From a virus, in the IMG/VR virus record IMGVR_UViG_3300046660_000171, positions 1 to 43,390 of that record: DNA of 43,390 bases; one strand, given 5' to 3'. Below the pieces are notes generated by a model. The model made no database searches. It worked only from the letters and a program-made list of their open reading frames with translations, and was not told the origin of the DNA. Positions 1 through 43,390 of this stretch are shown here, piece after piece; within the stretch, counting starts at the first letter, position 1, and every line of letters starts with the position of its first letter. Both the position numbers and the translations under genes were made by a program.

Positions 1-127
1 CCATTTTGTAGCAGCGGTCTTCGGCTTGCCCTTCGACGTAAAAGCAGGTCTGGCAGACAGCCCTCGTTGGCTCATTGAGCGGCCGCATATCGGCGGGGCG
101 GACCTTGATTAGAAGCTGGTCGTTTTT
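1..127. repeat. Terminal redundancy, left copy (contig join)
   Basis: The first 127 bases are identical to 43264-43390. The repeat lies inside one open reading frame, which becomes continuous when the ends are joined. A length of exactly 127 is a common largest k-mer in short-read assemblers, so this is most simply an assembly overlap of a circular or circularly permuted molecule and not a biological terminal repeat. Confidence 0.95.
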
Positions 128-448
128 CGTGAAAACATCCGATGCCTCCATCTCCTCGCCAGAGATATCCTTGCACCGATCCACCTGTACTATGAACTTG
201 GTTCCCTTCTCGCGGATAACGGTTCCGGCGAAGGTCAGATGCAGAACGGATGTGTCGTAGTCGTCGGATTCGAACGACTTCCAATCGAAAGCCACGCGTT
301 CCCCCGGTGCAAAGTAGGCGCGGCGCTCGGGGCATTTGAATTTGACGGTATAGACGCCAGTTCCCTTCAGTGCGTCCCGCAGCGCGAGATGGCGCGGGCA
401 GGTATATCTGTCGTTCACGCAGTTGAAGCATGTCGCGTAGTGGGTCAT
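1..448 (-). CDS. Small cysteine-containing phage protein, N-terminal 149 residues (crosses the contig join)
   Basis: The ATG at 448 overlaps the stop of the upstream gene (ATGA). The frame is open to base 1 and continues on the far end of the window (43263 down to the stop at 43205-43207), giving a 168-residue protein. Cysteines cluster near the N-terminus (CFNC, then TC) and again near residues 138-147 (CQTC, then C), which could bind zinc; I recognise no family. It is a middle gene of the leftward early operon, coupled to its neighbours by 4-base overlaps. It looks truncated only because of where the circle was opened. Confidence 0.85.
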   Translation of the reverse strand, partial: MTHYATCFNCVNDRYTCPRHLALRDALKGTGVYTVKFKCPERRAYFAPGERVAFDWKSFESDDYDTSVLHLTFAGTVIREKGTKFIVQVDRCKDISGEEMEASDVFTKNDQLLIKVRPADMRPLNEPTRAVCQTCFYVEGQAEDRCYKM

Positions 449-834
449 GGCTTCCCCTCAGTATGCTGGTTGATGATGGCGGTGGCGAACGGTTCAGCAT
501 CGTCGCCAAGTTCGGACCAGAGGCCGAAGAGCGTCAATGCTAGGACGTGAGGCGACCGTCCGAACCAATAGACCTCCTCCGACATGGAATGCTGCCTGCG
601 GTGCTCGTCGGCACAAAGCGGGAGGGCCCAGCGATCGGAGACCTTCGAAGACTTGCCTCGGCCGTAATGTCCAAATCTGGGCATGGCGAACGAAAGGTGT
701 GCCGCTTCGACGCCGTACCGACCGGTAACGCAGCACGGAAGCTCATGGATGAAGGACAGATATCCCTTGCTCTTCACCGGCTTGACCTTCGGTGTTGGGG
801 CGAAATTGGCTTGAGCGATGCGGAAACCTGCCAT
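445..834 (-). CDS. DUF968/HNH-like putative nuclease
   Basis: 129 residues. The start at 834 is chosen for its GGGAGGG ribosome site and 1-base overlap with the gene upstream. The core contains the LPCCV and GVEAAH motifs, then DRWALPLC and EHRRQH. Cys-Cys, Ala-His and the later Cys/His residues in this order match the phage DUF968/HNH-type endonuclease pattern, in which His and Cys bind metal. A role in phage recombination would fit the neighbouring YqaJ and Erf genes, but that is inference. Confidence 0.65.
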   Translation of the reverse strand: MAGFRIAQANFAPTPKVKPVKSKGYLSFIHELPCCVTGRYGVEAAHLSFAMPRFGHYGRGKSSKVSDRWALPLCADEHRRQHSMSEEVYWFGRSPHVLALTLFGLWSELGDDAEPFATAIINQHTEGKP

Positions 835-1007
835 CACACCCTCCCAAGCATATTGCGCAGGCGCTTCCACCAAGGCTTGCGTGACTTCTGCATGCCGAGT
901 TCCTGGCGAAGGCGATTGGTCGTCTCGTCCCTTTTGGCCAGGTATTGGATTGTGGTGGCGCGCGCGTGGGGATACTGGGAGACGTACTTGCGGATGGTCT
1001 CGCTCAT
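834..1007 (-). CDS. Small basic protein, 57 aa, unknown
   Basis: The ATG at 1007 has AGGAGCACGCAGC upstream, overlaps the previous gene's stop (ATGA), and its own TGA shares one base with the next ATG. The protein is Arg/Lys-rich, with KPWWKRLRNML near the C-terminus, which could form an amphipathic helix. I do not recognise it. Support comes from tight coupling on both sides and filling an otherwise empty gap in the leftward operon. Confidence 0.7.
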   Translation of the reverse strand: MSETIRKYVSQYPHARATTIQYLAKRDETTNRLRQELGMQKSRKPWWKRLRNMLGRV

Positions 1008-1423
1008 GCTGCGTGCTCCTTCTTCTCGCTGACGAATCCGAAATCCTTCGCAAGCAGCTCCTCAACAGCAAGGAAGAACGCGATCATCTCCGGCTCGTCG
1101 CACTCTCGGGTATTGATTGCGCGCGGCACGCCAACTAAGAATCCATTCGAAAGCCGTATGGTGTCGACGAAGTTGACGGCGGGGCGGACATAAGCGTCGA
1201 GAGCTTCCTTGCTGGCGGCGCATCCCGTGGCGTCAATGCAGTCTTGCAGGGTGGCCCAATATGCGCGCAGACGGCTTGCGTTCCTCCACTGCTTCACGTC
1301 TACACGGACGCGCTGGCCTTGGGCTACGCCGTCGAGCGCCTGCAGGTCGTACTGCATCTCTGGGATCAGCGCGTTTCCCTTGCGGATGAAAGCGTAGACG
1401 GGCTTCTCTGCTCGCTTTGTCAT
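1004..1423 (-). CDS. Phage protein, 139 aa, unknown function
   Basis: The ATG is at 1423, two bases after the YqaJ stop, and the stop overlaps the next ATG. The N-terminal half is predicted beta/alpha (VYAFIRKG, QRVRVDVKQWRN) and is followed by a helical domain (RAYWATLQDCIDATGC). The position directly after the exonuclease resembles that of NinB-like or other recombination accessory genes, but I see no diagnostic motif and do not assign a function. Confidence 0.75.
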   Translation of the reverse strand: MTKRAEKPVYAFIRKGNALIPEMQYDLQALDGVAQGQRVRVDVKQWRNASRLRAYWATLQDCIDATGCAASKEALDAYVRPAVNFVDTIRLSNGFLVGVPRAINTRECDEPEMIAFFLAVEELLAKDFGFVSEKKEHAA

Positions 1424-1425
1424 GG

Positions 1426-2088
1426 TCAGCCCGCCATCAACAGAGCGCCGGCCTCGTCGATCGACTGAGGATCGTAAATGCGCTGCAGTTCGGTGATCTT
1501 GGCGCGAACCTCATTCAGGAAGGTGATAACTTCCTTCTCAAGCTCGTCGATGATTTCCGGCACGCGATGGACGCGGACGCAGAAGAACCGCATGGCTTCA
1601 GGCATCCGAGGATCATATGAAACGAAATCGCACCAAAGACGCCCGGTGCAGGCCAACTGCCATTGGATCTGCGTCACATATTTCGCCTGTACAGATTTTC
1701 CGGTCAGCGTTTCGATGTGCGTCGCTGTAATGGGGCACTTTATCTCGACTAGACCGTCAGAACCGACGAGTCCGTCAGGTGAAGCGCCAGTGTCAGCGAT
1801 GATCGGGTGCGGAACGAAGCCAACAAGCTCGACGTTGGCCGCACGATTGTATTCGTAGGCGGCGCGGGCTTCCGGCTCCATATCCGTGCCCCACTGCATG
1901 GCGGCATTGCTGAAGCTTTCCTGCGTCGTTCCAGTCAGCCGCTCGACGATGAGCTGCGCCGCATAGTTGGCGCGGGATGTGGAATACCCGCTCTTGGTCT
2001 TGGCAACGATGTCAGCGACACGCGAAGCTGTCACTTTTCCGAGCCTGATTTGATGCCACTCGGTAGAGCCCTGAACGATATTATCCAT
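1426..2088 (-). CDS. YqaJ-type (lambda exonuclease fold) viral recombinase
   Basis: 220 residues. The start at 2088 has GGGAGGTG upstream and overlaps the erf stop by 8 bases. N-terminal QGSTEWHQIRLGKVTAS is the YqaJ hallmark. The nuclease core follows as MQWGTDMEPEARAAY, then ASPDGLVG, GLVEIKCP (the Glu-x-Lys of the PD-(D/E)XK site) and a YVTQIQWQLACTG helix. It should resect one strand of linear duplex DNA 5'-3' and so supply ssDNA to the adjacent Erf annealase. Length is normal for the family. Confidence 0.93.
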   Translation of the reverse strand: MDNIVQGSTEWHQIRLGKVTASRVADIVAKTKSGYSTSRANYAAQLIVERLTGTTQESFSNAAMQWGTDMEPEARAAYEYNRAANVELVGFVPHPIIADTGASPDGLVGSDGLVEIKCPITATHIETLTGKSVQAKYVTQIQWQLACTGRLWCDFVSYDPRMPEAMRFFCVRVHRVPEIIDELEKEVITFLNEVRAKITELQRIYDPQSIDEAGALLMAG

Positions 2089-2875
2089 TGTTAGCACCTC
2101 CCTTGGCCTGTTCAGCAAGGAACGCGATCCGACGGCGCAGCGAGGCAACCACCTCATTGAATTTCGACGACGGGATGTCAGGGATCGCCTCCACCTTCCA
2201 GTGGCTGCAGAATTTATCGATATCCAGTTCGGCTTTGTCGACGAGTTCGCGGATGATCGATGATTGCGCTTCGGTGATCGCGGCACTCGGGGCTTTCTCG
2301 TCCGCCTTTGCTCCATCATCGTCATGGCTCACAGACAGGCCAAGGGCGAGCTTGAGCGTATACCGCTGGAGATAGGTCGCAGCAGAGGCAATCGCCTGCA
2401 GGCTGTTCTTACCGCCCGACGTGTCGGCGCTGGCCGATAGGGGTGTCCGCGTGGAATAGCCGTCGTCATGCTCAAGAATGCATGTGATCGTCAGCGGCCG
2501 ATCGATCCCGTTGTCGCTTTCGAAGCGATAGTGCAGGCCGTGCTTTGTGAGGATAGGCGAAACCTGTTCCTCGATCCCGGCCAAATCTTCGTGGCGATAG
2601 TTGACGCGAGACTTCCCGGTCGGGGTGTAATCGACCTCTCGCGTTTTCATGATGGGCTTGATCTCTGCCTTCGCCGCAGCTACGGCTTTGGTGAAGGCGA
2701 TCTTGGCGTAGCGGGCCTCTTCGCGGTCCCGAAGATCCATCATCTGCTTCAGGATATCGGCAGAGACGCCCATTTCCAAAGCACGGCCAACCATTTCCAT
2801 CGGCGTCAGCGCATGAGACGACGGGCGCTCCGCAAGTTCTGTCTTCGCAGGGCTGATATCAATTTCGGTTTGCAT
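2081..2875 (-). CDS. erf: ERF-family single-strand annealing protein
   Basis: 264 residues. The ATG at 2875 has AGGAG seven bases upstream; longer in-frame openings lack a ribosome site. The central domain (about residues 50-170) carries ERF features: FTKAVAAAKAEIKPIMKTRE, YRHEDLAGIEEQVSPILTKHGL, a beta hairpin with ITCILEHDDG, and the SAATYLQRYTLKLALGL helix. The C-terminal part is helical and charged. ERF proteins anneal complementary ssDNA during phage recombination and circularisation. It is translationally coupled to the YqaJ exonuclease, forming a Red-like pair. Confidence 0.93.
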   Translation of the reverse strand: MQTEIDISPAKTELAERPSSHALTPMEMVGRALEMGVSADILKQMMDLRDREEARYAKIAFTKAVAAAKAEIKPIMKTREVDYTPTGKSRVNYRHEDLAGIEEQVSPILTKHGLHYRFESDNGIDRPLTITCILEHDDGYSTRTPLSASADTSGGKNSLQAIASAATYLQRYTLKLALGLSVSHDDDGAKADEKAPSAAITEAQSSIIRELVDKAELDIDKFCSHWKVEAIPDIPSSKFNEVVASLRRRIAFLAEQAKGGANNG

Positions 2876-3098
2876 GGTATTGCTCCTGTTGATCGAGGGC
2901 GGCTTTCCTGAAATGCTCATCAGCCCGTGAAAGGGCCACAAACCCGAACCACGTGAACACGACGCCAAGTGTGAGGGCCGTGAGCATGATCGTCTTCACC
3001 GAGGCTTGGTGGGTAGGGGCGACGGTGGCGGGCTTCTCAGCGCATTCACCGGGTTTGCAGGCACATCCGCCAAAGGCTTTGATGATGCAGTCGGTCAT
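2859..3098 (-). CDS. Small single-pass membrane protein, 79 aa
   Basis: The ATG at 3098 overlaps the upstream stop, and the 3' end overlaps the erf start by 17 bases. A short Cys-rich N-terminus (CIIKAFGGCACKPGECAEK) precedes one hydrophobic segment (MLTALTLGVVFTWFGFVAL, about residues 38-56) and a charged tail. One membrane helix is visible. I do not recognise the family. Confidence 0.75.
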   Translation of the reverse strand: MTDCIIKAFGGCACKPGECAEKPATVAPTHQASVKTIMLTALTLGVVFTWFGFVALSRADEHFRKAALDQQEQYHANRN

Positions 3099-3409
3099 GA
3101 GCGTGGCTCCAGTGCTGCGTCTGCGGCCAATCTCGCGCGCTGCAGGTCAGCAAACATCCCTTTCAGGACATCGCTCTTCACGGCAGAACCTCCATCTCCA
3201 AGGAGAAATTCGGCAAGTTCTGCGTGGGCGTTCCTGCTTGCGATCAGCGCTTCCCGCAGCCGGTCACGTTCTGCTGTGATGGCGCTGACAGTATCGGCGC
3301 GGACGTATTCAACACCATCGGTCCAGACGTTATGCTGGCACCATTGGCGGCCGTAATCCTCGTCAGCTCCGGGGGCCGGTTCAAGGAAGATGCGTTCGTG
3401 TTCGCTCAT
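3095..3409 (-). CDS. Phage protein, 104 aa, unknown function
   Basis: Coupled by 4-base overlaps on both sides. The N-terminus is acidic and the middle reads VEYVRADTVSAITAERDRLREAL, a sequence style common in small phage early proteins; an alpha-helical, probably coiled-coil C-terminal half follows. No catalytic motif is visible. Confidence 0.75.
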   Translation of the reverse strand: MSEHERIFLEPAPGADEDYGRQWCQHNVWTDGVEYVRADTVSAITAERDRLREALIASRNAHAELAEFLLGDGGSAVKSDVLKGMFADLQRARLAADAALEPRS

Positions 3410-3663
3410 TTCGTCGCCTCTTCTGCCTTAACGCTACGCCCAAGAGGAGGAAGACCAGCCTCGGCACGGTAGAAGTTACGGTTGCGTATCTTGCGCCTAG
3501 TCTTCTCGCGGGCGTCGTAGACCATCTTCTCGGTGATCAGATCGATCTGCTCGTCTGTGAGGAAATCCGGGCCTTCTTTGGCCAGGATCGCAGTGACGGC
3601 GTTTTCGAGCGCGTACCGTCCGAAGGTCTCGATCCACTTGAGCTTGCGTTCTCTGGAGGTCAT
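3406..3663 (-). CDS. Small charged protein, 85 aa, unknown
   Basis: The ATG at 3663 overlaps the upstream stop. It is mostly helical, with a basic C-terminal segment (REKTRRKIRNRNFYRAEAGL) that could contact nucleic acid, though no known domain is seen. It belongs to the tightly packed leftward operon. Confidence 0.72.
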   Translation of the reverse strand: MTSRERKLKWIETFGRYALENAVTAILAKEGPDFLTDEQIDLITEKMVYDAREKTRRKIRNRNFYRAEAGLPPLGRSVKAEEATK

Positions 3664-3968
3664 CGCATTGATGCTCCCTGAACAATCAGCTTGAGCAAAC
3701 CGGCGCGCGGCTTGAAAACGTCCCTTGCAGCAGTGTTGTTCTCAGCGAAGAAGCACAGCGCGATATCATTGCGGATCCCCTCGACGATCGGCGTCAGAGG
3801 CTCGCTATTCCCGCCCGCCTGCCAGACGAGATGCTGTAGTTCAGTCATGAAGGCTTCCGCAAACTCCTGCAGAACCTCGATGTTGTCGCTCTGCTTCCCG
3901 TGGGTTACGGAGAACTGCGCGGCGGCCTTCTGCGCGGAGAGGATGATGGCTTCGAAGGAGTTTGACAT
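3660..3968 (-). CDS. Small helical protein, 102 aa, unknown
   Basis: I use the ATG at 3968, which shares a base with the upstream TGA; a GTG one codon earlier is possible. The sequence is mostly helical (IILSAQKAAAQF, LQEFAEAFMTELQHLVWQAG). I do not recognise the family. Both ends are coupled to neighbours. Confidence 0.72.
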   Translation of the reverse strand: MSNSFEAIILSAQKAAAQFSVTHGKQSDNIEVLQEFAEAFMTELQHLVWQAGGNSEPLTPIVEGIRNDIALCFFAENNTAARDVFKPRAGLLKLIVQGASMR

Positions 3969-4312
3969 CACTTGCCCTCCGCTTTGGCGATGGCAGCGCG
4001 GGCATAGTGCTCGGCCTGCTGTTGAACGGTAGCGCCCATGCAGCCGCAGTCCCGCCCGTCACAGCACAGGCGACGGTCTGGCTCAGAATATGAATGGAGT
4101 AGATCAGCGAGCGCTACCAGCAGATCAGGAGCGGCGGCGATCAGTCGGGCATTCGCTTCTGGCTCGGGCGGTAGAATGTCGCCATTCTGGACGCAAACTG
4201 CGACGGCCAAACCATCATGGCGAAGAACGTTCACGTCTTCGAAGAAGCTTTCTTCCGGAGATTTAGGATCAACGTGCCAAGGCCCCGGCGTATGCTTCAC
4301 TGTCTCTGCCAT
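3968..4312 (-). CDS. Phage protein with the NARLIAAAPDLL motif, 114 aa
   Basis: The start at 4312 has GAGG upstream; a TTG five codons earlier is an alternative. HTPGPWHV at the N-terminus and EANARLIAAAPDLLVALADLL in the middle are the signature of a widespread small phage/prophage family with no assigned function. Two Cys pairs (LCC, CGC) lie in the C-terminal third. It is part of the leftward early operon. Confidence 0.8.
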   Translation of the reverse strand: MAETVKHTPGPWHVDPKSPEESFFEDVNVLRHDGLAVAVCVQNGDILPPEPEANARLIAAAPDLLVALADLLHSYSEPDRRLCCDGRDCGCMGATVQQQAEHYARAAIAKAEGK

Positions 4313-4387
4313 CGTCGTCGTCCTCAATGGGTGGGTGTCTCTGCTGTGATCTGCTTTCGAAATGGACCCGAAGGACCATGCCGAAGG

Positions 4388-4558
4388 TCAGGCGTCCCGT
4401 AGGCGCTCGATGGCGTCGGTGATGATCTTGCGAAGCTCGTCGCGCTCCTCGACCAGTTCGAGGTAATCGTCGGCCATGACCCAATCGCCGTTCTGGCGCT
4501 CGACCATTTCGGTCTCTTCGTCTTCGTTGCCGATCTTGAGGTCGTATCGTCTGGTCAT
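4388..4558 (-). CDS. Small acidic protein, 56 aa
   Basis: The ATG at 4558 has GGAAGAGA upstream, and the frame runs to a TGA at 4388-4390. The acidic sequence contains GDWVMADDYLELVEERDELRK followed by a helix, a pattern I know from small phage early proteins of unknown function. It fills the gap between the PP-loop gene and the next gene on the same strand. Confidence 0.65.
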   Translation of the reverse strand: MTRRYDLKIGNEDEETEMVERQNGDWVMADDYLELVEERDELRKIITDAIERLRDA

Positions 4559-4618
4559 CTTCTCTTCCTCAGTTGGTGGTGATCTGCTCCCGCATGGTTA
4601 GCGGGATGCCGAAGGGGA

Positions 4619-5386
4619 TCAGGCTGCGTTCGGCTCTTCACAGAAGACGCCGCACTCAAAATTGATGGATGCCAGCGGCCGGCCCTTGGCGTCGGCTGGG
4701 AGCTCGTCTAGGAAAATGCGCTTGCCCTTATGGCGAACGAGGCGGACGCCGAGACGACGTGACTGCTCCGCCCGTTCCTCGAAAACGGCTGGCCTGGTGT
4801 TGCGAACGAGGTTCCAATAGGTCGGGCTAGTAGCCTTCACGCAGCCGATACAGTTGGCGTTCGGGTAGCCCTCGAAATAGACGCGAGGCAGATTAAGGTC
4901 ATAGAAGCGGAGCAGTGCAGCACAGTCGTTCTTGGTCATGCCAGCGTCGATAAGGACAGGAAGAACGTTAGAGCGCTCCGTTAGGACGAAGCGGTCGTGG
5001 CGGCTCTTCTCGTCGGCAGTGAACCCGAGAACATGCCAGTCCACTTTGTTCTTGCGCTCGTAATCCTGACGGGCTTCCTTCTTCCCGTGAACAGTGCAGG
5101 GCGCGCCATGGGGGAAAACCATGGCGTGGCGCCGGTCCCAAATGTCTACCGCCGAGTTCAATGGGTATTCGGGGTTCCCGTGCAGCACGATGGGGCGGCC
5201 AAGCCATGCCGAAACATCACGTTGAAACCGGAGATTATCCTCGTCTTCCTCGATGATAGGGTTGTTGACCAGCCGAACATCGCAGACGGATCCATACTTG
5301 CGTACGGTCTCGTACGCAGCGGCAGCGCTGGCGGCCCCGTTGGAGAACCAGACGACTATTGTGTCTCCAGCTTTTACTTCGGTCAT
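4619..5386 (-). CDS. PP-loop (PAPS reductase-like) ATP-pyrophosphatase family protein
   Basis: 255 residues and the first gene of the leftward operon. After a first beta strand (TIVVWF) the loop at residues 15-20 is SNGAAS, where canonical SGGxDS would stand. Later features fit the phage PAPS-reductase-like family: KVDWHVLGFTADE, CIGCVKA (Cys179 and Cys182) and a terminal GVFCEEP. Family members use or resemble ATP-pyrophosphatases of sulfur and nucleotide metabolism; phage versions have mostly unproven roles, some possibly in DNA modification. Loss of the second Gly and the Asp may alter or abolish ATP chemistry. The start is at 5386, behind GAGGGACGAAG. Confidence 0.8.
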   Translation of the reverse strand: MTEVKAGDTIVVWFSNGAASAAAAYETVRKYGSVCDVRLVNNPIIEEDEDNLRFQRDVSAWLGRPIVLHGNPEYPLNSAVDIWDRRHAMVFPHGAPCTVHGKKEARQDYERKNKVDWHVLGFTADEKSRHDRFVLTERSNVLPVLIDAGMTKNDCAALLRFYDLNLPRVYFEGYPNANCIGCVKATSPTYWNLVRNTRPAVFEERAEQSRRLGVRLVRHKGKRIFLDELPADAKGRPLASINFECGVFCEEPNAA

Positions 5387-5454
5387 CTTCGTCCCTCAGT
5401 TCCCTCGAGCATCGGCCGGGGAGGCGGAGTGCTCGTTTGCTTGTGAGGAGTAAT

Positions 5455-5471
5455 GTTGCATATCTTGCAAC
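5455..5471. promoter_or_regulatory. Operator OL1 (perfect copy)
   Basis: GTTGCA-TATCT-TGCAAC is a 17-bp inverted repeat (6-bp arms, 5-bp centre), identical to the reverse complement of the site at 6685-6701 in front of the Cro-like gene. It lies about 70 bp upstream of the first leftward gene, where PL should be. A half-site, TAGCAACC, follows at about 5475. Likely target of the repressor and Cro-like proteins. Confidence 0.85.
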
Positions 5472-5498
5472 TGATAGCAACCCTTCCAAATGAGAAAA

Positions 5499-5515
5499 GT
5501 TGAATATCTTGCAAC
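5499..5515. promoter_or_regulatory. Operator OL2 (one mismatch)
   Basis: GTTGAATATCTTGCAAC differs from OL1 by one base in the left arm. It is 44 bp from OL1 in the same orientation, allowing cooperative binding of two dimers as in lambda. A possible leftward promoter (TTGGAA with an AGATAT-like -10 overlapping OL1) lies between and over the sites. Confidence 0.75.
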
Positions 5516-5558
5516 TAGCCTGTTGCACGAAAGTGAATCATAGGCGTATAAACGCAAA

Positions 5559-5581
5559 CACCCGCCGTATCAGGGCGGGTG
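5559..5581. terminator. Hairpin terminator candidate
   Basis: Perfect 8-bp stem CACCCGCC/GGCGGGTG with loop GTATCAG. Read leftward, the stem is followed by a T-rich run (TTTGCGTTT), so it could end a leftward transcript such as that from the repressor before it reaches PL. Read rightward the tail is only CTTAT. Confidence 0.55.
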
Positions 5582-5814
5582 CTTATGAGGTCTGGTTAAG
5601 TGAAGTCGGCGGCGGGCCTCGCCACAGTGAGTGTGGTAAATGTATACCGTTGGGTGCGCAGAATTACAACCCCCACTCCGAACGACCGAAGGGGGTGCGC
5701 CGTGGCTATACCAGGAGCGACGAAAAAGTGCGGTCAAGGTCTGTCGCTGGTGTCGAACAGATCGGAAGGGGTGACGGGCGGCTCCGGCGGTCAAGATCAC
5801 TACCAGCATAGGGG

Positions 5815-5841
5815 CTAACCTCGCTTTATCGCGGGGCTTAG
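5815..5841. terminator. Second hairpin, terminator-like
   Basis: CTAACCTCGC (5815-5824) pairs with GCGGGGCTTAG (5831-5841) through a 6-bp CCTCGC/GCGGGG helix (one wobble) and a CTAA/TTAG helix separated by a bulged C, around a TTTATC loop. There is no strong T run. It may be a terminator or part of a small RNA. Confidence 0.4.
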
Positions 5842-6077
5842 TCCTCCTATGTTCGGAGTTCAGGGCTCACCATCGGTCATGAACCTACAGATAAGATAGA
5901 TACAATCTTACGATATCTCTCTAACACGTCTCGATTTGGAACATGACGCGCTGCGGGAAGCTTTAGACCGGATAAACCAACTCGATCAACAAACCCGTCA
6001 ATCGCATAATAGTGTATCGAAATACTCGCACAGCGCGATAATGTCGGTTGGTCGCTCATGACGGGGGATCAATAAAA

Positions 6078-6296
6078 ATGCTACGACGTGACTTTTTGGC
6101 GGGTGTTTCTACCGCTTCTCTTATGAAAACCCCAAAAGCTGGGACTCCATCCATCGCCGAGGCCATCAATACGCTTGAAAAGGCAGTCCGGCGCGAAATC
6201 GCCGACATCGAAGAAATCAGGATCGCATTTGAGCCGGATGACAGGAAGCGGATCGCTCTCATGTTCTCTGTCGTGCGCCGCCCGCCGATCGCTTAG
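6078..6296 (+). CDS. Small protein with a twin-arginine-like N-terminus, 72 aa
   Basis: The ATG at 6078 has GGGGGATC about 8 bases upstream and is preferred over an earlier in-frame ATG without a ribosome site. The N-terminus MLRRDFLAGVSTASLM resembles the Tat consensus (RRxFL), although the hydrophobic stretch is short. The rest is helical and charged (IAEAINTLEKAVRREIADIEEI). It converges on the repressor gene and overlaps its end by 4 bases. Function unknown; Tat export is uncertain. Confidence 0.55.
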   Translation: MLRRDFLAGVSTASLMKTPKAGTPSIAEAINTLEKAVRREIADIEEIRIAFEPDDRKRIALMFSVVRRPPIA

Positions 6297-6616
6297 CCTG
6301 TCCGGAAGAACATCTCCAGCAGCTCGACCGCCTTGCGCTTATCCTCGTCGGATTTATCCTTGAAGAACTTTGCCAGCCAGTCATCGTCTGGGTGGCGATA
6401 GAGTCCGCCCTCGTCAGCGTTGAACAGCGCTTCGAGGCGCGGCCGCCATTCCTTTCCGGGGTTCGTCCCGCTGAACCATCTCGACACCAGGCTCTTGTCG
6501 GCGCCGATCTCGCGGACGATATCCGCTTGCGTCAACTGGCGCTTTTCCGCCCACTCTACAATGTAGTGGATGCGTTTTGACTCTTTGCTACCGTGGATCG
6601 TGGTGACGTTGCTCAT
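6293..6616 (-). CDS. HTH (XRE/Cro-CI type) repressor
   Basis: 107 residues from the ATG at 6616. An HTH spans about residues 22-50: VEWAEKRQLTQADIVREIGADKSLVSRWFSGTNP, with Gln-Ala-Asp-Ile in helix 2 and Lys-Ser-Leu-Val-Ser-Arg-Trp as recognition helix. The C-terminus is short and helical (DKSDEDKRKAVELLEMFF), with no LexA/CI-type self-cleaving peptidase domain, so induction is probably not by RecA-driven autocleavage. It is divergent from the Cro-like gene and is the likely lysogeny repressor. Confidence 0.8.
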   Translation of the reverse strand: MSNVTTIHGSKESKRIHYIVEWAEKRQLTQADIVREIGADKSLVSRWFSGTNPGKEWRPRLEALFNADEGGLYRHPDDDWLAKFFKDKSDEDKRKAVELLEMFFRTG

Positions 6617-6629
6617 GTAGCAACTATAG
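6617..6629 (-). promoter_or_regulatory. Putative repressor promoter (PRM-like), leaderless
   Basis: On the minus strand CCTATAGTTGCTAC directly precedes the ATG at 6616. TATAGT would be the -10, placing transcription start at or within a base or two of the ATG. No Shine-Dalgarno sequence is present. The -35 region is weak, as expected for a maintenance promoter. TAGCAACTATAGG overlaps an operator-like half-site. Confidence 0.5.
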
Positions 6630-6675
6630 GAAATGTGGCGCTTTTCGGCGTTAGCGAAAAATGCAAGGTATGCTC

Positions 6676-6704
6676 TTGACCATGGTTGCAAGATATGCAA
6701 CTAT
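6676..6704 (+). promoter_or_regulatory. Putative PR promoter of the Cro-like gene
   Basis: TTGACC (6676-6681), a 17-base spacer and AACTAT (6699-6704) form a -35/-10 pair whose spacer and -10 are covered by the operator at 6685-6701. The predicted start is near 6711, essentially at the ATG at 6710, so the transcript would be leaderless. The -10 is imperfect. Confidence 0.55.
6685..6701. promoter_or_regulatory. Operator OR (perfect copy)
   Basis: GTTGCA-AGATA-TGCAAC is the exact reverse complement of the site at 5455-5471. It sits inside the presumptive PR promoter, so binding should block RNA polymerase. It lies about 69 bp from the divergent repressor start. Confidence 0.85.
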
Positions 6705-6709
6705 CGGAC

Positions 6710-6958
6710 ATGGCAAAATCACCGATCACAAAATACCGCGAAGCCAATGGCGACATGACGCTCGAAGACTTCGGCAAGCTTCTGAAGCCTGCCGTGGACA
6801 AATCCACCGTCTCCAGATGGGAGCGCGGCGAGCTTCCGTTCAAACGGGCTTTGCAGATTGAAAAGGTGACTGGCATCGATCGCCGGCTCCTCGCCCCGAA
6901 GATGTTCAAGGGGCTCGACAAGCCCTCTGACAAGACTGGGCAGGAGAGTGTAGCGTGA
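6710..6958 (+). CDS. Cro-like HTH regulator
   Basis: 82 residues from the ATG at 6710. In-frame starts at 6686 and 6695 lie inside the operator. MTLEDFGKLLKPAVDKSTVSRWERGELPF is a Cro/CI-type HTH, with STVSRWERG as recognition helix and turn. The C-terminal part (IEKVTGIDRRLLAPKMF) is typical of Cro-like proteins that read plant-associated phage operators. It is the first gene of the rightward operon, overlaps the next gene by 4 bases, and should compete with the repressor for the 17-bp operators. Confidence 0.8.
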   Translation: MAKSPITKYREANGDMTLEDFGKLLKPAVDKSTVSRWERGELPFKRALQIEKVTGIDRRLLAPKMFKGLDKPSDKTGQESVA

Positions 6959-7425
6959 TCTACTTCATCGAATGCAGTGGCCGCATCAAGGTCGGCTTCT
7001 CCCTCAACCCGTGGGGCAGGATGAGCAAGGTTTCGGCTGACGCGCCGTTCCCATGCACGCTGATCGGGGTGATGCCAGGAGACCGGGTAAAGGAAGCGCT
7101 CATTCATGCGCAATGGCGTCATCTTCATTGCCACCGCGAGTGGTTCGCAGCGTCGAAAGACTTCCTTGCATGGATATCCGAGAGCGCCGTAGAGCGCCAA
7201 GCTGACGCCGAAGAGCGGACAAAAGGCTCGATGTGCGGCCTGCCAGTGGCGCGCGGCGACAAGGTTAAGATCGCGAAGGAATGCGGCGTGACGCCTGGAG
7301 CGGTGACGCAATGGCACAAGGTGCCGGCTGAATATTGCGCCATCGTCCCTCGCATCACAGGCCTCGATTTACAGGTTTTACGACCAGACATTTTCGCTGG
7401 CTACGAAACGGGTCGGCTTCAATGA
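6955..7425 (+). CDS. GIY-YIG-like (MUG113/T5orf172) domain fused to a YdaS/Cro-like HTH
   Basis: 156 residues with two visible parts. Residues 1-64 match the GIY-YIG relatives: IYFIE, RIKVGFS (Lys12-Val-Gly), Arg22, then KEALIHAQW with Glu47 and His51, and a REWF end. Residues 100-147 (GDKVKIAKECGVTPGAVTQW, then LRPDIF) form a Cro/YdaS-type HTH. GIY-YIG folds cut or bind DNA; joining one to a phage HTH suggests sequence-directed binding or cutting, but only the domain match is seen. It starts at an ATGA overlap with the Cro-like gene. Confidence 0.75.
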   Translation: MIYFIECSGRIKVGFSLNPWGRMSKVSADAPFPCTLIGVMPGDRVKEALIHAQWRHLHCHREWFAASKDFLAWISESAVERQADAEERTKGSMCGLPVARGDKVKIAKECGVTPGAVTQWHKVPAEYCAIVPRITGLDLQVLRPDIFAGYETGRLQ

Positions 7426-7468
7426 CCCGTCCCGTCCCCACCGATAGAACCACAGGGAGGGCAACCGC

Positions 7469-7786
7469 GTGACCACACTCAACTCGAAAGACATAAAAGC
7501 CGTCCGCAAGCCTCATTGCTGCGAGCAGTGCAATAGGATGATCACTGTTGGCGAGCCCGCGAAATACAGATTCGGCATCTGGGAAGGCGAGCCATTCGGC
7601 ACATACACCCATCCGGAATGCGACGCGGCTGCGCACGAATACGCCACCATGAACGACCTCTGGTTCGAAGAGTACCCATGGTTCCAGTTCATGGATGACA
7701 GCGAGCATGGTCACCACTCTTGGCTCCTTGGTAAGCATCCGATCGTCGCGGCTCGCCTCAATATCGAGAAGGTGCACGCAGCATGA
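7469..7786 (+). CDS. Zinc-ribbon-like phage protein, 105 aa
   Basis: GTG start at 7469 behind GGGAGGGC. KPHCCEQCNRMITVGE at residues 14-29 and THPECDAAAHEY near 48-58 supply Cys/His ligands for one zinc site. The middle is aromatic (YRFGIWEGEPFGTY). Such proteins are frequent in Rhizobiales and proteobacterial phage early regions without known function. Overlaps the next gene by 4 bases. Confidence 0.72.
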   Translation: MTTLNSKDIKAVRKPHCCEQCNRMITVGEPAKYRFGIWEGEPFGTYTHPECDAAAHEYATMNDLWFEEYPWFQFMDDSEHGHHSWLLGKHPIVAARLNIEKVHAA

Positions 7787-8052
7787 CCCCCTCCACCAAT
7801 CCCACGACAGAAACCGAATGGCGAGACATCAGCACTGCGCCGAAGGATTGGACCGACATTCTTCTATACGTCCCGAGCGAAGACGACGGCACTGGATCTG
7901 AGGGCGTCGTCAAGGGCTGGTACAGCATGAAAGATGGCGGCTTCGACTGCTGGATGACTTACGAAGCTAGCGACGGGCAAATCTTTCCCACGCATTGGAT
8001 TCCTCTTCCAAAGCCACCCATCCCACACCAAGACCAGGGAGTAAACGCATGA
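7783..8052 (+). CDS. DUF551-like protein (paralogue 1)
   Basis: 89 residues. WRDISTAPKDWTDILLYVPS at the start and THWIPLPKPP near the end are the DUF551 hallmarks (W..I..AP and .HW.PLP..P). The protein is small and beta-rich. DUF551 is common in phage early regions and its function is unknown. Related proteins are at 8225-8449 and 31198-31659. Confidence 0.85.
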   Translation: MTPSTNPTTETEWRDISTAPKDWTDILLYVPSEDDGTGSEGVVKGWYSMKDGGFDCWMTYEASDGQIFPTHWIPLPKPPIPHQDQGVNA

Positions 8053-8228
8053 CCGACTTCGCCCCCATCTTCATCGCCATTCCTGTCGGAGCTGTATCGT
8101 TTTGCATGGTCAAGGCGTTCGTGGACTTCCTCAAGCGCAATCTCGATCAGCGCTTTCCAAACTCGGACGATGAAGGCGAGATCGAAGCCCTACTGGCTGA
8201 CGGCCTCGAACTGGAGCTGGCACGATGA
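8049..8228 (+). CDS. Small membrane protein, 59 aa
   Basis: The ATG at 8049 overlaps the previous stop. One N-terminal membrane helix (APIFIAIPVGAVSFCMVKAF) is followed by a charged acidic tail. It sits between two DUF551 paralogues. Function unknown. Confidence 0.7.
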   Translation: MTDFAPIFIAIPVGAVSFCMVKAFVDFLKRNLDQRFPNSDDEGEIEALLADGLELELAR

Positions 8229-8449
8229 GCGAGTGGCAGGACATCAGCACGGCTCCTAAGCACTACAAGCCGATCTTGGCATGTGATCCAGCCAAAGGAT
8301 ACGAGGCCATCGTCGTCCATAACGGCTCCGAATGGGAGATCCTCAGATATGACGGGTTCCTGATGGGCGCTGGTTTCTATCCGACCCTTTGGCACCCGCT
8401 CCCAGAGCCACCAATCACCAACCCCGACAGCTCTCTCACCCCTCCCTGA
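8225..8449 (+). CDS. DUF551-like protein (paralogue 2)
   Basis: 74 residues beginning EWQDISTAPKHYKPILACDP and ending TLWHPLPEPP, the same scaffold as the protein at 7783-8052 with a shorter middle. The two probably arose by duplication, as both ends align while the intervening residues differ. Function unknown. Confidence 0.83.
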   Translation: MSEWQDISTAPKHYKPILACDPAKGYEAIVVHNGSEWEILRYDGFLMGAGFYPTLWHPLPEPPITNPDSSLTPP

Positions 8450-8732
8450 TCGAGGACTGTCTGGCGCTGCCGTCATCGCCCTCCCTCGATGGCGGCAGCA
8501 ACCTCATTCTCGGCAGCGTAAATCGCGCCATCATTAGAACTGCCAGCTCGCCAATCGTAGGCGGAACGTCCCAATCGGGCGAGCTGGCTTCTTCAGAGCC
8601 GATCGGGCGGCGGTAGGCTCTGATCTGAATAACTGGTTCCCGAGTTGCCTCGGCGGGCCGCAACGGAGAGGCCGCATAAGGCCCTGCAAGGCCCTGGGTC
8701 TCTCCGTTAGCAATGTGAGTGCTTTGGTTCAT
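8436..8732 (-). CDS. Candidate leftward gene inside the rightward operon, 98 aa
   Basis: The minus-strand ATG at 8732 has a perfect AAGGAG eight bases upstream, and the frame runs through a 300-base stretch with no rightward gene. The protein has a hydrophobic segment (TIGELAVLMMARFTLPRM) after a Pro/Ser-rich N-terminus. I do not recognise it, and the composition is not strongly coding-like. It could be a small antisense-encoded protein or chance. It overlaps the end of DUF551 paralogue 2 by 14 bases. Confidence 0.4.
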   Translation of the reverse strand: MNQSTHIANGETQGLAGPYAASPLRPAEATREPVIQIRAYRRPIGSEEASSPDWDVPPTIGELAVLMMARFTLPRMRLLPPSREGDDGSARQSSIREG

Positions 8733-8780
8733 CTCTGCAACTCCTTCAACAAGGGCAAGATGCACCAAAGGAGATCGGCA

Positions 8781-9176
8781 GTGTCGGGAACTTCACCCGA
8801 GGATTCGGGAAATCTAAAACAGGGCGTTAGTAAGAAAATGGACGATGTAGCAACCGCAAACTTCTTGGTTTCCGAGATAGCACACGGGAAGCGGCACGTC
8901 GGCGAAATGCTCCACACGGCGTGGAAGGAGCTAAACCGACGCTTCCCGCACCGTGACGAGCCAGACAAGAGATGGACAGAGCGCCGCCTGCGGGGGTGGT
9001 GGAACAACGAGAGCAGGATCGTGAGGCATCACCAGATGGTGGAACTCTTCGAGACGGCGGAAGCTCTCAAAAGAGCGAGGGATGAGCATGCAGAATACAG
9101 AGCCAAGACCGCCCGTCTTCGTCAGATGGCTGAGCTTGTCGCGGCGGATGAAAATCGCGGCATGGCTGAGAGATAA
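8781..9176 (+). CDS. Phage regulatory-type protein, 131 aa
   Basis: The GTG at 8781 is chosen for AAAGGAG seven bases upstream; the ATG at 8838 has no good ribosome site. The middle (KRWTERRLRGWWNNESRIVRHHQM) resembles the small helical DNA-binding-like proteins of Rhizobiales prophages, and the C-terminus is a helix/coiled coil (ALKRARDEHAEYRAKTARLR). Function unproven. Confidence 0.65.
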   Translation: MSGTSPEDSGNLKQGVSKKMDDVATANFLVSEIAHGKRHVGEMLHTAWKELNRRFPHRDEPDKRWTERRLRGWWNNESRIVRHHQMVELFETAEALKRARDEHAEYRAKTARLRQMAELVAADENRGMAER

Positions 9177-9234
9177 GGGTGCTTCGTGGGCGGAATGGAT
9201 CTGCCCAGAGCTGAAAGACAACGAGAGGAAATGA
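9148..9234 (+). CDS. Tiny protein, 28 aa
   Basis: The ATG at 9148 overlaps the end of the previous gene, with GCGGCGG upstream. The peptide MKIAAWLRDKGASWAEWIC and a short charged tail end at 9234, overlapping the next gene's region. It resembles very small tryptophan-rich phage proteins, but the length gives little statistical support. Confidence 0.35.
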   Translation: MKIAAWLRDKGASWAEWICPELKDNERK

Positions 9235-9236
9235 CC

Positions 9237-9899
9237 ATGAAGACGACCGTTGACGCAAATCTCTTCCGTCTCGTTTGGACGACGGTAAGCCGTGAAGAGA
9301 CAAGATATTACCTCAATGGCGTGTCGATCGAGCCGCACCCGGAAAAGGGCGCGCTGCTCATATCGACTGACGGGCACCGCATGATCGTCGCCTATGACGA
9401 AAACGGCCATTGCGATGAAAAGATCATCGTGAAGCTGCCTAAGTATGCCCTGCAGGAATGCAAACACAAGCCTGTTCATGGATCATCTCGCATCCTCGAA
9501 ATCGAACATAGTGGCATCGGCAACGCGAAGATTTCACAGATCAATTCCGGTGAGATTTCCGATGTCCTGACCGTCTATGACGTGCTGATCGACGGGACGT
9601 TCGTAGATTGGCGCAGGGTCGTGCCTGATATGTCGGAAGAGCCGGCAGGAACCATCGGCGTTTGTTTCAATGCAAAGTACCTGAAGGAGTTTGGCGCGCT
9701 CGGCCAGGAAATCACCAAGACGATCGACGGCGCATCACCTGCGTTCATCATTCAAAAGCAGTCTGGCGGAGCACCAACGATCATTCGGTGGTCAGGCGTG
9801 AGGCACATTTTTGGCGTCTTCATGCCGATGCGTTTCGACGACAAGGACATCGGCATTCCGAAGTTCATCGCGCTTCCAGCACCTCAAGAAGCAGCCTAG
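9237..9899 (+). CDS. Sliding-clamp-like protein (DnaN-type domain)
   Basis: 220 residues from the ATG at 9237 (GAGAGG eight bases upstream; an ATG at 9231 is an alternative). TRYYLNGVSIEP followed by LLISTDGHRMIVAYDE is a DnaN domain signature. At about 220 residues it is far shorter than the three-domain bacterial clamp (about 366), so it should be a divergent or two-domain clamp. It may tether a polymerase or compete with the host clamp; this is inference. It precedes the methyltransferase gene. Confidence 0.75.
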   Translation: MKTTVDANLFRLVWTTVSREETRYYLNGVSIEPHPEKGALLISTDGHRMIVAYDENGHCDEKIIVKLPKYALQECKHKPVHGSSRILEIEHSGIGNAKISQINSGEISDVLTVYDVLIDGTFVDWRRVVPDMSEEPAGTIGVCFNAKYLKEFGALGQEITKTIDGASPAFIIQKQSGGAPTIIRWSGVRHIFGVFMPMRFDDKDIGIPKFIALPAPQEAA

Positions 9900-9928
9900 A
9901 CCCCCACCCACTGACATACGAGGCGGCG

Positions 9929-11245
9929 ATGACGAACATAACCTACGGAAGCGTTTGCAGCGGAATAGAAGCGGCTACGCAGGCTTGGCATCCGCTCGGC
10001 TGGCGACCGGCCTTCTTCAGTGAGATCGAACCGTTCCCGTCCGCTGCTCTTGCTCATCATTACCCTTCAGTTCCGAACCACGGCGACATGACCAAATTCG
10101 AGGAGTGGCCCGAACATGCAATTGACCTTCTTGTCGGAGGAACGCCCTGCCAGTCCTTCTCAGTCGCAGGACTTCGGAAGGGCCTTGATGATCCGCGCGG
10201 CAACCTCATGCTCACCTATCTTGCCATCGCTCGACGCTATCAGCCCCGCTGGCTGGTTTGGGAAAACGTCCCCGGCGTCTTGTCTTCTAACGGAGGAAGG
10301 GACTTTGGAACCTTTATCCGAGGGCTGGAAGAATGCGGGTATCATGCGGCCTGGCGAGTGCTTGACGCTCAATATTGCCGAGTGGACGGCTTTGCCGAAG
10401 CAGTTCCCCAGAGACGCCGGCGTGTGTTCGTTGTCGGATATCTTGGAGACTGGCGAAGTGCCGCAGCGGTATTATTTGAGCGCGAAGGCATGCGCTGGGA
10501 TTCTGCGCCGAGCCGGAAAGCGGGGAAAGGTATTGCCCCGACAATTGCAAGCCGCCCTACAGGCGGTGGTGGCCTCGGGACCGACTTCGACCTTGACGGA
10601 GGATTGATCGCCTCAACAGGCAGTGTGCCACACTGCCTGAATGCAGGCGGCATGGGCCGGATCGACTACGAGACAGAGACCATGGTCGCCCATCCCATGA
10701 CCCTTGCCATCCGTGGGCGGGATGGTCAGCCAGATATTGAATGGCGGCAGGACGGCACGGCTAACGCCATTCTCACGCCAAATGGCGGCAGGGCAGGTAT
10801 AGGCGTTGGGGCAATAGCTTTTGGCGCTCAAAACAGCTCAAGCCAAGGCGATGGCGTCTCATATGAGATTGTCTCCACGCTGGACAAGAGCAAGACGCCA
10901 GCCGTAGCCCACGCGATACAGGCGGGTGCGCTGCGTGAGAACCCCAACAGCGGGCCAGACGGAGCCGGAGTTCAGGAAGGCATTGCCTACACGCTGGAAG
11001 CCCGCGCAGAAGTTCAGGCAGTGCAAGCCGCTTGGGCAGTGCGCCGTCTAACGCCTACCGAATGCGAGCGCCTGCAGGGCTTCCCTGACGGATACACCCA
11101 AGTTCCTAACCGCGGGAAACCGGCTGCAGACGGGCCACGATACAAGGCCCTCGGTAATTCCATGGCTGTCAACTGCATGCGTTGGATAGGCCAGCGGATC
11201 GACACCATGGAAGCCATCCTCGAAGCAGAGAGGACAGCAGCATGA
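9929..11245 (+). CDS. DNA cytosine-5 methyltransferase
   Basis: 438 residues. Motif I (GSVCSGIEAA, residues 7-16) binds AdoMet; motif IV GTPCQSFS has catalytic Cys74; motif VI WENV is at 111-114; motif VIII QRRRR is at 161-165; motifs IX-X (RRLTPTECERLQGFPDGY and RYKALGNSMAV) are C-terminal. The variable region of about 200 residues between VIII and IX should set the target site and is Gly-rich. Methylation could protect phage DNA from host restriction. No restriction nuclease lies next to it. The upstream sequence GAGGCGG is a modest ribosome site. Confidence 0.93.
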   Translation: MTNITYGSVCSGIEAATQAWHPLGWRPAFFSEIEPFPSAALAHHYPSVPNHGDMTKFEEWPEHAIDLLVGGTPCQSFSVAGLRKGLDDPRGNLMLTYLAIARRYQPRWLVWENVPGVLSSNGGRDFGTFIRGLEECGYHAAWRVLDAQYCRVDGFAEAVPQRRRRVFVVGYLGDWRSAAAVLFEREGMRWDSAPSRKAGKGIAPTIASRPTGGGGLGTDFDLDGGLIASTGSVPHCLNAGGMGRIDYETETMVAHPMTLAIRGRDGQPDIEWRQDGTANAILTPNGGRAGIGVGAIAFGAQNSSSQGDGVSYEIVSTLDKSKTPAVAHAIQAGALRENPNSGPDGAGVQEGIAYTLEARAEVQAVQAAWAVRRLTPTECERLQGFPDGYTQVPNRGKPAADGPRYKALGNSMAVNCMRWIGQRIDTMEAILEAERTAA

Positions 11246-11496
11246 GCACCTGGTACGACATAGCAGCCGAACGCATCCGGCAACTGGATGCAACGCTGCC
11301 GGCCGACATGCCTATCAAGGATCGGCGGAAAGCGGTTCAGGACGCCTATTCCTTCGGCCCTCGGAAGTATTGGCCCTACAAGGCGTGGTGCAAAGCACAG
11401 CGGGAATACCTGAACCGGTTCCTGAAGTCTGACACCGCCGTGCCTGAGAAGCACCTTTCGCCGCTCGAACGCATGATGCGGGGAGCCGGCCAATGA
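11242..11496 (+). CDS. Phage protein, 84 aa, unknown function
   Basis: The ATG at 11242 overlaps the methyltransferase stop. DATLPADMPIKDRRKAV and KYWPYKAWCKAQREYLNRF are features I recognise from small Rhizobiales phage proteins that sit before RusA, but they carry no assigned function. Helical and basic. Confidence 0.75.
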   Translation: MSTWYDIAAERIRQLDATLPADMPIKDRRKAVQDAYSFGPRKYWPYKAWCKAQREYLNRFLKSDTAVPEKHLSPLERMMRGAGQ

Positions 11497-11846
11497 TGCG
11501 CTTCCTACTTCCTTATCCCCCGAGCGGCTGGGATCTATACAACGGCTGGGGCAAAGAGCGCCGGCTATCCAGCACCTACAAGAAATGGCGCACCGACGCC
11601 GGGTATTTCATCAAGGCGCCGGCAAAGCCGATCGACCGTCCGTTCTCCATCGCCATTGCGCTCAAGCGCCAGAACATTCGCCAAGACATCGACAACCGCT
11701 CAAAGGCCGTCCTCGACTGCCTGCAGCACTATGGCGTCATCAAGAACGACAATCTGTGCGAGCGGCTTTCCATGCATTGGGATGCGGATCTTCCGGCCGA
11801 TTGCGTCGTAATTTTGCAGGTTGCTGAAGAAGGAATGGCGGCATGA
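11493..11846 (+). CDS. rusA: RusA-family Holliday junction resolvase
   Basis: 117 residues. The N-terminal FLLPYPPSGWDLYNGW corresponds to the RusA start (LPYPPS.N). RQDIDNRSKAVLDCL supplies Asp65, Asp67 and Lys71, and GVIKNDN supplies Asp86; these match the acidic metal-binding residues and lysine of RusA. It should cut four-way junctions before packaging. Coupled by 4-base overlaps on both sides; length is standard. Confidence 0.92.
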   Translation: MMRFLLPYPPSGWDLYNGWGKERRLSSTYKKWRTDAGYFIKAPAKPIDRPFSIAIALKRQNIRQDIDNRSKAVLDCLQHYGVIKNDNLCERLSMHWDADLPADCVVILQVAEEGMAA

Positions 11847-12223
11847 CCAACATAATTGAACTTTCGAAATTCAAGCGCAATCGCGATGACCACGTGTGGA
11901 TCGCAGATCTGTCGCTCTTTGAGGACGCAGACAGTTATTCGGCAAGGATCAACTCGGCCTCTGTCGATCTTGAGCTGTCGGATGCCGAGATGCTGCGAAA
12001 AATGGCCGATTGCTTGGATACGATCTCATTCATGGCCCGCCAAGAGGCTGAGAAATATGAGGAGAGTGAGAAGGGGGCGGCGTTGGCGTTCATCTCAGTC
12101 TTCAAGGACGGCTCTGTCCGATCGCGCCTCGATGACGAGCTTATCACCACAAATGAGCAATTTACGTGGCTTGCCGATTGCCTGGATCTCATGAGCGGTG
12201 CCGTTCGTCGTGGGGAGGTCTGA
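11843..12223 (+). CDS. Phage protein, 126 aa, unknown function
   Basis: The ATG overlaps the rusA stop. The protein is acidic, with two similar helical stretches (AEMLRKMADCLDTISFMARQ and FTWLADCLDLMSGAVR) around a beta hairpin. The repeated ADCLD suggests an internal duplication. No recognised domain. Confidence 0.72.
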   Translation: MTNIIELSKFKRNRDDHVWIADLSLFEDADSYSARINSASVDLELSDAEMLRKMADCLDTISFMARQEAEKYEESEKGAALAFISVFKDGSVRSRLDDELITTNEQFTWLADCLDLMSGAVRRGEV

Positions 12224-12225
12224 TC

Positions 12226-12612
12226 ATGACAAAGGAAGATCAGTTCGAAACGTTCTGGCGCACCTACCCCCGCCGCATCGGCAAGGGAGCCGCCCGCAAG
12301 TCATTCGAGAAGGCCCTGAAGCTCGAAAGCTTCGACGGCATCATGACCGGCCTGGAGCGGCAGCTCGCCTACTACACCAGCAAGGAACAACAGTTCATCC
12401 CGCACCCGACGACTTGGCTCAATCAAGAGCGCTGGTCCGACGAGCCCCAGCCCATTCAAAGCAAATCTGGACGGAGAACGATCAGTGACGCAGCGCGCGA
12501 CTTCCTCACCAGCAACGATTATCGCGGCGATGCTTTCGGGCTTCCCAGCCTCATCGACAACGGACCCGGATATGCAGATCAGAGCCTATCTCATGGCGTC
12601 AGGCGGCATTGA
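12226..12612 (+). CDS. Replication-type protein (helicase-loader/DnaT-like C-terminal domain)
   Basis: The ATG at 12226 has GGGGAGG upstream. FETFWRTYPRRIGKGAARKSFEKAL and FIPHPTTWLNQERW form the small domain found at the C-terminus of many phage replication proteins. Here it stands alone near the N-terminus of a 128-residue protein. The last 43 residues overlap the next gene in another frame, so the true functional end may be earlier. It probably takes part in replication initiation or helicase loading. Confidence 0.65.
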   Translation: MTKEDQFETFWRTYPRRIGKGAARKSFEKALKLESFDGIMTGLERQLAYYTSKEQQFIPHPTTWLNQERWSDEPQPIQSKSGRRTISDAARDFLTSNDYRGDAFGLPSLIDNGPGYADQSLSHGVRRH

Positions 12613-12928
12613 GCCGGAAGCACTGGCGCGCGCCGCCGGCAGGTTCATGCGTGGAGAGGTCGCAGGCCATAACAACGCCTTCGCCCCGAGCTGCGCGGAG
12701 TTTGCCGAGGAATGCCGGTTTCAGCAGATGACGATCGCCGCAGAGCGCCGGCCACGCATCGAAAGGGCAGAGCAAAAGGAAGATACATCGCCGCGGGTGG
12801 ATTTTCGGAAGCTCCAGCTTCTCCAAAAGGCGCTGAAGGGTCACCAGCCATCGAGGAAGAAACTCAGGCAGATGTACCCGCACATAGATATCCCGGACGC
12901 ACCACAGCAGCAAGAGGGCGCAGAGTAA
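12485..12928 (+). CDS. Replication-associated phage protein, 147 aa
   Basis: GTG start at 12485 behind GGAG; an ATG at 12530 is possible. The N-terminal half (IIAAMLSGFPASSTTDPDMQIRAYLMA, then ALARAAGRFMRGEV and NNAFAPSCAEFAEECR) resembles phage replication accessory proteins. The C-terminus is basic. The first 128 bases overlap the previous gene. It ends with a stop sharing bases with the next ATG. Confidence 0.65.
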   Translation: MTQRATSSPATIIAAMLSGFPASSTTDPDMQIRAYLMASGGIEPEALARAAGRFMRGEVAGHNNAFAPSCAEFAEECRFQQMTIAAERRPRIERAEQKEDTSPRVDFRKLQLLQKALKGHQPSRKKLRQMYPHIDIPDAPQQQEGAE

Positions 12929-13389
12929 TGAACGTACATGTAACGGCGTTGCAGGAGCAGCATAATCGTCACAAAGCCATCCGGGCCAAGCTGTGGTTTA
13001 CCGAACCGCCAAAGGCCGCCCCTGCTAAAATCGAAACTCCGATCGTCAAGATCATCTACGCCAGGAGGCCAGCGTGGAAACTGCAGGATGTCCACTTCGA
13101 TCTCCATGTCCAGCAGTACCGCAAGCGCCTCATGAGCATCGCATCCGGCCCGAGCATCGTCTACATCCAGGATCGGTGCAGGGAACTCGATGTGTCGTAT
13201 GCCGATATCATCGTACCTTGCCGGCGGCGTGAGTTCGTCCGACCGCGACAGATCATCATGTGGGAACTGCGCCAGAAGTTCAATCTCAGCTATCCGAAGA
13301 TCGGCAAGCTCTTCGGCAATCTCGACCATACTACTGTGATTGCCTCGATGCGCCGGGTGGAGATCCTGAAGGCGAGGGGCGAGCTATGA
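12928..13389 (+). CDS. DnaA domain IV-like DNA-binding protein
   Basis: 153 residues from the ATG at 12928. The C-terminal part (about residues 100-150) reads RPRQIIMWELRQKFNLSYPKIGKLFGNLDHTTVIASMRRVE and matches the DnaA C-terminal HTH, including the DHTTV signature that contacts the DnaA box. There is no AAA+ ATPase domain. It may bind phage origin sites or host DnaA boxes; it lies among replication genes. Confidence 0.8.
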   Translation: MNVHVTALQEQHNRHKAIRAKLWFTEPPKAAPAKIETPIVKIIYARRPAWKLQDVHFDLHVQQYRKRLMSIASGPSIVYIQDRCRELDVSYADIIVPCRRREFVRPRQIIMWELRQKFNLSYPKIGKLFGNLDHTTVIASMRRVEILKARGEL

Positions 13390-13598
13390 GCGTTGCTCCA
13401 GATGTCCACCTAACTCCCCGCGAACTGGAAGTGATCACGTGGATGAGCCACGGGAAGACGGCTTCCGAGATCGGAACCATCCTCAGCCTTTCCGAGCATA
13501 CAGTCACCAGACACGCATGGACTGTCCGGCTCAAGCTTGACGCAGTCAACAGCATCCAACTCATCGCCAAGGCGATCCGAACGGGGATCATCCAATGA
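13386..13598 (+). CDS. Stand-alone LuxR/GerE-type HTH protein
   Basis: 70 residues. LTPRELEVITWMSHGKTASEIGTILSLSEHTVTRHAWTVRLKL is a complete LuxR-type HTH (the usual L+.RE.EVL.....G.+..EIA..L.+S..TV..H pattern). No sensory domain is present, so it is probably a constitutive regulator and a candidate late-gene or host-directed activator. Overlaps both neighbours by 4 bases. Confidence 0.82.
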   Translation: MSVAPDVHLTPRELEVITWMSHGKTASEIGTILSLSEHTVTRHAWTVRLKLDAVNSIQLIAKAIRTGIIQ

Positions 13599-13813
13599 AG
13601 ATCGTATCCTATCTATTGTACATCATTTTTTACGAGACGCTTACCCTTGGCGGGACCGCATATGTGGTGTTCATCCTCGACCAAAGCGGCTGGTGGTGGC
13701 TCCTCGGGTGTCTTTTAAGCTCGGGAATGGTGAAGCCTGAAAGGTGGTCAGGCCTGTGGGATGCATCGATCGCTGAAAAATATCGGAAGACCAAGGAATC
13801 GGAAGCAGAATAG
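13595..13813 (+). CDS. Small two-helix membrane protein, 72 aa
   Basis: The ATG at 13595 overlaps the LuxR-type gene's stop. Hydrophobic segments YLLYIIFYETLTLGGTAYVV and WWWLLGCLLSSGMV are followed by a charged tail. This architecture fits a small inner-membrane phage protein. Function unknown. Confidence 0.7.
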   Translation: MKIVSYLLYIIFYETLTLGGTAYVVFILDQSGWWWLLGCLLSSGMVKPERWSGLWDASIAEKYRKTKESEAE

Positions 13814-13827
13814 CGAGGACTAAAAGC

Positions 13828-14499
13828 ATGGGCGGCAAGGCATTGAAGACGAGATCGAAGGGTAACAAGGGCGCCGGCCGTCCTGAAAAACCATGTTCCA
13901 TCGACGGGTGCCAAGGTAATGCTCACCGGAGCGCCAAGGGGGCAAGAGGATATTGCGGCGCGCACTACTGGCGCCTTTCGAAACACGGCGACCCTCTCGG
14001 CGGAGGACCTTGCAGAGCAAAACCTGGAGAGCCGCAGCGCTTCATCCAGGAAGTAGCACTGCAGCACACTTCCGACGACTGCCTGATCTGGCCATTCGGG
14101 AAGAGCCGAGATGGCTACGGCATGGTCTTGATAGACGGCAAGAAGGTTGTTGCCTCCCGTTATGTCTGCGAACGCGCCCACGGCGCGCCTCCAACTCCCG
14201 AACACGAAGCCGCACACTCTTGCGGCAAAGGGCATCTCGGCTGCATCGCAGCGGGCCATCTTGACTGGAAGACGAGGGCCGATAACCAGGCAGACAGGTT
14301 GCTCCACGGAACCCATAGCCGAGGTGAGCGTAGCTACGGGGCCAAGCTGACCGAGGCCGACGTGCGCGAGATTAACAAGCTGAAGGGCGTTGAACGGCAA
14401 CGCAAACTGGCGGCGAGGTTCGGCGTCTCGCCTGCGACCGTCTCTCACATCCACAACGGCAGAATATGGGCTTGGCTATCACAAGGAGAAACGGCATGA
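13828..14499 (+). CDS. HNH homing-type endonuclease with C-terminal HTH
   Basis: 223 residues. The N-terminus has a Cys-rich region (PCSIDGCQGN, YCGAHYWRLSKHG). The core has CLIWPFGKSRDGYGMV, then EAAHSCGKGHLGCIAAGHLDWKT (HNH metal residues), followed by the C-terminal HTH (AKLTEADVREI, AARFGVSPATVSHIHNGRIW). This is the usual layout of phage HNH homing endonucleases, which cut a specific site and may spread themselves. It is inserted between the membrane protein and the next gene, with GAGG upstream. Confidence 0.85.
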   Translation: MGGKALKTRSKGNKGAGRPEKPCSIDGCQGNAHRSAKGARGYCGAHYWRLSKHGDPLGGGPCRAKPGEPQRFIQEVALQHTSDDCLIWPFGKSRDGYGMVLIDGKKVVASRYVCERAHGAPPTPEHEAAHSCGKGHLGCIAAGHLDWKTRADNQADRLLHGTHSRGERSYGAKLTEADVREINKLKGVERQRKLAARFGVSPATVSHIHNGRIWAWLSQGETA

Positions 14500-15137
14500 A
14501 GGCGGCAAAACTAAAGATTCGCAAGAACAGGAAAGCAGGCCGCCCGAGAAAGCAGAACGTCGAGCGCTACGCCAGTGGCGACATCAAGCGATCGGAAACC
14601 CAGCGCGAGGTAATGAGCGTCGCCATCGAGGCAAGGCGGCGTATCGACGGCTGGAGCGAGAAGGTGGCAGACGACACGGTCAAGAGCCCGTTCGCCGGTT
14701 ACACCCTCGGCCGCATCTTCCTCGATGGCAGGATCACCGAAGACCAGCGCAAGGCTGGCGACGAGTATGCCGAGATCATTAGCCGCTATCACCGTCTCAC
14801 CGGCATTCCGTTCCCGAGCGCCAGAGCGCAATCGCTATTCAGCGTCAAAGGCCATGACGGCGAACAGTCGGAGAGCGTCACCACAAAGGCCCGCAACGCC
14901 TCGAACGCGATGATGGAGGTTATCGGCGTCCTGCTACGCTGCGATGACGGCCCGCAGGTTCGTGCGCTCGTTCATAATCTCACGGTTATGGATTACGAAC
15001 ACCTCCGAGGAATGGGCGAACAGCAAATGTTGTGGCTGAGACGTGGTTTGACGGCATTGGCGCGGCGGAAGGACTTGCGTCAAGTAGGCAAATCAGATAA
15101 CCGTTGGGATATTAAATCATCAGAGATGTCTGCATAG
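14496..15137 (+). CDS. Phage protein with AT-hook-like N-terminus, 213 aa, end of the early right operon
   Basis: The ATG at 14496 has AAGGAG upstream. The N-terminal RKNRKAGRPRKQNVERY contains a GRPRK AT-hook-like element. Central parts (AGYTLGRIFLDGRITEDQRKAGDEYAEII) recur in Rhizobiales prophage proteins near the start of late genes. The last part is helical. The position before the terminator and structural genes makes a late regulator or antiterminator plausible, but no motif shows it. Confidence 0.7.
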   Translation: MKAAKLKIRKNRKAGRPRKQNVERYASGDIKRSETQREVMSVAIEARRRIDGWSEKVADDTVKSPFAGYTLGRIFLDGRITEDQRKAGDEYAEIISRYHRLTGIPFPSARAQSLFSVKGHDGEQSESVTTKARNASNAMMEVIGVLLRCDDGPQVRALVHNLTVMDYEHLRGMGEQQMLWLRRGLTALARRKDLRQVGKSDNRWDIKSSEMSA

Positions 15138-15138
15138 A

Positions 15139-15175
15139 ACCCGCCGCGCCTCTCAACGATGCGCATCAGGTGGGT
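15139..15175 (+). ncRNA. Structured RNA hairpin, copy A (conserved loop)
   Basis: ACCCGCC (15139-15145) pairs with GGTGGGT (15169-15175), and an inner GCGC/GCGC stem closes the loop CTCTCAACGAT (15150-15160). The same loop and a compensated stem occur at 30638-30675, both followed by CACTTAT. Just after the last early-right gene, further inverted repeats lead to the terminator at 15300. Function unknown; a cis-acting regulatory RNA is likely. Confidence 0.6.
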
Positions 15176-15299
15176 CACTTATCGGGAAGGCATCATCGTC
15201 TAGTCCGAGGCAAACGTCTCACTGAGCCAAAGGGCAAAATGACGCTCTGGTCCGAAGAGGGTGAGACTACCTTCGGGTCCTTCCCGTACCCATCACCTA
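15176..15299 (+). other. Structured non-coding leader between copy A and the terminator
   Basis: I see no gene. The segment has two inverted repeats: GTCTCAC (near 15212) with GTGAGAC (near 15260), and GGTCCGAAG (near 15250) with CTTCGGGTCC (near 15272), consistent with a folded leader before the late operon. Confidence 0.45.
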
Positions 15300-15329
15300 G
15301 CCCGCCAGGTTCGCCTCGGCGGGCGTTTT
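15300..15329 (+). terminator. Intrinsic terminator before the late genes
   Basis: GCCCGCC (15300-15306) and GGCGGGC (15318-15324) form a perfect 7-bp stem followed by GTTTTC. It separates the early right operon and the structured element from the late genes, so late expression needs either read-through (antitermination) or a separate promoter, and I find no obvious promoter between here and 15344. Confidence 0.75.
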
Positions 15330-15343
15330 CGTTGGAGAACACC

Positions 15344-15538
15344 ATGGACATGGATCTCACCCAGATGGCGCAAGGCCAAGGCGTATCGCCCCTTGCAACC
15401 GTCGACGAGCACGCCCTTCTCAACGAGTTCAAGATGGCGGCACAGTCGCTCATCGAGATCTGGAGCGAGGGGGAACAGACCGATTACCCAGAGGAATTGC
15501 AGAAGCATATCGATTGGTTCAAGGAGTTGCTCGCTTGA
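15344..15538 (+). CDS. Small acidic protein, 64 aa
   Basis: The ATG at 15344 has GGAG upstream, directly after the terminator. The protein begins MDMDLTQMAQG, contains a VDEHALLNEFKMAAQSLIEIW helix, and ends KHIDWFKELLA. It is coupled to the next gene by a TTGA overlap. No recognised family. Confidence 0.7.
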   Translation: MDMDLTQMAQGQGVSPLATVDEHALLNEFKMAAQSLIEIWSEGEQTDYPEELQKHIDWFKELLA

Positions 15539-15681
15539 AAGCCATGATCGTTTGGCAGCGCTGGTTTGCATGGCATCCGGTCAAGATCCACGGGCGTTGG
15601 CGCTGGCTGACCTATGTTGCGCGCGACCAGTACGCCAATAAGCCTGCTCGATACAATTACGGCAAGCTTCTAAAGCCATGA
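15535..15681 (+). CDS. Tiny basic protein, 48 aa
   Basis: TTG start at 15535 overlapping the previous stop (CTTGA) with AGGAG upstream; an ATG at 15544 is possible. The peptide is aromatic and basic (WQRWFAWHPVKIHGRWRWLTYV, ending YNYGKLLKP), a pattern I know from small Rhizobiales phage proteins. Its stop shares bases with the following ATG. Confidence 0.65.
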   Translation: MKAMIVWQRWFAWHPVKIHGRWRWLTYVARDQYANKPARYNYGKLLKP

Positions 15682-15836
15682 CCTTCTGGCAACGCTACCG
15701 TCGCGGCATCCTATGGCTTGCAGTCGTCGCTGGTGCTTTCGCGCTGGCGTTTTGGCTGTCTTCGTGTGCGAATTATCAGCCTCCTTGCCCAGATTGCTGG
15801 CTCGCAGTGCCTAAAACACAACCTGCCAAGTTGTAG
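15678..15836 (+). CDS. Small lipoprotein-like membrane protein, 52 aa
   Basis: The ATG overlaps the previous stop (ATGA). A membrane segment (GILWLAVVAGAFALAFWL) ends at LSSC, which resembles a lipobox, followed by a short Cys-rich tail (PPCPDC). A short phage lipoprotein could anchor to the membrane. Function unknown. Confidence 0.65.
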   Translation: MTFWQRYRRGILWLAVVAGAFALAFWLSSCANYQPPCPDCWLAVPKTQPAKL

Positions 15837-15894
15837 CGCAGCGCCTAAAATGGTCTCGGTGACGGGGCCAGTACCAACGTGAGGTAGAAAAGCC

Positions 15895-16098
15895 ATGGTT
15901 GAAGGTCTCATCGGTCTGCTTATCACGATCCTGATTGTTGCGTTCATCGCCGGTCTGGTCGTCTTCCTCATCCGTCGCGCTCCCTTCATCGAAGAGCCGT
16001 TCAAGTCATGGGCCGAATACCTCGTCATCGTGATTGCGGTAGTCATCATCATCCTCCGCGCATTGCCGCTGATAGGCGTGAGCACCGGGCATCTCTAA
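15895..16098 (+). CDS. Two-helix small membrane protein (Thivi_2564-like)
   Basis: 67 residues with GAGGTAG upstream of the ATG. Two hydrophobic helices (LIGLLITILIVAFIAGLVVFL and YLVIVIAVVIIILRALPLI) with PFIEEPFKSW between them resemble the small membrane family often called Thivi_2564. Such proteins occur near phage structural genes and can be holin-like, but a holin candidate with a clear cassette is at 36163. Confidence 0.7.
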   Translation: MVEGLIGLLITILIVAFIAGLVVFLIRRAPFIEEPFKSWAEYLVIVIAVVIIILRALPLIGVSTGHL

Positions 16099-16116
16099 AG
16101 CAAAGGATAGCCGGAT

Positions 16117-16380
16117 ATGGCAACGGACCTTTCAAACCGATCCAACAACGTCGTCGACCCAGCATCGAACGCTGTTGCGGTAACGCCAAATGACAGTACG
16201 GACCTGACATATACCTCCAGGTCGATCTTCGTCGGCGGTGCAGGCAACCTGGCTGTGATTATGGCCGGCGGGCAGACAATCACGTTCACTGGCGTCCAGG
16301 CCGGCGCTGTTATCCCCATCCGCGCATCTCGCGTCATGGCGACCAACACGACAGCGACCAGCATTGTGGCGTTGTGGTAG
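16117..16380 (+). CDS. Spike base protein-like (RCAP_Rcc01079 family)
   Basis: 87 residues. AVTPNDSTDLTYTSRSIFVGG, NLAVIMAGGQTITF and IPIRASRVMATNTTATSIVAL match the short beta-rich family named after RCAP_Rcc01079, linked to the base of receptor-binding spikes in gene transfer agents and alphaproteobacterial phages. Here it sits just before the terminase genes, away from the tail genes. The start has an AAAGGATAG ribosome site. Confidence 0.75.
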   Translation: MATDLSNRSNNVVDPASNAVAVTPNDSTDLTYTSRSIFVGGAGNLAVIMAGGQTITFTGVQAGAVIPIRASRVMATNTTATSIVALW

Positions 16381-16387
16381 GCCAGTC

Positions 16388-16771
16388 ATGAGTGACGGTG
16401 AAGCTACACCGAAGAAACAAGGTCTCGTTCCAGCATGGGGCCCAGGCCAGAGCGGCAACCCGAATGGCAGGCCCAAGGGCGCTCGCAACAAGCTCGGTGA
16501 ACAGTTCCTCGAAGACCTTTACGCAGACTGGCAGGCTAACGGCGTCGAAACCCTTCAGCGGGTCAGAGACGAGAAGCCGGACCAATATCTCAAGGTCGTC
16601 GCCTCGATCCTGCCGAAGGATCTGAATGTCAACATCAACCAGATGGACGATTTGACGGATGAGCAACTTGTCCAGCGCATCCGCTCTCTTGATGCAGCAA
16701 TCCGACCTTTCCTTGATTCTCAAGGAGCAAGCGAGCCTGTTGTCGGAGCTGGATCGAAGACGGCGCACTAA
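16388..16771 (+). CDS. Small terminase subunit candidate (DUF5681)
   Basis: 127 residues. GPGQSGNPNGRPKGARNKLGEQFLEDL near the N-terminus is the DUF5681 signature (an Asn/Gly/Arg-rich DNA-binding-like segment). Proteins with this domain often sit before large terminases and are taken to be the small, DNA-recognising subunit. Its last 113 bases overlap the large terminase gene. Confidence 0.75.
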   Translation: MSDGEATPKKQGLVPAWGPGQSGNPNGRPKGARNKLGEQFLEDLYADWQANGVETLQRVRDEKPDQYLKVVASILPKDLNVNINQMDDLTDEQLVQRIRSLDAAIRPFLDSQGASEPVVGAGSKTAH

Positions 16772-18116
16772 TCGCCTCCAGGCGTATCGTCCATACGCAA
16801 AGCAGCATGAATTCCACACAGCCGGCGCTCTCTTCCGTGAGCGGTTGTTCATGGCTGGCAACCAGCTCGGCAAGACGCTGGGCGGTGCTGCTGAAGCTTC
16901 GATGCATCTGACTGGCAAGTACGATCTGTACCGAGGCCCGAACGGAGAACCTTGGGAAGGCAAGCGCTTCTCCAAGCCGATCGTCATGCTGGCCGGGTCT
17001 GAATCATACGAACTGACACGTGATGGCGTCCAGCGCCTCCTGGTCGGGCCTCCGATGAGCGAAGAGGAATGGGGAACCGGTTATATCCCCAAGGTCGACA
17101 TCATCGCCACGACGCGCCGCTCCGGTGTTTCAGGCGCTCTCGATACGGTCACGGTTCGACATGTCTCGGGGGGAGCATCAACGCTTCTATTCAAGGCTTA
17201 TGAGCAGGGCCGCGGCAAATGGCAGGCAAACACGGTTGATTTCGTCTGGTTCGACGAAGAGCCTCCGGAAGATGTCTATTTCGAGGGGATTACCAGAACC
17301 AACGCGACAGGCGGCTCGATCGCCGTAACGTTCACGCCTCTCAAGGGCATGAGCACGGTTGTTGCTCGCTACATCCTGGAGAAGTCTCCAGACCGCGAAG
17401 TCATCACGATGACGATCGACGACGCGGACCATTACACGCCGGCAGAACGGCAGAGGATCATCGACAGTTACCCGCCGCATGAGCGGGAAGCCAGAACGAA
17501 AGGTATTCCGTCTCTAGGCTCTGGCCGCATCTTCCCGGTTCCCGAGGAAGACATCACGGTCACGCCATTCGCCATTCCGAAGCATTGGGTGCAGATCGCC
17601 GGCATTGACTTCGGCTGGGATCACCCGACCGCAGCGGCTTGTCTGGCATGGGATCGAGACAGTGACATCATCTACGTCACGAAGGTCTACCGCAAGCGTG
17701 AGGCTCCGGTTCATACACACGCTGCGGCTCTGAAGCCTTGGGGCGCATGGTTGCCGTGGTCATGGCCGCACGACGGCAACAACGATCACGCAGCCGGTGA
17801 GAACCTGGCGTCGCAGTACAAAGGTCAGGGGATGCCGTTCCTTCAAGAGCGGGCCACGTTCGACGACGGCAGCAACAGTGTTGAGGCCGGACTGATGGAC
17901 ATGCTTGATCGCATGGTGACAGGCCGGTGGAAGGTTTTCTCGACCTGCACCGAATGGTTTGAGGAATTTCGCCTCTACCACCGCAAGGACGGCAAGGTCG
18001 TCAAAGAGCGTGACGATACGATTTCCGCATCCCGATACGCGCTGATGATGAAGCGGTTCGCCGAACATGAAATGGGATTCAAGATGCCAATCAGCCGCAA
18101 TAAGGGAATAGTCTGA
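16659..18116 (+). CDS. terL: Terminase large subunit
   Basis: 485 residues. Walker A is GNQLGKT (67-73) and Walker B FVWFDEE (195-201). The C-terminal nuclease part opens with IAGIDFGWDHPTA, whose Asp is a metal ligand. The protein packages DNA into proheads, cutting concatemers. The start is uncertain: the ATG at 16659 has a weak ribosome site and overlaps the small subunit, so a later start is possible. The family is P22/Sf6-like in length and order. Confidence 0.93.
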   Translation: MSNLSSASALLMQQSDLSLILKEQASLLSELDRRRRTNRLQAYRPYAKQHEFHTAGALFRERLFMAGNQLGKTLGGAAEASMHLTGKYDLYRGPNGEPWEGKRFSKPIVMLAGSESYELTRDGVQRLLVGPPMSEEEWGTGYIPKVDIIATTRRSGVSGALDTVTVRHVSGGASTLLFKAYEQGRGKWQANTVDFVWFDEEPPEDVYFEGITRTNATGGSIAVTFTPLKGMSTVVARYILEKSPDREVITMTIDDADHYTPAERQRIIDSYPPHEREARTKGIPSLGSGRIFPVPEEDITVTPFAIPKHWVQIAGIDFGWDHPTAAACLAWDRDSDIIYVTKVYRKREAPVHTHAAALKPWGAWLPWSWPHDGNNDHAAGENLASQYKGQGMPFLQERATFDDGSNSVEAGLMDMLDRMVTGRWKVFSTCTEWFEEFRLYHRKDGKVVKERDDTISASRYALMMKRFAEHEMGFKMPISRNKGIV

Positions 18117-20324
18117 ATGGCAGCACGGCGCGCAAAGAAGATCGATGAGGTCGATCTCAAGGCCCTCATTGCTTCCGAGATCAGCGATGCAGAGACGTTC
18201 GTCTCCACCGAAGTCGTGGAAGAGCGCGTCCGTGCGATCAACTACTACAACGGCGAAATGCCGGATACCCCGCATCAGGTTGGATGGAGCCAGTTCAAGA
18301 GCCGTGACGTTGCCGACGTGATCGGCTGGGTTCTTCCCGGCATCATCCGCGTGTTCACGGCGTCCGATCGCATCGTCGACTATGAGCCGACAAAGCCCGG
18401 TGATGAAGAGTTCACCGATCAGGCATCGGACTATGCCAATTACGTCTTCTGGAAGGACAATGACGGCTACCGCATTATGTGGGACGCCACGCATGACAGT
18501 CTTCTCCAGGCTGACGGCGTCGTAAAGACCTATTGGGACGACAGCGAGGAATGCGAATACTCCGTTCATAGCGGGCTCGACGACCAGAGCATGGCCATGC
18601 TGCTCGAAGATCCCGACGTCGAGATCGTCTCGCAGAAGGAAGGCGAGCCCTATACGGACATGGACCCTGAGACGGGCCAACCGGTCACGATCCCGCTCTA
18701 CGACGTCAAGGTCAAGCACGTCACCTCCAAGGGCCGTCTGGTCATGGAGACGGTCGAGCCTGAGAACTTCCTCAAGGATCGCGAGTCGATCACCATCGAG
18801 GGCGCGCGCTTCGTCTGCCACCGTGATCCGCACGTCACCCGCTCCAAGCTTATCGAGATGGGCTTTGACAAGGAGATCGTGGAAGGTCTGCCGCGGTATA
18901 ACTTCTCGTCCTCTCGCCTGTCGCCAGAGGCCAATGCTCGCGATCCCTACCAGTTCGGCAATGCCAACGGTGATCCGTCCATGGATCGCATCGAGCTTTA
19001 TGAATGCTACATCAAGGCGGATGTGAATGGCGACGGCATCGCAGAAACGGTACTGGCTTATTATGCTGGCGCTTCTGGTGCTGGTGAACTTCTTGATTGG
19101 GAAGTGTGGGACGACGATCTCCCCTTTACGCAGATTCCTTGCGAGCCTGTGCCGCATCGCTTTACGTCGCGTTCTCTGGCTGGCGACGTCATGGACATTC
19201 AGCAGATCAAGACGGCGGTAGGGCGATCGCTGCTCAACAACGCCTATCAGGTCAACAACCCGCAGAAGGATATAGAGGCCGGCAGCGTCATTAACATGGA
19301 CGAGCTGGTCAACCCGAGCGTCGGCGGGGTTATTCTCCGCAAGCCTGGATCACAGCCGATTGGCTATACGGTCACGCCGTCAATCCAGCAGGACGCGCTC
19401 GCTACCCTCGGATTCATGGACCAGGTCATCGAGATGCGTACGGGTGTTTCCCGCGCAACGATGGCTCTTGATCCAGAGACGCTGCAGAACCAGACGGCGA
19501 CGGCCAACCAGAACCAGCATGACAGCGCCTATTCGCAGGTGGAGCTGATCGCCCGCAACCAGGCAGAATTGGGCTGGAAGAAGGTCTTCGCCAAGGTTCT
19601 GCGCCTGATCGTCAAGCATCAGGACCGCCCGCGCATGATCCGGCTGCGCGACAAGTGGGTGGAGATGGACCCGCGCCAGTGGAACGCCACGATGGACGCG
19701 CAGATCAACGTTGGTCTTGGCACTGGTTCACGCGACCGTGACATGGCGATGCTGAACAACATTCTGACAAGCCAGATCGCGATTACCGATCGCTTCCAGG
19801 GTTCAGGACTTGCCGACAAGGCAATCGAGATGATGCCGAAGATCAGGAAGACCCTGGTCAAGATCGTCGAGGCCGCTGGCATCAAGAATGCGGATTCGTT
19901 CTATCCGGATATCGAAGAAGCGGATCTCGAGCAGATCAAGCAGATGGCCGCAGAGATGGCCAAGCAGCCGCCGCCAGAGGTTCAGGTGCAGCAGGCCAAG
20001 CTCCAGGCCGACATGCAGAAGTCTCAGGCCGAATTGCAGATCAAGCAGCAGGATCAACAGTCCACGCTCCAGATGACCGCGATGCAGAATGAAGCGAATA
20101 TGCAGCTTGAGCGCGAGAAAATGCAGCAAGATGCGCAAATGCAGATGCAGAAGATGCAGATGGAGTTCCAGTTGAAGCAGGAGCAGTTCATCGCTGAGAT
20201 CAACCTCAAGCGTGAACAGCTCATCGCGGAATTGCAGTTGAAGCGAGAACTGGCTGAGATGGGGCAGAAGAACGGTAACGCTCAGGTCTCATCTGATGTC
20301 AGAACCGGTGGAGAACCGGGCTGA
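18117..20324 (+). CDS. Portal protein
   Basis: 735 residues, starting immediately after the terminase stop with AAGGGA upstream. The length and the N-terminal region (VRAINYYNGEMPDTP, SRDVADVIGWVLPGIIRVFTASDRIVDYEP) fit the P22-like portal family, which makes the dodecameric DNA entry and exit ring. The last 110 residues are an extended Gln/Met/Leu-rich coiled coil (repeated QMQMQKMQMEFQLKQEQ), longer than in many portals and probably the barrel or crown. Confidence 0.9.
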   Translation: MAARRAKKIDEVDLKALIASEISDAETFVSTEVVEERVRAINYYNGEMPDTPHQVGWSQFKSRDVADVIGWVLPGIIRVFTASDRIVDYEPTKPGDEEFTDQASDYANYVFWKDNDGYRIMWDATHDSLLQADGVVKTYWDDSEECEYSVHSGLDDQSMAMLLEDPDVEIVSQKEGEPYTDMDPETGQPVTIPLYDVKVKHVTSKGRLVMETVEPENFLKDRESITIEGARFVCHRDPHVTRSKLIEMGFDKEIVEGLPRYNFSSSRLSPEANARDPYQFGNANGDPSMDRIELYECYIKADVNGDGIAETVLAYYAGASGAGELLDWEVWDDDLPFTQIPCEPVPHRFTSRSLAGDVMDIQQIKTAVGRSLLNNAYQVNNPQKDIEAGSVINMDELVNPSVGGVILRKPGSQPIGYTVTPSIQQDALATLGFMDQVIEMRTGVSRATMALDPETLQNQTATANQNQHDSAYSQVELIARNQAELGWKKVFAKVLRLIVKHQDRPRMIRLRDKWVEMDPRQWNATMDAQINVGLGTGSRDRDMAMLNNILTSQIAITDRFQGSGLADKAIEMMPKIRKTLVKIVEAAGIKNADSFYPDIEEADLEQIKQMAAEMAKQPPPEVQVQQAKLQADMQKSQAELQIKQQDQQSTLQMTAMQNEANMQLEREKMQQDAQMQMQKMQMEFQLKQEQFIAEINLKREQLIAELQLKRELAEMGQKNGNAQVSSDVRTGGEPG

Positions 20325-20560
20325 TGGACAAGGAATTCCTCGCCAAAGAGGCCGAGCGCCTCGCCAAAGATCCGGTGTTCCTCGAAGTGCTGGCTCGCAT
20401 CCGTAAATCAGCAGTCGAGCAGCTCATCACCACGAGCGCCGATGACAAGACACTCATTCTCACCCTGCAGGCGTTCGCCAAGGTTTGCGACGTCTTCCCG
20501 GCCGAGATGCAGGCGATGATCCAATCGTCTCAAGAGCGGCGTGCCTTCAAGGCCGTCTAA
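20324..20560 (+). CDS. Small helical protein after portal, 78 aa
   Basis: The ATG shares a base with the portal stop. It is entirely helical (EFLAKEAERLAKDPVFLEVLARIRK, DKTLILTLQAFAKVCDVFP). It lies between portal and scaffold genes, so it may be a head-assembly accessory protein, but I do not recognise it. Confidence 0.72.
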   Translation: MDKEFLAKEAERLAKDPVFLEVLARIRKSAVEQLITTSADDKTLILTLQAFAKVCDVFPAEMQAMIQSSQERRAFKAV

Positions 20561-20581
20561 GCCAAACCAAGGAACATACCT

Positions 20582-21583
20582 ATGCCTGATACGACAGCCC
20601 CTAGCGGGTCCGTAGACGCATCCCCTGTGTCGATGTCTTTCGACGAGGGTGTAAGTGCCATTGAGAATCTTCTTGGAGACATCCCGGAAACGGACAGTGT
20701 CGAAGATGCAAAGGCAAAACCGGCAGCCGAAGTCACTGATGCGCCCGAAGGCGACGAAGACGACGCACTGTTGTCGGCACTTGACGATGGAAATGAGGGT
20801 GAGACTGAGGTTACGGAGCCCGTTGCCCCGGCGGCCATTCCAGACACCGCGACGGTGACACTGGAAGACGGCACGACGATAAGCATCGCCGATCTCAAGA
20901 CCAACCACATGTTCCAGCGTGTTTTCACCAAGAAAACTGAGGAACTGAAGGCAGAGCGCGTTGCCCTGCACGAGGAACATCAGCGGAAGGTGAGCGAAGC
21001 GGAAAACGAAATCCGCCAGAAGCGCGAACAAATCCTGGAAAACTGGCATCTGATCGTTCCGAAAGAGCCGGTCTATGACCCCAATGACCCTGTTGGGTAC
21101 ATCGAGGACATGGCCCACTATCAGGACCGCATGAAGATGCTGAACTCCCTGTGGCAGCAAAAGCAGCAGGAAGAGCAGAAGACCACTGAACAGCGAGAAG
21201 CCGAGCAGGCCGAATTCCTGGCCACGCAGAGACAATTGCTCGTTCAGAAGCTCCCGCATCTCAAGGATGACGGGAAGCGGGAAGCCTTCAAGAAGGACAT
21301 CTCAGAAATCGGCGGCAAGATCTACGGCGTCACCCCGGAAGAGGTGGGCCAGATCGGAGACGCTCGATACATGCAGATCCTTCACGACGCGATTGCCTAT
21401 CAGAAGCTGAAAGCCAAAGCCGCAACTGTTCAAAAGCAGGTGGTGGCAAAGCCGAAGCTGGTGCAGCAGCAGCGCATGGCCCCGCAGACTGTCCAGGAAA
21501 GAGACCGCCAAGGCCGTTTCGAGAGCCTTCGCAAGTCCGGCAGCATCGACGCTGCCGCCCGAGCAATCGAAGCCCTCCTCTAA
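20582..21583 (+). CDS. Scaffolding protein candidate
   Basis: 333 residues with AAGGAACATACC upstream. The N-terminal third is strongly acidic and low-complexity; the rest is a coiled coil of Lys/Gln/Glu (KKTEELKAERVALHEEHQRK, NSLWQQKQQEEQKTTEQREA). The basic C-terminus ends with QGRFESLRKSGSIDAAARAIEALL. This composition and the position just before the capsid gene are those of a podoviral scaffold. Assignment is by position and composition. Confidence 0.78.
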   Translation: MPDTTAPSGSVDASPVSMSFDEGVSAIENLLGDIPETDSVEDAKAKPAAEVTDAPEGDEDDALLSALDDGNEGETEVTEPVAPAAIPDTATVTLEDGTTISIADLKTNHMFQRVFTKKTEELKAERVALHEEHQRKVSEAENEIRQKREQILENWHLIVPKEPVYDPNDPVGYIEDMAHYQDRMKMLNSLWQQKQQEEQKTTEQREAEQAEFLATQRQLLVQKLPHLKDDGKREAFKKDISEIGGKIYGVTPEEVGQIGDARYMQILHDAIAYQKLKAKAATVQKQVVAKPKLVQQQRMAPQTVQERDRQGRFESLRKSGSIDAAARAIEALL

Positions 21584-21595
21584 GGAACACAGCCA

Positions 21596-22606
21596 ATGGC
21601 ACAGCCATCAAACACCTTCGAAACCTACGATGCGGTAGGCAATCGCGAGACCCTCGCGGACCAGATCTACCTCATCACCCCCGACGAAACGCCCTTCCTT
21701 TCGATGATCGGCAAGAAGTCGGTGGACGGCGTCCATCCGGAATGGCAGACCGACACTCTCGCCAACCCGGACACCAACAACAACCAGCCGGAAGGCAACG
21801 ACTGGGTCTTCCAGGCCGTAACGCCCACGACCCGCGTTGGCAACTACTGCCAGATCTCCGACAAGCGTATCTCGATCTCCGGAACTCAGGACATCGTGTC
21901 AAAGGCCGGCCGCAAGTCGGAAATGGCCCGCGAAATCGCCAAGAAGGGCCAGGAACTGAAGACCGACATGGAAGTCACGTTGATTTCCAACCAGGCTTCG
22001 TCCGCTGGCGCCGGCAACGCGGCCTCAAACCGCAAGCTCGGTGGCATGCGCGCGTGGCTGTCCACCAACGACCTGTTGGGCGCTGGTGGTGCTTCCGGCG
22101 GCTTCAACACCACGACCGGCCTCGTCGACGCAGCAACCAACGGAACGCAGCGTGCGCTCACGAAGGCCCTGCTGGATTCGGCGATCTCGGCTGCATATGT
22201 CGCGGGTGGCAATCCCACGACCCTGATGCTGTCGCCCTACGCCAAGACGGTGTTCTCCACCTTCATGAGCGATGCCAACGTTGCGCCTCAGCGCTTTGAG
22301 ACGCCACGCAACAGCCAGACCACGATCGTCGCGGCCGCCGATGCCTATCTGTCGGACTTCGGTACCCTGGCTGTCGTTCCGAACCGCCAGATGGCACGTG
22401 CCGGCGCCACAATCGCCCGCAATGCCTTCCTCATCGATCCGTCGATGGCAAAGCTCGGCACTCTCCGCGACATCCATCGCGAAGACCCGGCCAAGACCGG
22501 CGACCAGGAAAAGAAGGTTCTGCTCGTCGAATACACGCTCATCAACAACAACGAAGCTGCCCATGCTGTCATCGCTGACATCTACGGCATGACTTCGGCG
22601 AGCTAA
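21596..22606 (+). CDS. Major capsid protein (SU10-like, DUF5309)
   Basis: 336 residues with TAAGGAAC upstream. The N-terminal FETYDAVGNRETLADQIYLITPDETPF and the middle RVGNYCQISDKRISISGTQDIV are those of the SU10-type HK97-fold capsid family. The C-terminal domain includes FLIDPSMAKLGTLRDIHRED. It should form the icosahedral shell together with the scaffold upstream and the candidate decoration protein downstream. Confidence 0.9.
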   Translation: MAQPSNTFETYDAVGNRETLADQIYLITPDETPFLSMIGKKSVDGVHPEWQTDTLANPDTNNNQPEGNDWVFQAVTPTTRVGNYCQISDKRISISGTQDIVSKAGRKSEMAREIAKKGQELKTDMEVTLISNQASSAGAGNAASNRKLGGMRAWLSTNDLLGAGGASGGFNTTTGLVDAATNGTQRALTKALLDSAISAAYVAGGNPTTLMLSPYAKTVFSTFMSDANVAPQRFETPRNSQTTIVAAADAYLSDFGTLAVVPNRQMARAGATIARNAFLIDPSMAKLGTLRDIHREDPAKTGDQEKKVLLVEYTLINNNEAAHAVIADIYGMTSAS

Positions 22607-22618
22607 GGAGTCATCACC

Positions 22619-23053
22619 ATGGATCGTATGCAGCCCCAGAACCTCACGGCGGCGACTTACACGCTGACCTCGGAGGGCAACAGCGGGACCACGCTCACTC
22701 TGAGCCGCGCAGCAGGCATCACCTGCACGCTGCCGGCTTCGGTTGGCGATGGTTCCACGTTCGAATTCTTCGTCAACACCACGGTCACGTCGAACTCGGA
22801 CATCATCAAGGTGGCGAACTCCACCGACGTGATGGCGGGTGTTGCCGTCGTGGCGACGGATAATGCCTCTGACGTCGTCGTCGCCTTCGAAACGGCGGCC
22901 ACCTCTGACACCATCACCCTGAATGGCACCACGACCGGCGGCATCAAGGGCGACCGTATCATCCTGAAGGATGTCGCGGCCGGCTTCTGGTTCGTCAACA
23001 TCATCATGTCTGGCACCGGCACCGAGGCCACGCCATTTAGTGCGACAGTCTAA
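22619..23053 (+). CDS. Capsid decoration/head-fibre-like protein
   Basis: 144 residues with a strong AAGGAGTCATCACC site. It is Thr/Ser/Gly-rich and all-beta (NSGTTLTLSRAAGITCTLPA, VNTTVTSNSDIIKVANSTDV), without Lys-rich coils. The position right after the capsid protein makes a decoration or head-fibre subunit likely. No catalytic residue is seen. Confidence 0.68.
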   Translation: MDRMQPQNLTAATYTLTSEGNSGTTLTLSRAAGITCTLPASVGDGSTFEFFVNTTVTSNSDIIKVANSTDVMAGVAVVATDNASDVVVAFETAATSDTITLNGTTTGGIKGDRIILKDVAAGFWFVNIIMSGTGTEATPFSATV

Positions 23054-23065
23054 ATTGCGCAACCA

Positions 23066-23097
23066 ATTCCCCCGCTGACCGTTGGTTATGGGGGAAT
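23066..23097 (+). terminator. Terminator after the capsid genes (with alternative fold)
   Basis: ATTCCCCC (23066-23073) pairs with GGGGGAAT (23090-23097), followed by CCACCCCTTTTG. A second, mutually exclusive pairing exists: AACCAA (23061-23066) with TTGGTT (23082-23087). It could reduce expression of the genes downstream relative to capsid and decoration protein. Confidence 0.6.
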
Positions 23098-23122
23098 CCA
23101 CCCCTTTTGAAAGGATACGGCC

Positions 23123-23578
23123 ATGAGCCGCATTGAACTCGAAAAGCAGGCCCGCGTTCTTGGCCTCACAGTCGATGGCAAGTTGAGCGACAACGACCTC
23201 AAGAAAGCCATCGAGGAAAAGGGCGCCGAGACCATGGCGGCCAGCGAACCGCAGGGCGGGCGCTTCCATGAGCCTCAGGGAGAAGATCGCTTCATTCCTG
23301 TCGACGACGAGCAGCCGGAGTTCAAGAAAGACGCCGGCACGGACAAGATCAAGCAGAAGGTGAAGACTTCCGAAAAGCTCTTCCCCGTCAAGCTGGTCAA
23401 GAACTATCGCCCGATCAGCCCAGACTTCCAGATCCTCGGCGAAGGTGGCGTCTATCGTCCTCCGAATGATGAAGAGCGGTCCAAGGTTACGGCCGGCGAG
23501 TTCATCGCCCTGCCGGTGGCCGAAGCTCAATCCGTCGTCGAAAAGAAGATCGCCGAACGCAATGACCCGATCCGTTGA
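23123..23578 (+). CDS. Structural-region protein with SAP/LEM-like N-terminus, 151 aa
   Basis: The ATG has AAAGGATACGGCC upstream. ELEKQARVLGLTVDGKLSDNDLKKAIEEK looks like a small SAP/HeH helix-extended-helix motif, often DNA- or protein-binding. The C-terminal part (KNYRPISPDFQILGEGGVYRPPNDEER) is typical of phage head-completion-region proteins. Function unproven. Confidence 0.7.
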   Translation: MSRIELEKQARVLGLTVDGKLSDNDLKKAIEEKGAETMAASEPQGGRFHEPQGEDRFIPVDDEQPEFKKDAGTDKIKQKVKTSEKLFPVKLVKNYRPISPDFQILGEGGVYRPPNDEERSKVTAGEFIALPVAEAQSVVEKKIAERNDPIR

Positions 23579-23912
23579 TCTTCGCGGAGCCGACAATCTT
23601 GACTGGACGCTTCTTCGGGAGACGTCCAGTCATCGTTATTGGCTGGCATTCCTGCCAGACGGCCGGCAGGTGATCAAGTCTGAATTCCTCGCTGACGAAC
23701 AGCTTATCGAAGATAACCGGCGCTCTTACAACGAGAGCGAAGGCAAGCGCTGGGGCGACGGCCAAGTTGTCGGTCGCATCCCGTTGAACGTCCTCTACAG
23801 CTCGCAGCACCAGATCATGGAAAAGCTGAAAGAGGGCGACCGCGACCACATCCGCTGGTGGCTGAATTCCGACCACGCCCGCCCTTACCGGACGTTCAAA
23901 GGTAGGATCTGA
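23562..23912 (+). CDS. Structural-region protein, 116 aa, unknown
   Basis: The ATG at 23562 overlaps the end of the previous gene by 17 bases. DLDWTLLRETSSHRYW-like start, basic and aromatic, with a helical C-terminus (QIMEKLKEGDRDHIRWWLNSDHARPY). Its position in the head-neck cluster suggests a minor virion or assembly protein. Not recognised. Confidence 0.7.
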   Translation: MTRSVDLRGADNLDWTLLRETSSHRYWLAFLPDGRQVIKSEFLADEQLIEDNRRSYNESEGKRWGDGQVVGRIPLNVLYSSQHQIMEKLKEGDRDHIRWWLNSDHARPYRTFKGRI

Positions 23913-24541
23913 TGGATTATGCCGCCCTTCAAACGTCCGTCCTTAATTGGGCGGCGCGCTCCGATGCTGCGACCACGACGGAAGTGGTCAACTGCATTGC
24001 GTTCGCAACGGACGGGTTCAATCATGGCGTTCCTGCCAGGGGCGTCGCCCCGCTTCGCACGCGGGAAATGGAAACGCTTGGTTCCATCACCATGACCAAT
24101 GGCGTCGGCACGCTTCCGACCGACTACCTGCAGTACAAGACGGCGAAGTCCATGTCGTCGCTTCCCAACCCGCTCTCCTACGCGACCGGCAGCTATACTA
24201 ACGGCGCCTATGCCGATGGAGCGGCCGGCCTGTCGACCACGTTCTCCATCACCGGCTCGACCATCTACGTCTTCCCAACCTCCGGCGTGAATGTGGACAT
24301 GGTCTACTACGCCAAGATCCCCGCACTTTCCGTTTCGAACACCAGCAATTGGCTGCTGGCCAAGATGCCGAGCCTTTACCTGCATGCAGCCCTGATGCAT
24401 CTCGCAATGTTCAACGAAGATGATGCGCTCCTTGCTCGTTCTCAAGCCATTGTGACGGCGACGATCGATGGACTGAACCTTACCAACGAACTGAGCGAAT
24501 ATGCCAAGGTTGGCACGCGCCTAGGATTCCTGACGCCGTGA
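23912..24541 (+). CDS. Head-tail adaptor (neck) protein, P22 gp4-like
   Basis: 209 residues. The N-terminal helix (ALQTSVLNWAARSDAATTTEVVNCIAFATDGFN) and mixed alpha/beta body (TLPTDYLQYKTAKSM, YVFPTSGVNVDMVYYAKIP) match the podoviral adaptor proteins that attach below the portal. Order and length agree. The ATG overlaps the preceding stop. Confidence 0.82.
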   Translation: MDYAALQTSVLNWAARSDAATTTEVVNCIAFATDGFNHGVPARGVAPLRTREMETLGSITMTNGVGTLPTDYLQYKTAKSMSSLPNPLSYATGSYTNGAYADGAAGLSTTFSITGSTIYVFPTSGVNVDMVYYAKIPALSVSNTSNWLLAKMPSLYLHAALMHLAMFNEDDALLARSQAIVTATIDGLNLTNELSEYAKVGTRLGFLTP

Positions 24542-25998
24542 TCGTTCCTTTCCCTCCCTTCGAGCCCGATAGAAGCGATTTCGCCGGCTCGGCAAGCAAT
24601 AACGTCGTCAACGCCCAGCCTGTGGCCGATGGATGGGGCCCGATGCCCGATCTCGTCGAGATTTCGCAGGCATTGGCCGCTGAATGCCGCGGTGCAGTCT
24701 ATGTCAGGGATTCCACCGGCAATTACGTCATTATCGCCGGCACGGAAACGCAGCTTTATCGCCTCGATACCACGGATTACTCATGGGACAGCATTTCCGG
24801 CCCGAGCGCGCCCTATTCCGTCCCTTTGGGCGATGCTTGGGTATTCACCCGCTTCGGAACGCAGCTTCTCATCCACAATCTGAACAACCCCATCCAGGTC
24901 TATGACATCGAAAGCGGCGGTGTCTGCGCCGATCTGGCTGGAAGCCCGCCAAAGGCTCGCTACTCGTGGGTGTCCGGTGACTTTGTGGTGCTCGGCTACC
25001 TCGAAGGCGCAAATGGCGAGCGGATTGTTCGCTGGAGCGGCCTGAATGATTGCGAATTCTGGACCATCGGCAAGAAAGGCTCTGATTTTCAGGAACTGCC
25101 CGAGGGCGACGAGATCATGGGCGGCTTTGCGGAACAGGGCGGCTTTTCCGTCATCCAGCGCGCCGCCATGCAGTTCTTCCCGTTCGCCCCGAGTTCAGGG
25201 TTCACCTTCACCCGCACAGTTCTCAATCCGAAGCAGGGAACGATTGCCCCGCGGTCCATCGTCTCGATCGGGCCAGGGAAATTCTTCTACTACTCCGAGG
25301 ATGGGTTCTTTGGAGGGGCGCAACGCCAGCCGATCGGCGCAGAACGTGTTGACCGGTGGTTTCTAGACCAGATCGACGAAAGCTACCTTGGTGACGTCCA
25401 AGGTGTTGCAGACCCGTATGAAAAGATCGTCTGGTGGAAATACCGTCAGGCAAACGGCCAATACCGCCGCCTCGGCTACGATTGGCAGCTTGACCGCTGG
25501 TGCCAGTCCGACCAGCAGGTAGGCGAGGTGGTGGCGCTGACGACGCCCGGTGTGACCTGGGATGGTCTTTCCGCTCTCTATCCCAATATCGACGCCGTGG
25601 ATGTGCCATTCGACAGCCGTATCTTTCTGGGTGGCCGCCCGACGATGGCGACGTTCACCACGGACAACAAGCTGGCATTCTTCTCCGGTTCGCCGCTGGC
25701 GGCAACGATCGACACGGCGGACGTCGAGCTTAACCAGACCTACCGCACCTTCCTCTCGGGCGTCCGCGTCGTCACCGATGCGCCGACCTATACCGTCAAG
25801 GATGGAACATCCGACTATCACGGTGGGGCTGTGACCTTTTCCACTGCCAGTTCGCCCAATCGCGCCGGCCTCTGCCCGCTGCGATCGGATGGACGGCTGC
25901 ACAAGATCCGGACGGAGATCCCCGCCGCAACGGTCTGGAGCATCGCCTCAGCCGTGAATGTGCCCGACGACAACATTAAGATAAGCGGCAAACGATGA
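24538..25998 (+). CDS. Tail nozzle/DNA-stabilisation protein, P22 gp10-like
   Basis: 486 residues with a GTG start overlapping the adaptor stop. The all-beta propeller-like repeats (GTETQLYRLDTTDYSWDSISG, FGTQLLIHNLNNPIQVYDIE, GNFGEQGGFS-type blades) and the opening FPPFEPDRSDFAGSASNNVVNAQP are characteristic of the gp10/nozzle family that forms the tail tube end in P22-like phages. It seals the packaged head. Confidence 0.85.
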   Translation: MIVPFPPFEPDRSDFAGSASNNVVNAQPVADGWGPMPDLVEISQALAAECRGAVYVRDSTGNYVIIAGTETQLYRLDTTDYSWDSISGPSAPYSVPLGDAWVFTRFGTQLLIHNLNNPIQVYDIESGGVCADLAGSPPKARYSWVSGDFVVLGYLEGANGERIVRWSGLNDCEFWTIGKKGSDFQELPEGDEIMGGFAEQGGFSVIQRAAMQFFPFAPSSGFTFTRTVLNPKQGTIAPRSIVSIGPGKFFYYSEDGFFGGAQRQPIGAERVDRWFLDQIDESYLGDVQGVADPYEKIVWWKYRQANGQYRRLGYDWQLDRWCQSDQQVGEVVALTTPGVTWDGLSALYPNIDAVDVPFDSRIFLGGRPTMATFTTDNKLAFFSGSPLAATIDTADVELNQTYRTFLSGVRVVTDAPTYTVKDGTSDYHGGAVTFSTASSPNRAGLCPLRSDGRLHKIRTEIPAATVWSIASAVNVPDDNIKISGKR

Positions 25999-26345
25999 GC
26001 GTCAACGCAAACTACGGCGGCAATATCGTCGAGCCGGTTCACCTCGTCCTAGCCGGAGCGACGACCACGCTTGTCGGCACGGCGATGACGGACAACTCCA
26101 TGACGCTATCGTCTTGGGCATTCTGCAACCCGACCGGCGGCGCCGTCACATGCAGCCTCTACTGGTGGGATGCTTCGGCGTCGGCAGAACGCCTCATCTG
26201 GCAAAAGTCAGTCGCTACAATAGACACGGTCGTTGAATCCAATCTTCCCCTCCGGCTGTGGCCAGGAGACGAGATCAGAGCCAAGGGCGCTAACACTGTC
26301 ACGGTGACGCTCACCATGACGATGAACCTGGTGAATTCTCAGTGA
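25995..26345 (+). CDS. Small beta-rich virion protein, 116 aa
   Basis: Start at the ATGA overlap with the nozzle gene. All-beta composition, with VHLVLAGATTTLVGTAMTDN, AVTCSLYWWDASASAERLIW and a Thr-rich C-terminus. It may be a tail knob or nozzle accessory. No specific match. Confidence 0.68.
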   Translation: MSVNANYGGNIVEPVHLVLAGATTTLVGTAMTDNSMTLSSWAFCNPTGGAVTCSLYWWDASASAERLIWQKSVATIDTVVESNLPLRLWPGDEIRAKGANTVTVTLTMTMNLVNSQ

Positions 26346-26749
26346 GGATTGCCATCGCGAATGCTGCGGAAGTCGACCAGTTCTGGCCGGCCTTCGCACA
26401 GCGCCTGCAAACCGCATGTGACGAGACCGGCGGGGATATCTCGAGCGGCGACCTGTGGCAGATGTGCCGATCGGGCAACGCCTTTCTCGTGCTTGTCCTT
26501 GATGACGACGGCTTCAGGGCCGCTTTGATCATGCAGTTCCAGAAATGGACGGCAAAACAGGTGATGCGCTGCCTGGCAATCGTCGGCGACGACATGGCGT
26601 CGTGGCTGCCGGTGGCCCGCGATTTCATAGCCCAGATGGCAAGAGACGGCGGCGCAACAAGCTTTATCGCAGAGGGCCGGGAAGGCTGGACGCGCATCTT
26701 CCCGGCGGCAAGACGCCTTCGCACCACATACGAAGTGGAACTACCATGA
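26342..26749 (+). CDS. GNAT-like fold protein of the ejection gene cluster, 135 aa
   Basis: GTG start overlapping the previous stop. The sequence (FLVLVLDDDGFRAALIMQF, RCLAIVGDDMASWLPVARDFIAQMARDGGATSF, then IFPAARRLRTTYEVEL) has the beta-alpha pattern of a GNAT-like domain found before ejection genes in podoviruses. The canonical acetyl-CoA loop is not obvious, so activity is doubtful. Confidence 0.6.
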   Translation: MRIAIANAAEVDQFWPAFAQRLQTACDETGGDISSGDLWQMCRSGNAFLVLVLDDDGFRAALIMQFQKWTAKQVMRCLAIVGDDMASWLPVARDFIAQMARDGGATSFIAEGREGWTRIFPAARRLRTTYEVELP

Positions 26750-27570
26750 CCGGATCGAGCAAGACGACGACCAGCAGCAATTCCGCACCGTGGAAGGAAG
26801 CGCAGCCAGCCCTCAAGCAGGGCATCGGTGCGGCGCAGAGCCTCTATAACAGCGGCACAGGCGCTCAGGTCTACAATGATTCCACCGTCGTTCCGTGGGA
26901 TTCCAAGACCATCCAGGGCCAGAACGCCATCACCTCGAGCGCCAATGCCAATATCGGCGGCAACGGTCTCTCCGGGCAGCTCCAGGGCGTCATCAACAAC
27001 GGCGGCTATAATGCCGGCCAGCTTGAGGCGCTGAACAACACACGGCAGGTGGCGAACGGCTCTTTCAACATCAACGAAGACCCAGGGTTCCAGCAGGTCG
27101 TCGACCAGGCCACGAATTCGGTAAACGGCAACGCTTCAGGGGCTGGCCGATATGGATCTGGCACGAACCAGCAGCTTCTCGGCTCGACGATCGGCGACCT
27201 TGGCGCGCGTCAGTTCCAGAATTGGCAGACGCGCAAGGATGCGGCGAACTCAAACCTCTTCAATATGGGGGGGCAAGGGTTCAACCAACTCGGGCAGGCA
27301 TACAGCGGCATGCAGGCTCCGGCGCAATCGCTGATGCAGGTCGGCGCCATGAACGAGGATCTGGCCACGCGTCAGATGAACGATAAGCTGCGCATCTTCA
27401 ACGAACAGCAGAACAAGCCGTGGGAAAATCTCTCTAGGCTTCAGGCCATCGCATCCGGTGCGGGCCAGCTTGGCGGGTCGACGACGCAATCACAGCCCGG
27501 TCAAAACCCCTTCCTCACGGCGTTGGGGTATGGCGCAACCGGCGCTGGTCTTCTGGGAGGGTTTATGTAA
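26746..27570 (+). CDS. DNA-ejection-type internal virion protein, 274 aa
   Basis: The ATG at 26746 overlaps the preceding gene. Low-complexity Gly/Asn/Gln/Ser-rich sequence (SGTGAQVYNDSTVVPW, GYNAGQLEALNNTRQ) with an amphipathic middle and a hydrophobic C-terminal glycine stretch (ALGYGATGAGLLGGFM). These traits and the position fit the first of three ejected proteins (gp7-type). No enzymatic motif. Confidence 0.72.
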   Translation: MTGSSKTTTSSNSAPWKEAQPALKQGIGAAQSLYNSGTGAQVYNDSTVVPWDSKTIQGQNAITSSANANIGGNGLSGQLQGVINNGGYNAGQLEALNNTRQVANGSFNINEDPGFQQVVDQATNSVNGNASGAGRYGSGTNQQLLGSTIGDLGARQFQNWQTRKDAANSNLFNMGGQGFNQLGQAYSGMQAPAQSLMQVGAMNEDLATRQMNDKLRIFNEQQNKPWENLSRLQAIASGAGQLGGSTTQSQPGQNPFLTALGYGATGAGLLGGFM

Positions 27571-28662
27571 ATGGCGCTTCCTCCGTTCGCAAACGGCTTC
27601 CAGCCTTTCCTTCGCAACAACAGCGACACGCTGCTTGCCGCTGGCGCTGGCCTCCTCGGTGGGCAGACGGCCCCGCAGCAGGTCGCCGGCCTCGCGCAAG
27701 GTGTTGCTGGCGTTCGGCAGCGAAACAAGACCATCGAATTCCTGAAAGGGGTCGATCCACAATTGGCCGAGGCCGTCGATTCTGGTGCTCTGAGCGTTGC
27801 GGATGCGTATAAGCTTCATGTCGCCAGCAAGGCCAAGGCCGACCGCCCGCGCACGTTCCAGACGCTTCCTGACGGCACATACGGCTTTGCCGACCCCGAC
27901 ACCAACAGCTTTGACGCTCTGGGCAAGGCCCCCAAGCCAACTGGTTCAGGACCAGACGGCACAGGCGCTTACTATGGCACGACAATCCCGTATTACGACG
28001 CTCAGGGTGTCCTCCGCTACAAACAGTTGGGCAAGGACGGAAACGGCAAGGATGTCGACTTCGGCGGCGGGGTTGCCGCTCCACCGACCAAGATCTTCGA
28101 CACCGGAACCGAAGGCGTCGTATTGGGCCCCGGTGGGAGGCCGACCAGCGCAATCCAGAAGGACGTGGTTGGCGCTGCGAGCGATACGAAGCTTGGCAAC
28201 TCCCAGGGTGAGGCTAGGGCGGCATACAACAGCATGGCGAGCAAGATGCCGGGGCTTGAGGCCGTCGTTAAGGATCTGGACGTATTGGCAGATAAGGCGA
28301 CCTATACCGGCGCTGGCCAAGTCCTCGATCTCGGCAGAAAGCAGCTCGGCATGGCTCCAAGAGATGCCGCCGTCGCTCGGGCTCAGTATATCTCGACGGT
28401 CGACAACCAAGTCTTGCCTCTCCTTCGCGACACTTTCGGTGCGGCCTTCACACAGAGAGAAGGCGAGACCTTGCGCGACACTCTCGGTGATCCCGACAAG
28501 TCTCCGCAGGAAAAGAAGGTGGTTCTTCGCTCATTCATCGAGCAGAAGCGCCGCGACTTGGCAGCGCTAGCATCTCAGTCTGGGCAAGCTCCTGCTGCGC
28601 CTCCCGGCATGACACCGCCCGGTGCAACGTCGTCTGGCGTCAAGTGGAGCATTGAACCATAA
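27571..28662 (+). CDS. Internal virion/ejection protein, 363 aa
   Basis: Starts directly after the preceding stop. The N-terminus has a glycine/alanine-rich stretch (LLAAGAGLLGGQTAPQQVAGLAQG) and a helical region. The centre is Pro/Gly/Asp-rich and the C-terminal half helical (LPLLRDTFGAAFTQREGETLRDTL). Ordinary for a podoviral ejection protein; the assignment is positional. Its stop shares bases with the next ATG. Confidence 0.72.
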   Translation: MALPPFANGFQPFLRNNSDTLLAAGAGLLGGQTAPQQVAGLAQGVAGVRQRNKTIEFLKGVDPQLAEAVDSGALSVADAYKLHVASKAKADRPRTFQTLPDGTYGFADPDTNSFDALGKAPKPTGSGPDGTGAYYGTTIPYYDAQGVLRYKQLGKDGNGKDVDFGGGVAAPPTKIFDTGTEGVVLGPGGRPTSAIQKDVVGAASDTKLGNSQGEARAAYNSMASKMPGLEAVVKDLDVLADKATYTGAGQVLDLGRKQLGMAPRDAAVARAQYISTVDNQVLPLLRDTFGAAFTQREGETLRDTLGDPDKSPQEKKVVLRSFIEQKRRDLAALASQSGQAPAAPPGMTPPGATSSGVKWSIEP

Positions 28663-30332
28663 TGCCGACACTCAACATTGAAGGCCGAAAGGTCAAGGTC
28701 GACGATTCCTTCCTCCAGCTTTCGCCGGAAGATCAGGCGAAGACGGTGGACGAGATCGCCGCACAGATCGGCGTCACGCCTCAGCAGGCCGCTCCAGCGC
28801 AAGACGATCTGAGCGGTGCCAGCGCCGACACGCAGGATCTTGCCGCCAGCCTGTCGAACATGACGCAGAACCCGGCAGAGGCGATCGACGCGCAGCGCGT
28901 GAACGACGCCAAAGGCAAGCGCGATGCGTTCTACAGCAGAGGCATCTATGCGGGCTCGATGAACCCTCTCGGGCCGATCGCCAAGTCCATTGACGCTGGA
29001 GCGAGTGCGGCACAGCGCAGCCCAATGTTCGGCTGGGATGACGAACTGACGGCGCTTGCTCGCAGCGATGTGAACAAGGGCGACTATGGCAAGCTCCAGG
29101 CTCTGGAAGACGCCAAGAAGACGGCCATGCGCCAGCAGAACCCCGTTTCGTCCGTTGCCGGCGACGTCGGTGGTGGACTCATGATGGCGCGCGCGCTTCC
29201 GAACGTCCTCGCAGGCCGTGATCTTCCGGTCATCGGTCGGGCTGGTGCTGCTGCCCTTGAAGGTGGTGGCTATGGAGCGGTCACGGGCGCTGGTGAGGCT
29301 AAGCCCGGTGATCGGTTGGCTGGTGCTGCCGTTGGCGGTGCCTTGGGTGCTGGAACGGGCGCTCTTCTGTCAAAAGCCGGGGATATGCTTGCCTCCCGCG
29401 CTGCCCGCAAAGTTGCGAACGCTGCTCCAAGCGCCGACGAACTCAAGGTAGCCTCGAAGGCTCTCTATGACCAAGCCTATGCGACCGGTGTCGGTATCAA
29501 GCCGCAGGCAACAGACAATATCGTCCAGAACATGACATTTGCAGGCGGCAGGATCAATGAAGCTCTGCGCCCGAAGACAGCCGGCATTGTCGCTGACGTC
29601 CAGGCATTGCGCGGCAAGCCGATGGACCTGCAGACCTTCCATGAGCTGCGTCAGGAAATCGATCTGGCAATCCGCGGTGCAGAACCTGGCGACGAGCGGA
29701 CGCTGACGCGCATGCGCGATATCCTGACTTCGTTCGCCGAAAACGCGCATCCAGGTCAGCTTACCGGGCCAAAGCAGGCGCTCGATACGTTTCGCGAGGC
29801 CGATAAGCTCTGGGCCAAGCGCTCGAAGACACAGATGCTCGAGGATCTCTTTGACTTGGCTGACGTCAAGTCTGGCCGCTATTCGCAGTCAGGCATGGAA
29901 AACGCGCTGCGTGACAAGGCGTCTCAGCTTTACACGCAGATCGTCAAAGGCAAGGTCAAGGGCTTCACCGGGGAGGAAGTCGGCCTTATTCGCAAGCTGG
30001 CAAAGGCTGAAACGAGCCCCGCGCTGACGAAGTGGGTCGCGAAATTTGCGCCAAAGGGTCCAGTATCCGTAGGAGCCGGCGGCGCCATAGGCACGTTGGT
30101 AGGCTCGTTATTTGGCCCCGTTGGCGCTGCAGTCGGGATGGCCACCCCTGGAATTGCTGGCTATGGGGCTTCCAAGCTGGTTGACCGGGCGGCACTTCGT
30201 ACCATCGATGCCGTCAGAAACGCAGCGGCAAGCGGCAATGCTCCGGTGCTGAAGGCGATATCAAACAGGGCGCTGCCGCTTATCGGCCCGCTGGCCTCCG
30301 GCGTCAGTAGCCAAGCGCTGCGCGATAGATAA
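28662..30332 (+). CDS. Large internal virion/ejection protein, 556 aa
   Basis: The N-terminal Pro/Gln/Asp-rich region is followed by a long glycine/alanine membrane-like stretch (residues about 185-250) and a second one near the C-terminus (GAGGAIGTLVGSLFGPVGAAVG, then MATPGIAGYGASKL). Two or more glycine-rich hydrophobic blocks are typical of ejected proteins that form a channel in the host membrane. No lytic transglycosylase motif is visible. Confidence 0.75.
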   Translation: MPTLNIEGRKVKVDDSFLQLSPEDQAKTVDEIAAQIGVTPQQAAPAQDDLSGASADTQDLAASLSNMTQNPAEAIDAQRVNDAKGKRDAFYSRGIYAGSMNPLGPIAKSIDAGASAAQRSPMFGWDDELTALARSDVNKGDYGKLQALEDAKKTAMRQQNPVSSVAGDVGGGLMMARALPNVLAGRDLPVIGRAGAAALEGGGYGAVTGAGEAKPGDRLAGAAVGGALGAGTGALLSKAGDMLASRAARKVANAAPSADELKVASKALYDQAYATGVGIKPQATDNIVQNMTFAGGRINEALRPKTAGIVADVQALRGKPMDLQTFHELRQEIDLAIRGAEPGDERTLTRMRDILTSFAENAHPGQLTGPKQALDTFREADKLWAKRSKTQMLEDLFDLADVKSGRYSQSGMENALRDKASQLYTQIVKGKVKGFTGEEVGLIRKLAKAETSPALTKWVAKFAPKGPVSVGAGGAIGTLVGSLFGPVGAAVGMATPGIAGYGASKLVDRAALRTIDAVRNAAASGNAPVLKAISNRALPLIGPLASGVSSQALRDR

Positions 30333-30489
30333 ACTTCGAGACCTGAGACAGGACGATTGCCAAGATAAACAATGGCAGCGTCACGTTGAAAAACCAGTAG
30401 GCCCCCGGCCCCCAAAACGGTTCTTTCTTGCCAGCCTTGGACCACTCGCTTTCGTGCAGGTCCAGATTTTTGTCGAAATCGTCGTCCAA
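30304..30489 (-). CDS. Small membrane protein, leftward cassette, 61 aa
   Basis: TTG start at 30489 with only a weak AAAGAAAG upstream. The charged N-terminus is followed by one membrane helix (WFFNVTLPLFILAIVLSQVS). The 3' end overlaps the ejection gene by 29 bases. It is the last gene of a leftward cassette embedded in the late region. Function unknown. Confidence 0.55.
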   Translation of the reverse strand: MDDDFDKNLDLHESEWSKAGKKEPFWGPGAYWFFNVTLPLFILAIVLSQVSKFIYRAALGY

Positions 30490-30637
30490 CTTCAGTCTTT
30501 CTTTAAATCGAGGAGAATGTTAGCATAACGGAGTTAGAGCTTGCAGGGAACTGTAATGCTCCTCACATAGCCCCAGCTTCCTAACAGTGTCAGTCTGGAT
30601 AATAGGTTCACCGCATGGGGGCCGGCTGTTGAACAGA

Positions 30638-30675
30638 ACCTGCCACGCCTCTCAACGATGCGCACCCCGGCGGGT
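30638..30675 (+). ncRNA. Structured RNA hairpin, copy B
   Basis: ACCTGCC (30638-30644) pairs with GGCGGGT (30669-30675), a CGC/GCG inner stem closes the loop CTCTCAACGAT (30649-30659). The two copies share 40 of 46 aligned columns over 15137-15181 and 30636-30681. Differences in the outer stem keep pairing (G-U in one copy, G-C in the other). It lies after the ejection genes on the rightward strand. Confidence 0.6.
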
Positions 30676-30722
30676 CACTTATTGGATCTGAACCTAGGCA
30701 CATCCTAGTAGTAGGTTCCACT

Positions 30723-30747
30723 GGCGGGAGGGCACCACCCTCTCGCC
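30723..30747. terminator. Strong hairpin at the end of the leftward cassette
   Basis: GGCGGGAGGG (30723-30732) pairs with CCCTCTCGCC (30738-30747) with one wobble, loop CACCA. It sits immediately after the stop of the leftward gene at 30749-30997 and downstream of RNA copy B on the other strand. Tails are poor in T, so it may be a bidirectional terminator or part of a larger fold. Confidence 0.5.
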
Positions 30748-30748
30748 C

Positions 30749-30997
30749 TTATCCTTCGAGCGCCGCCAGTATCATCGCTTCAAAACAACCAGAGGCGTCA
30801 GATGGGCTGTTTCGAAGATGGGTGATTCCGGCAGCGTCCATGGGCAGTGTCGTTGGCATCGCCGCTCCCATAGCATCTAGGGCATGAGGAACAAACTTTA
30901 CCCATTCTGGCTTGGTCTCACCTTCGTATATCTTGCTTGGGTCAAGCCCAGATCTTTTGCAAATCGATCGAGCAACTCTTTCAACCACATAATTCAT
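30749..30997 (-). CDS. Small protein of the leftward cassette, 82 aa
   Basis: The ATG at 30997 has GAGGTAAGCG upstream. The N-terminal VVERVARSICKRSGLDPSKI and central FVPHALDAMGAAM are helical; the C-terminus reads SGCFEAMILAAL. The first 25 residues recall the small helical family seen in phage early operons (often starting VERVARAI), but I do not assign a function. Confidence 0.7.
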   Translation of the reverse strand: MNYVVERVARSICKRSGLDPSKIYEGETKPEWVKFVPHALDAMGAAMPTTLPMDAAGITHLRNSPSDASGCFEAMILAALEG

Positions 30998-31000
30998 CGC

Positions 31001-31201
31001 TTACCTCGATAGATAGAAGATCGACATTCTTGCGTTATCAAGGCCGACTTTGATGATGGATTCAGCAGCAGAGATTTCTATGTCGCCTTTCGCGGCAGCC
31101 TCAAGTGCGGCACAGATGACTGCCTCAAGCTTTCCCCACGGGTCGACGTTGGAAGCGTTCAGGACGCTGTCTGGAACGGGGTTTGTATCGGGGATTTTCA
31201 T
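31001..31201 (-). CDS. Small protein of the leftward cassette, 66 aa
   Basis: The ATG at 31201 has GAGGTAGAAGAGAG upstream and overlaps the previous gene's end. Helical (GKLEAVICAALEAAAKGDIEI). Function unknown. Confidence 0.68.
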   Translation of the reverse strand: MKIPDTNPVPDSVLNASNVDPWGKLEAVICAALEAAAKGDIEISAAESIIKVGLDNARMSIFYLSR

Positions 31202-31659
31202 CTCTCTTCTACCTCCAAGAGATACCCAGCGATGGCGTCTTGGATCAGTAGAAGGTCGCGCTCACTAAGATCGTGATGGTTGCTGTCATGCCTGAATTCG
31301 TATTCGCAAGCATACTCGTAGACGCTTTTAACGGGCCTCTGTGCGCTTACTTCCTGGGAAAAGCGATCTGGGTGCCAAGCTACACTTCGGTCGTCAGAGC
31401 GCTTGTCAGAAGGCTCAGGAGGAAGCCGCATCCAATGCGTCGGCCTATAGATTTCTATCGGGCCGTAGTGGCGCCTATCATATGCCGGGAGACCGTCCGT
31501 GAAGGCCGTTGCCCGGTACTCGCCATTCTCGTCTTTTCTGACGTGGGCTACGGAGAAATGTCCGTATGTGGAATATACCAATACCTGCGGCCAGTTCTTT
31601 ATCATGTCTGGCTGGCTGGAAAGCTCATCAGGGATAGTCTCAATAGGCATCCATTGCAT
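31198..31659 (-). CDS. DUF551-like N-terminus, third paralogue, 153 aa
   Basis: The ATG at 31659 has GGAG upstream. The N-terminal part (QWMPIETIPDELSSQP, VLVYSTYGHFSVAHVRKD, IYRPTHWMRLPPEP) follows the DUF551 plan of the proteins at 7783 and 8225. A C-terminal helical extension (LSERDLLLIQDAIAGYLLEVEER) is added. The larger size and its location in a cassette far from the others suggest separate acquisition. Confidence 0.72.
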   Translation of the reverse strand: MQWMPIETIPDELSSQPDMIKNWPQVLVYSTYGHFSVAHVRKDENGEYRATAFTDGLPAYDRRHYGPIEIYRPTHWMRLPPEPSDKRSDDRSVAWHPDRFSQEVSAQRPVKSVYEYACEYEFRHDSNHHDLSERDLLLIQDAIAGYLLEVEER

Positions 31660-31660
31660 C

Positions 31661-31876
31661 TTACTTCTCCTCAGTCGTTGACTCGCGTCTGTTATTTTCC
31701 AACCACTTGTCAAGGTCGGAAATCAGGTAAACGACTGATTTCCCGATCTTAACGTAGGTAGGGCCTCCACCAGTTAGGCGGAGCTTATTGAGCGTTGACA
31801 CTGAAATGCTGGTGTATTCCGCCGCGTCATTCACCCGCATTGCTCTCGGGGGAATACTGTTTACCTCAGGCGTCAT
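31661..31876 (-). CDS. HTH_17/AlpA-like DNA-binding protein
   Basis: 71 residues. RVNDAAEYTSISVSTLNKLRLTGGGPTYVKIGKSVVYLISDLDKWLENN is a MerR/AlpA/excisionase-type HTH (winged helix with GP.Y.K.G..V.Y). It is the first gene of the leftward cassette and a likely autoregulator or excisionase-like factor. The excisionase candidate next to the integrase is 41350-41718, so this one probably regulates its own cassette. Confidence 0.8.
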   Translation of the reverse strand: MTPEVNSIPPRAMRVNDAAEYTSISVSTLNKLRLTGGGPTYVKIGKSVVYLISDLDKWLENNRRESTTEEK

Positions 31877-31924
31877 AGAGTTTCCTCATGTGTCCCTTAT
31901 GGGCGCATAGTATCTCACAGATCA

Positions 31925-31949
31925 GGTTGGAAGTGAATCTTCCACAACC
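31925..31949. promoter_or_regulatory. Imperfect palindrome before the HTH_17 gene
   Basis: GGTTGGAAGTGAATCTTCCACAACC has outer GGTTG/CAACC and inner GGAAG/CTTCC arms separated unequally. It lies in the divergent region between the leftward cassette (start 31876) and the rightward peptidase gene (31991), so it is a candidate operator for the HTH_17 protein. A leftward -10-like TACTAT lies near 31905. Confidence 0.4.
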
Positions 31950-31990
31950 GATAATCCAAACAAATCTCAAATAATCCATGGGGAATGCCA

Positions 31991-33319
31991 ATGGCTGATT
32001 TTGATTGGTCGCCCTACGCTGTGGGCGGCGCGACGAGGCCCGACGCCCTGTCAGGCATGAACGCGCAGTTCAGGGCGGCATTGCAGGGGCTCATCTCGAC
32101 GGCTCCGAACGGTATCCGTCAGCAATTGCAGGTGTTTTCCGGGTATCGATCGCCCGCCAAACAGGCGCAACTCTACGAACGCGCCCTGCAGAAATATGGA
32201 TCTCCGCAGGCTGCCCGTCAGTGGGTCGCGCCTCCGAACAGGAGCCAGCACAACAAGGGCATGGCGGCCGATCTGAAATATCTCTCTCCGCAGGCGAAAG
32301 CGTGGGTGAGGGAGAACGCCCCGGCACACGGTCTTTCCTTCCCGCTCAAGAACGAGCCCTGGCATGTGGAACTGGCAACGGCCCGCAATCCGAACGCCGC
32401 TAAGCCGCCGATGGATATCCCGAATGTTGCGCCGTCGCTCGCCTATGACGCCGTTCCGACGCCGAAGCCGCAAGGCAACCCGTTCGATGCCATCCTGTCG
32501 CCTTCCGCTCCATCCTTCCCCGCTACGCGCACACCCGTCCAAAGGGAGGCATTGCCCGACGTGACCCCTGTCAGCTTCGACAATAGCCGCTTTGGTGCTG
32601 CTCCTGCCAAATCCTTCGACCAGTCCCGCTTCGGAGCGCCATCGCCGGCGTCGTCCTATTTCGACTATTCCGGCCTGCTTTCCGACCCTCAGCAGCAGCC
32701 CGACACCTTCGACGCCGGCAGGATGCCGCAGGCTGCTCCCGTCGCCACGACGCCACAGCAGCTCCAGCGCGGCCTTCTCGACCAGCAGCTAAACGCCGGC
32801 ATCCTCCCCGACCTCATGGCGCCCGCCACGAACTGGCCCGGTCAGATGGCGCCAGCCGCAGCCCCTGCAATCGAGCAACCGGCCATGGGCGACTATGAGC
32901 CGTCCTCGATCAACACAGCCAGCGTTCAGGCACCACAGCCCCATAGCGGACTTCTCTCGCAGCCCGAGTATCAGCAGCTTCAACAGCAGCAGGGCTTGCT
33001 TGGCGGCCCGCTTCAGCACTCCACGCCCGAACAGATGCAGGCGATAGCAGCACAGGCGGCCAAGGGGATGCAGAACCGGTCGCTCGGGGGTGGGCTTCTT
33101 GGCGGTCTGTTGGGCGGTCTCACGCTTGGCCCGATCGGCGCCATTGCCGGCGGCCTGCTCGGCAGGAACGTGGCGAAGAACTCGTTCTTCCCCGATGCGC
33201 CGAAGCCTTCGGCGAACAGCAGGAACGACAAGAACCTGAACGATTACGGCAGATCCGTTTCCAACCAATCCGGCCAGTTCCGCGATGCGATGTCTCGCGG
33301 CGGCAAGGGCCTTTATTAA
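31991..33319 (+). CDS. Tail-associated M15 (VanY/LAS-type) peptidase, 442 aa
   Basis: The N-terminal domain (about 1-130) has SGYRSPAKQAQLYERAL, SQHNKGMAADLKY (His87, Asp94) and EPWHVEL (His125), the LAS zinc site of D-Ala-D-Ala carboxypeptidase/endolysin-type enzymes. The rest is Pro/Gln/Ala-rich and ends in a glycine-rich hydrophobic stretch (GGGLLGGLLGGLTLGPIGAI). A virion-borne peptidoglycan hydrolase for entry is likely, since it sits next to ejection and fibre genes and away from the lysis cassette. The start at 31991 has GGGG seven bases upstream. Confidence 0.8.
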   Translation: MADFDWSPYAVGGATRPDALSGMNAQFRAALQGLISTAPNGIRQQLQVFSGYRSPAKQAQLYERALQKYGSPQAARQWVAPPNRSQHNKGMAADLKYLSPQAKAWVRENAPAHGLSFPLKNEPWHVELATARNPNAAKPPMDIPNVAPSLAYDAVPTPKPQGNPFDAILSPSAPSFPATRTPVQREALPDVTPVSFDNSRFGAAPAKSFDQSRFGAPSPASSYFDYSGLLSDPQQQPDTFDAGRMPQAAPVATTPQQLQRGLLDQQLNAGILPDLMAPATNWPGQMAPAAAPAIEQPAMGDYEPSSINTASVQAPQPHSGLLSQPEYQQLQQQQGLLGGPLQHSTPEQMQAIAAQAAKGMQNRSLGGGLLGGLLGGLTLGPIGAIAGGLLGRNVAKNSFFPDAPKPSANSRNDKNLNDYGRSVSNQSGQFRDAMSRGGKGLY

Positions 33320-33333
33320 ACCGAGGACATCAG

Positions 33334-34731
33334 ATGGCAAAGACGACCTTCCTGTCGTGGTCGACGACCGCGGGCAGCAACACCGATATTGATGGCATTG
33401 GCATCCTCGGGTCTAATGCAGTTAATAATTTCGACGATGCGTTCCGTACCATCATGGCGCAACTTCGCAGGGATATTGACGGGAAAATTGTCTACGCGAA
33501 CAAGTCCGCGAACTACACGGCTCTTGCCGATGACAACAACGCTGTGCATCGCTATACCGCTGCGGCGACTGTGGCCCTCACGGCTGCGGCGACCCTTGGG
33601 AACAACTGGCATTATACCGTCTTTGCCGATGGCGGCGCCGTTATCATTGATCCTAACGCCTCGGAGCTGATCAACGGAGCAACGACATATACCGTTCAGG
33701 ACGGCAGCATCGCCACGATCATCTGTGATGGGTCGGCATTCAGGGTCTTCATCAGTGGCTTGACCGGCGAAAGCCTGAACGGTGGCCCGCTCGGAGGATT
33801 GCAGAACGCGATCATCAACGGTGCCTTTGACGTTGGCAAGCGCGCAACATCCGTGGCGGCAGGTACAGGCTTCAAATATCTGACGGACCGCTGGGCGCGT
33901 GTTTCTGCAGGCTCTACGATGGCTTTTTCCCGTCAGGAGTTCGCTACTGGCGTTACGATCCCTCCAGGCAATACCCGTTGGTATGGCCGGTTCACCGTCG
34001 TCAGTTCTGCAGGCGCGACGAACTACGCGGCTGTCTACCAGGCAATGGAAGATGTCAGGACTTATGCCGGAAAGACTGTCACCGCCACCTTCTACGCCAA
34101 GGCAGACGCGTCAAAGAATATCGGCTTCGAGCTTTACCAGTGGTTCGGCCTCGGTGGCTCTCCGTCCTCGGCAATCACCGGGATTGGTGCCCAGCAGTGC
34201 GCCCTGACAACGTCCTGGCAGCGGTTCGACATCCTCGTCAACGTTCCTTCAATCTCGGGCAAGACGCGCGGCACGGATGGCAACGACCACCTCGAACTTG
34301 TCTTCTGGCTTGATGCCGGCTCGACATTCGCATCGCGCGCTTCCAGCATCGGGCAGCAGTCTATAACGTTCGACATGACCCGCGTTTCAATCCGTGAAGG
34401 CGATTGCCGGAATGAGGTAGATCCATTCTGCCCAAGACACATTGAGCAGGAAGAAGACCTGTGCGCCCGCTATTTCCAGACGTGGACCGATCTCATGGTG
34501 GCCGGTTATAACTCGACTGGTAACGCGATATATGCCCAGGTGACGCAGTCTCCGCAGATGCGAGGCAACTTCACTACGCCTGTGTTTTCTCTTAATTCAA
34601 ATGCAGCATCAAATGCGTCTGGTCTGGCTCTCCATGCCGGCAACAACCAGCGTTTCCGCGTTGCGGCCAACATCACCGCTACCGGCGCCGGGTTCATCAT
34701 GTATGACGTGACGGCGGATTTCGAGATCTAA
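33334..34731 (+). CDS. Tail fibre protein, 465 aa
   Basis: GAGGACATC precedes the ATG. The N-terminal 150 residues (TTFLSWSTTAGSNTDIDG onward) are those of a phage-attachment domain. LQNAIINGAFDVGKRATS and YLTDRWARV mark a carbohydrate-binding-like jelly roll, followed by EEDLCARYFQTW and a beta-rich C-terminus. It should bind the host surface; receptor unknown. Confidence 0.78.
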   Translation: MAKTTFLSWSTTAGSNTDIDGIGILGSNAVNNFDDAFRTIMAQLRRDIDGKIVYANKSANYTALADDNNAVHRYTAAATVALTAAATLGNNWHYTVFADGGAVIIDPNASELINGATTYTVQDGSIATIICDGSAFRVFISGLTGESLNGGPLGGLQNAIINGAFDVGKRATSVAAGTGFKYLTDRWARVSAGSTMAFSRQEFATGVTIPPGNTRWYGRFTVVSSAGATNYAAVYQAMEDVRTYAGKTVTATFYAKADASKNIGFELYQWFGLGGSPSSAITGIGAQQCALTTSWQRFDILVNVPSISGKTRGTDGNDHLELVFWLDAGSTFASRASSIGQQSITFDMTRVSIREGDCRNEVDPFCPRHIEQEEDLCARYFQTWTDLMVAGYNSTGNAIYAQVTQSPQMRGNFTTPVFSLNSNAASNASGLALHAGNNQRFRVAANITATGAGFIMYDVTADFEI

Positions 34732-35087
34732 TCGGGGTGGTTTCCAGCCCAGCCGTTGCAGTGGCCGAGTTCGTGACGCAGGACGGCGGCAGGCGTAGCG
34801 CCCATATAGGTCTTGTCGATCGTGATGACGATGCAACTGTCAGGGAAAGCCTTGGCGCAACCATGCTGCTGAAAGCTGGTCGTATCTTCCAAGCCGTATC
34901 TGGCGAACAACCACTGGCAAGCCTTCTGCACTTTGGCCTGCGGGAGCTTCTGCAGCAGGAGCTTGCCGCTGTAGGCATGGTCAAACCTAGCCGGAGGATT
35001 CCATTCCTGGTCGGTAAGGCCAGCGGCCGCCAAGGACGGTACGGCTAACATTGAGGATGCAACAAAAAGAAAACCGAGGGTTTTCAT
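34728..35087 (-). CDS. Secreted HExxH protein (putative zinc-binding), 119 aa
   Basis: The ATG at 35087 is preferred, opening a clear signal peptide (MKTLGFLFVASSMLAVPSL, cleavage near AAAG); a TTG at 35117 would add ten residues. The C-terminus has VLRHELGHCNGW, with HELGH fitting the HExxH zinc motif, as in a small Rhizobiales family. It runs convergent with the fibre gene, 4 bases overlapping. Location in the periplasm is inferred. Possible lysogenic-conversion gene. Confidence 0.75.
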   Translation of the reverse strand: MKTLGFLFVASSMLAVPSLAAAGLTDQEWNPPARFDHAYSGKLLLQKLPQAKVQKACQWLFARYGLEDTTSFQQHGCAKAFPDSCIVITIDKTYMGATPAAVLRHELGHCNGWAGNHPD

Positions 35088-35145
35088 GGCGAACTGGCGA
35101 CTCCGGTGAGGTTTCAATTCGCAAGTATATGGCGAATATCCTGTC

Positions 35146-35173
35146 TTTACGCAACAGAATTTGCAACTATAGT
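35146..35173 (+). promoter_or_regulatory. Putative promoter of the secreted hydrolase gene, with operator half-site
   Basis: TTTACG (35146-35151), a 16-base spacer and TATAGT (35168-35173) form a plausible sigma70 promoter 55 bases before the ATG at 35228. TTGCAAC at 35161-35167, immediately upstream of the -10, matches one arm of the 17-bp operators at 5455 and 6685. Control by the repressor is possible but needs binding data. Confidence 0.5.
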
Positions 35174-35227
35174 GGAGTCTGATCCTTCACAATCTATTGC
35201 CATCGTTAACGGAAAAACACTCTTTCA

Positions 35228-36082
35228 ATGAAACTTCTGGTGTTCCTTGTCTCATTCCTGATTTCAACGGTTTCAGCAGAAAGCGCGTCACGAATGGATC
35301 AGCTCCTGTTGGCATCGCAGAAGGCTGCGGATAACGCCGCCGCCGCTGCTTATCCGCCCGACATGCTCGCCACGACCTGGCAGACAGGTGACGCGGCCGG
35401 CGAGTCCTACCGGTGGATCAGCACAGGACCGGGAAAGCCGAACAAGATGGTGCTCTATCTGCATTCATGGACGGGCGACAAGGATCAGCTCACGCTCTTT
35501 CCGGACCTTCTCGGGATCCGAAATGCCATCATCATCGGCCCGAATTTCGGCGGCCCAAACAACACGACTGGCGCGCTTGGCTGCCAGGACAGCACAGACC
35601 GGATCGCCCGCGTCATTCAGGAAGTCCGCTACAAAACCGGCCTGACACGGGTTTACATGGTTGGGGCATCTGGCGGCGGCATGCAGGCGTTCTTGGTTCT
35701 CGGGCGCTATCCCAGCCTCGTCTACCGCGCATCGATCTGGGTACCGATCTATGACCTTGCAAAGCTCTATACCGAGACCAGCAACAACGACCTGAAGACG
35801 GACATGGTGACTGTGCTCGGCAGCGCGCCGGCCAATCCAGACGATTCACGCTATCTCGCCCGCTCACCACGTTCCGTTTTGCAGAACTTCAACGGCTCCG
35901 CAAGCAAGATCATCATCAACGTCGGCGCTCTCGATACCGAAGTGCCAAAGCACAACGGCTATGACGCGCGTGACGCGATGCTGGCGGCGTCTCCCGGCGC
36001 TGACGTGTCTGTCATCGAGTGGCCAACGATGGGGCATGAGTTCCACGCCCTCGACGCTGTGAAGCAGCTCATCCTCGAGTAA
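35228..36082 (+). CDS. Secreted alpha/beta hydrolase (esterase-like), 284 aa
   Basis: Signal peptide MKLLVFLVSFLISTVSAES. The alpha/beta fold shows LYLHSWTGDKDQLTLFPDLL, NAIIIGPNFGG, VYMVGASGGGMQAFLVL (nucleophile Ser148 in GASGG) and IEWPTMGHEF (His270). Catalytic acid not certain. It has no counterpart in the morphogenesis set, has its own promoter, and lies between fibre and lysis genes, so a lysogenic-conversion gene acting in the periplasm or outside is likely. Substrate unknown; a host surface polymer or a plant/soil ester is conceivable. Confidence 0.78.
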   Translation: MKLLVFLVSFLISTVSAESASRMDQLLLASQKAADNAAAAAYPPDMLATTWQTGDAAGESYRWISTGPGKPNKMVLYLHSWTGDKDQLTLFPDLLGIRNAIIIGPNFGGPNNTTGALGCQDSTDRIARVIQEVRYKTGLTRVYMVGASGGGMQAFLVLGRYPSLVYRASIWVPIYDLAKLYTETSNNDLKTDMVTVLGSAPANPDDSRYLARSPRSVLQNFNGSASKIIINVGALDTEVPKHNGYDARDAMLAASPGADVSVIEWPTMGHEFHALDAVKQLILE

Positions 36083-36162
36083 CCCATAGCGTCATCGCTA
36101 ACCCAACAGCTCGCTCCTCAAGGATGCGGGCCTTTCCCCGTTTCCAATCTGGAGCCTACCGC

Positions 36163-36417
36163 ATGCTCGTCTATAACTGGCGCGAGGTGCTCAAGCGTGC
36201 CTGGTCCATTCGATTCATGGTTCTCGCGCTCATCTTCATCGTCCTTGAGCCGATCTACAATTTCGTGGCCGCGACCTGGGTTTCCCACAACATCTACATT
36301 CAGCTCGGAATGTCGGTGGTGACCGGCCTTCTCACAGCAGCAGCCATCGTGGCGCGCATCGTCTTTCAACAGAAAATATCAGGGGATTTGAATGGCAAAC
36401 CGCCTACAGAAGGGTAG
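36163..36417 (+). CDS. Holin candidate (DUF7940-like), 84 aa
   Basis: GGAG upstream of the ATG at 36163. NWREVLKRAWSIRFMVLALIFIVLEPIYNF is followed by a second hydrophobic helix (LGMSVVTGLLTAAAIVARIVF) and a charged tail. The NWR..LKRAWS opening is the DUF7940 pattern. Position directly before the endolysin supports a holin, which would let the SAR endolysin or ions across the membrane. Confidence 0.78.
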   Translation: MLVYNWREVLKRAWSIRFMVLALIFIVLEPIYNFVAATWVSHNIYIQLGMSVVTGLLTAAAIVARIVFQQKISGDLNGKPPTEG

Positions 36418-36856
36418 TGCTGCGGCTGCAATGGCCGTTGCGCTAGTCGGAAGCTTCGAAGGGCTGCGTCAGAACGCCTATCCCGATCCGGCCACGCAAG
36501 GGCAGCCATGGACGATCTGTTATGGGTCAACCAATGGTGTGAAGCCGGGAGACCGCAAGACGGTGGAGCAGTGCAAGGCGATGCTGTCTCTGGAACTCCA
36601 GACCTACGCCAAGGGGATTGAGGGCTGCACCCGCGTTCCTTTGCCTGATGCGCGCTTCGTCGCTCTCACGTCATTCGCCTATAACGTCGGCATCCGGGCT
36701 GCATGCGGCTCAACTGCCGTCAAGCTTATCAATCAGGGCAAGACGGCGGAAGGCTGCGAGGCGCTCCTCAAGTGGAACCGCGCCGCTGGTATCGTTTTCC
36801 CCGGTCTCACCCGTCGCAGGCAGAAGGAACGCCAGTTCTGCTTGGATGGCATCTGA
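36392..36856 (+). CDS. GH24 lysozyme, SAR endolysin
   Basis: 154 residues; the ATG at 36392 lies inside the holin gene's end. Uncleaved Ala-rich signal-arrest-release-like helix (GSAAAAMAVALVGS), then the GH24 site: Glu23 (FEGLR), Asp32 (AYPD) and Thr41 (WTICYGST). Three extra residues lie between Asp and Thr compared with the common spacing. Cleaves peptidoglycan glycan strands at lysis. Overlaps the i-spanin gene start by one base. Confidence 0.88.
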   Translation: MANRLQKGSAAAAMAVALVGSFEGLRQNAYPDPATQGQPWTICYGSTNGVKPGDRKTVEQCKAMLSLELQTYAKGIEGCTRVPLPDARFVALTSFAYNVGIRAACGSTAVKLINQGKTAEGCEALLKWNRAAGIVFPGLTRRRQKERQFCLDGI

Positions 36857-37218
36857 TGTTCGGTATCCTCGATTACCTAAAGCTCGGGGCAGGCGTGGCC
36901 GCTGGGCTCATGCTCTATCACCTCTACGCGGTATCGATCGGCTATCCCTCTGCAGCTCGAGAAGCCCGCGCCGGCTATGTCCTCATTGCCGAGAAGACCG
37001 CAGCCGAAGCCAAGGCCGCCGAGATGGAGCGCCAGCGCAACGCAGCCGCCCAGGCGACGGAAGAGCACCGCAAGCGCCTCGAAGCCGCACAGGCATCGGA
37101 GCAGGCAGCGAAAGACACCCTCGAACAGGAAATACTCAACTATGAGCGGACCCTATCCGAAAAGAACCGCGCTTGCGCTGTCACTGCTGCTGATCGTCAA
37201 TGGCTGCTCCACCACTGA
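36856..37218 (+). CDS. i-spanin (Rz-like), 120 aa
   Basis: ATG directly overlapping the lysozyme stop. An N-terminal membrane anchor (YLKLGAGVAAGLMLYHLYAV) is followed by a long periplasmic coiled coil (EKTAAEAKAAEMERQRNAAAQ). Together with the nested o-spanin it should fuse inner and outer membranes at the end of lysis. 77 bases overlap with the o-spanin gene. Confidence 0.82.
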   Translation: MFGILDYLKLGAGVAAGLMLYHLYAVSIGYPSAAREARAGYVLIAEKTAAEAKAAEMERQRNAAAQATEEHRKRLEAAQASEQAAKDTLEQEILNYERTLSEKNRACAVTAADRQWLLHH

Positions 37219-37450
37219 GCGCCTCAACCGTGCGGCTACCACCAAAGGGCAGACGCAAGCGGGTGTGGTTCTGCCGGCGCTTCCCGAGGATCTCCGCAAG
37301 CAGGAAGCCCATGCGGCAGTCGTGGAAGGCCAGCCAGTGATTTCCATCCTCGCCCGCGAGCGACAGGCCCTAGACCGTGCTAACGCTCGTCAGGGGCGCA
37401 CCGTGATCTTTTACGATGATGTTGCCTCGAAATACGGAACCCGCAAATGA
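37142..37450 (+). CDS. o-spanin (Rz1-like) lipoprotein, 102 aa
   Basis: The ATG at 37142 lies inside the Rz-like gene in another frame. Signal RTALALSLLLIVNGC ends in a lipobox (lipid-bearing Cys), followed by a short charged periplasmic part. It is longer than most Rz1 proteins (here about 80 residues past the Cys). The stop shares bases with the tailspike ATG. Confidence 0.8.
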   Translation: MSGPYPKRTALALSLLLIVNGCSTTERLNRAATTKGQTQAGVVLPALPEDLRKQEAHAAVVEGQPVISILARERQALDRANARQGRTVIFYDDVASKYGTRK

Positions 37451-39693
37451 GCATGTCTCTTTCCCTCTCGCTCGGCATCACGAACCAGTTGAGCGTAGGC
37501 GGTGGCGGCCCCGCGCCGCAAACGACTGAAATGATCGCCGCCAACCGCACGATCTGGCCAACGCAGCTCGTCAGCGTTGCGACCAACCAGGGCTATGCGA
37601 CGGAACATTGGGCAAGTCCCGAGGGAGCCCTATCGAACATCGTTCTGACATTCGTCGGCTGGCATATAAACAGCACATTCACGATCACCGACGCCTCCAC
37701 CAGTTCGATCAAATGCTTTATCGAATATCCGGCCGGATCCTTCACACCAGTTCTATTCGGCGGCTCCGCTACAGGATCAATCCCAGCCGCGGGTCTTCTA
37801 AATAACGATCCGGTAACGCCCATCACTGGGCCTGTCCCTGCCGGCACTCGATTTTGGGTACACCCCATCCGTGTCAGCGGTTCGGCTGGAAATATGGCCT
37901 TATCGGAACTGCCGGCCAATGCTTCGGCCTTGGTAGGCATCACCGACACGGCATACACCTATTCCGGCTCCGGCGATCCTCCGGCCCGAGGTGCGGCCAA
38001 CGCTTCCAACGTCCACCTGCGACCGGCAGCTATCACCGGCACGATCGCAGCGGCAAATGCCTCTGGCTTCGTCATTACCGGTGACTCCATCGCTTTCGGA
38101 CAGGGCAATATCAGCGCGGTCGGTGCCAAGGGTGGCAGCGGCTTCATCGCACAGGGCCTGGACAAGCGCTATAGTTACACAAAATGGGCGAAGGGTGGCA
38201 TGACCGGCGTCCAGTTGGCGGCTCTTGCGGCCAATGCCCGGATCATCGCCCTCCGTGATGCCTGCAAGTGCACCGATGTCATTTCGGAGTGGGGCGGCGG
38301 CGATCTTCGCGATGGCTGGACGGTTCCGCAGATAACCACCGGCTACCAGACCGTTTACAGCCTCTTCCCCGGCAAGCGCATCGGCCAGACCACTGTCATC
38401 CCGCGCACGGACTCGTCCGATGGATGGGCCACGGTCGCGAACCAAACGGCCAAGACGGATGGCAACTGGGCCGATGAGATCCCGCTGAACACGGCGATCC
38501 GCGCCATACCCACTGGGGCGACCTACTATATCGAAACCAGTGACGCAGCTTCGTCGGCCCACGACAGCCGCAAGCACGCAGCTCCACCAGTCCCAAACAC
38601 AGACGGCGTCCACCCGAACGACTATACCGCGGCGCGGCTTGGCGAAGTCATATACCGCGACACTCTCGGGCATGCTGCGATAGCACCGTCCATCCCGCAG
38701 TCACTGACCACCTATGGCATAGGGCAGACCACGCTCGGCTTCTCCTTCGTCAAGCCAGCCACAGGCACAGACCCGATCACCTACCTGGTCGAATACAAAC
38801 GCACGGTGGATTCGGTATGGACGCAGTTCTCCACAGGCACCAGCGCGCTGACAGGGCTCATCACTGGCCTGACAGCCAGCACGTCCTACGATATCCGCGT
38901 GACGCCCACCAATGGAACCGCTGGACCGCCCACGTCGATTACGGTCTCCACCGTCGCCTCGTTCCAGCCTCTCGACCTCACGACGCGCCTTGTCTCCGCC
39001 TTCAATGCCAACGATGCGACGAAGACCTTGGCGGACGGATCGAACAACCTGACGGCCGTCAACGATATCTACAACAGCGGCTCCCTGGTCCCTCTGGGCG
39101 CCACTCCAACCGTCATCACCAACGGTGGCGCGACGGGCAACAAGCGCGTCATCGACTTCCCTGCCGCGTCTGGCTTGGGTGGTGGGGGCAATGCTGCGTT
39201 GCTCGCTACTATGGCTGGCTCCAGCGCGACAACCAAAGGAACCTTCGTCGAGGCGATCAAGTACGTCGCCGCGGCCACATCTCGCGGCTTCCTGTTCGGC
39301 AAGGTCGGCACAAGCCAGAACTCCTTTGGCGAACGCCAGACCACAACGAACCGTGGCCTGTCGGTTGTCGAGGTCGCCGCGCGCGCCGCGCTTACCGCGT
39401 TCCAGTCAAGCTTCGATGCCAACTGGCACGTCCACACGTTCATCAAGAACGGAACAAGCTGTGTCTACCGCGTCGATGGCGTTCAGGTCGCATCGCTGAC
39501 ACTCGTCGGTGATGGAACGTGGGTGTTCAACGAGTTCCTGATCGGCGCCACTCCTGGGACGACAACCGTTGGCGTGCCGGCCGCTTATAACCCCGCCGAT
39601 ATGTATTCTGCGTTCGTCGCTGTCAGTGACAATCTATCGGGCACCGAACTGACCAATTTGGAATCATGGGTAGGTGCTACCGCCGGCCTCTAA
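37447..39693 (+). CDS. Tailspike with SGNH hydrolase and fibronectin III domains, 748 aa
   Basis: Domain order: N-terminal virion attachment/beta region (1-205); SGNH hydrolase with block I ITGDSIAF (Ser214) and block V DGVHPND (Asp386, His389); fibronectin III-like domain near 412-500; C-terminal concanavalin/LamG-like domain (about 560-745). SGNH spikes deacetylate or otherwise trim host surface polysaccharide during adsorption. The stop of Rz1 overlaps its ATG. The substrate is presumably an acetylated rhizobial surface glycan; this is inference. Confidence 0.8.
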   Translation: MSMSLSLSLGITNQLSVGGGGPAPQTTEMIAANRTIWPTQLVSVATNQGYATEHWASPEGALSNIVLTFVGWHINSTFTITDASTSSIKCFIEYPAGSFTPVLFGGSATGSIPAAGLLNNDPVTPITGPVPAGTRFWVHPIRVSGSAGNMALSELPANASALVGITDTAYTYSGSGDPPARGAANASNVHLRPAAITGTIAAANASGFVITGDSIAFGQGNISAVGAKGGSGFIAQGLDKRYSYTKWAKGGMTGVQLAALAANARIIALRDACKCTDVISEWGGGDLRDGWTVPQITTGYQTVYSLFPGKRIGQTTVIPRTDSSDGWATVANQTAKTDGNWADEIPLNTAIRAIPTGATYYIETSDAASSAHDSRKHAAPPVPNTDGVHPNDYTAARLGEVIYRDTLGHAAIAPSIPQSLTTYGIGQTTLGFSFVKPATGTDPITYLVEYKRTVDSVWTQFSTGTSALTGLITGLTASTSYDIRVTPTNGTAGPPTSITVSTVASFQPLDLTTRLVSAFNANDATKTLADGSNNLTAVNDIYNSGSLVPLGATPTVITNGGATGNKRVIDFPAASGLGGGGNAALLATMAGSSATTKGTFVEAIKYVAAATSRGFLFGKVGTSQNSFGERQTTTNRGLSVVEVAARAALTAFQSSFDANWHVHTFIKNGTSCVYRVDGVQVASLTLVGDGTWVFNEFLIGATPGTTTVGVPAAYNPADMYSAFVAVSDNLSGTELTNLESWVGATAGL

Positions 39694-39827
39694 AGCAAAG
39701 CGGCCCGACGTTCTGTTAGAGCAGCACGCCGAGCCTTGACCACCTCGATCACGATCATCGAGAATGGCTGATCTATTCTGCCACGCTCACCTTCTGAAAT
39801 CCTTAATGGCATGGCATGGGCGGCTTA
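39694..39827. other. Intergenic gap between tailspike and DUF1515-like gene
   Basis: 134 bases with no supported gene. No strong hairpin is visible; a short GCGGCCCGACG...CGTTCTG stretch has no pairing partner. Confidence 0.5.
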
Positions 39828-40235
39828 ATGACAAGCAACGACGACATACTCCTGATGCTCGGACGCGTCGAGGAAGGCGTAAAGCGAATCCGGGAAGATT
39901 TTCAGGAGGAGAAGCAGAGTGCCCACGAAAGCCGGTCGGTGATACACCGGCGCCTTGATGAGCAAAGACAGCAGATCCACCTGTTGGATAAGGTGGTGGA
40001 GATCAGCAGCGGCGTAGATGCCACTCTGCGGGAAGAGATCAAAAGCCTCAAGGAGACCGTCGAGAAGAACCATGATGCGGTCGCCCCCACTCTTGATGAG
40101 TGGAAGCGCATGAAAACGATCGGCTACGGCTTCTCAGGATTGGTTGCTTTCGCTGGCCTCACTATCGGGGGGATCATTACGTATATGAGCGATGGGGCGG
40201 TATCGGCACTCAGGCATTGGTTGAAGATAAATTGA
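39828..40235 (+). CDS. DUF1515-like coiled-coil membrane protein, 135 aa
   Basis: The ATG at 39828 follows GGGCGG. An ATG at 39816 would add four residues. The N-terminal and central parts are coiled coil (EEGVKRIREDFQEEKQSAHE, QIHLLDKVVEISSGVDATLR); a C-terminal membrane helix (YGFSGLVAFAGLTIGGIITYM) follows. This is the layout of the rhizobial DUF1515 family. Role unknown; a phage position next to attP is common for morons. Confidence 0.7.
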   Translation: MTSNDDILLMLGRVEEGVKRIREDFQEEKQSAHESRSVIHRRLDEQRQQIHLLDKVVEISSGVDATLREEIKSLKETVEKNHDAVAPTLDEWKRMKTIGYGFSGLVAFAGLTIGGIITYMSDGAVSALRHWLKIN

Positions 40236-40258
40236 CCAGGAACATCGACAGAACCGCC

Positions 40259-40273
40259 TGTGCCAATTTTGTG
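40259..40273. repeat. Arm-type repeat, left of attP
   Basis: TGTGCCAATTTTGTG; the copy at 40535-40549 (TGTGCCATTTTTGTG) matches at 14 of 15 positions in the same orientation. A further partial GCCATTTTGTCG is near 40342. Such repeats flanking an integrase core are usually arm-type integrase or accessory binding sites. Confidence 0.55.
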
Positions 40274-40371
40274 CCGTTTGTGCCAACGCGTTCCCGCGAC
40301 GTTCCGTTTTCAGCCGCATGAACCTGCAAGATAGCGGAAACGCCATTTTGTCGAAAAGATCGAAAAACCTC

Positions 40372-40400
40372 TTGATCGCCAAGGTGATTCCGCCTATCAG
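40372..40400 (+). promoter_or_regulatory. Putative promoter upstream of the tRNA-derived core
   Basis: TTGATC (40372-40377), 17-base spacer, TATCAG (40395-40400), then a GC-rich discriminator (GGCCGCACC) and the start of the tRNA sequence at 40410. Each hexamer matches sigma70 at 4 of 6 positions. Such a promoter would be needed to express the tRNA gene rebuilt at one prophage junction. Confidence 0.45.
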
Positions 40401-40474
40401 GGCCGCACCGGAGAGGTGGCCGAGTGGTCGAAGGCGCTCCCCTGCTAAGGGAGTTTAGTATCTCTTTGGCGATC
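40374..40474. repeat. Inverted repeat flanking the attP core
   Basis: GATCGCCAA (40374-40382) and TTGGCGATC (40466-40474) are a perfect 9-bp inverted repeat placed 27 bases left and 11 bases right of the tRNA-derived core. It may help the integrase complex or a host factor. It overlaps the putative promoter. Confidence 0.5.
40410..40454 (+). other. attP: attP core: 5' half of a tRNA-Ser(GCU) gene
   Basis: Bases 40410-40454 reproduce the 5' half of a bacterial tRNA-Ser(GCU): acceptor strand GGAGAGG, D arm GCCGAGTGGTCGAAGGC, anticodon arm CTCCC-CTGCTAA-GGGAG. The sequence then diverges, with no variable arm, T arm or 3' end, so it is not a complete tRNA. It lies next to the integrase gene, which is the normal place for attP. 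Crossover is probably in the anticodon arm. Confidence 0.85.
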
Positions 40475-40534
40475 ACCTCAAGCATTTGTTTTATCACGTT
40501 TTTCCTGTCAATCATATTCTTTTAGCGATCGGCC

Positions 40535-40549
40535 TGTGCCATTTTTGTG
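40535..40549. repeat. Arm-type repeat, right of attP
   Basis: TGTGCCATTTTTGTG, direct repeat of 40259-40273, directly before the end of the integrase gene at 40550. See the left copy for the comparison. Confidence 0.55.
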
Positions 40550-41521
40550 TCAAGGCCGTTCCTTTTTGCCGAAAACCCGGTCGATAACTTCCCGGTCGGC
40601 ATCCCCCTCCACGTAAGTCTCAATCAGCAGCCGGCGCGACTTCCATCCGCCGTGATCTCCTGTCGTCGCCACGTCCACGCCATTGCGCCGGATCATCTCT
40701 GTGGCGAATCCATGCCTGCCCAACTCATGGCTCGTCAGGCGCGGCAGTCCTGCCTTGTCGATCACCTTGTCTATGCGCTTCTTGACCGTCGATCGGTTCG
40801 CCGCAGCAAAGACCAAGGCCGGGTGCATGCTTCGGATATTCGCCATGTCGACGACCATGGCCCGCGTCAGAAACACCTTGCGAGGCTCCGTCTTTGTCTT
40901 GGTGAGGAAAGCGACCCCGAGCTGCAGGTTCACATCATCCCACGTCAGCCGGCAAGCTTCGGAGACGCGCGCAGCGGTTTCGAACATGAAGCGGGCTATC
41001 GCTGCCGTCTCCGGCATGTCGAGCTTCTTGGCTGCCTTGCAGAAGTCCTTCAGCCAATCGGCGCTGCCAGCTGGTCGGCGCGCCTTCGTCTCTTCCTTGA
41101 ATCGCTTGATAGAAAGCTTCTGGGCCTTCTTCGCATCTGCCGCATGGTTGATGACGGCGCGCATAGGGGTGACGACTTGGCGGTTGAGCGTGGCCGGCGC
41201 TGCGCCTGGATATATCTCCATGGCTGCTTTGCGGATCTCTGGCCCAGAGATGGCCGACACCAAGCGTTTGCCGAATTTCTTGAGCAGGGGAGCCAGAAAC
41301 CGGCCATCCTTCCCTGCGTCAAGATACATGCCAACGGCATCGGTAAAGGTTAAGACTGCTTCCTCGCCGTGGACAGCAGCACGACGGACCCGCGTTTCGT
41401 GCTTTGAGGCGATGTCTTCCGCGACCCGCTTTTCAGTCGTTTTAGAAGATCCTCTGTGTCGTACCCCATCGATGGTAAAACTGTAGTGCCAGATGTCCCC
41501 TCGCTGGTAGAAGTTCGGCAT
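40550..41521 (-). CDS. int: Tyrosine recombinase (integrase)
   Basis: 323 residues from the ATG at 41521 (GGAG eight bases upstream). The N-terminal part (residues 1-65) has a core/arm-binding domain. The catalytic set is Arg185 (ETAARVSEACRL), Lys near 209 (TKTKTEPRKVF), His265 and Arg269 (HELGRHGFAT, a one-residue variant of the usual HxLRH), His/Trp290-293 (DHGGW) and Tyr303. It ends the leftward operon, is adjacent to attP, and overlaps the excisionase candidate by 172 bases. Confidence 0.93.
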   Translation of the reverse strand: MPNFYQRGDIWHYSFTIDGVRHRGSSKTTEKRVAEDIASKHETRVRRAAVHGEEAVLTFTDAVGMYLDAGKDGRFLAPLLKKFGKRLVSAISGPEIRKAAMEIYPGAAPATLNRQVVTPMRAVINHAADAKKAQKLSIKRFKEETKARRPAGSADWLKDFCKAAKKLDMPETAAIARFMFETAARVSEACRLTWDDVNLQLGVAFLTKTKTEPRKVFLTRAMVVDMANIRSMHPALVFAAANRSTVKKRIDKVIDKAGLPRLTSHELGRHGFATEMIRRNGVDVATTGDHGGWKSRRLLIETYVEGDADREVIDRVFGKKERP

Positions 41522-41718
41522 GGCACTGGCTCCGGCTTTGCGGCATTTACGATGATATCGAGATCGGACGGCATGAGGAACATCGCCTTGCCAAGAACCC
41601 GGCAAGCGCCCAGCGCCCGCGCTCGCTCCCGCAAAGTTCGTTCCGAGATTTGTATGCCGGCCGCCTGAAGCTTGGCAACGGCGACGGCTGGCGAGATTGC
41701 TTCATCAAGAATCGTCAT
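41350..41718 (-). CDS. xis: Excisionase/recombination-directionality candidate, 122 aa
   Basis: A winged-HTH-like N-terminal part (VAVAKLQAAGIQISERTLRERARALGACRVLGKAMFLMPSDLDIIV) precedes a basic, Ser/Thr-rich tail. The same protein, with RTLRE.AR.LGACR.LGKAMFL, sits upstream of integrases in many Rhizobiales phages. It overlaps the int gene by 172 bases, in another frame, so the two may be translationally coupled. The ATG at 41718 has no strong ribosome site, but overlaps the previous stop. Confidence 0.78.
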   Translation of the reverse strand: MTILDEAISPAVAVAKLQAAGIQISERTLRERARALGACRVLGKAMFLMPSDLDIIVNAAKPEPVPCRTSTSEGTSGTTVLPSMGYDTEDLLKRLKSGSRKTSPQSTKRGSVVLLSTARKQS

Positions 41719-41993
41719 CGCGACTTATCCACATTGTTTCCACAGGGCGTCTGGACAAGTTTGAAATCAAGCTTGACGCCCTCTACGACGAAGAAGAAGT
41801 CAGAAACATCTCGGAGGGTCAAAACATAGTCCGCCGCGAGCATGACGCGATCAAACTTTTCCTTACGCCAGCCAAGGCGCTTTCTGGTGATTTTCGCTTT
41901 CTCCCCATTCGTGAGAAAAAGACTGAACATTAACCAGCGCATCCAGGCGTTAAGATCGACAAACTTCGTGAGGTTATGCCCGTAGAGGTTCAT
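41715..41993 (-). CDS. XRE-like HTH protein, 92 aa
   Basis: ATG at 41993 behind GGGAGGGGGA. TRKRLGWRKEKFDRVMLAADYVLTLRDVSDFFFVVEGVKLDF follows the XRE pattern (TQ..LG......+..+L.....LTLR.+..+..AL...+). The recognition helix is unusual in sequence. A regulator of the int end of the operon is possible. Confidence 0.62.
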   Translation of the reverse strand: MNLYGHNLTKFVDLNAWMRWLMFSLFLTNGEKAKITRKRLGWRKEKFDRVMLAADYVLTLRDVSDFFFVVEGVKLDFKLVQTPCGNNVDKSR

Positions 41994-42235
41994 TCCCCCT
42001 CCCTCCTTTGTCTTTCCCACTCCTGTTGGGCAGCCGGATCGGCAAACGTGAAGGGTTTGGTGGCGGGAACTGGTGCAGGGTCGGACTTCAGCGCGCGGAT
42101 CGCAGCGGCGAGCGCAACGCAGACTCCGTGCGGCAGTTCACCGATGACGAGATTGTCGCCGGCTTGACTGCAGATCGACGCCGCCTCTTCCAGCGCGGCA
42201 TTCCGGATATCGGATTCGTCGGTGGGGGTGGTCAT
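41990..42235 (-). CDS. Small phage protein, 81 aa
   Basis: ATG at 42235 with GGAGGGAACCCC upstream. Helical N-terminus (RNAALEEAASICSQAGDN), then IRALKSDPAPVPATKPFTF. This type of protein (AA..C......A..I...A) is a common small phage family without known role. Coupled to neighbours by 4-base overlaps. Confidence 0.7.
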   Translation of the reverse strand: MTTPTDESDIRNAALEEAASICSQAGDNLVIGELPHGVCVALAAAIRALKSDPAPVPATKPFTFADPAAQQEWERQRREGE

Positions 42236-42516
42236 GGGGTTCCCTCCTGAGATGAGGGTTGGAGACTTGAGCGGGCCGCCCACTCCTTCTCCTTGTCGGT
42301 GACATATTTCATCATGTGAGGCTGAACACAGAGAGGGGGGATGAGACCATTTCCTCGGAAATAATCGCATAGCATCGCCCACATCATCTCAAGCGTCTCA
42401 GCGTGGCAGTAGCAAGCGCTACGTCCTGGCGGCTCGTAGTAAGCTGCCCACACTGGAGGGTTATGGTCTCCCCTGTAAGTGACGCGCATTCGCCGAACGA
42501 TTTTGGGCGCGGTCAT
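42232..42516 (-). CDS. Phage protein, 94 aa, unknown
   Basis: ATG at 42516, overlapping the previous stop. RRMRVTYRGDHNPPVWAAYYEPPGR and a Cys-containing middle (ACYCHAETLEMMWAMLCDYF). I do not recognise it. Confidence 0.65.
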   Translation of the reverse strand: MTAPKIVRRMRVTYRGDHNPPVWAAYYEPPGRSACYCHAETLEMMWAMLCDYFRGNGLIPPLCVQPHMMKYVTDKEKEWAARSSLQPSSQEGTP

Positions 42517-43208
42517 GGCTTGGCCTCCGGTGCGGTGCGGTGGGTATAAGAGCTGCCGATGCAATCGCTAGCTTCGGTCAAAGGTCCACCGTCAACACCA
42601 CAGTCACGCGCCTTTTCGCTAGGTGGCGCGTTCCATAGCTTTTCATCAGCCGCAAGAGTGCGTTCCACATCCACTGCTATGCATTCTGGCAACGTGCTTT
42701 CCGCGCTCTTGTGGCCGTAGTTCCGAAGAGACTGGCGAACGGTTCTAGCGATCAGCGACGCCCTCAATTCGCGCATGCCAGTTGTTAGACTAACGATCGG
42801 CGCCACCAGCTCCTCCGCATTACCCCCTCCATTATCGCCTTGCGCCTCTGGCTGGGGAGGGGTGGAGAGAGCGGACATGATCCGCTGCTCGTAATCGACT
42901 TGGGCCATGAATTTAGCGTCTTCGATAAACCTATGATACCGGCCGTTACACAGTATCATGTCGCCCCGGCGGACTGCCTTGGCGACATAGGTCATCCCTG
43001 CTGGCGATGTGCCGTACCACTTGATTTCATACCCATCTTCCCCGCTCTTGTCCTTCCACTCCAGCGGCTTCACCTTCACCGCCTCCGCCACGGGCTTGGA
43101 GGTGGTGGCGAGGTAGGCGGAGATGGCTTCCTCGACGCCAAGGCCGGGGTCCATGTTTCGGTAGAATGCTTTCTTCGCAGCCTCAATGCCGCGCTCATAG
43201 TCTGTCAT
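42513..43208 (-). CDS. Phage protein, 231 aa, early left operon
   Basis: DYERGIEAAKKAFYRNMDPGLG and KVKPLEWKDKSGEDGYEIKWYG are the features of a family of large, poorly characterised phage early proteins (often with VKPLEW). The C-terminal half is helical (SAESTLPECIAVDVERTLAAD). The ATG overlaps the gene that crosses the join. No catalytic motif. Confidence 0.78.
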   Translation of the reverse strand: MTDYERGIEAAKKAFYRNMDPGLGVEEAISAYLATTSKPVAEAVKVKPLEWKDKSGEDGYEIKWYGTSPAGMTYVAKAVRRGDMILCNGRYHRFIEDAKFMAQVDYEQRIMSALSTPPQPEAQGDNGGGNAEELVAPIVSLTTGMRELRASLIARTVRQSLRNYGHKSAESTLPECIAVDVERTLAADEKLWNAPPSEKARDCGVDGGPLTEASDCIGSSYTHRTAPEAKP

Positions 43209-43390
43209 GGTGTGGGCTCCTTGGTGGCGGGAGAAAGGCAGCCGATCGGGTTGTGAAAATCGCCCATTTTGTAGCAGCGGTCTTCGGCTTGCCCTTCGAC
43301 GTAAAAGCAGGTCTGGCAGACAGCCCTCGTTGGCTCATTGAGCGGCCGCATATCGGCGGGGCGGACCTTGATTAGAAGCTGGTCGTTTTT
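43205..43390 (-). CDS. C-terminal part of the gene crossing the contig join
   Basis: This is the end of the gene described at 1-448. On the circle the last 20 codons (including the stop) lie at 43205-43263; the rest of the interval repeats 1-127. The stop TGA at 43205-43207 shares bases with the next ATG. The gene is complete on the circle and partial here only because of the chosen opening. Confidence 0.85.
   Translation of the reverse strand, partial: KNDQLLIKVRPADMRPLNEPTRAVCQTCFYVEGQAEDRCYKMGDFHNPIGCLSPATKEPTP
43264..43390. repeat. Terminal redundancy, right copy (contig join)
   Basis: Identical to 1-127, the second copy of the assembly overlap. Any annotation should count this segment once. 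Confidence 0.95.

Follow-up and report, generated by a model that had tools for sequence, protein, structure and literature searches.

In bacteria, the abiF RNA, a motif that was reportedly described by Weinberg et al. in 2017, is located just upstream of abiF, a gene that encodes a HEPN RNase (Abi_2). The RNA of C. difficile, RCd22, contains two abiF motifs, is located upstream of abiF and binds the AbiF protein, which is a top partner in the pull-down; it neutralises the toxicity of AbiF both in cis and in trans, the neutralisation being lost when the stem is broken and kept when the stem is rebuilt with other letters, while an anti-phage role of AbiF has been hard to show in this species (PMC12373285). 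In PbAbiF, one RNA is bound per monomer and the bases of the bulge inhibit the RNase, according to a review of the structural work (PMC12737573), and the AbiD/F proteins have been proposed as the ancestors of Cas13 (PMC12165695). RNAs that correspond to a part of a defence system have also been described in viruses: pseudo-ToxI of phage PhiTE is an RNA mimic of the ToxIN antitoxin (PMC3475682), and the Racrs, whose function has been shown, are RNA anti-CRISPRs made of solitary repeats (PMC10651486).

The link between the RNA and abiF holds outside phages, since on two Legionella plasmids the RNA directly precedes an annotated gene of an Abi family protein. The 17-nt core of the phage copies that are described below also occurs in an RNA upstream of an AbiF gene of Rhizobiaceae (locus L176); the encoded protein has retained the R-x4-H HEPN motif and gives a match to the solved AbiF entry 8vz6 (E 9.6e-49). 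A separate observation concerns a Legionella israelensis plasmid (L430:1619-1713), where a RAGATH-13 ribozyme-like match, of 76.1 bits against a cut-off of 80 bits, precedes the abiF RNA by about 1.3 kb.

Two abiF RNAs in one phage record

The window, i.e. the whole stretch of DNA that we have analysed, comprises all 43,390 bases of an IMG/VR virus record and is of podophage type. Among its products are terminase, portal, scaffold, capsid, ejection, tail fibre and lysis proteins, and its relatives include temperate, integrase-encoding Rhizobium phages, RHph_N2 among them. The initial annotation had reported one hairpin that is present twice, and this is confirmed: copy A (15139-15175) and copy B (30638-30675) are both located on the + strand, at separate loci that are 15.5 kb apart. 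The annotation had also reported a common loop followed by CACTTAT; these are indeed shared, the shared part being longer than it had stated, with the core CGCCTCTCAACGATGCG plus CA, and GGGTCACTTAT following the stem. This 17-nt core occurs twice on the + strand and is absent from the - strand of the window; a chance origin is rejected, as about 5e-6 matches to a 17-mer are expected under a uniform-base model, against the two that are found.

Both copies fold as predicted: an outer stem of 6 bp is followed by one unpaired 5' base, an inner stem of 3 bp (CGC/GCG), a loop of 11 nt, CTCTCAACGAT, and a 3' bulge of 4-6 nt. Scanned against all of Rfam, copy A matches RF03085, the abiF RNA, at 15140-15175 with 37.9 bits, which barely exceeds the curated cut-off of 37 bits, and copy B matches it at 30639-30675 with 52.5 bits; in a permissive scan, no other Rfam family matches the region of copy A up to E = 1. 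A tRNA identity has also been considered and set aside, with ARAGORN finding 0 tRNAs in the window. It is close to certain that both hairpins are abiF RNAs, being members of RF03085 by sequence and by structure. The record has no match to the Abi_2 protein (PF07751) anywhere along its length and, because the toxin gene is absent, the two hairpins stand outside any complete AbiF toxin-antitoxin system.

The surroundings of the two copies agree with the initial annotation, which had placed both of them between genes on the rightward strand, copy A before a terminator and the late genes, and copy B after the ejection genes near a strong hairpin. The last early gene (14466-15137, + strand; ORF list and a PHROGs match, phrog_15385) has its stop codon 2 nt before copy A, which is therefore likely to be part of the 3' UTR of this gene; copy A is located upstream of a terminator-like hairpin (15309-15325, + strand), which is followed by the terminase and portal genes. 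Directly after copy A and outside the abiF motif, the fold delimits a further structured element (15181-15290, + strand), bounded by CGGGAAGG and CCTTCCCG, and positions 15181-15286 are 87% identical to RHph_N2, where the abiF RNA is missing. In relatives, these same ends flank different inserts, tRNA-like in part, as would be expected of a slot for exchangeable RNA modules. Copy B is situated between the ejection and virion genes and leftward ORFs, and a strong terminator-like hairpin (30723-30747, + strand), where a small RNA of about 110 nt might end, starts 48 nt past it. Neither copy has a T run, a separate terminator-like hairpin being located 3' of each, and no sigma-70-like promoter has been seen adjoining either of them. 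Elsewhere in the window, the C-terminal part of the protein encoded at 12712-13389 matches only the last domain of DnaA, i.e. its DNA-binding region, and the product is possibly a phage regulator or an origin-binding protein.

Selection, distribution and movement of the viral RNA

The initial annotation had described the stem as compensated. The two window copies show this weakly by themselves, because their outer stems differ by one-sided wobble changes only (G-U against G-C, and C-G against U-G); it is in the homologues that both sides change, at six of the six outer pairs. These homologues with covariation, for which a search had been proposed, were found with a scan for the exact core, which yielded at least 119 viral stretches and 119 stretches from bacterial genomes, and with a second form of the core, TGCCTCTCAACGATGCA, which yielded 120 viral stretches. 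The covariation alignment comprises the two window copies and 66 viral sequences, 68 in all and each distinct; a minimum of 5 outer pairs was required for inclusion, a pre-selection that favours pairing. In this alignment, 90.2% of the cells pair, against 79.5% after shuffling, and each of the six outer pairs varies in both of its positions. The covariation score reaches 0.300, whereas shuffled sequences give 0.109, with 0 of 500 shuffles attaining the observed value, and sliding the partners gives no more than 0.161. The outcome is the same without the pre-selection, when all exact-core matches are taken and the 3' arms are swapped among sequences, in both viral sets and in bacteria. The conservation of the loop and of the inner stem is fixed by the search pattern, and has been excluded as evidence. 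Between co-directional genes, orphan RNAs are found on the sense strand in 75 cases and on the opposite strand in 5. Taken from comparative sequence data, these patterns indicate that the abiF RNA is under selection as RNA in viruses.

The presence of the toxin gene has been compared between bacterial and viral RNAs, counting only RNAs with the outer stem and AbiF genes within 1.5 kb. In bacteria, an AbiF gene accompanies 62 of 111 RNAs, and is located downstream on the same strand in 59 of the 62; among the viral matches listed, the gene accompanies 2 of 104 RNAs with the exact core and 0 of 114 with the TGCCTCTCAACGATGCA core, or 2 of 218 together, on contigs that may be fragments and with related phages counted repeatedly. 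When only loci with at least 1.3 kb of downstream DNA are considered, the figures are 50 of 81 for bacteria and 1 of 175 for viruses, again among the matches listed. Across whole records, the Pfam model finds Abi_2 in 2 of the 119 viral records among the matches listed (L042 and L096, which hold both the RNA and Abi_2), and in 0 of 40 further viral records; the 40 include four cultured phages with an abiF RNA, i.e. Pasto, PZL-Ah8, CGphi29 and S-CREM1, the RNA of Rhizobium phage Pasto being under the Rfam cut-off. No AbiF remnants have been found beside the viral RNAs. An abiF RNA without its toxin gene is thus the rule in viruses; in the literature that we have searched, which other papers could extend, there is no account of this as a phage pattern.

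The core is tied to abiF genes, in identical form, in bacteria of several phyla. Among 151 sampled Rhizobiaceae genomes, Abi_2 is present in 9 and, under strict filters, the abiF RNA is present in 3. One viral contig without Abi_2 (L077:1855-1976, - strand) carries two abiF RNAs that are 82 nt apart, in tandem like RCd22 of C. difficile.

Orphan viral RNAs are frequently located next to tRNA genes: among the matches listed, 79 of 216 are at most 300 nt from a tRNA gene, about 28 being expected, and the abiF RNA of S-CREM1 lies inside a tRNA array. Nucleotide clustering of the flanks groups the viral loci into 73 contexts, one of which has 71 members; 17 of the 73 are near tRNA genes against an expected 4.2, a ratio that is somewhat generous because the expectation averages over the members of each context. 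A phage-encoded protein partner has been sought among the neighbours and discarded, as no neighbour family occurs in more than 6 of the 73 contexts.

The sequence of copy B recurs with 100% identity in two other RNAs, over 52 nt in a phage record (G090) that is otherwise dissimilar to the window, with only faint protein similarity nearby, and over 46 nt in a prophage-like contig of Rhizobium lusitanum; each time, the RNA follows an early gene that belongs to a different family. With an RNA in a further record (G057), copy A shares 94% identity over 52 nt, and with one in an Endobacterium prophage about 90%. These alignments show that the abiF RNA moves horizontally as a small unit. There is no match to it in the closest sequenced relatives RHph_N2, RHEph18, Y1_10, Y25, I3_18 and I1_23. 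The RNA is also found in T7-like phages, in a cyanophage described as lytic and, with 54.9 bits, in Mycobacterium phage Thibault; blastn also gave matches in Pseudomonas N4-like phages, within an RNA polymerase gene, and in phage ZRG1, but Rfam confirmed neither and both have been dropped.

Other structured RNAs have been observed as well. Thibault carries an orphan-looking, sub-threshold DUF3800-IV RNA (L425:4387-4468), a gut phage contig carries an orphan-looking DUF3800-VIII RNA of 76.7 bits near its abiF RNA (L427:3352-3415), and a viral contig with an abiF RNA also has a permuted tmRNA gene of 83 bits (L392:1145-1399). An unnamed structured RNA, with an outer stem GAGGCGA...TCGCCTC and an inner stem with two compensated pairs, is located in the same early-late slot of Rhizobium phages (L002:41124-41190, L003:24470-24541, L292, L293 and L294); in a Rhizobium lusitanum contig (L233), it comes directly after the abiF RNA.

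Possible roles of the toxin-less RNA

The antidote RNA occurs without the toxin in nearly all of the phage contigs that have been checked, and it therefore probably lets phages disarm the AbiF defence; we consider it fairly probable that the phage abiF RNAs are decoy antitoxins that bind and silence the AbiF of the host, a role for which pseudo-ToxI and, in the case of CRISPR, the Racrs are precedents. The phage would transcribe the RNA during infection or in the lysogen, copy A being expected as the 3' UTR of the early gene, and copy B probably as a small RNA that ends at the next hairpin. The folded RNA would then bind the dimeric HEPN RNase AbiF in hosts with the AbiF type III toxin-antitoxin defence, presumably the AbiF of Rhizobiaceae, and would keep it inactive when the supply of the host antitoxin fails; because the phage RNA would keep AbiF inactive, the infection would not be aborted, to the benefit of the phage. 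Several observations count against a decoy: the presence of AbiF in only 9 of 151 sampled Rhizobiaceae genomes, the double motif of RCd22, the lack of a recognisable promoter, and the score of copy A near the cut-off.

The hairpin might instead act in cis on transcription or on mRNA stability, as a terminator, a protector of the 3' end or a put-like antiterminator, with the abiF core being used other than for AbiF. Many copies end in a T-rich, terminator-like stretch, and copy A is located in a 3' UTR ahead of a terminator and the late genes; however, a terminator does not need the conserved loop, the window copies lack the T run and are each followed by a separate terminator-like hairpin, and the gene positions are unrelated between phages, so that we find a cis-acting element unlikely. 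Put-like RNAs modify RNA polymerase as paired stem-loops, close to where early transcripts begin; each window hairpin is single, one closing the early block and the other following the virion genes, and neither matches another family in Rfam. The put-like antitermination RNA of the initial annotation gains no support, the same RNA being found in unrelated phages, at many positions, often near tRNA genes, and preceding abiF outside phages; the processing signal and the packaging signal that it had also listed fare no better, given these varied positions and the abiF genes that follow the RNA outside phages. Its remaining candidate, a binding site for a phage protein, came closest as far as protein binding is concerned, although the protein to be expected is AbiF, a toxin of bacteria, instead of one made by the phage. 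Binding of some other host or phage protein that is common to many phages, for a function unrelated to AbiF, would fit the lack of AbiF near most phage copies, and the many copies beside tRNA genes could point to RNA processing; this is nevertheless rather improbable, as the phage loci have no neighbour gene in common, the identical core is tied to abiF genes across several bacterial phyla, and AbiF is a top partner in the pull-down with the C. difficile RNA (PMC12373285).

The RNA may also serve the lysogen, by protecting the prophage-bearing cell from the AbiF of other prophages or plasmids, so that the cell can lose or outlive them. Related Rhizobium phages carry integrases, copies occur in Rhizobium and Endobacterium prophages, and AbiF loci are found on plasmids; yet a lysogenic benefit is improbable in the T7-like phages and in the cyanophage described as lytic, and the molecular mechanism would be that of the same decoy, so that we give a purely lysogenic purpose very little weight. 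Even less credible is a relic of a former abiF module, from which the toxin gene was lost while the RNA was kept by chance: toxin genes are costly and could go first, and the two viral records L042 and L096 retain both parts, but AbiF remnants are absent beside the viral RNAs, the stems covary, the strand is strongly biased, and two different copies coexist in the window.

Beyond the window, the decoy antitoxin may belong to a broader group. We suggest tentatively, as a possibility that falls somewhat short of even, that the abiF RNAs without a toxin gene are a class of phage counter-defence against AbiF that is widespread and exchanged horizontally, often located in or beside tRNA arrays and in small "RNA islands" with other orphan structured RNAs; some of them might neutralise AbiF in hosts of several phyla, given how little the core RNA differs between these. 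If phages commonly carry the antitoxin alone, selection for disarming AbiF would have acted on them for a long time, and this would indirectly support a genuine anti-phage role of AbiF in nature; with AbiF as a proposed ancestor of Cas13, its RNA antitoxin would be a forerunner of the Cas13 guide RNA. The phages would also offer a large natural set of candidate RNA inhibitors of AbiF, including those of the growable phages Mycobacterium phage Thibault, Rhizobium phage Pasto, Aeromonas phage PZL-Ah8 and cyanophage S-CREM1.

Comparison with known systems

The abiF sRNA of cyanophage S-CREM1 was noted as a single case, with no role given (PMC9964418); it belongs to the same Rfam family and its phage is also without an Abi_2 gene, but the paper describes neither a toxin-less pattern, nor a rule of tRNA neighbourhood, nor a role in counter-defence. 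The Racrs are likewise a solitary RNA part of a defence system in a virus without the protein genes; they differ in their target, the Cas proteins, and in that their function is shown (PMC10651486), the role of the phage abiF RNA being inferred. In pseudo-ToxI, too, a phage RNA resembles a type III antitoxin while the toxin is absent (PMC3475682), and the window hairpins are likewise antitoxin-like RNAs in a phage without the toxin; the two differ in the toxin family, ToxN against the HEPN protein AbiF, and in the RNA fold, and PhiTE, which was tested experimentally, needed repeat expansion.

The closest likeness is to the abiF RNAs of the AbiF type III toxin-antitoxin systems, RCd22 of C. difficile and AbiFr of PbAbiF, with which the window hairpins share the covariance model, the core, the loop and the stem. 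These systems have one RNA before the toxin gene, whereas the phage has no abiF gene and carries the RNA at two distant loci; RCd22 has two linked abiF motifs, and most phage loci have one. The core of the phage copies is identical to the cores of RNAs that are located directly upstream of bacterial abiF genes.
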